DNA from: a virus
Direction: 5' to 3' (one strand)
Length of the DNA stretch: 40,610 nucleotides
IMG/VR virus record: IMGVR_UViG_3300010368_000031
Span: 1 to 40,610 of that record
The translations under genes and the position numbers were made by a program. The notes under the pieces are model-generated. The model was not told the origin of the DNA. It saw nothing but the letters and a program-made list of their open reading frames with translations, and did not search any database. This document shows positions 1 to 40,610 of this stretch, piece after piece (position 1 is the stretch's first letter; every line of letters begins with the position of its first letter).

Positions 1-126
1 CCGTCCTCGACCGCTTGGGCGTCAAGGTTAGCGAATCGGATGTGGAGCGGCTCTCGCAAAAGAAGGTGCAAGCATGAAGATCGACCGCCTCAAGCAGATG
101 GCCACCGAACTGGAAGACGCCTTCCG
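1..126. repeat. Terminal redundancy of the window (copy 1; copy 2 at 40485-40610)
   Basis: The first 126 bases match the last 126 bases except at positions 8 and 14, where C replaces T. Both differences are third-codon positions of the small helix-turn-helix gene and leave the protein unchanged. The most economical reading is a circular or circularly permuted genome cut open at this point, with the two mismatches reflecting co-existing variants in the sequenced population. It is not flanked by recombinase sites and is not a typical transposon repeat. Confidence 0.93.
3..77 (+). CDS. 3' part of the Cro-like helix-turn-helix gene (continues from 40334)
   Basis: This is the last 24 codons and the stop of the gene that is complete at 40334-40561. 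It is truncated here only because the circular genome was linearised inside it. The stop overlaps the start of the next gene as ATGA (74-77). Confidence 0.85.
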   Translation, partial: VLDRLGVKVSESDVERLSQKKVQA

Positions 127-565
127 TCGCCAGAATGACCTGCGCGTGGAAATCGCGGACATCTGCACGGTCATCAAGGCCAACGCGGAAATCACGAACA
201 TGCAGCTTCGTGCCGTCAAGCGGATCGTGAAGGCCCGCGCCAACGACACTATCGAAAAGCTGCGCGAGACGATGGACGAGGACCAGTTGATCTTCGACGC
301 CCTGTCGGGATCGACAAACAATTTGTCTGTCGCACCGAACACCGACCACGACCCGGAGACGGGCGAGATTATCGAGTCCGGCGAATTGACGCCGAGCGCG
401 CCGGTAAGCTGCGATGGCGCTACTCCGGTAGAGGGCGACATTGGGGGTGATCCTTTGTCGGGTACCAGCCCGCAGCCGGTGGAAGCCCGGCACATCGACA
501 CTCGCACCCCTGAAGACATCCTGGGTGACGATCCCATTCCCGCATTCCTCAAGAGGCAAGCATGA
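74..565 (+). CDS. GapR-like (DUF2312-type) protein with long acidic tail
   Basis: This 163-residue protein starts at an ATG overlapping the upstream stop (ATGA). Residues 1-80 are predicted helical. They resemble the DUF2312/GapR fold in the order of features: a heptad helix with E-L-E-D-A, an I-A-D-I segment, then R-A-V-K-R-I-V-K followed by an acidic helix. GapR is an alphaproteobacterial protein that binds overtwisted DNA ahead of replication and transcription machinery. Residues 80-163 are acidic, rich in G, S and P, and look disordered; ordinary GapR proteins lack such a tail. A role on replicating phage DNA, or interference with host GapR, is inference. An unrelated coiled-coil protein is the main alternative. 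Confidence 0.55.
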   Translation: MKIDRLKQMATELEDAFRRQNDLRVEIADICTVIKANAEITNMQLRAVKRIVKARANDTIEKLRETMDEDQLIFDALSGSTNNLSVAPNTDHDPETGEIIESGELTPSAPVSCDGATPVEGDIGGDPLSGTSPQPVEARHIDTRTPEDILGDDPIPAFLKRQA

Positions 566-840
566 ACACACTTCACCTGACGACCGCATGGTGCGGACTG
601 GCCTCCTTAAAACGTCAGGCGATGGGGGGCGGTTTTTCTTCTGCCCAAGGGACCGCCCCCAACCCTTCCTCCCCTGGTGACTCCCTCGCCAGCAAACTGG
701 CGGACCCTTCGGGGTCTGCCCCCTTTATTCAGGCATGGGGCGCTGACGGTCGATCCGTCCACTGGCTGCCCTGTGAGCCACATAACCACCACATTCTCGA
801 CGACGGCGGGTTCGACACGCCCCGTCACGGCGGCGTCTGA
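562..840 (+). CDS. Hypothetical protein, 92 aa, uncertain
   Basis: No family is recognised. The support is positional. The ATG overlaps the stop of the GapR-like gene as ATGA, and the stop lies two bases before the ATG of the next small frame, matching the tight packing of this operon. The composition (G, S, P, H rich, no clear hydrophobic core) is poor for a folded protein. The DNA also contains two strong hairpins: GGGGGCGGT/ACCGCCCCC at about 625-660 and a CGGACCC-TTCG-GGGTCTG hairpin at about 701-719. The segment could therefore be a structured leader rather than a gene. Confidence 0.35.
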   Translation: MNTLHLTTAWCGLASLKRQAMGGGFSSAQGTAPNPSSPGDSLASKLADPSGSAPFIQAWGADGRSVHWLPCEPHNHHILDDGGFDTPRHGGV

Positions 841-842
841 CA

Positions 843-941
843 ATGCGTGTCTCTAACCTCCATGAAAGGGTGTCTTTGATGTTCTCACCGGGGCGGTGGG
901 AAGGTCAATCCAGCCCCTGTCCGCCGCAGGGGAGGGGGTGA
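843..941 (+). CDS. Short leader frame (32 aa) coupled to the helicase start
   Basis: A 32-codon frame starts at ATG 843 and ends in TGA at 939-941, overlapping the helicase ATG as TGATG. Its last codons form the purine-rich GGGGAGGGGG ribosome-binding site of the helicase gene. It may be a real micro-protein or a translational coupler that controls helicase synthesis. No similarity is recognised. Confidence 0.3.
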   Translation: MRVSNLHERVSLMFSPGRWEGQSSPCPPQGRG

Positions 942-2332
942 TGTATAGCGAATTCATACAATCCAAGGCGAAGGTTGACGCGCCTACCGGGTTCGATGGT
1001 GATGCTATCGTTCCCGATCAGGCATTTGATTTTCAGGCCGCCCTAAGCCGCTGGTCGCTCAAGCGTGGCCGGGCGGCGCTGTTTGCTGGTACGGGCCTCG
1101 GCAAGTCCCTCATGGAATTGACGTGGGCGGACAACGTGGCCCGTCATACTGGCAATCCGATCTTGCTATTCACGCCGTTGGCCGTGTCTTCGCAGATGGT
1201 CCGCAGCGAGGCCCCGAAATTCGGTATTGAAGCCAGGATGGTCCGCGACCAATCCGAGTGCGGTCCTGGTATCAACGTAACGAACTATCAGAAGCTGGAC
1301 CATTTCGATATGGCCGCGTTTGGCGGTGTCGTTCTTGACGAATCCAGCATCCTCAAAAGCACTGACGGTCACTATCGCACGCGGCTGATTGCGGAGTGTG
1401 CGACGGTTCCGTTCCGGCTTGCGGCGACGGCTACCCCGGCCCCAAACGACTTCATGGAGTTGGGCAATCACGCCGAGTTTCTTGGCGTCATGTCCTATAC
1501 CGACATGCTGGCCTCTTTCTTTACGCACGATGGCGGCGAGACGCAGAAATGGCGATTGAAGGGATGGGCAGAGGATCGTTTCTGGCGATGGATGGCGTCT
1601 TGGTCGGTAATGATCCGGCATCCTCGTGATCTTGGATTCGATCAGGACGGCTACGATCTGCCGCCGATGAAGCGGCATCTGCATATCGTGCAGAGTAATG
1701 ACGGGCCGAGCATTGAGACCGGGCATCTGTTCCCGATGCAGGCCGAGACACTATCCGAGCGGATCGCCGCGAGGCGCGAGACCGTCGCCGATCGAGTGGC
1801 GCAAGCCGCGTCAGTTACCCCTGCTGATCGACCGTTCGTATGGTGGTGCAACCTCAATTCGGAAAGTGAGGCACTTGCTGCCGCCATTCCTGATGCCGTC
1901 GAGGTTCGCGGATCCGATAAGGATTCCGAGAAAGAACGCAAGCTGATCGACTTCTCTGAGGGCCGCATTCGCGTACTCGTGACCAAACCATCAATCGCCG
2001 GTTTCGGCATGAACTGGCAGCATTGTTGCGATACCGGGTTCGTCGGTCTCAGCGACAGCTTCGAGCAGATTTATCAGGCAACTCGGCGCTTTTGGCGGTT
2101 TGGCCAAACCAAGCCCGTCAATGTGCATTTCATCGCGTCCGAAATCGAGGGCGCGGTTCTGCAAAACATCAAACGTAAGGAATCCGACGCCGACCGCATG
2201 GCGCAAGCGATGGTCGCGCATATGGCGGAACTGAGCGCCGAGAACGTGCGCGGTCTCGTTCGGGATCGCGAGGAATACGAGCCGCAGGTCGATATGGCCT
2301 TGCCGGAATGGATGGGGAGTAACGCCGCATGA
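941..2332 (+). CDS. SNF2/DEAD-type superfamily II helicase
   Basis: This 463-residue superfamily II ATPase has Walker A GTGLGKS (residues 50-56), a DESS motif II (133-136), TATP motif III (about 163-166) and a C-terminal Q-x-x-R-R-F-W-R-F-G-Q motif VI (about 376-388) typical of SNF2 and phage helicases. An upstream GTG (896) is open, but ATG 941 was chosen because GGAGGGGGTG sits directly before it. The stop overlaps the next gene's ATG as ATGA, so helicase and methyltransferase are translated as a pair. The pair recalls methylase-translocase modules of anti-phage systems. Here it more likely serves phage DNA replication or modification, but the exact role is not known. Confidence 0.85.
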   Translation: MYSEFIQSKAKVDAPTGFDGDAIVPDQAFDFQAALSRWSLKRGRAALFAGTGLGKSLMELTWADNVARHTGNPILLFTPLAVSSQMVRSEAPKFGIEARMVRDQSECGPGINVTNYQKLDHFDMAAFGGVVLDESSILKSTDGHYRTRLIAECATVPFRLAATATPAPNDFMELGNHAEFLGVMSYTDMLASFFTHDGGETQKWRLKGWAEDRFWRWMASWSVMIRHPRDLGFDQDGYDLPPMKRHLHIVQSNDGPSIETGHLFPMQAETLSERIAARRETVADRVAQAASVTPADRPFVWWCNLNSESEALAAAIPDAVEVRGSDKDSEKERKLIDFSEGRIRVLVTKPSIAGFGMNWQHCCDTGFVGLSDSFEQIYQATRRFWRFGQTKPVNVHFIASEIEGAVLQNIKRKESDADRMAQAMVAHMAELSAENVRGLVRDREEYEPQVDMALPEWMGSNAA

Positions 2333-3273
2333 AGGCCATCAATCAGGTCATTACTGACGACTATGCAGTTTATCAAGGCGATAGCTGTGAATTGATTTCT
2401 GGTATCCCCGATAGCAGCATTCACTTCGGCATTCACTCGCCGCCGTTCGAGGGTCTTTACAAGTTTTCGTCGAGTGAGCGCGACCTTAGCAACAGCGAGG
2501 GGGCGCAATTTTGGGAACATTATGGATTTCTGATCCGCGAACTGCATCGCGTCACGATGCCTGGGCGCATTCATGCTGTCCATGTCATGCAATTGCCGAC
2601 CAGTAAGATCAGGCATGGCTATATCGGAATGCGCGACTTTCGGGGCGAGGTGATCCGCGCATTCGAGGCGGACGGATGGATTTTCCATTCTGAGGTCTGC
2701 ATCTGGAAAGATCCCGTAGTCGCTCAGCAGCGCACCAAGTCGATCCGACTTCTTCACAAGCAGATCGTGAAAGACAGCACGATTAGCGGACAGGGGTTGG
2801 CCGACTACATCGTATCGTTTCGCAAGCCCGGCGAAAACCCCGCCCCAGTTGCCGGGTGCTTCGACCGCTACGTCGGCACGAATGAGCCTGACAGGTCGAA
2901 ATACACAACGCCGACAGATGGCAGAAATTGGTACAGCATCGAGGTGTGGCAGCGGTATGCATCCCCTGTCTGGATGGATATTGACCAGACGCGCACCCTG
3001 CAATTTCGGACCGCCCGCGACGAGCGCGACGAAGTGCATATCTCGCCGCTACAGCTCGACGTAATCGAGCGATGCATCGACCTTTGGAGCAATCCCGGTG
3101 AGACCGTGCTTACGCCATTCCTCGGCATCGGTTCAGAAGTCTATTCGGCGATTGAGATGGGCCGAAAGGGCATCGGCTTCGAGTTGAAGGAGTCCTATTT
3201 CCGTCAAGCGGTCAAGAATCTGGCGAGGGCCAAAGAACGGCAGGTAGGGTTGTTCGCTGGGAGCGCCGCGTGA
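2329..3273 (+). CDS. Solitary amino-DNA methyltransferase (N4-C or N6-A), permuted beta-type order
   Basis: This 314-residue AdoMet-dependent DNA methyltransferase carries catalytic motif IV SPPF at residues 37-40 and AdoMet motif I F-L-G-I-G-S-E near 264-270. Motif order IV then I is the beta arrangement. SPPF is more common in N4-cytosine enzymes, whereas DPPY marks most N6-adenine enzymes, so N4-cytosine is favoured but unproven. The region between (residues 60-220) should hold the target recognition part. No restriction endonuclease is adjacent. The start overlaps the helicase stop and the stop overlaps the RusA ATG (TGATG), fixing it in the early operon. It is likely to modify phage DNA against host restriction or alter regulatory methylation. 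Confidence 0.82.
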   Translation: MKAINQVITDDYAVYQGDSCELISGIPDSSIHFGIHSPPFEGLYKFSSSERDLSNSEGAQFWEHYGFLIRELHRVTMPGRIHAVHVMQLPTSKIRHGYIGMRDFRGEVIRAFEADGWIFHSEVCIWKDPVVAQQRTKSIRLLHKQIVKDSTISGQGLADYIVSFRKPGENPAPVAGCFDRYVGTNEPDRSKYTTPTDGRNWYSIEVWQRYASPVWMDIDQTRTLQFRTARDERDEVHISPLQLDVIERCIDLWSNPGETVLTPFLGIGSEVYSAIEMGRKGIGFELKESYFRQAVKNLARAKERQVGLFAGSAA

Positions 3274-3611
3274 TGCACTCTGTCTGCCTATGGCTCCCAT
3301 TCCCCCCGAGCGTTAATGGCCTGTACCCCGGCAAGGTCCGGCGGTTCAAGTCGCGGCGCTACCGGAACTGGATCCATGAGGCGGACGTTGCGTTACTGCA
3401 ACAGGACTTCAAGCCCGTCGAGGGCAAGTGTGAGGTTCACTATAAGTTCGGACGCCCGGATGCCCGCAAGCGCGACGTGTTCAACTTCGAGAAGGCGCTG
3501 ACTGACTACCTCGTGAGCGCGGGCGTTATTGAAGACGATTCACTGATTGAGCGTGGGACTGTCGAATGGGCCACGCATAAAGGCGTAACAGTGGAGATAT
3601 GGCCGATATGA
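3273..3611 (+). CDS. rusA: RusA-type Holliday junction resolvase
   Basis: This 112-residue protein matches the RusA fold. It has an N-terminal L-P-F-P-P-S-V-N strand, and a central K-R-D-x-x-N-x-x-K-x-x-x-D helix supplying the metal-binding aspartates, followed by G-V-I-E-D-D. RusA cuts four-way junctions that arise during phage recombination and before packaging. ATG 3273 overlaps the methyltransferase stop; a GTG one codon earlier (3270) is also possible. The other recombination genes (ERF, SSB, NinB, DUF968) are in the leftward operon, so the module is split between the two early transcripts. Confidence 0.88.
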   Translation: MHSVCLWLPFPPSVNGLYPGKVRRFKSRRYRNWIHEADVALLQQDFKPVEGKCEVHYKFGRPDARKRDVFNFEKALTDYLVSAGVIEDDSLIERGTVEWATHKGVTVEIWPI

Positions 3612-3748
3612 CCGACGAACAACGCCGCCTAATCCAGGAATACGAACGCAAGCAGGAGCGATACGCCAAGGCGGAGCCGGGGTGTAAGACCGGCCACTGG
3701 CGATCCCTCAGGCTGTTGGTCAAGGACATGCTGGAGGCGGGCGCGTGA
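3608..3748 (+). CDS. Small hydrophilic protein, 46 aa
   Basis: A 46-codon frame starts with an ATG overlapping the RusA stop (ATGA) and ends with a TGA that overlaps the next GTG start. The protein begins M-T-D-E-Q-R-R-L, is charged throughout and is probably a helix followed by a short C-terminal basic helix. It is not recognised. Overlaps at both ends are the main evidence that it is translated. Confidence 0.55.
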   Translation: MTDEQRRLIQEYERKQERYAKAEPGCKTGHWRSLRLLVKDMLEAGA

Positions 3749-3894
3749 ACGCCATCTTCGCCCCCAACATCATCGCCGCGTGTCGCTGCCCGGCCTTTGC
3801 CGCGTGCTGCTACGCGATGGGTGCTGAGATGAAACCGCTATCGGGATATCCCGGACAATTCTCGTTTCTGATGACGTGGAGGGACCGTGACTGA
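3745..3894 (+). CDS. Small cysteine-rich protein, 49 aa
   Basis: This frame has a GTG start overlapping the upstream stop (GTGA) and ends inside the start region of the GcrA-like gene. The protein has five cysteines in its first half (A-A-C-R-C-P-A-F-A-A-C-C pattern), so metal binding is possible. It is not recognised. The chained overlaps on both sides support translation. Confidence 0.45.
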   Translation: MNAIFAPNIIAACRCPAFAACCYAMGAEMKPLSGYPGQFSFLMTWRDRD

Positions 3895-4441
3895 TTGGAC
3901 TGATACTCGTGTCGCATCACTTCGTCAGTTATGGCGAAGCGACCTAACAACATCTGAGATTGGCAACGCTATCGGCGTGTCCAAGAATGCCGTGATCGGC
4001 AAGGCGAAGCGTCTTGGGTTGGGCCAAAAGACAAACCGCGTGGTCGACAAGGAACCGACATATCGCATACACCGTAGCTCGCGGGATGGGTATCTGTCGA
4101 TCCGGTGGTATGATGACGGCAAGGAATACAGCAGAGCGACGGGGACAAAGGACCCAGAGAAAGCCGCAGCCTGCATCCCCGCTGCTATCGCTTACCATGA
4201 ATCCAGAAAGCGAATCGCGCTATTGGACAGTCTTGGTCGCCACCTATCCGACCTCGGCCACAATGAATGCCGGTGGGCAACGACACCACACAAGGTAAAG
4301 CCGTCCGAGCATCGATTCTGCGGTCTTCCCACGGCAGACGGTGATGTCTACTGTGACCGTCACAATGTCAAGAAACGCATGAAGTGGGTGCGCGGCCAGA
4401 AAAAGACCGACTTCATGATATACAAGGGGTCGGCAGCATGA
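3887..4441 (+). CDS. GcrA-like cell cycle regulator with an inserted middle domain
   Basis: This 184-residue protein has the two conserved ends of GcrA. Residues 1-45 form the helix-turn-helix, with W-T-D-x-R-V near the start, L-W then S-E-I-G and K-N-A-V-I-G-K-A-K-R-L-G-L. Residues about 125-165 form the Cys/His end, with N-E-C-R-W, F-C-G-L-P and Y-C-x-x-H. GcrA is an alphaproteobacterial sigma70 cofactor that responds to GANTC methylation by CcrM. Between the ends, residues 55-105 are unusual, with a G-Y-L-S-I-R-W-Y-D-D-G-K strand set followed by an alanine-rich helix, somewhat like an AP2-type DNA-binding unit. The start is GTG 3887, preceded by GGAGGG. It may redirect host transcription or act as the phage's own activator. 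Confidence 0.82.
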   Translation: MTDWTDTRVASLRQLWRSDLTTSEIGNAIGVSKNAVIGKAKRLGLGQKTNRVVDKEPTYRIHRSSRDGYLSIRWYDDGKEYSRATGTKDPEKAAACIPAAIAYHESRKRIALLDSLGRHLSDLGHNECRWATTPHKVKPSEHRFCGLPTADGDVYCDRHNVKKRMKWVRGQKKTDFMIYKGSAA

Positions 4442-4800
4442 CATTCAATGACTTCTGGGCCGTCTGCCCGCCAGGCCGTAAGATCGACAAGCCCACATGT
4501 ATGGCGCTGTTCAACGGCATCACCAACGGCGGCATCGAGACCACATCAGTGGACCCGGACGGCAACCGTCACAAGCTGCACTTGCAAGCCACGCCGCAAG
4601 AGTTGGTCGAGGCCATGAAGGCTTCCCGCTGGCAGTGGAACGAGCAGGACACGGCATTGTGCTTCATCCCGCACCCGAGAACGTGGCTGAACAAAGGCCG
4701 GTTCATGGACCTTGAAGACGACGAGCGCCGCGAGATGGCCGCGCGTTGGGACCGGGTACAGGAGATTATGACGGATCGGAAGGTGGTGAACCTGCGGTGA
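4438..4800 (+). CDS. Replication-initiation-type C-terminal domain protein
   Basis: This 120-residue protein has the pattern at the C-terminus of many phage replication and helicase-loader proteins: F-N-D-F-W-x-x-x-P at the N-terminus, a central helical part, then F-I-P-H-P-R-T-W-L-N-K-G-R-F-M-D. The larger DNA-binding part of those proteins is absent, so it is a stand-alone version of that domain. ATG 4438 overlaps the GcrA-like stop. No DNA polymerase, primase or DnaB-type helicase was found, so the phage probably recruits host replication enzymes. This protein and the SNF2-type helicase are the likely contacts (inference). Confidence 0.6.
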   Translation: MTFNDFWAVCPPGRKIDKPTCMALFNGITNGGIETTSVDPDGNRHKLHLQATPQELVEAMKASRWQWNEQDTALCFIPHPRTWLNKGRFMDLEDDERREMAARWDRVQEIMTDRKVVNLR

Positions 4801-4934
4801 TCTCAAAGGCAGCACGTCGGCGGGATGTGACGCTGGGGCGTGCTGTTCAATCCGGTACCAGGGGCGAGTGCATAACCGGGCAGGCGAGTACGAAAGGCGG
4901 AGCGCCGCACTCATCGGGGACAGACACCCGATAA
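4797..4934 (+). CDS. Doubtful small basic protein, 45 aa
   Basis: The GTG start overlaps the preceding stop as GTGA and the frame ends at 4934. The product is basic and rich in glycine, serine and threonine, with no core. It is not recognised. The following 4935-5099 contains no convincing gene: short open stretches exist in all frames but lack starts, and the phrase GGGTCAAGACT occurs twice (about 5002 and 5073). Confidence 0.25.
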   Translation: MISKAARRRDVTLGRAVQSGTRGECITGQASTKGGAPHSSGTDTR

Positions 4935-5099
4935 GCAGCCGCCAACCTCATGGGCCACTGTCGGCATCGTGGGGGCCACAAGCGAAGGGATTGGCTCCGA
5001 GGGTCAAGACTTCACGCGGAGGCTGGTAACGGTCTAGGGCCGTACTATGCCTTCGCTCAGGGAATCACCAAGGGTCAAGACTATAGAGGATTGATGACA

Positions 5100-5243
5100 A
5101 TGACCTACGCACTATTCGCTTACGCCCTGATGGGCCTGATCGCTGCCCTGTACCATATCGTCAGGGAACCCGATGCGGGCGCACTCGAATACCTGAAGAC
5201 GCTGGCCCTATGGCCGGTGCGGATATGGAGGTGGATACCATGA
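5100..5243 (+). CDS. Small single-span membrane protein, 47 aa
   Basis: The product starts M-T-Y-A-L-F-A-Y and has one hydrophobic segment (about residues 3-22) followed by a cytoplasmic-type tail ending W-R-W-I-P. ATG 5100 was preferred over ATG 5094 because AGAGGA at 5085-5090 gives a better spacing. The stop overlaps the next ATG at 5240. No family is recognised. Many phage small membrane proteins act on the host envelope, but nothing here shows that. Confidence 0.5.
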   Translation: MTYALFAYALMGLIAALYHIVREPDAGALEYLKTLALWPVRIWRWIP

Positions 5244-5515
5244 TCACCAAGTCAGACATAGCGGAACTGGTGGGGCGGGCGAGGAATATGTCTGCGGCAC
5301 TCCAGCTTGGCGAGCGCATCGGATGGGGTTCGGACACTTCGTTGATGGACGCTCTTGCCGCCGCCCTCGAAGCACAACAGGCAGAGATAGCGCGGTTGGT
5401 TGGTGCGCTGCGCGAGATTGAGGAGTTCGGCTGTAACGCGCCGGGGTGTGGGTTCACGTGCGCCGCAAAGGCCCGCGCCGCCCTCAAGGCATGGGAAGGC
5501 AATGAAGATGGCTAA
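5240..5515 (+). CDS. Hypothetical helical protein, 91 aa
   Basis: The start M-I-T-K-S-D was chosen because GGAGGTG lies six bases upstream of ATG 5240. The protein is alpha-helical with a coiled-coil-like centre (A-A-A-L-E-A-Q-Q-A-E-I-A-R-L) and two cysteines (C-N-A-P-G-C, then a third at F-T-C) near the end that could bind a metal. It resembles the many small phage ead/Ea22-like helical proteins in character only. It overlaps the following gene by eight bases. Confidence 0.6.
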   Translation: MITKSDIAELVGRARNMSAALQLGERIGWGSDTSLMDALAAALEAQQAEIARLVGALREIEEFGCNAPGCGFTCAAKARAALKAWEGNEDG

Positions 5516-5987
5516 ACGAGGAAGACCGAGAAAGGACATCATGCTGCAAATCGTACACCAACAGGAAGAAGCTATGCGTAAGGCGAAGATCGGTTCCATT
5601 GCCAACGGCGACGAACAGCGGGGCGCGTATCCCCTTGGTGCGCTATGGGCGCGGGAGTTCATCGACCAGTCAAGGCATGACGCTGGCGTGAAGTACGCGG
5701 AACTATACGGGCGGGTATTCGGCAGGACCACGCCGGGGACAAGCGACGGCAGCCCCGAACTGTCCGAAGCGGCGATGGAGAAATGCGAGCGCGACTACTG
5801 GGAGGCTGCAAACCTGCTGGCATCACACTCACGCGCCATCAAGGACGCGGTGGACAATGCGGCGGTCTACAGCCGCTATCCGTCAATGCTGTTTCACGCC
5901 CGCAAGCGCCGATCCGATAAGCACCTGCTAGACGGTCTGGCGATCCTAGACAAGCTGTTCAACGCGGGTGAGAGGGCGGTGGCTTGA
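5508..5987 (+). CDS. Basic DNA-binding-type protein before the late promoter (candidate late regulator)
   Basis: This 159-residue protein starts at ATG 5508, eight bases after GGAAGG. Its N-terminus K-R-G-R-P-R-K is an AT-hook-like minor-groove binding motif. The rest is helical, with a long predicted helix around E-R-D-Y-W-E-A-A-N-L-L and a basic H-A-R-K-R-R-S-D-K stretch. It is the last gene before the strong late promoter, the position held by Q-type antiterminators in lambdoid phages. The stop codon even overlaps a TTGACA at 5984. A late-gene regulator is therefore plausible, but no sequence family was recognised. Confidence 0.6.
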   Translation: MAKRGRPRKDIMLQIVHQQEEAMRKAKIGSIANGDEQRGAYPLGALWAREFIDQSRHDAGVKYAELYGRVFGRTTPGTSDGSPELSEAAMEKCERDYWEAANLLASHSRAIKDAVDNAAVYSRYPSMLFHARKRRSDKHLLDGLAILDKLFNAGERAVA

Positions 5988-6005
5988 CACCCTGTAAATT
6001 ACCCG

Positions 6006-6034
6006 TTGACACGGTGTCTAGTGAGCCGTACAAT
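6006..6034 (+). promoter_or_regulatory. Strong sigma70-type late promoter
   Basis: TTGACA at 6006-6011 and TACAAT at 6029-6034 are separated by 17 bases, close to the sigma70 consensus. A second TTGACA at 5984-5989 lies 22 bases upstream. Transcription would start near 6041 and enter the structured RNA at 6041-6290 and then the terminase genes. The arrangement is like the PR' late promoter and 6S leader RNA of lambda. Confidence 0.75.
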
Positions 6035-6040
6035 CTGAAT

Positions 6041-6290
6041 ATTCTATGATGGTTTCGTGCGCCCACGGTTCGCCGGTCGGGCGCTGTTTCATTGGGGCTG
6101 ACAGGGAACGGGCAAGCGCCTCAGTCGGGTCATGTAAGCCGTTAGGCCACAGTACCCGAGACGCCTCTGCCGCACGTCGGTTCAATTCCGACCGGCTCCA
6201 CCAGTTTCGCCCGCTGCGCCTCTAACAGCATCCCAGTATAACGGCGACTCTCCGCGCCGATTGGTAGAGCGAGGGGTGAGCGGGCGATTC
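6041..6290 (+). ncRNA. Structured leader or non-coding RNA between early and late genes
   Basis: No gene fits here, but the strand folds in three modules. The first is GCGCCC/GGGCGC (about 6059-6083) enclosing CGG-TTCG-CCG. The second is a tRNA-like domain at 6094-6203 (separate entry). The third is a long helix with TCGCCCGCT (6207-6215) pairing perfectly with AGCGGGCGA (6279-6287), continued by CTCTA (6220-6224) with TAGAG (6265-6269) and GGCG with CGCC inside (6243-6246, 6255-6258). A strong promoter lies directly upstream. The folds were made by hand, so pairings outside the perfect stems are tentative. Confidence 0.6.
6094..6203 (+). ncRNA. tRNA-like domain with tmRNA features and encoded CCA
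   Basis: 5' GGGGCTG (6094-6100) pairs with CGGCTCC (6193-6199), followed by A73 and CCA. The T-arm GTCGG-TTCAATT-CCGAC (6176-6192) is perfect. The third acceptor pair is G-U, the alanine-tRNA identity element also present in tmRNA, and 5' GGGGCTGA is the same as the E. coli tmRNA 5' end. There is no D-stem and no normal anticodon arm. The middle forms one long imperfect helix (GGCA/TGCC, GCG/CGC, CGGGT/ACCCG) capped by GCC-GTTA-GGC, like tmRNA helix P2. No tag reading frame is present. It is either a minimal tmRNA-like RNA or a decayed tRNA. Confidence 0.55.
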
Positions 6291-6302
6291 CTATGAGGTG
6301 AC

Positions 6303-6524
6303 ATGGCTGACATCATCGAACTGGACACCGGCAAGCCAACAGCCAAGTCCATCATCAACTGGCTACACCGTCACCAAGACGAGATAGACCACATAACCGT
6401 CATCCTCATATCCGGGGACTCGGCGAGCATCGCCCATGACGACAGGCCCATAGCCGAGATCGTCTGTGATTGTCGGACGCTGGCAAGGTACGGCGACGAT
6501 CTGTTGTTGATGGGTGAAGACTAA
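6303..6524 (+). CDS. Hypothetical protein, 73 aa
   Basis: ATG 6303 follows GAGGTGAC. The small acidic protein has an N-terminal strand (I-I-E-L-D), a helix with W-L-H-R-H, and a strand I-T-V-I-L-I followed by D-D-R-P-I-A-E. It is compact and likely folded. No family is recognised. It is the first protein gene after the late promoter and its RNA leader. Confidence 0.6.
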   Translation: MADIIELDTGKPTAKSIINWLHRHQDEIDHITVILISGDSASIAHDDRPIAEIVCDCRTLARYGDDLLLMGED

Positions 6525-6574
6525 CGGCAACGACGGGGCCGCAATCCGTCATCACGAAGTAAGGGAACAGAAAC

Positions 6575-6712
6575 ATGATGAAGCCGAACAAAGGTTCCGT
6601 GGATTCCAGTGGCTTTGGTGCCTCGTACAACGGCAACAAGTCCAAGGACACCTCGACCAACAAGCCGCGCAAGGGCTGCACCGCCCCGTCCGGTTCGTAC
6701 AAGAGCAAGTAA
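6575..6712 (+). CDS. Small Ser/Lys/Gly-rich protein, 45 aa
   Basis: This frame starts M-M-K-P-N-K and ends S-Y-K-S-K. It is rich in S, K, G, N and T and is probably unfolded and basic. GGGA lies about ten bases upstream. It is not recognised. Such small basic proteins near terminase genes can be virion or DNA-associated, but that is a guess. Confidence 0.5.
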   Translation: MMKPNKGSVDSSGFGASYNGNKSKDTSTNKPRKGCTAPSGSYKSK

Positions 6713-6737
6713 TCCCTGGATACAGGGTATATTAGGG

Positions 6738-7052
6738 ATGGCTAAGAGCAGCACGAGTTTCAAGAAGGGGGAAAGCGGCAACCCCTCCGGTCGCCCTGCC
6801 ATCGTTCACGAGGTCAAGGAACTGGCCCGCGAACACACGACCGAGGCTATTCAAACACTCGTTAAGGTCATGGTGGACGAAACGGCCCCGCCTGCAGCCC
6901 GTGTGGCGGCGGCTAACTCTGTTCTGGATCGGGGGTATGGCCGCGCCCCGCAAACCCTGGATGTGAATGTCAAACAATCAGTCGGAGAGTTCATCGCCGA
7001 GTGCCAGCGTTTGGCAGCCGCTGACGCCACATCAAGTACAGTTCGCCACTGA
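6738..7052 (+). CDS. DUF5681-like protein, probable small terminase role
   Basis: This 104-residue protein has the DUF5681-type N-terminus (F-K-K-G-E-S-G-N-P-S-G-R-P), a helical region with E-V-K-E-L-A-R-E-H-T and the conserved A-P-P-A-A-R-V-A-A-A-N-S-V-L-D-R-G-Y-G segment. Such proteins sit directly before large terminase genes in many phages, where a small terminase subunit recognises the packaging site. The large terminase start at 6967 lies inside this gene in another frame, an 86-base overlap that suggests tight coupling. Confidence 0.65.
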   Translation: MAKSSTSFKKGESGNPSGRPAIVHEVKELAREHTTEAIQTLVKVMVDETAPPAARVAAANSVLDRGYGRAPQTLDVNVKQSVGEFIAECQRLAAADATSSTVRH

Positions 7053-8409
7053 TCCTGTTTCATTCGTTCGGGTTGTCATGCGGGCGGAACCGGAAGCGTG
7101 GCAAATCGAGGCGCTGTCCGCGCTTGTGACTGATGACCGGATTGCGATTCGGTCGGGTCACGGTGTCGGAAAGTCTGCATTCATGGCTTGGGTCGTGCTG
7201 TGGTGGTTGTGTACGCGCTTCCCCGCGAAGATTGCCTGCACCGCCCCGACCGCACACCAGCTTGAGGATGTGCTGTGGGGTGAAATAGCCAAGTGGCACC
7301 GCCAGATGGCCGAACCGTACCGGGGGTGGCTGTCTGTCGGTTCTGGTCGCGTTGAGCAGAAGGACAACGCATCCGAGGCGTTCGCCGTTGCGAGAACGGC
7401 ACGTAAGGAGCAGCCTGAGGCATTCCAGGGGTTTCACTCCGACAACATGCTCTTCATCGTGGATGAGGCGTCCGGTGTCGAGGACATCATTTTCGAGGTT
7501 GGGCAGGGTGCCATGTCCACCGAGGGCGCAAAGACTCTCATGGCGGGTAATCCGACGCGAACGAGCGGATACTTCTATGACGCATTCCACAAGATGCGGG
7601 CGAGGTGGCGCACGTTCCGGGTTAGCTGCAAGGATTCAACCCGTGTAGCGCCGGGGTACGCCGACGAGATTGCCGACCAGTACGGGCCTGACAGCAACGT
7701 CTATCGGGTTCGTGTAGAGGGTGAGTTCCCGCTTGAGGATGATGACGCGGTAATCCCACTGCATCTCTGCGAGGGGGCTATCATCCGTGAAGTCGAGATG
7801 AGCGAGCGCACCCGGCCCGTGTGGGGATTGGACCCCGCCCGGTTTGGTGATGACCGCACCGCCCTTTGCAAGCGCCATGTGAATTGCATTTACGAGCCGG
7901 TCAGGTTCTGGCGCGGCAAGGACACGATGCAGACGGCGGGCATGGTGAAGCTGGAGTATGACCAGACACCGGAACACCTGAGGCCCTCAAATATATACGT
8001 GGACGTGATTGGACTTGGTGCCGGTGTTGTGGACCGGCTGAATGAGATGGGTCTGCCGGTCTCGGGCATCAACGTGGGTGAGGCCCCGTCGATCCGCGAG
8101 CGGTTCATGCGGCGACGTGACGAGTTGTGGTTCCAAGCGCGTGAGTGGCTGGAGGCAAGGGACTGCAGAATCCCCGATCAGGGTGAGTTAATCGCTGAAC
8201 TCACGGCTCCGAAATACAAGCTGACCAGCTCCGGCAAGGTACAGGTCGAGAGCAAGGACGAGATGAAGAAGCGCGGCATTCCAAGCCCCGACTTGGCGGA
8301 TGCGTTCTGCCTGACGTTGGCGGGCGACGGTATGCCTATCGAGCAACATGAAATCGACCGATACGCCCGCAGGGGGCGGAAGCGATCAACAAACTGGATG
8401 GCGGCTTAA
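6967..8409 (+). CDS. terL: Terminase large subunit
   Basis: This 480-residue packaging motor-nuclease has the ATPase Walker A GHGVGKS (64-70), a Walker B F-I-V-D-E-A near 162-167 and a coupling G-N-P-T near 195. The RNase H-like nuclease part carries acidic residues in W-G-L-D-P-A-R-F-G-D-D (about 285), Y-V-D-V-I-G and S-P-D-L-A-D-A-F (about 439). It hydrolyses ATP to pump DNA into proheads and cuts concatemers. ATG 6967 overlaps the preceding gene. The conserved part begins near residue 15, so a somewhat later start cannot be excluded. The stop overlaps the portal ATG (TAATG). Confidence 0.95.
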   Translation: MSNNQSESSSPSASVWQPLTPHQVQFATDPVSFVRVVMRAEPEAWQIEALSALVTDDRIAIRSGHGVGKSAFMAWVVLWWLCTRFPAKIACTAPTAHQLEDVLWGEIAKWHRQMAEPYRGWLSVGSGRVEQKDNASEAFAVARTARKEQPEAFQGFHSDNMLFIVDEASGVEDIIFEVGQGAMSTEGAKTLMAGNPTRTSGYFYDAFHKMRARWRTFRVSCKDSTRVAPGYADEIADQYGPDSNVYRVRVEGEFPLEDDDAVIPLHLCEGAIIREVEMSERTRPVWGLDPARFGDDRTALCKRHVNCIYEPVRFWRGKDTMQTAGMVKLEYDQTPEHLRPSNIYVDVIGLGAGVVDRLNEMGLPVSGINVGEAPSIRERFMRRRDELWFQAREWLEARDCRIPDQGELIAELTAPKYKLTSSGKVQVESKDEMKKRGIPSPDLADAFCLTLAGDGMPIEQHEIDRYARRGRKRSTNWMAA

Positions 8410-10469
8410 TGGCTGAACTGATCGACGAAGGCATAGACCTGGAAGAGATGGCCGCCAACAAGGCGCTGCTCTCCACGGTCAAGCGCCGATGGGGGGAAGC
8501 CCGCCAACACACCAAGAATTGGCGCGATGACGCCCGCGAGGATTACCAGTTCGTTGCCGGTGAGCAGTGGTCGGAAGACGATCAGCAAGTCTTGCGCGAC
8601 CAGTTGCGGCCCATCGTGACGTTTAATCGTGTCGGTCCCGTGGTTGACGTGGTTGCGGGAACCGAGGTGCAGAACCGCCAAGAGGTTCGTTATATCCCGC
8701 GCGAACAGGGCGATGTGAAGCCCAACGAGGTTTACACGGGCGCGGCTCAGTGGGTGCGCGACCTATGCGATGCCGAGGACGAGGAGTCGGACTCGTTCAT
8801 CGACATGGTGATCTGCGGAATGGGATGGACCGAAACCCGCATTGACTACGATCAGGACGAGGAAGGTCTAATCATCATCGACCGGGTGGACCCGTTCGAG
8901 ATGTATTGGGACACGACCGCCCGCAAGCGCAATCTCGCTGATGCGAGGTGGGTGATGCGCGTGATCGAGCTTGAGAAGGACGAACTGAAAGAGCAGTTTC
9001 CCGACAAGTGGATGGACGTTGCCGGTGCCGTTGCTCTCTGGGGTGACGACCTTGAGGACGAAAGCCCGCACGTAAGTCACGCCGGGGACCAGTACGCCGA
9101 CAGCGACAGCCGGGGGGACGCCAAGCGGAAGGCGCTGATCAAGGTTATCGAGTATCAGTGGTACGAGAAGGAAACCGTCTGCAAGGTCTTTGACCCGTTT
9201 ACGGGCGAGGCCAAGACGATGGATATGGAAGATTACAAGGTCGTCTCTGATCGCATGATGGCGATGGGGGTTGACCTTGAGCACGTGAAGCTGAAGCGCC
9301 GCAAGTACAAGCGGGCCTTCGTGGCCGGTGATGTGGTGCTGGACGTGGATGACGCGCCGGTTGACGGCTTCTCATACAAATGCATGACGGGCAAGCGCGA
9401 CCGCAACAAAAACACATGGTATGGGCTGGTCCGGGCGATGAAGGACCCGCAGCGGTGGGCCAACAAGTGGCTCTCGCAGACCATGCACATCATCAACTCG
9501 AACGCCAAGGGCGGGTTGCTGGCCGAGCAGGACGCCTTCGTTAACCCCCGCAAGGCGGAGAGCGAGTGGGCCGACCCCACGTCAATTACGCTCCTGAAGG
9601 CCGGCGGCATCGGCAAAGTACAGCCCAAGCCCGCGATTACCTACCCCCAGGGCATGGACCGGCTGATGGAGTTTGCTGTCTCGTCCATTCGTGACGTGAC
9701 CGGCGTTAATGTCGAGATGTTGGGGATGCGTGAGGGCAACCAGCCCGGCATCCTGGAGTTTCAGCGCAAGCAGGCGGGCATCACCATCCTCGGTACGATG
9801 TTCGACAGCCTGCGCCGCTATCGCAAGGAACAGGGGCGCATTCTGCTGCAGTTCATCCGGGATTACATCTCGGACGGGCGGCTTATCAAGATCGTGGGCA
9901 CCGAGGGTGAGCAGTACGTTCCCCTTGCCCGTCAGTCGGATGTGACGTTCGACATCATTGTGGACGATGCGCCATCCAGCCCGAATCAGAAGGAAGCCGT
10001 GTTCGCGACGTTGAGCCAGTTGCTTCCGTCGCTGTTGCAGGCCGGTATCCCGATCCCGCCGGACATTGTGGAGTATGCGCCGTTACCGTCCGGCCTCATC
10101 GAGAAATGGAAGGACTTGCTGGCACAGCCGCAGGGTCCGTCCGCCGAAGAGGTGGCGATGATCAAGGCCACCGCAGAACAGTTGCAGGCGGAGAACGACA
10201 GGCTGAAGGCGTCCGAGTCCGCGAAGATCAGAAAGGCGGAACTTGACGCCGAGCTGAAGCGGCTGGAGTTGGAGCAGGAGCGCCAGAACGACGAGATGAC
10301 GCTGGCGCAGAAAGAGCGCATGGCCGAGCGCGAACTGGACCTCAAGCGCCAGATTGCCGAGGCCGAATTGCAGATCGAACAAATTAAGATGCGAGCGCAG
10401 TTCCAACTGGATACGCAGAAGCAAGCGATTGATACGGAATTACGGGTTCGTGAAGAGCGAGCCATCTAA
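8409..10469 (+). CDS. Portal protein, P22-like family
   Basis: This 686-residue protein resembles the P22-like portal family. Its N-terminal helices include W-R-D-D-A-R-E-D-Y-Q-F-V-A-G-E-Q-W, then R-P-I-V-T-F-N-R-V, D-V-V-A-G-T-E-V-Q-N-R and a D-P-F-E-M-Y-W-D segment. The dodecameric portal is the DNA entry and exit channel and binds terminase and adaptor. Residues about 575-686 are an unusually long charged coiled coil (repeating E-L, K-R and Q runs), comparable in place to the P22 portal barrel helix. ATG overlaps the terminase stop. Confidence 0.9.
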   Translation: MAELIDEGIDLEEMAANKALLSTVKRRWGEARQHTKNWRDDAREDYQFVAGEQWSEDDQQVLRDQLRPIVTFNRVGPVVDVVAGTEVQNRQEVRYIPREQGDVKPNEVYTGAAQWVRDLCDAEDEESDSFIDMVICGMGWTETRIDYDQDEEGLIIIDRVDPFEMYWDTTARKRNLADARWVMRVIELEKDELKEQFPDKWMDVAGAVALWGDDLEDESPHVSHAGDQYADSDSRGDAKRKALIKVIEYQWYEKETVCKVFDPFTGEAKTMDMEDYKVVSDRMMAMGVDLEHVKLKRRKYKRAFVAGDVVLDVDDAPVDGFSYKCMTGKRDRNKNTWYGLVRAMKDPQRWANKWLSQTMHIINSNAKGGLLAEQDAFVNPRKAESEWADPTSITLLKAGGIGKVQPKPAITYPQGMDRLMEFAVSSIRDVTGVNVEMLGMREGNQPGILEFQRKQAGITILGTMFDSLRRYRKEQGRILLQFIRDYISDGRLIKIVGTEGEQYVPLARQSDVTFDIIVDDAPSSPNQKEAVFATLSQLLPSLLQAGIPIPPDIVEYAPLPSGLIEKWKDLLAQPQGPSAEEVAMIKATAEQLQAENDRLKASESAKIRKAELDAELKRLELEQERQNDEMTLAQKERMAERELDLKRQIAEAELQIEQIKMRAQFQLDTQKQAIDTELRVREERAI

Positions 10470-10489
10470 GCGGCTACCCGACCGATTCG

Positions 10490-10520
10490 GGGCGCGGTCG
10501 CCTGACCGGAATCAGGCAAG
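10490..10520 (+). promoter_or_regulatory. Hairpin just before the scaffold ribosome-binding site
   Basis: GCCTGA-CCGGAA-TCAGGC is a perfect 6-bp stem lying directly upstream of the AAGGAG ribosome-binding site of the scaffold gene. A second stem CCCGA-CCGAT-TCGGG precedes it. There is no T-run, so it is not an intrinsic terminator. It may set scaffold translation or protect the mRNA end. Confidence 0.35.
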
Positions 10521-10529
10521 GAGTCAGTA

Positions 10530-11456
10530 ATGGCAGAACAGAGCGCCGAGGCTGCGGCGGAAAACACCGATCCGTGGGGCGATGGCCTGACGGAAGAAGA
10601 AAAGGCACTGATGGCGGAGCAGGCAGAAGCGCCAGAGCCGGAAGATGAGCCTGAAGAAGAACCGGAAGGGGAGATTGCAGAGGGGACTGAAGAGGCCCCC
10701 GAAGTCGAGGAGCCGGGTGGGGAATCCGACAAGGAAGAAAAAACCGTTCCGTACAACGCGCTGCACGAGGAGCGTCAGCGGCGCAAGGAATTGAAGGAAG
10801 AACTCGACCAGCAGCGTGAACGCGCCGCGAAGATGGAAGAGCGCCTACAGCAGATTGTCGAGCGGTTCGAGAAGCCGGACAAGGAAGAGCCGAAGCTGTC
10901 CTTCGAGGACAACCCGGCGGAGTACCTCAAGGCGGAAGCGGAGCGCACCGGACAGACGGTGCAGGAACTGCGCGAGCAGATCGAATCCCGCCAGAAGCAG
11001 GACGAGGAAGCGCAACAGTTCCACGGTTTCGTCAATAACTACCGGCAGGCGGCGCAGCAGTTCGCGCAGAGCCACCCGGATTTTCAGGAGGCGTACCAGT
11101 TCGCGGTTCAGTCTCGCATCAAGGAATATCAGGCGGCGGGGTACTCTCTCGAAGAGGCGACCCACGCCGTGCATACGGATGAAATCAACATTGCCCGCCG
11201 GGCATTCAACGACGGCGTAAACCCTGCCGAGCGCATCATGGAGATGTCCAAGGCGCGGGGGTTCAAGCCGTCCGCGAAGCCGGAGAGTGGCGAAGAGACG
11301 ATACAGCGTCTGCAGAAGGGAACGAAGGCGGCGAAGTCCATGAAGGGCAAGCCGGAACCGCATATGTCCCTTGAGGCGTTGGCAGAGATGCCTGACGACG
11401 AGTTCAACAAGCATTGGGACATGATCGTCGGCGGCGGCAAAAAGGCCGCATTCTAA
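10530..11456 (+). CDS. Scaffolding-type protein
   Basis: This 308-residue protein is very acidic in residues 1-75 (dense E and D with P), followed by a long coiled coil (about 80-160, E-E-R-Q-R-R-K-E-L-K-E-E-L) and a basic helical C-terminus ending G-G-G-K-K-A-A-F. Position between portal and major capsid protein, acidity and coiled coils fit an internal scaffold that guides prohead assembly and is then released. AAGGAG precedes ATG 10530. No protease gene is next to it. Confidence 0.8.
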   Translation: MAEQSAEAAAENTDPWGDGLTEEEKALMAEQAEAPEPEDEPEEEPEGEIAEGTEEAPEVEEPGGESDKEEKTVPYNALHEERQRRKELKEELDQQRERAAKMEERLQQIVERFEKPDKEEPKLSFEDNPAEYLKAEAERTGQTVQELREQIESRQKQDEEAQQFHGFVNNYRQAAQQFAQSHPDFQEAYQFAVQSRIKEYQAAGYSLEEATHAVHTDEINIARRAFNDGVNPAERIMEMSKARGFKPSAKPESGEETIQRLQKGTKAAKSMKGKPEPHMSLEALAEMPDDEFNKHWDMIVGGGKKAAF

Positions 11457-11467
11457 GCGTCCGTCGG

Positions 11468-11543
11468 GACGGAAAACCGGCAACTTCTGTGTTGCGTCGA
11501 GCCGGACGGAAAACGGTGATGCGTCACGCCAGACGGTAAACGG
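11468..11543 (+). repeat. Three imperfect GACGGAAAACGG repeats in the capsid gene leader
   Basis: The 126-base gap before the major capsid gene holds GACGGAAAACCGG (11468-11480), GACGGAAAACGG (11505-11516) and GACGGTAAACGG (11532-11543). A CCGT-CGGG-ACGG hairpin overlaps the first copy. Regular repeats in the leader of the most highly expressed phage gene suggest RNA-level regulation or an mRNA-stabilising element. The gap has no other visible gene. Confidence 0.5.
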
Positions 11544-11582
11544 CGGCTTCAAACCACATTCACAAACTGAAGGAGCAAGCCA

Positions 11583-12668
11583 ATGGCTGCCACCGATTAT
11601 GGTGTTGGTCATCCGCTGGCTGTCTCGTTGTGGTCAAAGAAGCTGGCGCATGAGGCGCTTAAGCAGACCTTTATGTCCAAGTTCATGGGCACCGGGTCTG
11701 ACAGTCTCATCCAGATCGTTGACGACACGCAGAAGTCTGCTGGTGACAACATTACCGTTGGGCTGCGTATGCAGCTTACCGGTGCCGGTATTCAGGGTGA
11801 CGGCACCCTGGAGGGCAACGAAGAAGCCCTTACCACGTATTCTGATCAGGTTTATATCGATCAGCTTCGTCATGCTGTCCGCTCGGGCGGCAAGATGTCG
11901 GAGCAGCGCGTTCCGTTCTCGGTTCGCGAGGAAGCCCGCATGGGTCTCCAGGATTGGTGGGCTGATCGCATCGATACGTGGGCCTTCAATCAGCTTGCCG
12001 GTAATACCGGCGAGTCGGACACGCGCAAGACCGGCAACCAGGCCGTGACGGCGATGGACTCCGGCCATCTGATTGCAGGCGGCGGGCACGACACGGAAGC
12101 ATCCCTCTCGGCCACTACGACCGAGGCGCTGCAGCTTTCGGACATCGACCGCTTGGTTGCGAAGGCGAAGACCTTCACGACCGGCTCGGTTCCGATCATC
12201 CGTCCGATCCGTCACGAGGGCGACGAGTACTTCGTCCTGTTCGTGCATCCCTTCCAGATGTACCAGCTTCGCACCTCGAACACCTCGACCGTGGGTAACT
12301 ACGTCGATCTGTTCAAGGCGAATCTGCAGGGCGGTCAGTATAAGGACAACCCGATCTTTACGGGTGCGTCCTTTGTCTACAACCAAGTGATCGTGCACGA
12401 GAACACCCGTGTCCCGGTCATCACCGGCACGCCCAATTCGGGAACTGCGGCAAACTTCCGACGCGCCATCTTCTGCGGCGCACAGGCGGGACTCATGGCC
12501 TTTGGCCGTGACGACGGCCCGAATCGGATGTCGTGGACTGAGGAGTTGTTCGACTACGAGAATCAGCTTGGTGTGGCCGCTGGCTGCATCGGAGGTCTCA
12601 AGCGAACGATCTACAATTCTCAGTCGTTCTCGACCATCGCCCTTTCAACCTACGCCCCGAGCGTCTAA
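11583..12668 (+). CDS. Major capsid protein, N4 gp56-like family
   Basis: This 361-residue protein resembles the N4-gp56 major capsid family. It starts with H-P-L-A-V-S-L-W-S-K-K-L, followed by a D-N-I-T-V-G-L-R-M-Q-L-T-G-x-G segment, a T-L-E-G-N-E-E arm, and a body with F-V-L-F-V-H-P-F-Q. No cleavable delta domain is evident because scaffold is a separate gene. GGAGCAAGCCA supplies the ribosome-binding site. The repeat-bearing leader upstream is described separately. Confidence 0.92.
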   Translation: MAATDYGVGHPLAVSLWSKKLAHEALKQTFMSKFMGTGSDSLIQIVDDTQKSAGDNITVGLRMQLTGAGIQGDGTLEGNEEALTTYSDQVYIDQLRHAVRSGGKMSEQRVPFSVREEARMGLQDWWADRIDTWAFNQLAGNTGESDTRKTGNQAVTAMDSGHLIAGGGHDTEASLSATTTEALQLSDIDRLVAKAKTFTTGSVPIIRPIRHEGDEYFVLFVHPFQMYQLRTSNTSTVGNYVDLFKANLQGGQYKDNPIFTGASFVYNQVIVHENTRVPVITGTPNSGTAANFRRAIFCGAQAGLMAFGRDDGPNRMSWTEELFDYENQLGVAAGCIGGLKRTIYNSQSFSTIALSTYAPSV

Positions 12669-12684
12669 CGGATAGGAGGATAAC

Positions 12685-13119
12685 ATGGCTGTTACCACTG
12701 TTACTGCCACCGCCGTTGCTCGTCCGGCGACTCTGGTTCACGCGGGCATCAATGCGCTCCAGGCCAAATACGTTCACTCCGGCACGCTCGGCGACATCAT
12801 TCTGATGGCGAAGATTCCGACCGGCGTGGACATCGTTGGCGTTTACGGGCGCATCACCACGGCGGAAACCGCTGCGAATGCCACGGTCGGCATTCAGGGT
12901 TCCGCTGCGGTCTTCGGGTCGTTGGCGTCGGGCGCAAGCCCGGTGTTCACGGTCCAGGGCGCGGACCCGTACCGCGTTTCCCTGACGGACGGGGCGCAGC
13001 CCCGATACACGCATATCGTCGTGTCTCCGACTTCGGGAACGTGGACGATTTCGGCCACTGTTGATCTGACGGTCCTCTACGCGGCCAAGGGTCAGGTGTC
13101 CACAAGCCAGACCGAGTAA
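12685..13119 (+). CDS. Capsid-associated structural protein, 144 aa
   Basis: This beta-rich small protein has many A, T, V and G residues and no charged helices: strands around D-I-I-L-M-A-K-I-P, V-D-I-V-G-V-Y-G-R and D-L-T-V-L-Y-A-A-K-G. It lies 16 bases after the major capsid gene with a strong TAGGAGG site. Proteins in this place are often head decoration or stabilising proteins. The strand pattern fits, but there is no recognised family. Confidence 0.65.
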   Translation: MAVTTVTATAVARPATLVHAGINALQAKYVHSGTLGDIILMAKIPTGVDIVGVYGRITTAETAANATVGIQGSAAVFGSLASGASPVFTVQGADPYRVSLTDGAQPRYTHIVVSPTSGTWTISATVDLTVLYAAKGQVSTSQTE

Positions 13120-13128
13120 TCGGCACAG

Positions 13129-13152
13129 GGGGGAGGGCCTCGGCTCTCCCCC
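13129..13152 (+). terminator. Strong hairpin after the capsid genes, attenuator-like
   Basis: GGGGGAG (13129-13135) pairs with CTCCCCC (13146-13152) around GGCCTCGGCT. There is no T-run after it, so it would weaken rather than stop transcription, or mark an mRNA processing boundary between the abundant capsid mRNA and the glycosyltransferase genes. Confidence 0.45.
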
Positions 13153-13167
13153 TACTTCGGAGAAAGC

Positions 13168-14508
13168 ATGAGAGATTATATGAGTGTCGTCCGCGAGGCG
13201 GGCGAACACCACGCCGCCGGTCGTTTCAACGAGGCGGCATTCCTCTATGAGCACCTTTTGGGCGCTGTGCCGGAAGACCCGGTTGTGCTGTACCTGTACG
13301 GGACGCTGAACAGCCAGATGAAGCGGTTCGGTACGGCGATTACGATGCTTGAGAGAAGCACGCAATTGGGCGGCGACGAGCTGTCCGAGGTGTGGCACAA
13401 CCTCGGCGTTGCGTATCGCAGCGAGGGCCATGCGGACAGGGCTGTTGCGGCCTATAAGCGGGGCGTTGAACTGGCCCCCGACAATGCGGAACTGCTGGCG
13501 ATGTTGGCGGGCGCATACGTGAACAACGGAACGCCAGCGACGGCGCTGGAATGGGCTGAAAATGCCCTCAAGATTGAACCGGGCAACCCCCATGCCCGTA
13601 ACCATAAGGCGCTTGCGCTGATGGAGTTGGGGAAATACCGGCAGGCGTGGCCCTACTATCGCAGTCGGTTCGAGTTGCCCGGGCTTTCTGCCTGCCCACG
13701 GCCCTACGACGTTCCCCGGTGGGGCGGCGAGAGGGTCGGGACACTGGCGATCCACGGCGAGCAGGGGATCGGGGACGAAATTCTGTTCATGTCTTGTTTC
13801 GAGGAAGTGGCGAAGCGAGCGGACAGGGTTGTTATCGAGTGCGAACATCGACTCTGCAAACTGTTCGAGCGGTCGTTCGGCGCTCCCTGTTATCCGTCGC
13901 ATGACACGCTGATCAAACATGAGAAGCCCGACGCCTATATTGCGATGGGTGACTTGTGGAGCATTGTTTACGACAAAAAGAAGCCATCTGGTAACCCGTT
14001 CCTGAAGACCGACCCAACAGCGGTTGCCCATTGGGAGAGTGTCATCGGACACAACACCATCGGCATTGCATGGCACGGTGGAACCAAGGGAACGCACCAG
14101 GAGTTGCGGAATGCGCCGCTGGATATGTGGGCGCAGTTGATGGAGCCGGGCGGCAGTTTTGTCTCGCTCCAGTACGGTGAGGACGCACCCGCGCAGGCGG
14201 CGGAGTTGGGCATTCCCCACCATCAAGAGGCATTGAACGATCTGGATGAGTTCGCGGCACTCGTGGCCGCGTGTTCGTGCGTTGTGACCGTATGTCAGTC
14301 GGCGGTTCACTTCGCGGGCGGGCTTGGCGTCCCGTGCTACGTGCTAACTCCCAAGGCAGCGGCGTGGCGCTACTGCCAGGATATGCCGTGGTATCGCAGC
14401 GTCGAGTTGGTCCGACAGGACGGAGACTGGCTCAACCCCTTTATCGAGGTAGGAAAGCGCATTGCTGATTACCGAGGAATACAGAGAACAGAACCAAGCG
14501 CTGCATGA
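13168..14508 (+). CDS. TPR-repeat glycosyltransferase (GT-B type)
   Basis: This 446-residue protein has residues 1-165 as tandem tetratricopeptide repeats (A-x-x-L-Y-x-x-L-L-G-A-V-P-E-D-P, W-H-N-L-G-V-A-Y, A-L-x-I-E-P-G-N-P). A GT-B-like catalytic half follows, with E-Q-G-I-G-D-E-I, a central G-I-A-W-H-G-G-T-K-G-T substrate loop, and D-E-F-A-A-L-V-A-A-C-S-C-V-V-T-V then A-V-H-F-A-G-G-L-G-V-P-C-Y. The same fused architecture occurs in O-GlcNAc-transferase-like and bacterial TPR-glycosyltransferase proteins. It stands between capsid and tail adaptor genes with two further modification genes, so virion protein glycosylation is the likely role. The acceptor is unknown. Confidence 0.82.
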   Translation: MRDYMSVVREAGEHHAAGRFNEAAFLYEHLLGAVPEDPVVLYLYGTLNSQMKRFGTAITMLERSTQLGGDELSEVWHNLGVAYRSEGHADRAVAAYKRGVELAPDNAELLAMLAGAYVNNGTPATALEWAENALKIEPGNPHARNHKALALMELGKYRQAWPYYRSRFELPGLSACPRPYDVPRWGGERVGTLAIHGEQGIGDEILFMSCFEEVAKRADRVVIECEHRLCKLFERSFGAPCYPSHDTLIKHEKPDAYIAMGDLWSIVYDKKKPSGNPFLKTDPTAVAHWESVIGHNTIGIAWHGGTKGTHQELRNAPLDMWAQLMEPGGSFVSLQYGEDAPAQAAELGIPHHQEALNDLDEFAALVAACSCVVTVCQSAVHFAGGLGVPCYVLTPKAAAWRYCQDMPWYRSVELVRQDGDWLNPFIEVGKRIADYRGIQRTEPSAA

Positions 14509-14962
14509 TAACCCGTCCTTTGGGATTTCCGGGCAAAGGTATGCAGCATTCATCAAGGACCTTTGTGGCATGGTGGGGAGCCGCGACATCCTCGATTATG
14601 GGTGCGGCAAGGGGACGCTACAGACGGCGTTAGGGTTCCGCATCTCCGAGTATGATCCCGCCGTGGAGGGAAAGACAGACACTCCCGAACCAGCGGATAT
14701 AGTGATCTGCACGGATGTTCTTGAGCACATTGAACCGGAGTGCGTGGACGCGGTTCTCGGGGATTTGAAGCGAGTCACCAAGCGCGTTCTGTTCGCGACG
14801 GTTTGCATCATACCAGCAAAGAAGACGCTACGTGATGGCAGGAACGCGCACCTGTCGATTCATCCGTTCCACTGGTGGGCGGAAAAGTTCGAAGAACGAT
14901 TCAATTGGCGCATGTTCCAGAGCCAGGGCCACACGTTCATCGCGGTGCTGGAGGCAAAATGA
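14462..14962 (+). CDS. Class I AdoMet-dependent small-molecule or sugar methyltransferase
   Basis: This 166-residue Rossmann methyltransferase has motif I I-L-D-Y-G-C-G-K-G-T near residue 43 and V-I-C-T-D-V-L-E-H-I-E motif IV-like near 80. It lacks DNA-methylase catalytic motifs, so it is not expected to act on DNA. The start is TTG 14462, with AGGTAGGAAAG upstream. The nearest ATG is out of frame. It overlaps the TPR-glycosyltransferase by 47 bases and the next glycosyltransferase by three, indicating one unit that may methylate an added sugar. Confidence 0.75.
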   Translation: MLITEEYREQNQALHDNPSFGISGQRYAAFIKDLCGMVGSRDILDYGCGKGTLQTALGFRISEYDPAVEGKTDTPEPADIVICTDVLEHIEPECVDAVLGDLKRVTKRVLFATVCIIPAKKTLRDGRNAHLSIHPFHWWAEKFEERFNWRMFQSQGHTFIAVLEAK

Positions 14963-15684
14963 GAATCTATATCGGGTATGACCCACGCGACCACGATGCT
15001 TACAGGGTGGCGGAGCATTCCATCCGTGAACACGCAACGATCCCCATTGATATTCGCCCGCTGAAGGATTGGGATCTACGGAAAGACGGCCACTATTGGC
15101 GGTCCTACCGTGTCGAGGCCAACGGCCAGATGGTGGATGACAGGGACGGCAAGCCGTTCTCGACACAGTTCTCGTTCTCGCGCTTCTGTGTGCCTCTTCT
15201 GGAGGGGTATGGCGATGAGTGGGTCTTGTTCATGGACGCGGACATGATGCTCCGCGCCGACATTGCCGAGGTCGTCCAGTTGATCGACCAAAGCAAGTCT
15301 GTGATGTGCATCAAACACGACCATCGCCCGACCGAGGGCGTGAAGATGGACGGCGTTCGCCAGACCACCTACGACCGGAAGAACTGGTCATCGTTCATGT
15401 TCATGAGGCCGGGTAGGTGCCGGGCGCTGACGCCGTTTGCCGTGAATAACTTCTCAGGCTCGGCGCTGCACTCGATGTCGTGGGTCAACGACGATTCCAT
15501 TGGGGCGCTGCCAAAGGAATGGAACTGGTTGGCGGGGTACGACCCTGACGACGGGATGCCGAAGAACGTCCATTTCACGTTAGGGACGCCGGACATGCAC
15601 ATGGCAGCCCGCACGCCCTGGGACGGGGAGTGGCTGGACTGTCTCGACAGAGCAGATAAGAGGATATTCGATGCGGCGGCGTAA
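14959..15684 (+). CDS. GT-A glycosyltransferase (GT8-like)
   Basis: This 241-residue protein begins M-R-I-Y-I-G-Y-D and contains the metal-binding D-A-D motif in L-F-M-D-A-D-M-M near residue 92. An N-D-D-S-I-G segment and a C-terminal H-F-T-L-G-T-P follow, typical of nucleotide-sugar-dependent GT-A enzymes. The start codon overlaps the methyltransferase stop as ATGA. It forms the third gene of the virion modification island. Confidence 0.8.
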   Translation: MRIYIGYDPRDHDAYRVAEHSIREHATIPIDIRPLKDWDLRKDGHYWRSYRVEANGQMVDDRDGKPFSTQFSFSRFCVPLLEGYGDEWVLFMDADMMLRADIAEVVQLIDQSKSVMCIKHDHRPTEGVKMDGVRQTTYDRKNWSSFMFMRPGRCRALTPFAVNNFSGSALHSMSWVNDDSIGALPKEWNWLAGYDPDDGMPKNVHFTLGTPDMHMAARTPWDGEWLDCLDRADKRIFDAAA

Positions 15685-15835
15685 CATGCACAAGACAAAC
15701 GACGGCGCGGAAAACGTGACCGTCATGTCTGAGGCATTCAAGGAAGCGGAAGCCAAGAAGAGGGGCGTCTGCCCGAAGTGCGAGAGGCACATCGGTCGTG
15801 GCGTTCATTTCCATGTGAGGGCGTGTAAGGGATGA
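15671..15835 (+). CDS. Small zinc-finger protein, 54 aa
   Basis: The start is ATG 15671, eight bases after AAGAGGA; ATG 15686 is an alternative. The C-terminus carries C-P-K-C, then H-F-H and a final C, a plausible zinc site. The frame overlaps the glycosyltransferase end and its stop overlaps the adaptor ATG (ATGA at 15832). Function unknown. Confidence 0.6.
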   Translation: MRRRNMHKTNDGAENVTVMSEAFKEAEAKKRGVCPKCERHIGRGVHFHVRACKG

Positions 15836-16455
15836 GCACTTTTGGAGCGATGCAGGACAGGATCGCGGACGAGTTGGGCCGCTCTGACCTGACGACTGCA
15901 ATCCAGCGTTCCATCCAGACCGCCATCCGTTTCTATGAGCGCAACAGGTTTTATTTCAATGAGTTTCAATCCTCATTCTCGGCTTCGTCATCGCAGGAAT
16001 ACTATGGTTCGGCGGACCTCGCTCAAATCCCCAAGCTGGTGGAAATCGACAGCCTCACGATTGATGTCAATACTTCGACCTACCCCCTGATCGAGCGCGA
16101 CTGGTCATATGTCGATCAGGTGCAGACCAACGCCGGATACACGGGCGACCCCACTGATTACGTCTATTACGCGCAGCAGATCAGGTTGTACCCGATCCCC
16201 TACACCGGACGGACGCTGAATATCTCCGGTGTGCAGAAACTCGCCACCCTCTCCGCCACCACGGATACCAACGCATGGATGGTGGATGGCGAGGCGCTGA
16301 TCAGGAACAAGGCGAAGGCGATACTGTTTGGCGACAAGATCAGGAACGAGGCGGAGGAAATAAAGTGCGCCCAGCGGGCGCGTGATGAGTTCTCCAACCT
16401 TGAGAAGGAGACATTCACGAAGATGTCCACGAAGTTGAGGCCGACAGCGTTCTGA
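15832..16455 (+). CDS. Head-tail adaptor protein (P22 gp4 / SU10-type)
   Basis: This 207-residue protein has an N-terminal helix (M-Q-D-R-I-A-D-E-L-G-R, then I-Q-T-A-I-R-F-Y-E-R-N-R-F-Y-F-N), a beta middle with Y-P-L-I-E-R-D-W and a helical C-terminus. This is the order seen in adaptor proteins that bind under the portal in short-tailed phages. The stop overlaps the nozzle-like gene as TGATG, which places both in the tail-neck complex. Confidence 0.82.
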   Translation: MSTFGAMQDRIADELGRSDLTTAIQRSIQTAIRFYERNRFYFNEFQSSFSASSSQEYYGSADLAQIPKLVEIDSLTIDVNTSTYPLIERDWSYVDQVQTNAGYTGDPTDYVYYAQQIRLYPIPYTGRTLNISGVQKLATLSATTDTNAWMVDGEALIRNKAKAILFGDKIRNEAEEIKCAQRARDEFSNLEKETFTKMSTKLRPTAF

Positions 16456-17960
16456 TGGTCCCCTTCGGTGACTGGTTGCCCGACATGCCCGATTACCTCA
16501 ACCCGGGGGCCAAGCAGGCGCAGAACGTGTTGCCGCGCACCAAGCAAAGCTACGGCCCCCTAGGGGCGTTGTCTGCCGTTACAGGCGCATTGGCGGCGGC
16601 TCCCAAGGGAGCTGATACATTCCGCGACGCGGCGGGCAACACGGAAACCTTCGTCAGTACGGCGACGGACCTCTATCAACTGTCCGGCACGTCGTGGACC
16701 GAGGTGTCTAAAAGCACAGCGGCCTACACGACAGCCGCAGACGATACGACCGAGTTTATACAGTTCGGACAGATCGTGATTGCGGTTAATGGACACACAG
16801 ACACGCCACAGGCGTTCACGCTAAACAGCTCTTCGGCATTTGCCGACCTCGGTGGGTCCCCTCCGCGTGCAAGACACGCGGCGGTGATCGAGCCGGGGTT
16901 TGTGATGTTCGGTAATACGTGGGACTCGTCGGATGGGTCCGTTCCCAACCGTGTCTGGTGGTCGGCGCTGAACGACGCAACGGACTGGCCCACGATTGCA
17001 TCGGCGGACGCGGCGGCGAAGCAGTCAGACAGGCAGGACTTGCCGGTTGGCGGATGGGTGCAGCACATCACCGGCGCTATTGGCGGTCTGGATGGCGCGA
17101 TATTCATGGAGAAAGCGATTTATCGCATCCAGTACCAGGGGCCGCCCACGGTGTTCGGATTTTACGAGGTGGAGCGAGACCGGGGCACGCCTGCGGCAAA
17201 CAGTGTCGTGAACGTCGGGCCGTTCGGGTTCTACCTTGGTGAGGAGGGGTTCTATTCGTTCTCGGGTTCGGGGTCCACGCCGATTGGCGACCAGAAGGTG
17301 GACAAGTTTTTCTTCAATGACCTTGACCAGAACTACTACCACCGGATTTACGGTGCCGGTGATCCGATTAACAAGATGGTCTTTTGGGCCTATCCGGGGT
17401 CCGGGAACACAGGTGGTCGGCCCAACAAATTGCTTATCTATAACTGGTCGGTTGACCGGTGGTCCTATGCCGAGGTGGAGCAGGAGTTCCTGTTCCGTGA
17501 TTTGACCGATGGCTTCACGCTTGAAGAACTGGACACCATCGGCAATTTGGATGCGCTGCCGTTCTCGCTGGATAGCCGGGCGTGGACGGGCGGACGATTG
17601 ATCCTCTCGGGCATCGACAGTTCAAACAAGCTGGCGCGGTACTCGGGTACGAGCCTTGCGGCTACGCTGGAGACGACCGAGGCGGCTCTGCTGGACGGCA
17701 ATGCGCGGGCTTTCGTTAACGGTGTGATGCCGTTTACGGACGCGGACCCGTCGAATATCACGATTACGCTTAACTTCCGTGAAGGGAATACGCCGGGGTC
17801 CACGCTGACCTCCACAAGCGCCAATGCGATAGACTCGGACGGGTTCGCACACTTCACCACGTCCACGCGGTTTGCCAGCGCACAGGTTGATATTGCGGCG
17901 TCAAGCTGGAGCCACGCGCAGGGCGTGAATTATGATGCTGTTGAGGACGGGTCACAGTGA
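16455..17960 (+). CDS. Tail nozzle-type / DNA-stabilisation protein
   Basis: This 501-residue protein is beta-rich with propeller-like repeats. It starts M-V-P-F-G-D-W-L-P-D-M-P-D-Y-L-N-P-G-A, a typical opening for proteins that follow the adaptor in P22-like and SU10-like phages, and contains R-V-W-W-S and F-M-E-K-A-I-Y-R-I blade strands. It probably closes the DNA channel below the adaptor. It overlaps both neighbours. Confidence 0.78.
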   Translation: MVPFGDWLPDMPDYLNPGAKQAQNVLPRTKQSYGPLGALSAVTGALAAAPKGADTFRDAAGNTETFVSTATDLYQLSGTSWTEVSKSTAAYTTAADDTTEFIQFGQIVIAVNGHTDTPQAFTLNSSSAFADLGGSPPRARHAAVIEPGFVMFGNTWDSSDGSVPNRVWWSALNDATDWPTIASADAAAKQSDRQDLPVGGWVQHITGAIGGLDGAIFMEKAIYRIQYQGPPTVFGFYEVERDRGTPAANSVVNVGPFGFYLGEEGFYSFSGSGSTPIGDQKVDKFFFNDLDQNYYHRIYGAGDPINKMVFWAYPGSGNTGGRPNKLLIYNWSVDRWSYAEVEQEFLFRDLTDGFTLEELDTIGNLDALPFSLDSRAWTGGRLILSGIDSSNKLARYSGTSLAATLETTEAALLDGNARAFVNGVMPFTDADPSNITITLNFREGNTPGSTLTSTSANAIDSDGFAHFTTSTRFASAQVDIAASSWSHAQGVNYDAVEDGSQ

Positions 17961-18286
17961 CGGTTGCCGAGTACAAGGTTCCGCCTCGCGATTCCGAGGA
18001 TGAACGGTTCCATAGGCGGCAAATTGCAGCGGCGGTTAACCTGTTGCTGGCGGGAAAGTCCAATAATGTTCTAGATGTTACCTCGCCCACGGGAGCGGCA
18101 GCGACTACGGTTTCGGATGCGCGGATTTCGGCATTCAGCGTGCCGATCTGCATCCCGGCTAATGCACAGGCGCAAGAGGTACAGATGCCGTATCGCAACT
18201 ACGCAACGGCGGTTAACGGGTCCATGATTCTGGTGCATTCGACCCTGACGGCCACGGCAACATACAAGGTCGTGTTGGTCGGGTAG
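17957..18286 (+). CDS. Hypothetical tail-region protein, 109 aa
   Basis: The GTG start overlaps the nozzle stop as GTGA. The N-terminus is basic and helical (R-F-H-R-R-Q-I-A-A-A-V-N-L-L-L); the C-terminal half is beta-rich and neutral, ending Y-K-V-V-L-V-G. The make-up suggests a small structural protein. No family recognised. Confidence 0.65.
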   Translation: MTVAEYKVPPRDSEDERFHRRQIAAAVNLLLAGKSNNVLDVTSPTGAAATTVSDARISAFSVPICIPANAQAQEVQMPYRNYATAVNGSMILVHSTLTATATYKVVLVG

Positions 18287-18332
18287 TGGAAAACGGCGGT
18301 CATGTTTTCATGGTCTCTGGCATTGCCTTTGG

Positions 18333-18338
18333 TATGAT
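18333..18338 (+). promoter_or_regulatory. Possible extended -10 promoter for the lipoprotein gene
   Basis: TGG-TATGAT is an extended -10 element with no good -35. The expected start point is about the ATG at 18345, so the mRNA could be leaderless. Together with the terminator directly after the gene it would make a one-gene transcription unit. The evidence is weak without mapping. Confidence 0.35.
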
Positions 18339-18344
18339 GGCGGC

Positions 18345-18674
18345 ATGAAGAAGATATTGCCGATTCTGGTTTTGCTGGCTGGCTGTCAGACGATGACGGA
18401 CGCGGAGATTGATGCCTGGTTCGAGGCGCGATCTGAGACCGTGGCGCAGGACTGTACAGCGGCCTATGAAGAGATTGGCAGAAACCGCAGCAAGCAGTGC
18501 GCTTGCCTTGGTCGATGGCTTAACGCGGCCCATAGGGACTATCTGGCTGACGTTGAGGCGGTCGGCGGTGTCCGCTGGGATATCGAGATGAATATGAAGG
18601 GCGGGAGTCTTCCGTATGAGCCGCCCGGGTGCGAGCGCTTCGCGCTCCCCATTCTAGACTACATGAAAAACTGA
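18345..18674 (+). CDS. Phage-encoded lipoprotein, 109 aa
   Basis: The N-terminus M-K-K-I-L-P-I-L-V-L-L-A-G-C is a classical lipoprotein signal with lipobox L-A-G-C; Cys14 would become the acylated first residue. The mature part is acidic with three further cysteines (D-C-T, Q-C-A-C) and G-C-E. It stands alone between tail genes, with a possible own promoter and a perfect terminator after its stop, which is typical of a moron. Phage lipoproteins often block the receptor or entry of related phages (superinfection exclusion); that role is inferred. A role in lysis is less likely, as the lysis genes are 8 kb away. Confidence 0.7.
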   Translation: MKKILPILVLLAGCQTMTDAEIDAWFEARSETVAQDCTAAYEEIGRNRSKQCACLGRWLNAAHRDYLADVEAVGGVRWDIEMNMKGGSLPYEPPGCERFALPILDYMKN

Positions 18675-18697
18675 CCCGCTTCGGCGGGTTTTCTTTT
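18674..18697 (+). terminator. Intrinsic terminator after the lipoprotein gene
   Basis: ACCCGC-TTCG-GCGGGT forms a perfect six-pair stem with a stable tetraloop and is followed by TTTTCTTTT. The stem begins on the last base of the stop codon. Late transcripts must be able to read through it (for example by antitermination) to reach the ejection and lysis genes, or those genes need another promoter. Confidence 0.85.
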
Positions 18698-18708
18698 GGA
18701 GAAATGAC

Positions 18709-19389
18709 ATGCCCGGGATGGCTGGACGTGGTGACAAGGATTCTGCCGGAGGCTCGTCGGATGGCGGTCGTTCGGGGACCGGCTCGGGTGCGCCCGGTGG
18801 GCGTTCAAAGGCGTCAGATCGCGGCATAGGCCTTGGCTTCGGTGGCCACAGTTCGACGGGCAGCGGTGCCCCCCGGGGGCGTCAAAAGGCAAGTGATCGC
18901 GGGCTAGGGGACAATGACGGACGCAGTGGTACGGGGTCTGGTGCGCCTACCGGTCGTCAGAAAGCGAAGGACCGGGGGCTAAAGGGGTTCTCTGACCGCA
19001 GTCTTGGTCGAGGGCTTGGGAGTCTTGCGAGTGTTCCCGCTCCCGCCGGCATCAAGGCGGTCGCCGCCCTTGGTGGAATGCTCGCAAACGCTGCCCGCAA
19101 CGCCGGGTTTTCTGTCGGCTTGGACGGTCCTCCGGGGGCGGATGTGGGGGCGGGTGGTCGTGGTGAACCGGGGTTGCTTCAGGGGGCGCTATCTGCTCCA
19201 CATGCGCCGTCTCCGTTGCGTTCCGCCGCTACGCCACAACAGCAGGAACAACAGCCACAGCCCGGCCAGCCCGCACCTGTATTGGGCGGATACTGGAATG
19301 GCAATGTGTTCGACTACCCGTTCGCCACTCAGGCCGGGTTATTGACCCCGGGGCAGCCCTATCCGCAAGTCGGGCTGCTTGGCTTCTGA
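18709..19389 (+). CDS. Gly-rich repeat protein, 226 aa
   Basis: Residues about 20-100 contain three imperfect copies of a 24-28 residue unit with core T-G-S-G-A-P-x-G-R-x-K-A-x-D-R-G. The unit is rich in G, S, R and K and looks disordered. Next comes an alanine-rich helix (A-V-A-A-L-G-G-M-L-A-N-A-A) and a P/Q-rich tail ending with Y-P-Q-V-G-L-L-G-F. The start is ATG 18709 with GGAG upstream. Standing before the ejection proteins, it may be packaged in the virion. No family recognised. Confidence 0.65.
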   Translation: MPGMAGRGDKDSAGGSSDGGRSGTGSGAPGGRSKASDRGIGLGFGGHSSTGSGAPRGRQKASDRGLGDNDGRSGTGSGAPTGRQKAKDRGLKGFSDRSLGRGLGSLASVPAPAGIKAVAALGGMLANAARNAGFSVGLDGPPGADVGAGGRGEPGLLQGALSAPHAPSPLRSAATPQQQEQQPQPGQPAPVLGGYWNGNVFDYPFATQAGLLTPGQPYPQVGLLGF

Positions 19390-19790
19390 TGCACTTCAAC
19401 GGGGTTCAGCCGGAGGAAGTCCGGTCGATATGGCCCGAGATTGAACACAAGGTAGACGCGGCGGTTGAGTACGGGACATCTCGGCTGACCGCTGAAGACA
19501 TCCTGAAAAACCTACTGACCGGCGCGATGCAGTTGTGGATCGCATGGAACGACTCGGGCATCCGGGCGCTTTGCATCACGGAGGTTGCGGAATCGCCACG
19601 GTCTCGTTGGGTGTCCGTCTTCGCCTGCACTGGCGAGGGCCGGGACGAGTGGATTGGATACCTGAAGAACATTGAAGACTGGGCGCGGTCCATTGGATGC
19701 GACTGCGTGGAGATGTATGCCCGACCGGGCTGGAAGAGGGTGCTGCGTGATTACAGGACACGGCATGTTCAGTTGGAGAAACAGTTATGA
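19389..19790 (+). CDS. GNAT-like protein in the ejection cluster
   Basis: This 133-residue protein starts on the last base of the previous stop. Strand and helix order, with M-Q-L-W-I-A-W, A-L-C-I-T-E-V, a W-I-G-Y-L-K-N-I-E-D-W-A-R helix and C-D-C-V-E-M-Y-A-R-P-G-W, resembles the GNAT acetyltransferase-like proteins common beside podovirus internal-protein genes. The acetyl-CoA loop (Q/R-x-x-G-x-G/A) is not evident, so an active enzyme is doubtful. Confidence 0.6.
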   Translation: MHFNGVQPEEVRSIWPEIEHKVDAAVEYGTSRLTAEDILKNLLTGAMQLWIAWNDSGIRALCITEVAESPRSRWVSVFACTGEGRDEWIGYLKNIEDWARSIGCDCVEMYARPGWKRVLRDYRTRHVQLEKQL

Positions 19791-20629
19791 GTAACGACAG
19801 CCCGAGCGGAACGTCCACGGTCGTTCAGAACAACGCGCCCCCGGCTTATGCTCAACCGTATCTGAAGAAGGGCCTTGCCCGGGCGGAGTCTGACGTTCTC
19901 AACAAGCCGATTGAGTTCTACCCCAATTCCACGGTGGTCCCGTTTTCCAACCAGACGGAAACAGCGCTTTCGGGCATGGAACAGCGGGCTGTAAACGGCA
20001 ACCCGCTGGTCGGGCAGGCGCAGGATTACACATCCGGTGTTCTTGGCGGTGACTTCCTCAACGACAACAATCCGTATCTGGATACAGCCTATCAGGCCGC
20101 CTCTCGCCCCCTGATAGAATCATTCAACGAAGACATCATTCCGGGCATTCAGTCGGGTTTCGGGCAGTCAGGCCGTTTGGGGTCAGGGCTGCAGCTTCGC
20201 GCACAGGAACGCGCCGGTCAGCAGATGGGTCAACAGCTTGGCGACATGGCCGGGAAGATGGCCTACCAGAACTACGGCGACGAGCGCAACCGGATGCAGC
20301 AGGCCGGGCTTCTCGCACAGCCCCTCGCCGAGGCGGACTACACCGATCTTTCCGCCCTTCGTGGTGTCGGTGCGGAGCGCGAGCAGATGGCCGGAAACTT
20401 CCTGCAGGACGACATCAACCGCTTCATGCAGCAGCAGACCGCCCCACAGGATGCGCTGGCCCGTTATATGGCGCTGGTGTCCGGCGGTACGATGGGCGGG
20501 CAGTCAACGACGCAGCAACCGATTTACTCCGATCCCATCGCCTCTGGTCTTGGGTACGGCGCTGCAGGTGCCGGTATCCTCGGCGACTTGTTCAGCCCGA
20601 CCAGCGGTGTATTCCCCAGTTTCTTCTGA
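19787..20629 (+). CDS. Internal virion (ejection) protein 1
   Basis: This 280-residue protein is rich in Q, G and A, with S-G-F-G-Q-S-G-R-L-G-S-G-x-Q and repeated Q-Q-M-G-Q-Q-L-G helices. It overlaps the preceding gene by four bases (ATGA). Three such proteins in a row after the tail genes are the usual podovirus set, injected to carry DNA across the envelope. The role is assigned by context and composition. Confidence 0.7.
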   Translation: MSNDSPSGTSTVVQNNAPPAYAQPYLKKGLARAESDVLNKPIEFYPNSTVVPFSNQTETALSGMEQRAVNGNPLVGQAQDYTSGVLGGDFLNDNNPYLDTAYQAASRPLIESFNEDIIPGIQSGFGQSGRLGSGLQLRAQERAGQQMGQQLGDMAGKMAYQNYGDERNRMQQAGLLAQPLAEADYTDLSALRGVGAEREQMAGNFLQDDINRFMQQQTAPQDALARYMALVSGGTMGGQSTTQQPIYSDPIASGLGYGAAGAGILGDLFSPTSGVFPSFF

Positions 20630-20637
20630 GGTAATCC

Positions 20638-21741
20638 ATGTACGATTATGACGCACTCAACCGCACTGCGGCCTCCAAGGGGTTGTTTAAGGGCCTGACC
20701 GCGCTCGGTGCCGGACTGATTGACATGGGGCGGGCCTCTACGCAAGCCCCCGGCGACCGCCCCGGGTTGCTCAATGCCGTGCAGGGTTATGAGGCCGCAA
20801 ACCAGAACGCCCGCAACCAGACATTCCAGCAGCCAATTATCCAGTCGAAACTTGAAGCCATGAAAGAAGCGGCGGCGCAACGTGAGCGAATGGACGCGGC
20901 TCGCGGCAACTATGCCCCCGGTACGTTGGGCAGCCTTTCCCCCGTGGCGGCGATGACGATTGACGCGGAAGCGGCGGCAAAGAACAGCACACTCAACGGC
21001 GAAATGGTTCCCGTCTATGTCCCCGGCAAGGGCAACACGTATGTTTCTAAGGCGACCGCCAACCTGATGGGGTATGGCCCCGCAATCAGCATCCCGCAGG
21101 GCGCGATGCCTGACGATGCTGGCGGCATGATATATGACCCGGATTATATCGCGGGACAGGCGGAGATTCAGGCGGCTGGAACAGAGGCGGCGCAGGGCGG
21201 CGTAAACCTGACCCCGGCGCAGGAGAAAATCGACGCTGAGTTTGCCCCCGTCTACACGGACTGGACGCTCAAAGGCGGGCGCGGCGACACCATGAAGGGC
21301 CTTGCACAGCTAGATGGTGTGAGAAAGCGCCTTGAGGCGGGCGAGGGTTTGACAGGCGTCATGATTAGCAAGCAGCCGGACAGTGTTCTGGCGATGACCA
21401 ATCCCGCCGCGTTGGATGCGAAGGATCAGGTCGAAGAGGTGGTGCAGCGAAACCTCCGCCTCATTCTCGGCCCACAGTTTACCGAGAGTGAAGGCAAGCG
21501 CCTGATCGAACGCGCCTACAACATGGAGCTGTCGCCCCAGATGAACGCCAAGCGCCTGGGCCGCCTTATTCAGGCGATGCAGTGGGCAGCGAAGGCACAG
21601 GACAAGGCCGCGCAGTATTACGAGGCCAACGGCACCCTTCAGGGATACAGGGGCGAATATCCCACCATGTCTGACATCGAAAGCATGGCCTTCGAGGATA
21701 GCGGCACTGACGATTGGGAAATTACCCCGGTGAGTGAATAA
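20638..21741 (+). CDS. Internal virion (ejection) protein 2
   Basis: This 367-residue protein has a hydrophobic N-terminal helix (L-F-K-G-L-T-A-L-G-A-G-L-I-D-M-G) and alanine/glutamine-rich helices. The C-terminal third is globular, with F-T-E-S-E-G-K-R-L-I-E-R-A-Y-N and R-L-G-R-L-I-Q-A-M-Q-W-A-A-K-A. The stop and the next ATG share a base (TAATG). A DNA ejection role is inferred from place and make-up. Confidence 0.7.
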   Translation: MYDYDALNRTAASKGLFKGLTALGAGLIDMGRASTQAPGDRPGLLNAVQGYEAANQNARNQTFQQPIIQSKLEAMKEAAAQRERMDAARGNYAPGTLGSLSPVAAMTIDAEAAAKNSTLNGEMVPVYVPGKGNTYVSKATANLMGYGPAISIPQGAMPDDAGGMIYDPDYIAGQAEIQAAGTEAAQGGVNLTPAQEKIDAEFAPVYTDWTLKGGRGDTMKGLAQLDGVRKRLEAGEGLTGVMISKQPDSVLAMTNPAALDAKDQVEEVVQRNLRLILGPQFTESEGKRLIERAYNMELSPQMNAKRLGRLIQAMQWAAKAQDKAAQYYEANGTLQGYRGEYPTMSDIESMAFEDSGTDDWEITPVSE

Positions 21742-23702
21742 TGGCGACGTATGATGTCAAGAGGCCTGACGGCAAAGTCTATCGCGTGAAGGCCCCTGAC
21801 GGCGCATCTCGCGAAGAGATTGTCGCCAAGGTCAAGGAGCAAGCTAGCCCCCCTGAAAAGCCGCAGGAAGGCAATATGGCCGGGGGCCTTCGCACGTTGG
21901 CGAATGCGGCGTTGTTCGGTGGCGGGTCAGAGGTGGCGGGCGGCATCAACGCGATTTATGGCGGCGGGCGTCAACTGCTAGAGGGTAATTTCGACAAGAT
22001 ACTCCCCACCATGAGCGGAATGTACGAGGCGGGTGAGGCCAAGGCCCGCGCAAAGGAAGATGCCTTTGCCGAGCGCAACCCGAAGACTGCTCTAGGACTG
22101 ACATTGGCCGGTGGATTGGCTACCGGCGCACCCCTTGCTGTCGCTACCGCTCCGGGTGCCGGGGCTAGCCTCGTGGCGCGGTCCGCCATTGGTGCCGGGA
22201 CGGGCATTGCCGAGGGTGCCGTTGCTGGTGGCTTGTACTCGAAGCCAGGCGAACGGGCGCAGGGCGGTGTGATTGGCGGCGCGTTGGGATTTGGTGTTGG
22301 TGCGCTGACCCCGGCGCTTGCACAGGTTTTGTCCGCCCCGGTCAAGATGGCCTATCGCAGCATCGCGGCGAAGCACGGATATGGTTCGAAGAAAGCGCAG
22401 GACTATCTTGCCCGCGCTCTAGCTCGCGATGGCCTAACCCCGGAAGATGCTGCTGCGAAGATGCGCGAACTTGGCCCTAATGCCGGGCTGGTTGATGTTG
22501 GCCCCAACACGTCCGCCCTCGGCGAGGCTGCGGCGCAGCGCCCCGGTCAGGGGTTGACGGCGGCGGTTGACTTCGTGACCGATAGGCAGGGCCAGCAGTT
22601 GGTCAATATCCAGCGTTCGCTGACCGAAGCCGTGGGGCCGAAAGGCCGGATGCTGATGACGCGCTTCGAGGACAGCCCGCAGTTCAAAGAGATTTTATCT
22701 CGGTCGTATCCGGTGCCGAAGGGGTTGGTCGATCTGTTCAAGGTGCCGGACATCGCGAAGGCATACCGCAAGGCGCGAACGAACGCGATCCGGCGTGGTG
22801 GCGATCCCGCGCAGTACCCTGATTTTGACCAAGTGATTGCAGACATTCAGTCGGGCAAGATTTCCGGCGTCAACATGGACCTCATGCACAAGATAAAGAT
22901 CGGTCTAGACGGCGTGATCGAGCCGATGCGAGAGGCGCAGAAAAGGGGAGCAACGCTCTCGGTCGCCAAGGATGACCTGAATGCGTTGAACGACCTCCGC
23001 GCACGGTTCCGCAATATCGCCCGGGGAATGGATGACGATTACGGAAAGGCCCTCGACAAGCTGTCTGCCGAGTTCAAGGTAGACGACGCTTACCGTCAGG
23101 GACTGGATGCATTCAAACCTCAACATGATCCCAAGGCCGCCATGCGCGGGATGGATGAACGCCAAGTCAACGCCTATCGGCAGGGCGTGGCCGACATGGC
23201 TATTGATAAGGTCTCCGGGACTGCAGAAATCGGCGGTGACGCGACCTCCGCGCTACTGCGGCAGAAAAGCCGCCTGACTGATGTGTTCGGGGACCGCGGT
23301 GAGCGGCTAGTGAAGAACCTAAGCAACCTCCGGTCAATGAAGCAGACCGACAATCGGCTGCTTTCCAATTCCCGCACGGGGTTCCGTGCCGCGCTCAAGG
23401 AAGACATGGATGCGGGGGTTCTGCCTGGGGAGATGATGGACTTGGTCGGGGCTGCAGCGACCGGGAATGTCCCGGGGTTGCTTAACAGGGCGGTTCAGAG
23501 TGGCGGGAAATACATGTCCGGCGTCCCGCAGGGGCGGGCGCTTGATGAACTTGCAGCCCCCTTGTTTGGTAACGAGGAACTGTTCCGGCGCTATGCTCGC
23601 GGGATCGCGGCTTCACAGCGCGGTGCAACGATGCAGAACCGTGTCGGGCAGGGCCTGTTGACGGGCGGAGCCTACTCCGGCGGATATCTTCAAGGCCAGT
23701 AA
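21741..23702 (+). CDS. Internal virion (ejection) protein 3
   Basis: This 653-residue protein starts with a short domain D-V-K-R-P-D-G-K-V-Y-R-V-K-A-P-D-G-A, known from other phage and secreted proteins, followed by Ala/Gly-rich hydrophobic stretches (about 115-190, several G-x-x-x-G) able to enter membranes. A long helical middle and an A-A-A-T-G-N-V-P-G-L-L-N-R-like end follow. No lytic transglycosylase motif was seen. It is the largest of the ejection set. Confidence 0.72.
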   Translation: MATYDVKRPDGKVYRVKAPDGASREEIVAKVKEQASPPEKPQEGNMAGGLRTLANAALFGGGSEVAGGINAIYGGGRQLLEGNFDKILPTMSGMYEAGEAKARAKEDAFAERNPKTALGLTLAGGLATGAPLAVATAPGAGASLVARSAIGAGTGIAEGAVAGGLYSKPGERAQGGVIGGALGFGVGALTPALAQVLSAPVKMAYRSIAAKHGYGSKKAQDYLARALARDGLTPEDAAAKMRELGPNAGLVDVGPNTSALGEAAAQRPGQGLTAAVDFVTDRQGQQLVNIQRSLTEAVGPKGRMLMTRFEDSPQFKEILSRSYPVPKGLVDLFKVPDIAKAYRKARTNAIRRGGDPAQYPDFDQVIADIQSGKISGVNMDLMHKIKIGLDGVIEPMREAQKRGATLSVAKDDLNALNDLRARFRNIARGMDDDYGKALDKLSAEFKVDDAYRQGLDAFKPQHDPKAAMRGMDERQVNAYRQGVADMAIDKVSGTAEIGGDATSALLRQKSRLTDVFGDRGERLVKNLSNLRSMKQTDNRLLSNSRTGFRAALKEDMDAGVLPGEMMDLVGAAATGNVPGLLNRAVQSGGKYMSGVPQGRALDELAAPLFGNEELFRRYARGIAASQRGATMQNRVGQGLLTGGAYSGGYLQGQ

Positions 23703-23824
23703 CCGTAGCGGACGCGGACTGCGGTATAGGCGACGAATACACCGACCCCAACACCAGCGGCGAACAATGGTCCCAACCAGAAGCATAGGCCAATCGCAAT
23801 CAGCGCGGCGAAGAAACCAAGCAT
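23690..23824 (-). CDS. Antisense small membrane protein, 44 aa
   Basis: On the minus strand, ATG 23824 (GTGAGA before it) opens a 44-codon frame with two hydrophobic segments (L-G-F-F-A-A-L-I-A-I-G-L-C-F-W and A-A-G-V-G-V-G-V-F-V-A-Y). It ends with a positive tail R-V-R-Y-G-Y-W-P. It fills an otherwise empty 180-base gap and its end overlaps the end of the convergent ejection gene. It runs against all neighbouring genes. The perfect membrane pattern makes chance less likely, but no promoter was identified. Confidence 0.45.
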   Translation of the reverse strand: MLGFFAALIAIGLCFWLGPLFAAGVGVGVFVAYTAVRVRYGYWP

Positions 23825-23834
23825 TCTCACTTAT

Positions 23835-23856
23835 ACCCCGCTCCGGCGGGGTTTTT
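23835..23856 (+). terminator. Intrinsic terminator before the tail fibre gene
   Basis: ACCCCGC-TCCG-GCGGGGT followed by TTTT is a canonical terminator. It lies between ejection and tail fibre genes. In the minus direction the stem is preceded by A-run sequence, so the hairpin would lie in the 5' leader of the antisense small gene. Confidence 0.8.
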
Positions 23857-23882
23857 CTATGGAAATAGAGGACTGATTTTTC

Positions 23883-25007
23883 ATGACCTCCATCTATGAC
23901 TGGTCAACGACCCCGGCGAGCAACGCGACAGTAGGGTCTATCAACTGGGCGGAAAACCAGAATCCGTCCACAGTGAATGATTCCGCCCGGCAGGAAATGG
24001 CGGACGTTGCCGCATGGCGCGACTTCCTCGGCGGCGCGAAGATCAGTTCCGGCACCGACACCATTACCTTGACCAGCGGCTTGTCGCTCTCGGCATACGC
24101 ACAAGGGCAATTGTTCGCCTTCGAGGCGGGCGGCACGAATACCGGCGCGGTGACGCTGAATGTCGATAGTGTCGGCGCGAAGGCAATCAAAAAGCACCAT
24201 GACGTAGATTTGGCGGCGGGCGACTTCGAGGCCGGCGGAATCTATATTGTCGCCTATGAAGCAACAGCGGACAACTTCCAACTAATTAGTGCCGTAAGTA
24301 ACACCGCAGGCACCGTCACGCCGTCCAGCACTGACACATTCACGAACAAGACGTTTGACGCTAACGGCACGGGTAACTCGATTTCTAATATCGATGTGGC
24401 CGACCTTGCGGGCGGCACGGACGGCGAGTTGATTACATGGGACACGTCGGGCAATCCCACCACGGTGGCGGTCGGCACGTCCGGTCAGGTATTGACCAGC
24501 AACGGCGCAGGCGCGGCCCCGACGTTTCAGGACGGATCAGCAGGAATAACCTTGGCCTCGGCGCAGGCGACGACCTCTGGCACGGCGTTCAATTTTGGCA
24601 GTATCCCGGCTGGCGTGAATGACATCATCGTCATGTTCGATCAGGTAAGCCTCGATGGCACAGATAACTTTTTGGTGCAGCTTGGAGATGCCGGTGGAAT
24701 CGAGACTAGTTCCTATCTGTCTCGCTCCGGTCAGGTCGCGGGGACAACTCAGGTGGGGTCGGCATCAGGCTTAATCATCAGGCGATCATCGGCGACCGAC
24801 ACCACAACAGGATGGATGCGGATAACGCGCATGTCGGGGAATAAGTGGGTCTCGGGTCATACCACGACGCAAGACACCGGCACCAACGATTGCCACAACG
24901 GCGGCGGCGTCAAGGAACTCTCGGCTGAATTGACGCAGGTCACAATTACGCGCTCCGGTACGAACAACTTCGATGCCGGGTCCGTCGCCATCGCCTATTT
25001 GTCGTAG
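23883..25007 (+). CDS. Tail fibre / tail appendage protein
   Basis: This 374-residue beta-rich protein of low charge is rich in T, S, G and N. Its N-terminal part (W-A-E-N-Q-N-P-S-T-V-N-D-S-A-R, then A-W-R-D-F-L-G-G-A) is typical of phage tail appendages. The middle contains fibre-like repeats such as F-T-N-K-T-F-D-A-N-G-T-G-N and D-G-E-L-I-T-W-D-T-S-G-N-P-T, followed by G-Q-V-L-T-S-N-G-A-G. The C-terminal 150 residues form a separate beta domain, the probable receptor-binding part. Confidence 0.78.
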   Translation: MTSIYDWSTTPASNATVGSINWAENQNPSTVNDSARQEMADVAAWRDFLGGAKISSGTDTITLTSGLSLSAYAQGQLFAFEAGGTNTGAVTLNVDSVGAKAIKKHHDVDLAAGDFEAGGIYIVAYEATADNFQLISAVSNTAGTVTPSSTDTFTNKTFDANGTGNSISNIDVADLAGGTDGELITWDTSGNPTTVAVGTSGQVLTSNGAGAAPTFQDGSAGITLASAQATTSGTAFNFGSIPAGVNDIIVMFDQVSLDGTDNFLVQLGDAGGIETSSYLSRSGQVAGTTQVGSASGLIIRRSSATDTTTGWMRITRMSGNKWVSGHTTTQDTGTNDCHNGGGVKELSAELTQVTITRSGTNNFDAGSVAIAYLS

Positions 25008-25015
25008 AGGTAAAT

Positions 25016-25351
25016 ATGAAAAAGCATGTGGTCATCGTATCGACAACGCCAGAAGGACGGATCGCCAAGTATCAAGACTTCGATAACAAGGCCGATGCCG
25101 AGGCGCACGTTGAAAAGTTTGGCGGGTTTTTGGCGGGGGCTATCCCAAGCGATCAGCCCGCTGACTGGATGGTTAAGGGATGCGTGGTCTCACTAAGCCC
25201 TGCCGAGCCAACCCCGCATGAGAAGATTATAGCACTTGAGGCGCAAATCACGCCGCGCCGTCTTCGTGAAGCGGTGCTGACCGACGGCGGGCGCAAGTGG
25301 CTGGACGGGATTGAGGCCAGGATTGCGGCAGAACGGGAAAGAATCCGATGA
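25016..25351 (+). CDS. Small tail-fibre-associated protein, 111 aa
   Basis: This protein has an N-terminal alpha/beta part (M-K-K-H-V-V-I-V-S-T) and a C-terminal helix with I-T-P-R-R-L-R-E-A-V-L and W-L-D-G-I-E-A-R-I-A-A. That ending is common to short proteins encoded beside tail fibres. A fibre assembly or attachment role is inferred. The stop overlaps the next ATG. Confidence 0.6.
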   Translation: MKKHVVIVSTTPEGRIAKYQDFDNKADAEAHVEKFGGFLAGAIPSDQPADWMVKGCVVSLSPAEPTPHEKIIALEAQITPRRLREAVLTDGGRKWLDGIEARIAAERERIR

Positions 25352-26544
25352 GCCTGACCGGGACACCCTTCGGCGACCTCACAAGTCTAGGCGGCCTTGC
25401 TGCTGCTTTTGACGGTAATCTAGCGCAAAACAATCCGAATTTCGGGGCATATAAGGCGTCGGCGTCAGGTTACGTCGGGTTGGCCCTCGCGGCTCCGGCG
25501 GCAATCTCTAGCGCCAAGGTATACGGCTGGGATGACCGTGGCCTGATAGACGACGGCACGGCTGGAACGGTCTACATCTACGGCAAAACCGGCGCTCCTG
25601 CGAACGCAACGGACGGCACGGTTCTAGCGCAACAGGCATTTACAGAGCCGTCTCCGATCAGTCACGGCGCATCGGTCGATCTTACAATCACCGACCCAAC
25701 CGAATACAGCCATGTGTGGGCGTACATCACCGGCAACGGTGGGGGTGTTTCCATAGCCGAGGTTGTTTTTGAGGGCGTGGGTGTCGGCGAGCCACTCCCT
25801 GAGTGCGAGCGCCCGTTGGCAATCTTTCTCGGCTCCGGTCAGTCCAACATGTATGGCAATGCGGATGTGCCGTCGCAGAGCGTTTACGGCAACCGCGACC
25901 GGCTCAAGATGTTCGCGCTGGATGGCACGATCAAGCCAGCCGCCGATCCTCTCATGGACGCAACCGGGTCTCTGTGGCCCGCATTCAACACGGGCGTTCC
26001 GAAGCTCGGGCCGTTGATGCCGTTCGGCAATAACATTGTCTCTTCGCTCAAGAACTTCGACGTACTGCTGGTTAACTCGTCAAAAGGCTCGACCGCCATC
26101 GAGGAATGGGCAAAGCCGGGCACACTCTATGACGCCATGATCGATCGGGCGCAATCAGCCCTCGCCGCCGCGCCCTACGGCAGCTTCATTGCTGGGTTCC
26201 TGTGGCAGCAAGCGGAAAGCAATTGTTACTCGGAGACCACCGCCTTGGCGTGGCCCTCGCAATTCTCGGCGCTGATCTCCAATGTTCGCGGCGATCTGTC
26301 GTTGCCGAACCTGCCCGTCGTCATGATCGGACTTGGCCCCGCTCCGGGCGGATCGTTGGTTGCGTGGCCGATGCTTCGCGCTGTGCAGCGGTTCATGTCG
26401 CTGCCGGGGACGTGCGTTTACGTCTACACGGCGGACTTGCCGAACGCTCCAACGGATGCGGATTGGCACACGACCGCCTCTGTTCTGACAATCGGGGAAC
26501 GGGCGGCAGACGCGATGCGACCGATGCTGCCGCAGATAGCATAA
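25348..26544 (+). CDS. Sialate O-acetylesterase-like (SGNH) tail enzyme
   Basis: This 398-residue protein has residues 1-150 as a beta-sandwich, carbohydrate-binding-like part. Residues about 158-398 are an SGNH/SASA esterase: G-Q-S-N-M with nucleophile serine near 163, oxyanion G-S-T-A-I-E-E-W, W-Q-Q-A-E-S-N block III, and a D-A-D-W-H segment near 368-372 giving Asp and His. Such enzymes remove acetyl groups from surface polysaccharides. Beside the fibre gene it is probably a virion enzyme that trims host capsule or O-antigen during adsorption. Confidence 0.83.
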   Translation: MSLTGTPFGDLTSLGGLAAAFDGNLAQNNPNFGAYKASASGYVGLALAAPAAISSAKVYGWDDRGLIDDGTAGTVYIYGKTGAPANATDGTVLAQQAFTEPSPISHGASVDLTITDPTEYSHVWAYITGNGGGVSIAEVVFEGVGVGEPLPECERPLAIFLGSGQSNMYGNADVPSQSVYGNRDRLKMFALDGTIKPAADPLMDATGSLWPAFNTGVPKLGPLMPFGNNIVSSLKNFDVLLVNSSKGSTAIEEWAKPGTLYDAMIDRAQSALAAAPYGSFIAGFLWQQAESNCYSETTALAWPSQFSALISNVRGDLSLPNLPVVMIGLGPAPGGSLVAWPMLRAVQRFMSLPGTCVYVYTADLPNAPTDADWHTTASVLTIGERAADAMRPMLPQIA

Positions 26545-26559
26545 CGCAGCGAGGAAAGC

Positions 26560-26802
26560 ATGGAATACGAAGGTCCCAACAGGCGGCATGAACCGTCGAA
26601 CGCAGACATCTACCACGTTCTAGGCCAGCTTCAAGAGGGCGTGAAGCAGATGCACAAGAAACAGGACACAACCAACGGGCGTGTGTTAGCATCCGAGCAG
26701 CGACTTAACGCCGTTGAGAGACGGCAATCATGGTTCATGGGCGGCATTGCCGCCATCGGTGCCGGGGTTGGATTCATTACAGCATTCTTGAAACTGGATT
26801 GA
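26560..26802 (+). CDS. Small coiled-coil membrane protein of the lysis region, 80 aa
   Basis: The N-terminal half is charged and helical (Q-L-Q-E-G-V-K-Q-M-H-K-K), then R-R-Q-S-W and one membrane segment F-M-G-G-I-A-A-I-G-A-G-V-G-F-I-T-A-F. Topology fits a small holin-associated or accessory membrane protein found before holins in alphaproteobacterial phages. GAGGAAAG precedes the start. Confidence 0.65.
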   Translation: MEYEGPNRRHEPSNADIYHVLGQLQEGVKQMHKKQDTTNGRVLASEQRLNAVERRQSWFMGGIAAIGAGVGFITAFLKLD

Positions 26803-26813
26803 TTGGACGCATC

Positions 26814-27206
26814 ATGTTCCGCGCAGTGCTTATCGCCGCCTTATGGGCGGTTTTTTCATGGCCCGCACTTGCCGGACCAAATGGTTTCGAAGTCGGAGAG
26901 GAAGCGGGGTTCGGTTACGCCTGCACCTACAACGCGGCGGAGACGATTGCAGACGCAGCGGCCCAGCACAGCACGACGCTTGCGAAACAGCGCCACACCT
27001 TGGCGGCGGAGCATGGGCTATGCCAGTCGATCCCCGGCGCTATGGGGAAGATTGTCGGCGTCGAGAACATGACCGACGTTGACGGCGTGGAAATCCAGCT
27101 ATTGAAGATCACCTTTGCGGGACTAGAGGGCCGCGAATACGGCCTAGTCGTTACCCGCAAGGCCGCTATCGAGTTCTGGGAACGCAGCCAGGGCGAGGCG
27201 ACGTAA
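26814..27206 (+). CDS. Secreted protein of the lysis region, 130 aa
   Basis: The N-terminus M-F-R-A-V-L-I-A-A-L-W-A-V-F-S-W-P-A-L-A is a Sec signal peptide, with cleavage expected before G-P-N-G. The mature part has two cysteines (Y-A-C-T, L-C-Q) that may form a disulphide. No hydrolase motif was seen. Between an accessory membrane gene and the holin, it might help envelope disruption or block late superinfection. An intrinsic terminator is embedded in the signal-peptide codons. Confidence 0.65.
   Translation: MFRAVLIAALWAVFSWPALAGPNGFEVGEEAGFGYACTYNAAETIADAAAQHSTTLAKQRHTLAAEHGLCQSIPGAMGKIVGVENMTDVDGVEIQLLKITFAGLEGREYGLVVTRKAAIEFWERSQGEAT
26836..26856 (+). terminator. Intrinsic terminator inside the signal peptide coding region
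   Basis: CCGCC (26836-26840), loop TTATG and GGCGG (26846-26850) are followed by six T residues. It lies just after the ATG of the secreted lysis-region protein. Translating ribosomes should cover it, so it could act as an attenuator that links transcription of holin and lysozyme to translation. Confidence 0.6.
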
Positions 27207-27643
27207 TGTTAAGCCTCATCGGGTCGTTGCTGGGTTTCGGTACGTCTTTCCTTCCCAAGATTCTTGGGTACTTCGAGGAAAAGCGCGATCAGGCCCACGA
27301 GCTTGCCATGATGGACAAGCAGCTTGAGCAGCAAATCCAAATTGGTCGTCAGAAAATCGAGATGATCAACGTGGACGCCGACATTCGGGAAACCGAAGCA
27401 CTTCACAAAGAGCATGCTTCGATCACCCGCAAGTCATCGCAGTGGGTTGTGAACCTGTCGGCCACCGTTCGCCCAGTCATGACCTATCTGCTGTTCGTCG
27501 AGTTCATGGTGCTGACCTACTTGCTGGCATGGGGCTACATCGATAATGGCATGTACTCGCTGATCTGGTCGAATGAGATTCAGGCGGTCTGGTCCGCAGT
27601 CGTAAGTTTTTGGTTCGGCCAGAGAACATTCAATCGCCGATGA
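27206..27643 (+). CDS. Holin (3TM GTA-type holin)
   Basis: This 145-residue protein has an N-terminal hydrophobic segment (L-I-G-S-L-L-G-F-G-T-S-F-L), a charged helix and two C-terminal spans (P-V-M-T-Y-L-L-F-V-E-F-M-V-L-T-Y and A-V-W-S-A-V-V-S-F-W-F-G-Q-R). This matches the 3TM holin family found in gene transfer agents and alphaproteobacterial phages. It forms the membrane holes that trigger lysis. The start overlaps the previous stop and the end overlaps the lysozyme start. Confidence 0.85.
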   Translation: MLSLIGSLLGFGTSFLPKILGYFEEKRDQAHELAMMDKQLEQQIQIGRQKIEMINVDADIRETEALHKEHASITRKSSQWVVNLSATVRPVMTYLLFVEFMVLTYLLAWGYIDNGMYSLIWSNEIQAVWSAVVSFWFGQRTFNRR

Positions 27644-28083
27644 AAACAAACGACGATGGCTTGGACATCATCAAGTCATTCGAGGGATTTTCCGCCGAAC
27701 CATACATCTGCCCGGCAGGCGTCCCGACCATTGGCTATGGCTCTACTTGGGCCGCTGATGGCGATCCTGTCACAATGGATCACCCCGCCATCACAGAGGC
27801 CGAGGCCGAGCGGCTACTCCGCCAAGAGGTGCGCCGCACTGAGAGAGCAGTTGACCGCCTTATCGCGGCGGAACTGACAGAAAACATGTTCTCCGCGCTG
27901 GTCTCATTTACGTACAACGTCGGCAGCGGGAACCTTCAGCGATCGACCATGCGAATGAAGCTTAACCGTGGCGACTACGAAGCCGCTGCGGATGAGTTCC
28001 CGAAATGGCGTCGTGCAGGCGGGCGCATCCTCAAGGGGCTTGTGCGCCGCCGTGCCGAAGAACGCGCCCTGTTCCTCGCTTAA
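27640..28083 (+). CDS. Endolysin, GH24 lysozyme
   Basis: This 147-residue muramidase has E15, C24 and T30 in F-E-G-F-S-A-E-P-Y-I-C-P-A-G-V-P-T-I-G-Y-G, matching the E-D-T triad spacing of T4 lysozyme but with Cys in place of Asp. This variant is common in P-A-G-type GH24 enzymes. F-T-Y-N-V-G and G-R-R-R-A-E-E-R-like segments follow. There is no signal peptide or membrane anchor, so export depends on the holin. ATG overlaps the holin stop (ATGA). Confidence 0.92.
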   Translation: MKTNDDGLDIIKSFEGFSAEPYICPAGVPTIGYGSTWAADGDPVTMDHPAITEAEAERLLRQEVRRTERAVDRLIAAELTENMFSALVSFTYNVGSGNLQRSTMRMKLNRGDYEAAADEFPKWRRAGGRILKGLVRRRAEERALFLA

Positions 28084-28102
28084 CTGACCTGGGAGTCAGC
28101 AC

Positions 28103-29287
28103 ATGGCCTTCATTCTCGATCCTGAGTTCGAGAAGTACGCCACGCCCAAGCAATGGGAGAAACTCAAGGCTTGGGAGCAACACGGCAGCACACGGCCAGC
28201 GGCAGACGCTGTAGGGTGTCACCACGCCGCGATCAACCAGGCATGGGCTGCGGTGCAGAAGAAAGCCGCGATGCACGGGTTTGCGCCCGAGTACGGCTGG
28301 CAGCACCAGACCCCGCCGGGGTTCGCCGTCAAGGGCGTCTCGTCACTCCGCGACATGCAGACCGGCGAAGTTCGGATGCAGTGGGAGAAGACGGAACGGG
28401 AGCGTGAGGGCCTCAAGGAGTCTGTGCAGGCTCTTGTGGGCGAGTTCTGCGATGATCTCCCGACCGTCAAACCCCGGAAGTCATGCCCGAAGTCCGACAA
28501 CGACGAATTGATGTCTGTCATTCCTATGGGGGACCCCCATTTCGGGATGTATTCATGGGCGGAGGAGGCTGGGGAAGATTTCGACTTGGCCATTGCCAGG
28601 CGGGATATGTGCTCCGCCGTCAACTACCTCGTCAACCAATCCCCCACATCGAAGCGGTGCGTCATTATCAATCTTGGCGACTTCTTCCACGTCGATAATT
28701 TGAAGAACATGACGGCGCAGTCGGGCAATGTTCTGGATGTAGACTCCCGCCTCCCCCTTATGATCCGAGTTGGGCTGTCCGCGCTACGGCAAGCCATAGA
28801 GACGGCACTTGATCGCCACGAGATCGTGGAAATCATCAATGTGATTGGCAACCATGACGGTGTTTTAGCGATGGCGCTGTCTATCATGCTCGCCAACATT
28901 TACGAGCGCGAACCCCGGATTGTCGTTCACGACCAGCCAACCCCAAGACATTACATCGAGCACGGCAAGGTTTTGATCGGGACGACCCATGGAGACCGCA
29001 CCAAGGACCGTGATCTCCCCGGCATTATGGCGACGGAGAGAGCGGAGGAATGGGGCCGAACGAAATTCCGGTACTTCTACCGAGGTCACCACCATCACGA
29101 TACCATGGAAATGTTTAACGGCTGCGTCGTGGAGCAGTTTTCCACCCTCGCGCCTAATGACGCATGGCATAACGCCGGGGGGTATCTTACGGGGCGTAAC
29201 ATGAAGCTCATCGTTCATCACCGCCAGTATGGAGAGGTCGCCAGGTCGGTCTGTTCCATTGATATGGCAAGAGACGATGTGGTATAA
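28103..29287 (+). CDS. Calcineurin-like metallophosphoesterase with N-terminal helix-turn-helix
   Basis: This 394-residue protein has residues about 10-60 as a helix-turn-helix (W-E-Q-H-G-S-T-R-P-A-A-D-A-V-G-C). The metal site of a calcineurin-type phosphoesterase follows: G-D-P-H-F-G (about 142), L-G-D-F-F-H (about 192), G-N-H-D (about 248), H-G-D (about 295) and G-H-H-H-H (about 328). Such fused proteins are frequent in short-tailed phages; substrates are unknown, with DNA ends or nucleotides suggested. Confidence 0.82.
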   Translation: MAFILDPEFEKYATPKQWEKLKAWEQHGSTRPAADAVGCHHAAINQAWAAVQKKAAMHGFAPEYGWQHQTPPGFAVKGVSSLRDMQTGEVRMQWEKTEREREGLKESVQALVGEFCDDLPTVKPRKSCPKSDNDELMSVIPMGDPHFGMYSWAEEAGEDFDLAIARRDMCSAVNYLVNQSPTSKRCVIINLGDFFHVDNLKNMTAQSGNVLDVDSRLPLMIRVGLSALRQAIETALDRHEIVEIINVIGNHDGVLAMALSIMLANIYEREPRIVVHDQPTPRHYIEHGKVLIGTTHGDRTKDRDLPGIMATERAEEWGRTKFRYFYRGHHHHDTMEMFNGCVVEQFSTLAPNDAWHNAGGYLTGRNMKLIVHHRQYGEVARSVCSIDMARDDVV

Positions 29288-29293
29288 ATACAC

Positions 29294-29995
29294 ATGAATT
29301 CAAAGCCCTGCACCAAATGCGGCGTTATTAAGTCGCTAGAAGAATATTCCCCGGACAAAAGGGCAAAAGATGGGAAGCAGGGGCGTTGTCGAGAGTGTTC
29401 AAGGATCGCCAATAATCAGCGCTATCATGCGGATGTCGAGATGTCACGTGGTCAGCGCCGCGCCTATTACAGTGAAAACAAGAGAAATGTGCTGGCGAAC
29501 AACGCCAAGAGCAGAAAAAAGAATAGATGCAAGGTGTTGGCTGGCAAAAAGGAATATTACGAGCGCGTTAAATCCGATCCAGAGTGGCAAAAAACAGAGA
29601 AAGACAGGCGGGAAAAAAACAAGGCAAAGAAACGTGAATATGATCGCGCCTACGCCGCCGAAAACTCAGCCCGGAAGGTTGAGGCCGCGAAGAATTGGCG
29701 GGACCGGAACCCAGAAAGGCGAGCGGTTATTGTGCAAAAGTACGATGCCCGCCGCAGGAACTGGAAGGCGGACTGTGATCAAGTCGCTGATATAGCGAAA
29801 TGGCGGGAAGATGCGGACAAAGCATGTCACTGGTGTGGCGTTGATTGTTCTGCTGATTTTCATGTGGACCACGTAATCCCGTTGTCCAAAGGAGGAAGCC
29901 ACACTCTAGACAATCTGGTTATATCGTGCCCGACGTGCAATCTGAGGAAGGGGGCCAAAGACCCCGAACAGTTTAAGGCTGAGATGGTGCAGTGA
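29294..29995 (+). CDS. HNH endonuclease with N-terminal zinc ribbon
   Basis: This 233-residue protein opens with a ribbon C-T-K-C-G-V then C-R-E-C-S (residues 6-36), continues as a long lysine/arginine-rich helical arm, and ends with an HNH domain: C-H-W-C, F-H-V-D-H-V-I-P-L-S-K-G-G-S-H, N-L and C-P-T-C-N-L-R-K-G. Free-standing HNH enzymes of this type are often homing nucleases. Its A-rich central codons differ from the GC-rich neighbours and suggest recent arrival. Confidence 0.85.
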   Translation: MNSKPCTKCGVIKSLEEYSPDKRAKDGKQGRCRECSRIANNQRYHADVEMSRGQRRAYYSENKRNVLANNAKSRKKNRCKVLAGKKEYYERVKSDPEWQKTEKDRREKNKAKKREYDRAYAAENSARKVEAAKNWRDRNPERRAVIVQKYDARRRNWKADCDQVADIAKWREDADKACHWCGVDCSADFHVDHVIPLSKGGSHTLDNLVISCPTCNLRKGAKDPEQFKAEMVQ

Positions 29996-30150
29996 AACCC
30001 ACCCACCGCTACAAGGTCGTTGATGACGAACTCCGCATATACGAGGGCAGCCGGGCCGTGTTCAAGGGGACCATTACCGAGGCGCAGAAGGTGGCGCTAA
30101 TTAAGCAGCTTGCCGACGCCCTGCATACGATAGACTGGAGAGACCTGTGA
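29992..30150 (+). CDS. Small protein, 52 aa
   Basis: The GTG start overlaps the HNH stop and the end overlaps the next GTG. The sequence has two short strands (Y-K-V-V-D-D, L-R-I-Y-E-G) and a helix Q-K-V-A-L-I-K-Q-L-A-D-A-L. Not recognised, but well supported by chained overlaps. Confidence 0.55.
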   Translation: MKPTHRYKVVDDELRIYEGSRAVFKGTITEAQKVALIKQLADALHTIDWRDL

Positions 30151-30371
30151 TCCCGAACCGCTACCAGACCATGACCACCCGTGTTGACCCAGACCAGACC
30201 GGCCTAAAGGGGTCGTTCTATGTCCATGTCGGATATACCGATGACGGTAAGCCGGTGGACGTGCGGTTCTCTCACAAGTGGCGTGGCGTGGACTACACGA
30301 TGGACGGGCTATGCAACGCGTTAGGCGATGCTGTCGGGGCCACGTTGAAGGACATCAAGCCGCTGGGGTGA
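30147..30371 (+). CDS. TSCPD-like small protein, 74 aa
   Basis: GTG start (CTGTGATC). The pattern G-S-F-Y-V-H-V-G-Y-T-D-D-G-K-P-V-D-V-R-F, then a helix L-C-N-A-L-G-D-A-V-G, resembles the TSCPD domain associated with ribonucleotide reductases. No reductase gene is present, so the role is unclear. It is the last rightward gene and converges on the leftward operon. A GGGG-TGAG-CCCC hairpin overlaps its stop. Confidence 0.5.
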   Translation: MIPNRYQTMTTRVDPDQTGLKGSFYVHVGYTDDGKPVDVRFSHKWRGVDYTMDGLCNALGDAVGATLKDIKPLG

Positions 30372-30378
30372 GCCCCTC

Positions 30379-30450
30379 CTAAGTGGTGAACAGCCCGTAG
30401 ATGACCGCTGCGATCATCCCGAACCCGAAAAAGGCTTTTATCCAAGTCAA
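30379..30450 (-). CDS. Possible micro membrane protein, 23 aa
   Basis: A TTG start opens a 23-codon frame M-T-W-I-K-A-F-F-G-F-G-M-I-A-A-V-I-Y-G-L-F-T-T, a single hydrophobic span. It would be the last gene of the leftward operon. The start codon and ribosome site are weak. Confidence 0.3.
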   Translation of the reverse strand: MTWIKAFFGFGMIAAVIYGLFTT

Positions 30451-30466
30451 GGCAATGACCCTGGTT

Positions 30467-30685
30467 TCAGAGTTCGGTTATAGGTGCGGGCGGCTCGGGG
30501 TCTCGGGCTGGTGAAAGAGGGTGCGCCTCCCGCCCATACCACCGCTCACGATCCCGAACGGCACTGTCGAATGCTCGGAGGCACCCCGTCAGAAACTCGG
30601 CCAGAATAAAGTCGGGCGTATCGCTGCCATTCTCCGCGCTGGCGCTGTTGATCGCGTGTTCGATCTGTTTTCTCAGGTCGGTCAT
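30467..30685 (-). CDS. Small helical protein, 72 aa
   Basis: ATG 30685 follows AAGGAGAG. The protein begins M-T-D-L-R-K-Q-I-E-H-A-I-N and has a long helix with D-F-I-L-A-E-F-L-T-G-C-L-R-A-F-D-S-A-V and R-E-R-W-Y-G-R, ending in a proline-rich tail. This pattern occurs in many short phage proteins of unknown role. Confidence 0.6.
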   Translation of the reverse strand: MTDLRKQIEHAINSASAENGSDTPDFILAEFLTGCLRAFDSAVRDRERWYGREAHPLSPARDPEPPAPITEL

Positions 30686-30713
30686 CTTCTCTCCTTTCGC
30701 CGTATAGGCTCGG

Positions 30714-30869
30714 TTATGGTAAATCGGTGAAAATGCGGCGCGATGCTTCACTTTCGTGCGGCCATTTCCCCGTCGTCAGTCTTGCGGTGAATGCCCTCAA
30801 GAACAGAACGGTGAGCAGTAGGGCGGGGAGCGCAACAACCCATCCTATGATTTCCAAAAGTAGTTCCAT
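30714..30869 (-). CDS. Small membrane protein, 51 aa
   Basis: ATG 30869 after GGAGAGGAG. The first 27 residues (M-E-L-L-L-E-I-I-G-W-V-V-A-L-P-A-L-L) form one membrane span, followed by a basic, charged tail. Unknown function. Confidence 0.55.
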   Translation of the reverse strand: MELLLEIIGWVVALPALLLTVLFLRAFTARLTTGKWPHESEASRRIFTDLP

Positions 30870-30905
30870 GCCTGCTCCTCTCCTTTCGCCGCAGAACGGC
30901 TCGTT

Positions 30906-31031
30906 TTATTCCATTCCGCAGCCAGCGTGCTCGCTGTCTTTAGGCGGCGGTGAATCGCTGATCGCGTCCAACACTCCGAAGACGATAAACAACCCCACGA
31001 GGACGCCTAAAATAATTGCGATGTCTGTCAT
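30906..31031 (-). CDS. Small membrane protein, 41 aa
   Basis: ATG 31031 follows GGAGGG. Residues 3-22 (D-I-A-I-I-L-G-V-L-V-G-L-F-I-V-F-G-V-L) are a single span with a short polar tail ending H-A-G-C-G-M-E. Unknown function; part of a run of minute membrane proteins. Confidence 0.5.
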   Translation of the reverse strand: MTDIAIILGVLVGLFIVFGVLDAISDSPPPKDSEHAGCGME

Positions 31032-31043
31032 CCGTAGACCCTC

Positions 31044-31172
31044 CTATTTGAACCCGTCCCAAATGATTAACAGCGGCCCCGCTGCTATCATTGGTGGGTA
31101 TGTGTCGTCACCGCTACCGACGAACCACAGTCGCCAACGTCGGTCCCAAGCAAGCCGGATAGGAAATCTCAT
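31044..31172 (-). CDS. Small protein, 42 aa
   Basis: The product begins M-R-F-P-I-R-L-A-W-D-R-R-W-R-L-W-F-V-G and ends P-L-L-I-I-W-D-G-F-K. It is rich in tryptophan and arginine. GAGGGTCTGAA precedes the ATG, which overlaps the stop of a 14-codon frame (ATGA). Unknown. Confidence 0.5.
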   Translation of the reverse strand: MRFPIRLAWDRRWRLWFVGSGDDTYPPMIAAGPLLIIWDGFK

Positions 31173-31284
31173 TTCAGACCCTCGTTCTTACTTTCGCAGG
31201 TGACGGCGAACATCACCCTTCCACAAATTCCCGCCCGTCACCGTTTTTGCGAAGGCGGTTTGTGACAGGGGGTTGTGCGACCAT
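31169..31284 (-). CDS. Two chained micro-frames (23 and 14 codons), uncertain
   Basis: Minus-strand frames 31284-31213 (23 aa) and 31213-31169 (14 aa) are joined by TGATG, and the second joins the 42-aa gene by ATGA. Chained overlaps are the habit of this genome, so translation is possible, but the peptides have no recognisable features and no good ribosome site. Confidence 0.2.
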
Positions 31285-31312
31285 TTCGCAAGGGCAAATC
31301 GGGGATGTCAGG

Positions 31313-31924
31313 CTAGTCAACGGTTTTTCTCCGCTTCGAGGATTGCACGGCCGATATTTTCGACGACGGAAGGGACGACTGCATTCCCGCAGCCCCTAGC
31401 TCGCTCCAAGACGGCGGGAAGTCCATTAACAGTTCGAGCCACACTGGATTGATCTCGCCACCAGTCTGCTCTGCTTCGCGGAGAAACTCGGCGCACCAGT
31501 ATATCGAGCTCCCGATCTTGCTCTTCCGAGTCCCTGCCTTCGCTCGCTCGACTTTCGCCTTGTTCGCTTTCCACCCGACCTTGATAGCTGCGCCGCCTGT
31601 GTCTGGCGTCGGAAGCAATGATCCAGACACGATCTCGCCTATGAGGGGCACCAACGGCGGAAGCCGGTATGCAGTGCCATTCCGCATTAAACCCGATCTC
31701 GGCCAAGTCTCCGAGAACTCGGCCAAACCAGCGGCCTCGTTCGCCAGCAAGGAGGTTTGGCACGTTCTCCACGATTGCGTATCGCGGTCGTATTTCGCCA
31801 ACCAGGCGACAGAGTTCGGACCATAGCCCGCTTCGATTTCCGGTAATTCCGACTTGATGGCCGGCGGCGGATAGGTCTTGGCACGGGAATCCGCCGCAGA
31901 TAATGTCAACAGGTCCAATTGCAT
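31313..31924 (-). CDS. 203-codon second frame inside the cytosine methyltransferase
   Basis: Same strand, shifted frame, ATG start, no stop for 612 bases. The product looks protein-like: S-W-R-T-C-Q-T-S-L-L, F-S-E-T-W-P-R-S-G-L-M-R-N-G-T, S-L-L-P-T-P and I-N-P-V-W-L-E-L-L-M-D-F-P-P-S-W-S-E-L. From memory, phage proteins with these phrases occur in databases near C5 methyltransferases. They may themselves derive from this shifted frame. It could be overprinted, or only a by-product of conserved methyltransferase codons. Confidence 0.3.
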   Translation of the reverse strand: MQLDLLTLSAADSRAKTYPPPAIKSELPEIEAGYGPNSVAWLAKYDRDTQSWRTCQTSLLANEAAGLAEFSETWPRSGLMRNGTAYRLPPLVPLIGEIVSGSLLPTPDTGGAAIKVGWKANKAKVERAKAGTRKSKIGSSIYWCAEFLREAEQTGGEINPVWLELLMDFPPSWSELGAAGMQSSLPSSKISAVQSSKRRKTVD

Positions 31925-32117
31925 CTGCCGTCAACTCCCGTACATCGTCAAAGATTGGTACGTCCGGCCAGTGCTTCCGCAGCACGGCCTGGCAGTACGG
32001 CTCGATCTCACAGAATGCGACCGTCTCGAACCCGCCCGTGCGCTCCAGTCCGAGCGAGAAGCCGCCGATGCCGGAGAACAAGTCCAATACGCGCAATTTT
32101 TGCGGTTCATCAGTCAT
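31317..32117 (-). CDS. C5-cytosine DNA methyltransferase
   Basis: This 266-residue Dcm-type enzyme has motif I D-L-F-S-G-I-G-G (12-19), catalytic G-G-F-P-C-Q-D-L-S (Cys79), E-N-V-P (117-120), R-R-D-R-V-W motif VIII and a C-terminal G-N-A-V-V-P-S-V-V motif X. The target recognition part is very short and of low complexity (R, S, E, G, D). It is solitary, without a restriction partner. It starts inside the end of the 47-aa gene upstream. A second open frame covers most of the gene (separate entry). Likely phage DNA protection. Confidence 0.88.
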   Translation of the reverse strand: MTDEPQKLRVLDLFSGIGGFSLGLERTGGFETVAFCEIEPYCQAVLRKHWPDVPIFDDVRELTADAIGPVDIICGGFPCQDLSAAGHQVGITGNRSGLWSELCRLVGEIRPRYAIVENVPNLLAGERGRWFGRVLGDLAEIGFNAEWHCIPASAVGAPHRRDRVWIIASDARHRRRSYQGRVESEQGESRASEGRDSEEQDRELDILVRRVSPRSRADWWRDQSSVARTVNGLPAVLERARGCGNAVVPSVVENIGRAILEAEKNR

Positions 32118-32253
32118 TTCCCATCCTGGCCAGAACTCGGTGCAGAAACGGCCCTATCTGGATGCCCATTACTCGGTTCGTTCTATTCGCGCCGAAACGC
32201 CAGTCCAAAGGCCGGATCAAAATACCAAAGCTGAAATGTGTCTTATCGGTCAT
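32110..32253 (-). CDS. Small basic protein, 47 aa
   Basis: ATG 32253 overlaps the preceding gene's end, and the stop overlaps the methyltransferase start. The body L-D-W-R-F-G-A-N-R-T-N-R-V-M-G-I-Q-I-G-P-F-L has two short strands and looks conserved in character. Its last codons run through the 21-bp sequence shared with the element ends (32131-32151). Confidence 0.55.
   Translation of the reverse strand: MTDKTHFSFGILIRPLDWRFGANRTNRVMGIQIGPFLHRVLARMGND
32131..32151. repeat. Third, 21-bp copy of the element-end core
   Basis: CAGAACTCGGTGCAGAAACG plus G matches the core of the 49-bp repeats at 32614-32634 and 35915-35935 exactly. It is read in a different frame here than in the other copies. 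It may be a secondary or former recombination site for the tyrosine recombinase. Confidence 0.7.
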
Positions 32254-32467
32254 CGTTGGCCTCCTGCGGATATTCTTTGTGCATGAGCGCAGTAAGGTCA
32301 CGTTCTCGACGCTTGCGAATGCGTATTTTCGCTGCGCCATAAACGGATTCCGATATGAATCCATGAACATAGAGCCTTCGTGCAGCCGTGAAGTGTTCAT
32401 CTATGGTTCTTTCAAGTCGCACGTAGTCGGCTGCTTGTTCAGGGCATGACCATTCCAATTCACTCAT
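32243..32467 (-). CDS. Hypothetical protein, 74 aa
   Basis: ATG 32467 overlaps the zinc-ribbon stop. The protein M-S-E-L-E-W-S-C-P-E-Q-A-A is helical with basic C-terminus (K-I-R-I-R-K-R-R-E-R-D). It looks folded and may bind nucleic acid. No family recognised. Confidence 0.6.
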   Translation of the reverse strand: MSELEWSCPEQAADYVRLERTIDEHFTAARRLYVHGFISESVYGAAKIRIRKRRERDLTALMHKEYPQEANDDR

Positions 32468-32597
32468 TGGGCACATCCTCAACGGGCGGCTCCTTGGATT
32501 TTTCCCTACACTTCTGGCACTCGTCGTATCCGAGTTTCGGCAGCTGAATAAACTTCTGCCCACATTTCGGGCATGGCGTGTAATTGAGTCTCACCAT
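32460..32597 (-). CDS. Zinc-ribbon protein, 45 aa, starting within an element-end repeat
   Basis: The protein has C-P-K-C-G (9-13) and C-Q-K-C-R (27-31), a complete four-cysteine zinc ribbon, then an acidic tail. Its ATG and ribosome site AGGAGAG lie inside the 49-bp repeat at 32587-32635. Upstream of it in the ancestral phage was the 59-aa gene now at 35898-36077. Confidence 0.7.
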   Translation of the reverse strand: MVRLNYTPCPKCGQKFIQLPKLGYDECQKCREKSKEPPVEDVPNE

Positions 32598-32635
32598 CAC
32601 TTCTCTCCTGTCTCAGAACTCGGTGCAGAAACGGA
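32587..32635. repeat. 49-bp direct repeat, left end of the inserted element
   Basis: This is identical over 49 bases to 35888-35936, 3,301 bp apart. On the minus strand it contains the end of Mod, a ribosome-binding site and the start of the zinc-ribbon gene. It is the presumed hybrid recombination site produced by integration. Confidence 0.9.
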
Positions 32636-34742
32636 AATTGGTCAGGTACGACTCGTAGAGCCGCACCGGCTCGACGGCATCGGGCAAATGGCGCGTGACT
32701 GCCTGGAATCGTCGGTCGTCATCCGTCACGATATAAGCGATCCGAACCGTGCCCTTCGCTTCGACCGCTTTGCAAAAGGCGGTTGCCTTGTCCAAGTCAG
32801 TCAGCAGGCCATAAATATCCGCCACTTCCCACCCGTCGGCGGGGATTGCGTCGATCCGCCTGCCCTCGCTGCCCGCCCGCATCCACAAGAGCGGTGCGAC
32901 ACGCGCGAACGCGCGGTTGTGGCTGACCGCAACCGGTGTTTCATAGGTGAGGGTGAAGAACTCGGCATTTTCCTCGAAGCCCTCAGACATTGGGAACTCA
33001 TCTATGAATTTGTAGTCGCCCTTGATGGGCTCACCGTCTGGCGTCTTTCCCGTGATTGCAGCGGCGATGCGGGGCTTAGTGATGTGATCGCAGATGCCCC
33101 ACTTTTCCCAATCGGAGTCGCCTGGGCGCAAACCAGACTTGCGAAGCGCGGACTGTTCGTCGGCGGCCACTTCGTTATTGGTGATCAAGATACATTGGCG
33201 CTGTCCATTGTCCTGCCGATTGAGGCGAATGATAGCATGGGCGGTTGTCCCGGAGCCTGCGAAAAAGTCGAGAACGACGGCATTGGGATTACTAACAACA
33301 AAAAATCTTAGCGCATCTTCCACAGCATATAGGCTCTTCGGAAAGGGAAACTTTCGTCCCGGCATAAGAAGCTTCTGTAGGTTTGTGCCCCCCTGCTCAG
33401 CATTGTGTGATGCTATCCTCCACTGAGTACCTGGTACAAATGTCGGTTGGTAAGCTGCGTCATCTACAACGATTGAGTTATCTGAGCGCCTCCCAATAAT
33501 AGGAAACAGCCCAGACTCAACTTTCTTTTGCTCACCGCGAAACAAGTAGGTAATGGAAGTAGAGCTCCCACGCCATTTTCCGAGTTTCGCATAACCTTTT
33601 TCAATGAGATTCCGCAGGCCTTTAGCACTGTTCTGCCACCTTCCTTCGGTGCTGTCTGACCTTATTGGCCAAATAGCAACACACCCCTCCGGAGGCTCAA
33701 TATCTCGCCAGTTCTTTCCGAAAAAAGCTTCCCCCACTGAATGAAACTCAGGTCCGTCTTCACCATTCTTGATGAAAACCGGGTAAAACTGGTTAGGGCT
33801 GTCCGTCCGTAATGGGTCAGATCCTGAACGAAGAGCCTCGGCCCACCTAAGCTTCCCTGCTCTTTTATCTTGGACAATTTTCCACTCGTTTCCGAGCGGA
33901 ATCGCCTCCGGAGCCGCGTCGCCGATCCAAACAAAGAAAAGGTACTCGTCTGTTCTGCCGAATGCCGCCCCACGAGAAGCGCCTTTAGGATTGATTATGC
34001 TTGATACCATCTGCATCCGAGCGTCGGGAAAAGTCTGCTCAAGAAGCAAGCCGAGCCGGAGGTATTCTTTTTCGTCGATAGTAACGATAATTACGGAAGA
34101 ATCTGGGTTAAGAAGTTCCCGCGAGACCTTCAAACGGCGCTCCATGAAAGCTAGCCATTTGGAATGGCGATACAGATCATCTCCTTCGACATAATCGTTG
34201 TTGTACTTCCAATCCTTGGCGCCGGTATTATAGGGGGGGTCGATATAGATAACGTCGATCTTTCCGCGATGCGTGAAGGTCAGAGCCTCCAAGGCATGGA
34301 AGTTCTCGCCGTTAATCACGGTGTGAAAGGGCTTATCTCCGCCGCGTTCGACCTTTCCGGTACTCACGAGGCCGGGATAGATGTAGTCACGAAATTCCGC
34401 GACAACCACGAGGTCGGCGGCGGGCACTTCTTGCGTTTCCGGCTCATCCGCGCCGATCAGCTCAACAACGGCCTGACGCTCCGTGCCTTTCCCGGACAGA
34501 CTCCGTACCCGCCAAAGACGCTGGTCACCCTTCTTGGTCTCCTCGCGCGGTGGCAGAACGCGCACCTTGTCACCCTTGCGCACGGGACGACCCGGCAGCT
34601 CGACGCTTTCGGGTCTGTGACGCTCGAAATTGAGGCCAAACGAACGGCGGGCGGACAGAACCTTGAACTCCCGTTCCAGCTCCTGCCCAAAGGGCGGGTC
34701 TTTGGCTTTCGCCTGCGCAATCAGATCAGTGAGACGGGACAC
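32613..34742 (-). CDS. Type III Mod-like N6-adenine DNA methyltransferase, solitary
   Basis: This 709-residue beta-class methyltransferase has D-P-P-Y-N-T-G near residues 168-174 and AdoMet motif L-D-F-F-A-G-S-G-T-T near 493, with a large variable target region between. A GTG at 34742 with GAGGGAG upstream is preferred to a TTG at 34763. The codons for the central third (about 33290-33960) are clearly more AT-rich than the ends, as expected for an exchanged recognition domain. No Res helicase-nuclease is present. The last residues R-F-C-T-E-F are encoded by the element-end repeat. It may modify phage DNA against host restriction. Confidence 0.88.
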   Translation of the reverse strand: MSRLTDLIAQAKAKDPPFGQELEREFKVLSARRSFGLNFERHRPESVELPGRPVRKGDKVRVLPPREETKKGDQRLWRVRSLSGKGTERQAVVELIGADEPETQEVPAADLVVVAEFRDYIYPGLVSTGKVERGGDKPFHTVINGENFHALEALTFTHRGKIDVIYIDPPYNTGAKDWKYNNDYVEGDDLYRHSKWLAFMERRLKVSRELLNPDSSVIIVTIDEKEYLRLGLLLEQTFPDARMQMVSSIINPKGASRGAAFGRTDEYLFFVWIGDAAPEAIPLGNEWKIVQDKRAGKLRWAEALRSGSDPLRTDSPNQFYPVFIKNGEDGPEFHSVGEAFFGKNWRDIEPPEGCVAIWPIRSDSTEGRWQNSAKGLRNLIEKGYAKLGKWRGSSTSITYLFRGEQKKVESGLFPIIGRRSDNSIVVDDAAYQPTFVPGTQWRIASHNAEQGGTNLQKLLMPGRKFPFPKSLYAVEDALRFFVVSNPNAVVLDFFAGSGTTAHAIIRLNRQDNGQRQCILITNNEVAADEQSALRKSGLRPGDSDWEKWGICDHITKPRIAAAITGKTPDGEPIKGDYKFIDEFPMSEGFEENAEFFTLTYETPVAVSHNRAFARVAPLLWMRAGSEGRRIDAIPADGWEVADIYGLLTDLDKATAFCKAVEAKGTVRIAYIVTDDDRRFQAVTRHLPDAVEPVRLYESYLTNFRFCTEF

Positions 34743-34782
34743 GAAAACTCCCTCTTCCGGCAAGATAATTAGTGCGGAACCC

Positions 34783-35832
34783 TTAACCTACCATTTGGCG
34801 AATTTGTGCCAAGATGTCTTTATCGCTCCCCCTCGGTCGCGCGCTGCGAACAAGTTCCCGTTGTCGATCTGTTGAAACGGTTCCGTAGCTGGTGAATGTC
34901 GTAAGCGGGCTTTCGTGCCCGAGGTTCTGGCTCCAGGACTTCAGTGCCTCAGGTCCATTGCAATGGGAATAGGCAAGGTGCGCCAGCATGTGCCGGAAGC
35001 TGTGTGGGGTGAAGTTCGGGAGCCCTGCTGCCTCGAATGCAGACTTGAATACTTTTCTGACAGGCCCTGCGTTGGACCAGAACTCTCGGCTGATGCCAGC
35101 GGGGGTAAAACAGTCGTCGGCATCGAGACCCATGCGGGTTTTGGGGAATATCGGATCGTCGGCACAGAAAAGAAGGACCTCGCGCAGGTACTGAAGCCAC
35201 TTCCGGGCGATGTCCTCGCATTGGTCGCTGACCGGGAAAAAATAGGTGTCGATCCGCTTGCTCGCCTTGGTCGCCACTTCTCTAGGATTTTGCATGACGT
35301 GTGCTGTGGCCGGATCGACATGCTTCAACCGAAGCGAAACCAGCGCCCCATCTCGCACCCCGGTGATGGCCGTGAAGGCGATCAAGGCGCGGTCACGCTT
35401 ATGAATATCCGTATCGTCGGGCATCCCGGACAGCACGTGCTCGACCTGTTCGATGGTCGGATAGCGGCGTTCGCCCGGAGCTTTTGCCGCCCGCGTGTCT
35501 TTTTCGCTCAAGTTTAAGAACTCGATGTCAGTAACGGCTATTTTGGACTTGTAACCATTCTGAAGTGCTAGCCAGCCGAAGAATCGTTTGAGCGCCGTGA
35601 CCATCGACAAGAGAGTTGCCTTCGAAAGTCTGCGTTGCGTTAGGTGTTCCTTGAAGGCGCGAGCGCGACGTTGGTCAAAAGTCGAGAAGTCGGCGCGGTC
35701 TGTAAAGTCCTCATACTGCTGAATGGCTTTCTCAATTTGCCGGATGGTCGCATCCGCGCGTCCGTCAGCGTGCTTAAGGAACTCAACGTACCGGCGTTTG
35801 ATTCGTTCATTCTTTGGGTTGCGGTTGCTCAT
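34783..35832 (-). CDS. int: Tyrosine recombinase (integrase) of the inserted element
   Basis: This 349-residue protein has an N-terminal core-binding SAM-like domain (about 10-95). The catalytic residues are R160 (G-V-R-D-G), a lysine near 189-192, H277-x-x-R280 (H-S-F-R-H), H306 (L-G-H-E-S) and nucleophile Y316. The protein is complete and should be active. It lies next to the right repeat. No excisionase-like gene was noted in the element. Confidence 0.93.
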   Translation of the reverse strand: MSNRNPKNERIKRRYVEFLKHADGRADATIRQIEKAIQQYEDFTDRADFSTFDQRRARAFKEHLTQRRLSKATLLSMVTALKRFFGWLALQNGYKSKIAVTDIEFLNLSEKDTRAAKAPGERRYPTIEQVEHVLSGMPDDTDIHKRDRALIAFTAITGVRDGALVSLRLKHVDPATAHVMQNPREVATKASKRIDTYFFPVSDQCEDIARKWLQYLREVLLFCADDPIFPKTRMGLDADDCFTPAGISREFWSNAGPVRKVFKSAFEAAGLPNFTPHSFRHMLAHLAYSHCNGPEALKSWSQNLGHESPLTTFTSYGTVSTDRQRELVRSARPRGSDKDILAQIRQMVG

Positions 35833-35887
35833 TCGGCAGCCTCCTTATCGAAGTGTCGATTCACGATGGGATTGATGGACCTTGTTA

Positions 35888-35936
35888 AGTCTCACCATCA
35901 CTTCTCTCCTGTCTCAGAACTCGGTGCAGAAACGGA
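35888..35936. repeat. 49-bp direct repeat, right end of the inserted element
   Basis: Identical to 32587-32635. It contains the end of the 59-aa gene, the ribosome site and an orphan ATG whose frame runs 17 codons into the element before stopping. The 50 bases between it and the recombinase start hold short inverted sequences such as CGAAGTGTCGATTCACGATGG, which could be recombinase arm sites. Confidence 0.9.
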
Positions 35937-36077
35937 CGGCTGCGGCTCCAACTCTCCGAGAAAAAGTGATGCCTCGAATAAGCTAATGGGACTCCCCTGG
36001 GTCTGGCCCATCCACGTAATCAGTTTGCCAAGCACCTGTTTATTTCGTTCACACTGCTCGCAACATTCAGCCATCAT
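35898..36077 (-). CDS. Small cysteine-containing protein, 59 aa, interrupted operon partner
   Basis: ATG 36077 (or 36074) follows GGGAGAG. The N-terminus has A-E-C-C-E-Q-C-E, possibly metal-binding; a helix follows and the tail ends S-E-T-G-E-K inside the element repeat. It overlaps the DUF968-like gene upstream. The insertion left its frame intact. Confidence 0.65.
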   Translation of the reverse strand: MMAECCEQCERNKQVLGKLITWMGQTQGSPISLFEASLFLGELEPQPSVSAPSSETGEK

Positions 36078-36453
36078 TCTCTCCCTCAGAAACGGACATT
36101 TCCCACTTCCCCCTATGCGGCGACCTGCGGGCGAGCAGGAGGGCGAAGTCGTAAAGGTCTATGGCGTACTTGTTCTGAAATGTGATTTCGCCGCCGGTAT
36201 GCAGTTCCGCGTGACTGCCGGAACAGAGAGGGACCGACCAGGTATCGGAAGGCTTCCGGCCCCGTGCGCCGTCCGTCCTTCTGCCGTCCCTAGCGGTATG
36301 TACGTGGTGGGCCTCGATACGGCCCGTGCACTCGTGCTGATCGGAGATGGCGCACTCCATGCCCCGCACCCATTGCAGGTGGGACTCGCACCGCACCCGA
36401 TCATCCTTGGGCGGCATCATGCGTTCCCGCTTCTTGCGCTTGGGGAAGGTCAT
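36067..36453 (-). CDS. DUF968-like HNH recombination nuclease
   Basis: This 128-residue protein carries C-A-I-S with E-C-T-G, then I-E-A-H-H-V-H-T, D-T-W-S-V-P-L-C-S-G-S-H-A-E-L-H and a G-x-x-x-F-Q-N-K-Y-x-I-D end, the usual pattern of DUF968/NinG-neighbour HNH proteins. These sit beside NinB and process recombination intermediates. ATG 36453 overlaps the NinB stop. Confidence 0.75.
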   Translation of the reverse strand: MTFPKRKKRERMMPPKDDRVRCESHLQWVRGMECAISDQHECTGRIEAHHVHTARDGRRTDGARGRKPSDTWSVPLCSGSHAELHTGGEITFQNKYAIDLYDFALLLARRSPHRGKWEMSVSEGENDG

Positions 36454-36839
36454 GCCGCGCGGTCCTCCGGGTGCCTGAGTGCGATCCCCATTTCCGCTGC
36501 GAACCGGGCGATATGCTCCATGTATTCCGACATCTCGCGGACCTTGAGGACTCGGGTGGAGTAGACTTCAACCTGCTCGCCGTCGATCTCCATCACACGG
36601 GGCGCGAGGAACTTCCGCATCAAGACCTCGTGCATCTCTTCCTTCGTGTAGCCGAGGTCGTCCCCGATGGTCGTAACCCAGTCCCAGTAAAGATTGTTCA
36701 TTTCGAGAGAACGACGCTTTTTGTAGGGGCCGATTGAAACCTCATAGGGGCTTTCTGGGCTGTAATTGATCGCCGCCAAGAAAGATTGCGTCGCAGCTAG
36801 GTTTTGCTCCTCGCGGATAATGAATCGCTTTACGGTCAT
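36450..36839 (-). CDS. ninB: NinB-like recombination protein
   Basis: This 129-residue protein has the NinB pattern: a central K-K-R-R-S-L-E-M-N-N-L-Y-W-D-W-V region and a helix with M-H-E-V-L-M-R-K-F-L-A-P. The V-R-E-M-S-E-Y-M-E-H-I-A-R-F-A-A-E-M-G-I end is characteristic. NinB (Orf) helps load annealing proteins on SSB-coated DNA. SSB and ERF genes are just upstream in the operon. Confidence 0.88.
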   Translation of the reverse strand: MTVKRFIIREEQNLAATQSFLAAINYSPESPYEVSIGPYKKRRSLEMNNLYWDWVTTIGDDLGYTKEEMHEVLMRKFLAPRVMEIDGEQVEVYSTRVLKVREMSEYMEHIARFAAEMGIALRHPEDRAA

Positions 36840-37390
36840 TGCGCGGCCTCAATGTGTGCCCATGTTCGGCCGTAAGCGATGTGCCCTATTGTTCCTTTTG
36901 TCACACCGTAGTCGTTCGCTATATCAATTTGCCTATCACCGCTCTGTAGCCGCTTCTTAATTGTGGCTACATTCGTGTTTGTAAGTTTCGCAGCAGGGCC
37001 GTCTTCACCGGGGCCAATCGCCGATGGCGGGACAAGTCCTGTATCAAAGGCGTGGGCCATGTTTTCCTGGCGAGTACACCACTCAAGATTATTAATGGCA
37101 TTGTTTGCTCGGTCCCCGTCTTTGTGGTTGATTTCTGGTTTACATTCCGGGTTGGGGATAAACACCTCAGCAATGGCGCGGTGCAAGTAGAACGGGGCTG
37201 ATTTACCCCGCACACTAGCGTCAAAAGTGACATACCCATTCACACCAACGCGGGCCTTTAGTTCCCGACCATTTAGCCATCGCGTGCCGCCCGACTGGGG
37301 GCTATTGATGCGCCGCGAAACTGAACGAACGCGACCATCACGGGTCACTTGGTAGTAGCCCTGCAAACTTGGTACGTCATGCCAATCCAT
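36836..37390 (-). CDS. NUMOD4-HNH homing-type endonuclease
   Basis: This 184-residue protein starts W-H-D-V-P-S-L-Q-G-Y-Y-Q-V-T (NUMOD4), has an HNH core I-N-H-K-D-G-D-R-A-N-N-A-I-N-N-L-E-W-C-T and ends with a helix-turn-helix. ATG 37390 overlaps the SSB stop (TGATG). It separates SSB from NinB, so it is likely an inserted selfish gene that adopted the coupling of its neighbours. Confidence 0.87.
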   Translation of the reverse strand: MDWHDVPSLQGYYQVTRDGRVRSVSRRINSPQSGGTRWLNGRELKARVGVNGYVTFDASVRGKSAPFYLHRAIAEVFIPNPECKPEINHKDGDRANNAINNLEWCTRQENMAHAFDTGLVPPSAIGPGEDGPAAKLTNTNVATIKKRLQSGDRQIDIANDYGVTKGTIGHIAYGRTWAHIEAAQ

Positions 37391-37860
37391 CAGCGCCACT
37401 CCGGTGCGAAAGGAATACTGTCGTCCAGCGCCGCGCCCGTGGTATCGCCCACACTGGCGTCATTGTCAGACGATCCGCCGCTGTCCCAATCGGGGGCGCT
37501 GTTGTCGCGCGGGCTGTCCAGCATCGTCAGAACCCCGTTGAAGCGCGGCACGATAACCTCGGTGGTGTACTTCTCGATGCCGTCGTTGCCGGTCCATTTA
37601 CGGGTCTGCAGGGTGCCTTCCAGATAGACCTTGCTGCCCTTCTTGAGGTACTTCTCAGCGACATCGGCAATGCGCTCATCGAAGATGCAGACGCGGTGCC
37701 ACTCGGTCTTCTCCTTGCGCTCGCCGCTCTGGCGATCCTTCCACGTCTCGGATGTTGCTACGGTCATGTTGACCAGCTTCGATCCGTTCTGCGTGGTGCG
37801 GGCCTCGGGGTCGCGCCCCAGGTTGCCAATGAGAATTACGCGATTTACCGATCCAGACAT
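37390..37860 (-). CDS. ssb: Single-stranded DNA-binding protein
   Basis: This 156-residue protein opens with the OB fold M-S-G-S-V-N-R-V-I-L-I-G-N-L-G-R-D-P-E and contains W-H-R-V-C-I-F, then K-G-S-K-V-Y-L-E-G. A disordered acidic part ends D-D-S-I-P-F-A-P-E-W-R. The partner-binding D-D-x-I-P-F motif is thus not at the extreme C-terminus. ATG 37860 overlaps the ERF stop. Confidence 0.93.
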   Translation of the reverse strand: MSGSVNRVILIGNLGRDPEARTTQNGSKLVNMTVATSETWKDRQSGERKEKTEWHRVCIFDERIADVAEKYLKKGSKVYLEGTLQTRKWTGNDGIEKYTTEVIVPRFNGVLTMLDSPRDNSAPDWDSGGSSDNDASVGDTTGAALDDSIPFAPEWR

Positions 37861-38522
37861 TAAATTTCTCCTTCCTTGGGCGGGTCGAGTGCGAGCGCCC
37901 GTTTCTTGAAATAGTCCTCGAAGAATGTCTGCGTGACTTCCGGCGCATCGGACAGCCATTCCTCATTCGACTTCTTGAGCGCACGCAGTTCCTTGATGTC
38001 GGGCGCGCCGTCCAGCGCGGCCTTGTAGGTGTTCGCCGCCGCCTCGTAGGCGCGTTTCTTGTCCTCGGACGGCACACGGTCATCCGCCGGTGTGTGTTCA
38101 ATCTGCTCGCCGCCGGCATCGTCGGCGCTGTTCATCATCAAAAACTTCTGGTATGCGCCCTTGATCGCGTAGGATAGTGCCTTTCCAGGGGCTTTGTCGG
38201 ACGAGTCCACGCCATACCCAAGCGTTTCGACTTCGGTGAAATCGTCCGGGGTGTCGATGTTGATGAACCGCGTTCGGACAGTAAGTTCAGTGCGATTCCC
38301 GTTGATGGTGTGGTTGATGACTGTCGGGCAAACACCAATCCCGAACTCAACGAACAAGGGTTTGGCGGCGGCGGTGACGGCATCATGCGAGATGTAGTCG
38401 TATGCCTTCTTGCCGTTGATGGTCACTTGCCCGTCCGGCTTGACGGGACCGATCTTTGCCATCACGGCGTTCTGGCGTTGCCAGATGTTCATTTCCGTAT
38501 TGCGCTCAGTGCTGTCAGCCAT
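37860..38522 (-). CDS. erf: ERF-family single-strand annealing protein
   Basis: This 220-residue protein starts at ATG 38522. The N-terminal ERF pattern is I-W-Q-R-Q-N-A-V-M-A-K-I-G, Y-D-Y-I-S-H-D-A-V, F-G-I-G-V-C-P-T and G-K-A-L-S-Y-A-I-K-G-A-Y-Q-K-F-L, with a charged helical C-terminus. It anneals complementary strands for phage recombination and genome circularisation together with SSB, NinB and RusA. Confidence 0.88.
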   Translation of the reverse strand: MADSTERNTEMNIWQRQNAVMAKIGPVKPDGQVTINGKKAYDYISHDAVTAAAKPLFVEFGIGVCPTVINHTINGNRTELTVRTRFINIDTPDDFTEVETLGYGVDSSDKAPGKALSYAIKGAYQKFLMMNSADDAGGEQIEHTPADDRVPSEDKKRAYEAAANTYKAALDGAPDIKELRALKKSNEEWLSDAPEVTQTFFEDYFKKRALALDPPKEGEI

Positions 38523-38809
38523 TCGTATTCGTCCTTTCCTATATCCTGACCCCGCGTCCAAATCTTGCGGTAGTCGTATGGGTGTCCGTTCAACTCGCCT
38601 TGGAGCGGGAGCCACCTATCCAGCAGTTCTCCCGTGTCGGGGTCGAGGGGGAGAGGCCGATAGATGCGCGCCGGGAGCCACGGGCCGCGACGTTTGAAGC
38701 GAAGTTTGAAAAATCCCTCTCGGGGGAACTCGGCTTGCCCGCGTTTCGCCATGTCGATGTATTGGGAGAAATCGACGGCGACCCAATCAATCCTCTCAGC
38801 CTCTGGCAT
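38489..38809 (-). CDS. Hypothetical protein, 106 aa
   Basis: ATG 38809 follows GGAGG with good spacing. Protein-like sequence with F-F-K-L-R-F-K-R-R-G-P-W-L-P-A-R-I-Y-R and W-L-P-L-Q-G-E-L-N-G, ending in an acidic/aromatic helix. Its end overlaps ERF by 34 bases. The upstream gene's frame runs through much of it (38590-38809). Function unknown. Confidence 0.65.
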   Translation of the reverse strand: MPEAERIDWVAVDFSQYIDMAKRGQAEFPREGFFKLRFKRRGPWLPARIYRPLPLDPDTGELLDRWLPLQGELNGHPYDYRKIWTRGQDIGKDEYEWLTALSAIRK

Positions 38810-38910
38810 CGTTCTGCCTCCATGTCTGCAATCTCTGCAGCCCACTCCGGTTCAATGGCGTCGGACAGATAGTCATATATCGCATCGAACACAGCTTGTC
38901 GGTCCGCCAT
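38590..38910 (-). CDS. Hypothetical protein, 106 aa, with a long 3' overlap
   Basis: ATG 38910 follows GGAGG. The first 43 residues (M-A-D-R-Q-A-V-F-D-A-I-Y-D-Y-L) look like a real helical protein. The remainder overlaps the next gene by 220 bases and turns S/P/R-rich, like an out-of-frame reading. It may be a gene extended by loss of its stop or by a frameshift. Confidence 0.45.
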   Translation of the reverse strand: MADRQAVFDAIYDYLSDAIEPEWAAEIADMEAERCQRLRGLIGSPSISPNTSTWRNAGKPSSPERDFSNFASNVAARGSRRASIGLSPSTPTRENCWIGGSRSKAS

Positions 38911-38911
38911 C

Positions 38912-39088
38912 TCAACCTCCATAGGTGAAGTGTAGCGCCGCGCATATGACCACCAGGAACACGGCACAAATCGGCAGCATCCGTTTCAGGATAAAGTCCC
39001 GGAGCCACACGGCGTCCTCTTCCTGCCAGTCGATGTGATCGTCCGGCTCGTCGATGGCGGGTCGGTTGGCTGTCATGGGCTTGGGCAT
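38912..39088 (-). CDS. Small single-span membrane protein, 58 aa
   Basis: ATG 39088 overlaps the upstream stop (TGATG) after GGGAGGGGAG. The acidic N-terminus (D-E-P-D-D-H-I-D-W-Q-E-E-D) is followed by one membrane span I-C-A-V-F-L-V-V-I-C-A-A-L. Unknown early function. Confidence 0.6.
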   Translation of the reverse strand: MPKPMTANRPAIDEPDDHIDWQEEDAVWLRDFILKRMLPICAVFLVVICAALHFTYGG

Positions 39089-39531
39089 CACTCCCCTCCC
39101 TTGAAGGGGGCGAGGGCGGCGCTGGCGTCTTCAACATCACCCCCAATAAACGGCATAAGGCTGGGCGGGATTACCGAAACCAGCGCCTCCAACGCCTCCA
39201 CCAGCCGCTGCACCGCCCCGCTCTCCAGATCGGCAGTGGGGATGCCCTCACAGGCGTTGACACAGGCGACGATACGGCGGGCGTTGGCCTCGGCTGTCTC
39301 AGACTGAATGCTGCCGTACGCCAGCTTCTTCATGGTTGGTACGGCGTGTGCCCCAAGATAATCGGGGGAGCACTCATTCCCGTGACCATCCTCGAACTTG
39401 AAGCCGGGAAACTCATCGCCCCACTCGCCGTGAGTCACGGTCGCTATAGGCGCGTCGTCACCCCAAACCATACCGCATGGGCACTCACCGTCCTTGCATG
39501 CTTTCCACGGCTCTCTCGTATGCTCGCTCAT
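39088..39531 (-). CDS. Hypothetical early protein, 147 aa
   Basis: Begins M-S-E-H-T-R-E-P-W-K and has C-P-C-G near residue 18. It ends with E-A-N-A-R-R-I-V-A-C-V-N-A-C-E-G-I-P, a phrase common in small early proteins of many phages, followed by an L-V-E-A-L-E-A-L-V helix. Function unknown, although the pattern is widespread in phage early regions. Confidence 0.7.
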   Translation of the reverse strand: MSEHTREPWKACKDGECPCGMVWGDDAPIATVTHGEWGDEFPGFKFEDGHGNECSPDYLGAHAVPTMKKLAYGSIQSETAEANARRIVACVNACEGIPTADLESGAVQRLVEALEALVSVIPPSLMPFIGGDVEDASAALAPFKGGE

Positions 39532-39546
39532 CCTGCGCTCCTGTCT

Positions 39547-39690
39547 CTAAGCCGCTTCCGGCTGTTCGTGTTGCTCGATAACCCGGCGCTCATGCTGCCT
39601 GACGACTTCCCATGCCTCGTCAATCAACTGGACGGCAGAGGGGAAGTGTTGCGAATTGGCGAGGATGGCGAGGGCGTCGAGATACGACAT
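39547..39690 (-). CDS. Small helical protein, 47 aa
   Basis: ATG 39690 overlaps the preceding stop (TGATG). One amphipathic helical sequence (L-D-A-L-A-I-L-A-N, A-W-E-V-V-R-Q-H-E-R-R). Unknown; supported by coupling. Confidence 0.5.
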   Translation of the reverse strand: MSYLDALAILANSQHFPSAVQLIDEAWEVVRQHERRVIEQHEQPEAA

Positions 39691-39932
39691 CACGCCGCCT
39701 CCTGTTCGAAGAACTCGGTAAGCGCCGCGTCCTTGATGTCGTCGTGAACGCTCTTGAGTTCGGTTGCACGAAACGGGCGCATCGACAGCGCGGACGGATC
39801 GACCGGCTCGCCGCTCAACGTGCATTCGTAGTCGTACACGTAGAAGGCATTCGCACCCTCGCTGCGTATCTCCGCAGAAACCTCAAGGTCGATGCCCTCG
39901 CAGAGGGTGTAGGTGAAGTCGATGGTGTGCAT
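39690..39932 (-). CDS. Hypothetical early protein, 80 aa
   Basis: The start is ATG 39932, with GTG 39935 also in frame; it overlaps the stop of the first operon gene. A beta-rich protein (D-F-T-Y-T-L, L-E-V-S-A-E-I, F-Y-V-Y-D-Y-E) with a C-terminal helix. No family recognised. Confidence 0.6.
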   Translation of the reverse strand: MHTIDFTYTLCEGIDLEVSAEIRSEGANAFYVYDYECTLSGEPVDPSALSMRPFRATELKSVHDDIKDAALTEFFEQEAA

Positions 39933-40198
39933 CACTCACCCCGTGCCTTCGGCCAATAGCGCCCATTGAATGACAGGCGGCCAATATGCCGTCCGTCGCG
40001 GTAGACGTCGGCGCGTTTGAGGTTACCGCTTCCGAAGTCCTGAGCAACGCGGAAAACCTCGTATGCCGCCTGAACCTGCTCAATGCTGTTGAGCGCCTTG
40101 TGATGATACGGCGGGATATTCGGTTCGCGGTTCGGATGCCCGACCGGAAAATCATGGTTCGGACGTGTTTCAATGATTAATTCGTAGCCGGTGGTCAT
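39932..40198 (-). CDS. First gene of the leftward operon, 88 aa
   Basis: ATG 40198 follows AGGAGAGAG. The protein starts M-T-T-G-Y-E-L-I-I-E and has a central helix E-Q-V-Q-A-A-Y-E-V-F and a G-R-H-I-G-R-L-S-F-N-G-R end. It has no helix-turn-helix, so it is not an obvious repressor, although it occupies the first position after the leftward promoter. Confidence 0.65.
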   Translation of the reverse strand: MTTGYELIIETRPNHDFPVGHPNREPNIPPYHHKALNSIEQVQAAYEVFRVAQDFGSGNLKRADVYRDGRHIGRLSFNGRYWPKARGE

Positions 40199-40223
40199 GT
40201 CTCTCTCCTGTGTTGATAGCGCC

Positions 40224-40252
40224 ACAATACGATTGCCGTAACACCACGTCAA
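40224..40252 (-). promoter_or_regulatory. Leftward early promoter
   Basis: On the minus strand TTGACG (40252-40247) and TATTGT (40229-40224) are 17 bases apart. Transcription would begin near 40217 and run into the leftward operon. It is arranged back to back with the rightward promoter, sharing the 32-base interval between their -35 boxes. Confidence 0.75.
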
Positions 40253-40306
40253 TAGAAAAATACCGATGGCGTAGATTTTTATTGTTGACGGCGCAGTACG
40301 ATCAAC
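40247..40306. promoter_or_regulatory. Likely operator region between the divergent promoters
   Basis: CGTCAATAGAAAAAT (40247-40261) and ATTTTTATTGTTGACG (40275-40290) form an imperfect inverted repeat spanning both -35 boxes. A second inverted pair, GTTGA (40284-40288) and TCAAC (40302-40306), spans the rightward promoter, and another GTTGA is at 40212. The small helix-turn-helix protein encoded next is the natural candidate to bind here. Confidence 0.6.
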
Positions 40307-40313
40307 GTATAGA
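40285..40313 (+). promoter_or_regulatory. Rightward early promoter
   Basis: TTGACG (40285-40290) and TATAGA (40308-40313) are 17 bases apart. Transcription would start near 40320 and enter the helix-turn-helix gene at 40334 and then the whole early operon across the window junction. Confidence 0.8.
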
Positions 40314-40333
40314 TGGTGGCAGGAGATTTACAC

Positions 40334-40561
40334 ATGGCAAAATGCACTACCGTTTCCGACATCGTTGAACGCTGCGGCGGGCTTACCGCACTGGCGCGGG
40401 AGTTGGGCCACAAGCACCCGACGACGGTGCAGAACTGGTCCGAGAAAAACCGCATTCCGCGCTGGCGCTGGTTCGAGTTGCGCCCCGTCCTTGACCGTTT
40501 GGGCGTCAAGGTTAGCGAATCGGATGTGGAGCGGCTCTCGCAAAAGAAGGTGCAAGCATGA
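40334..40561 (+). CDS. Cro/YdaS-like helix-turn-helix regulator, 75 aa
   Basis: ATG 40334 follows AGGAG. The protein has a helix-turn-helix: R-C-G-G-L-T-A-L-A-R-E-L-G-H, turn, T-V-Q-N-W-S-E-K-N-R-I-P-R-W-R-W. This resembles Cro-like and YdaS-type phage regulators, where the W-x-x-x-N-R-I-P segment is typical. First gene of the rightward operon, directly after its promoter and operator-like repeats, so autoregulation and repression of the leftward promoter are likely. The gene overlaps the next as ATGA. The last part is repeated at the window start. Confidence 0.82.
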   Translation: MAKCTTVSDIVERCGGLTALARELGHKHPTTVQNWSEKNRIPRWRWFELRPVLDRLGVKVSESDVERLSQKKVQA

Positions 40562-40610
40562 AGATCGACCGCCTCAAGCAGATGGCCACCGAACTGGAAG
40601 ACGCCTTCCG
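40485..40610. repeat. Terminal redundancy of the window (copy 2)
   Basis: Same 126-base stretch as 1-126, with T instead of C at the two variable positions (40492 and 40498). It joins the helix-turn-helix gene to the GapR-like gene across the circle. Confidence 0.93.
40558..40610 (+). CDS. 5' part of the GapR-like gene (complete at 74-565)
   Basis: The first 17 codons of the gene complete at 74-565, cut by the window end. It is a duplicate caused by linearising a circle, not a second gene. Confidence 0.85.
   Translation, partial: MKIDRLKQMATELEDAF

Follow-up and report, generated by a model that had tools for sequence, protein, structure and literature searches.

A candidate TLD-only tmRNA-like RNA upstream of phage packaging genes, and a wider class of such RNAs in metagenomic phages

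Our analysis supports the reading of a 110-nt segment of a metagenomic phage as a conserved, one-piece, TLD-only (tRNA-like-domain-only) tmRNA-like RNA, that is, a tmRNA-like molecule whose tag-coding and pseudoknot parts are missing. The segment lies at positions 6094-6203 of the window, by which we mean the whole 40,610-nt stretch of viral DNA that was analysed. RNAs built on the same plan occur in at least 18 unrelated phage types besides that of the window, and we regard this breadth as more interesting than the window RNA alone.

Results

Anatomy of the RNA

A sequence-only reading of this DNA had described a 110-nt RNA with a 7-bp acceptor, an encoded CCA, a perfect T-arm and no D-stem. 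All of these parts are read directly in the sequence, and the minimum-free-energy fold of 6094-6203 (-44.3 kcal/mol) is exactly the architecture annotated in Table 1. The acceptor carries the alanine identity ascribed to it (G3-U70 and A73), and the further features of TLD-only RNAs, namely a D-loop GG without a D-stem, an AC before the T-stem and a canonical T-arm, are present. As had also been proposed, the tag-coding and pseudoknot parts are missing: in the fold a single hairpin replaces the tag ORF and pseudoknots, and the 61-nt insert holds no tag and no tag-like Ala-Ala-stop ending. The suggestion that one long helix stands in for the D-stem and anticodon arm held only in part; there is a hairpin at this place, but bulges and internal loops break up its helix.

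The folding energy is just modestly unusual (z -1.9) and by itself proves little, so that the case for the RNA rests on motif statistics and homologs. The combination of a 7-bp acceptor, a 5-bp T-arm and ACCA was found once in the window and in 0 of 200 Markov-randomised genomes of window size, at any spacing tried.

Table 1. Coordinates of the putative RNA, its parts and its neighbours in the window
Feature	Position	Strand	Basis or remark
Sigma-70-type promoter, TTGACA-17 nt-TACAAT	6006..6034	+	11/12 consensus match; 0.7 expected by chance in 1.6 kb; same in L147
Leader hairpin GCGCCC..CGG-UUCG-CCG..GGGCGC, between promoter and RNA	6059..6084	+	Sequence; also present in L147, where one C has become U
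Putative TLD-only tmRNA-like RNA, whole element	6094..6203	+	110 nt; fold, L147 homolog, R1 40.5 bits at exact ends, RF00023 34.4 bits (below cut-off)
Acceptor stem 5' strand GGGGCTG (G3 of G3-U70)	6094..6100	+	Sequence; partner 6193-6199 in fold; 7 bp
D-loop without D-stem, ACAGGGAACG, 10 nt	6101..6110	+	Fits A-NN-GG-NNN-YG, a pattern common to other phage TLD-only RNAs
Long hairpin, 61 nt, at the site of helix P2 and the tag/pseudoknot region	6111..6171	+	Fold
ATG-TAA within the long hairpin	6132-6137	+	Sequence
Linker GCAC	6172..6175	+	AC adjoining the T-stem invariant across the class
T-arm GTCGG-TTCAATT-CCGAC	6176..6192	+	Compensatory change to GGCGG/CCGCC in L147
Acceptor 3' strand CGGCTCC (6193-6199; G3-U70), then A73-CCA (6200-6203)	6193..6203	+	Sequence
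Element B, second conserved RNA hairpin, directly 3' of the RNA	6206..6290	+	z -4.1; conserved in L147 and L206
Terminase large subunit, downstream of the RNA	6967..8409	+	phrog_2 and Terminase_6N
Tyrosine integrase	34783-35832		28 kb from the RNA in the record

Searches with known RNA models

ARAGORN reported no tRNA or tmRNA at 6094-6203, and Rfam at its curated cut-offs returned nothing at this RNA. Below the cut-off, the tmRNA model RF00023 matches the element end to end with 34.4 bits against the required 47; this score alone is not discriminating, because tRNA-Ala genes reach up to 35.8 bits on the same model. A canonical tmRNA is ruled out by that sub-threshold score and by the absence of a tag frame and pseudoknots. 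The permuted tmRNA model RF04321 gave 14.7 bits against 47 and the acceptor strands stand in normal order, in agreement with the non-permuted form that had been claimed. We also considered a permuted reading through GGGGTGA at about 6272 and rejected it, since this motif forms about 5 of 7 acceptor pairs whereas the upstream GGGGCTG pairs fully.

An ordinary tRNA is disfavoured as well: the element has no D-arm or anticodon arm, and the tRNA model RF00005 matches a T-arm fragment only (12.4 bits against a threshold of 29). We find it barely credible that the locus is an ordinary tRNA with an intron, on which ARAGORN and RF00005 give the results above, or a small protein gene. The latter idea draws on a 59-aa ORF present on the + strand at 6046-6225, but we rejected this ORF as a protein gene, given an in-frame stop at codon 33 in the homologous phage type L147 described below.

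BLASTN of the element against phages and plasmids gave short partial matches only, mostly to tRNA-type 3' ends, and a scan of GTDB genomes with a window-like pattern gave 8 matches, all of them ordinary tRNAs or full tmRNAs. Among relatives of the window terminase (80 loci, 638 kb) there was no copy of the RNA, only the window carrying the acceptor, T-arm and ACCA together, and the genes just upstream of the window terminase had no recognisable homologs in this set.

Recovery by a model built from other phage RNAs

Class membership was assessed with R1, a covariance model made from 9 unrelated phage TLD-only RNAs, excluding both the window and L147. Run on 45 tRNA-rich sources, R1 recovered the window RNA at its exact ends with 40.5 bits and L147 with 39.0, compared with 32.9 bits for the best ordinary tRNA and up to 40.4 for pieces of full tmRNAs. 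When the window was searched together with the 638 kb of terminase relatives, R1 gave a single match with E < 1, namely this element (E 2.4e-5). Since a model built without the window recovers its exact ends above ordinary tRNAs, we assign the window RNA to the TLD-only tmRNAs. The earlier reading had named a score typical of an ordinary tRNA or of background as one outcome that would speak against it; on this check the reading held.

The window RNA nevertheless appears to be a weaker member, its score lying below those of most others: most class members score 51-71 bits on R1, and most members left out of the model 51-65. With filters off, R1 prefers a different parse (6135-6203, 24.8 bits). 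In this RNA P2 aligns poorly, and the D-loop is without the UUCGA that is usual in tmRNA.

Conservation in a second phage type

A structural pattern scan of IMG/VR turned up one other phage type with the element, represented by four contigs (L147, L171, L195 and L201), so that the window RNA type is known from just two sequences. Over 110 columns the window RNA and its L147 counterpart differ by 10 substitutions and no indels (90.9% identity). The acceptor, with its G3-U70, A73 and CCA, is identical, and one T-stem pair has changed on both sides, from T-A to G-C. This is the sole compensatory pair between the two sequences of the window type; in the wider class covariation is strong. In the long hairpin C20-G76 has become U-G, and some pairs are made weaker by the base changes at element positions 56-57 and 67. 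An alternative fold suggested by the two-sequence alignment (CAGGG/CUCUG and GGGC/GCCU) was dropped, as it would consume the D-loop that is kept open across the class.

Identity between the two phages falls from 98.7% in the early genes through 96.3% in the promoter and leader, 90.9% in the RNA and 89.2% in hairpin B to 73.1% in the next gene. By the last of these figures, the adjacent protein gene is less strongly conserved than the RNA. Counterparts of element B, 89% identical in L147, lie at L147 4320-4408 and L206 57-144, which makes this second hairpin conserved in three phages.

These observations bear on the idea that the RNA is a relic, left over from a host gene for tmRNA or tRNA-Ala that was picked up together with an attachment site. 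Phages with a tyrosine integrase often integrate at tRNA or tmRNA 3' ends, and the window phage has such an integrase. However, the integrase gene is distant in the record (Table 1), both RNA ends are present and paired, the T-stem has changed in a compensatory way, and the gene next to the RNA is less well conserved than the RNA itself. We therefore consider a relic very unlikely.

The window segment 3598-5987 is 98.7-99.7% identical to L147 1-2390, after which the two diverge abruptly at about 5983-5987, just before the promoter of the RNA. The two phages are mosaics with a common early module. L147 2390-4031 holds about 1.6 kb of other genes without counterpart in the window, including a gene whose C-terminal half resembles by eye an IS110-type transposase; three 44-nt repeats, imperfect ones, lie there too.

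A wider class in metagenomic phages

Structural scans of IMG/VR identified at least 18 unrelated types besides that of the window, 83-113 nt long, with near-identical contigs counted once. They are L096, L103, L122, L123, L134, the L140/L196/L199/L118 group, L168, L184, L223, L224, L225, L226, L227, L228, L229, L231, L233 and L234. All follow one plan: after the acceptor comes a D-loop that has GG but lacks a D-stem, then a hairpin at the site of helix P2, the AC, the T-arm and CCA. The RF00023 cut-off is passed by 15 of these 18 types, as full-length matches (model positions 1-374) in which the tag and pseudoknot region appears as a deletion. ARAGORN is silent at most class loci; it took L223 and L225 for tRNAs, and lengthened L228 to give a doubtful tmRNA.

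In the class alignment A6, 99.2% of cells are paired, against 77% in shuffles and 52-60% with slid partners, these counts leaning towards the model's structure to which A6 was fitted. Double-change cells number 71 against 16.6 in shuffles; they fall in acceptor pairs 5-7, three pairs of the T-stem and every one of the four P2 pairs. The search patterns imposed G1-G4, the CTCC strand, the T-loop and in part the D-loop, so that G3-U70 is universal in the class yet partly imposed; acceptor pairs 5-7, the T-stem, P2 and AC were free of the patterns, the AC being however a clean-up criterion. The long hairpin of the window RNA is its least tested part because it is not aligned in A6. With the window's own RNA, homologs, covariation and an independent covariance model all agree with the structural reading first offered for it: miniature, non-permuted, tag-less, tmRNA-like and with alanine identity.

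The eight isolate phages examined that were matched by the class all have full one-piece or permuted tmRNAs, and none of them adds a TLD-only isolate to the published phage DS6A. Tunturiibacter phage Tunturi_4 (L239) has a release-factor gene with an RF-1 domain (gp53) just upstream of its permuted tmRNA, which places two ribosome-rescue-type genes side by side. In Mycobacterium phage SirSheldon (L240) a GOLLD RNA (2301-2714) shares its tRNA region with a tmRNA (1129-1531) that is not annotated. Other structured RNAs were seen near class members. An abiF RNA (RF03085, of the abortive-infection type) lies no more than about 1.2 kb from the TLD-only RNA in L184 (6302-6338, -) and L122 (12527-12563, -). 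In L229 the distance is about 4 kb, and the neighbour is a type II hammerhead ribozyme (9705-9768, -).

Genomic setting

The window RNA sits between a consensus promoter and the packaging genes. The sequence-only reading had placed a late promoter here; a promoter is indeed found and is unchanged in L147, while its being late is inferred. Upstream placement on the same strand as the gene for the terminase large subunit recurs in L096, L168, L224 and L233, that is, in 5 of 19 types with the window. This raises the possibility that the tRNA-like fold is processing punctuation, an RNase P and 3'-processing signal in the leader of the terminase operon that sets the 5' end of the late mRNA and leaves the RNA as a by-product. 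Most class members are located elsewhere, though, among them in a tRNA cluster (L223) or at genes for polynucleotide kinase (L184), a phosphoesterase or exonuclease (L140, L103) and UvsX (L234), and a cleavage signal needs neither alanine identity nor a D-loop GG nor an invariant AC. This explanation, third in our ranking, seems improbable to us.

The window phage encodes a P22-type portal and a Terminase_6N large subunit, along with a tyrosine integrase. It also has a gene with a GcrA domain; since GcrA is a regulator of alphaproteobacteria, we presume the host to be an alphaproteobacterium. The tmRNA of such a host would be the permuted two-piece form. Neither the window nor the 26 other records examined yielded an SmpB gene; the window RNA would therefore need the SmpB of its host.

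Discussion

What could a tmRNA without a tag do for a phage? We favour a decoy, because the RNA has retained what recognition requires but has no template. The phage would transcribe the RNA from the promoter at 6006-6034, and host RNase P and 3' nucleases would trim the transcript to 6094 and to the CCA end at 6203. AlaRS would then charge the trimmed RNA, and SmpB, filling the space of the missing anticodon arm, would bind it together with EF-Tu-GTP. Having no template, the RNA could not tag, and would instead tie up SmpB, AlaRS and/or the A sites of stalled ribosomes; by competing with host tmRNA it would dampen trans-translation during infection. In the most speculative step, the phage might gain by having its proteins spared tagging, or by keeping stalled-ribosome responses from hampering infection. 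We regard this as the best explanation and give it about an even chance of being right.

The literature fits such a mechanism. tmRNA is described as requiring AlaRS, SmpB and EF-Tu, with SmpB occupying the space of the missing anticodon arm. According to PMC4131195 and PMC11915505, mycobacteriophage DS6A carries a TLD-only tmRNA (tmID 11587; Mao et al. 2009, cited therein), the only phage case named in the literature we found, and a TLD-only molecule similar to it inhibits tmRNA in E. coli, in one cited experiment whether chargeable or not. The suggestion made for the window RNA, that it may engage SmpB or AlaRS as a decoy or substitute, accords with this precedent.

The main rival is tag-less rescue, in which the charged TLD and host SmpB enter stalled ribosomes, accept the nascent chain and clear them without a degradation tag. 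The anatomy matches that of mitochondrial tmRNAs without a tag frame, for which tag-less rescue has been proposed and whose conservation alongside SmpB suggests use (PMC11915505), and the charging features G3-U70, A73 and CCA are retained, G3-U70 being partly search-imposed in the class. Against this, there is no class-wide stop codon or template: the inserts of L134 and L223 contain no stop, and we rejected the ATG-TAA of the window RNA as a minimal tag for not being common to the class. The one relevant experiment cited, moreover, reports inhibition. On balance we hold tag-less rescue to be unlikely.

The TLD-only kind itself was already known, from DS6A and some organelles, as were whole tmRNAs carried by phages. 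What appears to be new, in part by inference, is the breadth in phages, a member in a presumed alphaproteobacterial phage, the promoter of its own and the recurrent placement upstream of terminase genes. A published survey of phage tmRNAs relied on ARAGORN (PMC9004378), which misses most of the RNAs described here. We tentatively suggest, at somewhat less than an even chance, that TLD-only tmRNAs are common, independently maintained anti-trans-translation RNAs in many phage lineages, often at the start of packaging or late genes and overlooked since finders miss most of them, the window type acting also against the two-piece tmRNA of alphaproteobacteria. We know of no test of a TLD-type decoy in a host with a two-piece tmRNA. 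Nineteen distinct types in metagenomic phages, with strong covariation, suggest that phages have repeatedly turned to interference with ribosome rescue. With RNAs of about 100 nt, the idea is open to expression of single RNAs with a protein-tagging readout, and the phage RNAs offer natural minimal TLDs for studying how tmRNA is recognised by AlaRS, EF-Tu and SmpB.

Comparison with known systems

The window RNA shares its acceptor identity and T-arm with bacterial tRNA-Ala, from which it differs in having no D-stem and no anticodon arm and in its 12.4 bits on RF00005. With tmRNA (RF00023) and permuted tmRNA (RF04321) it has in common the G3-U70 acceptor, the D-loop without D-stem, the AC and T-arm, and the CCA; unlike them it has no tag ORF or pseudoknots, falls below both cut-offs and is not permuted. 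By its published description, the TLD-only tmRNA of DS6A is likewise a phage RNA with a TLD and no tag part. The two are set apart, by description and not by alignment, by the mycobacterial host of DS6A on one side and the 61-nt hairpin and presumed alphaproteobacterial host of the window RNA on the other. Tag-less organelle tmRNAs also retain the TLD while the tag region is gone; PMC11915505 describes those of jakobid mitochondria, which have no mRNA-like region (Jacob et al. 2004, cited therein), and those of about 65 bp in two plastids of Mallomonadaceae. These are organelle genes, in mitochondria accompanied by a mitochondrion-targeted SmpB, whereas the window RNA is encoded by a phage and bears a hairpin at the position of P2.
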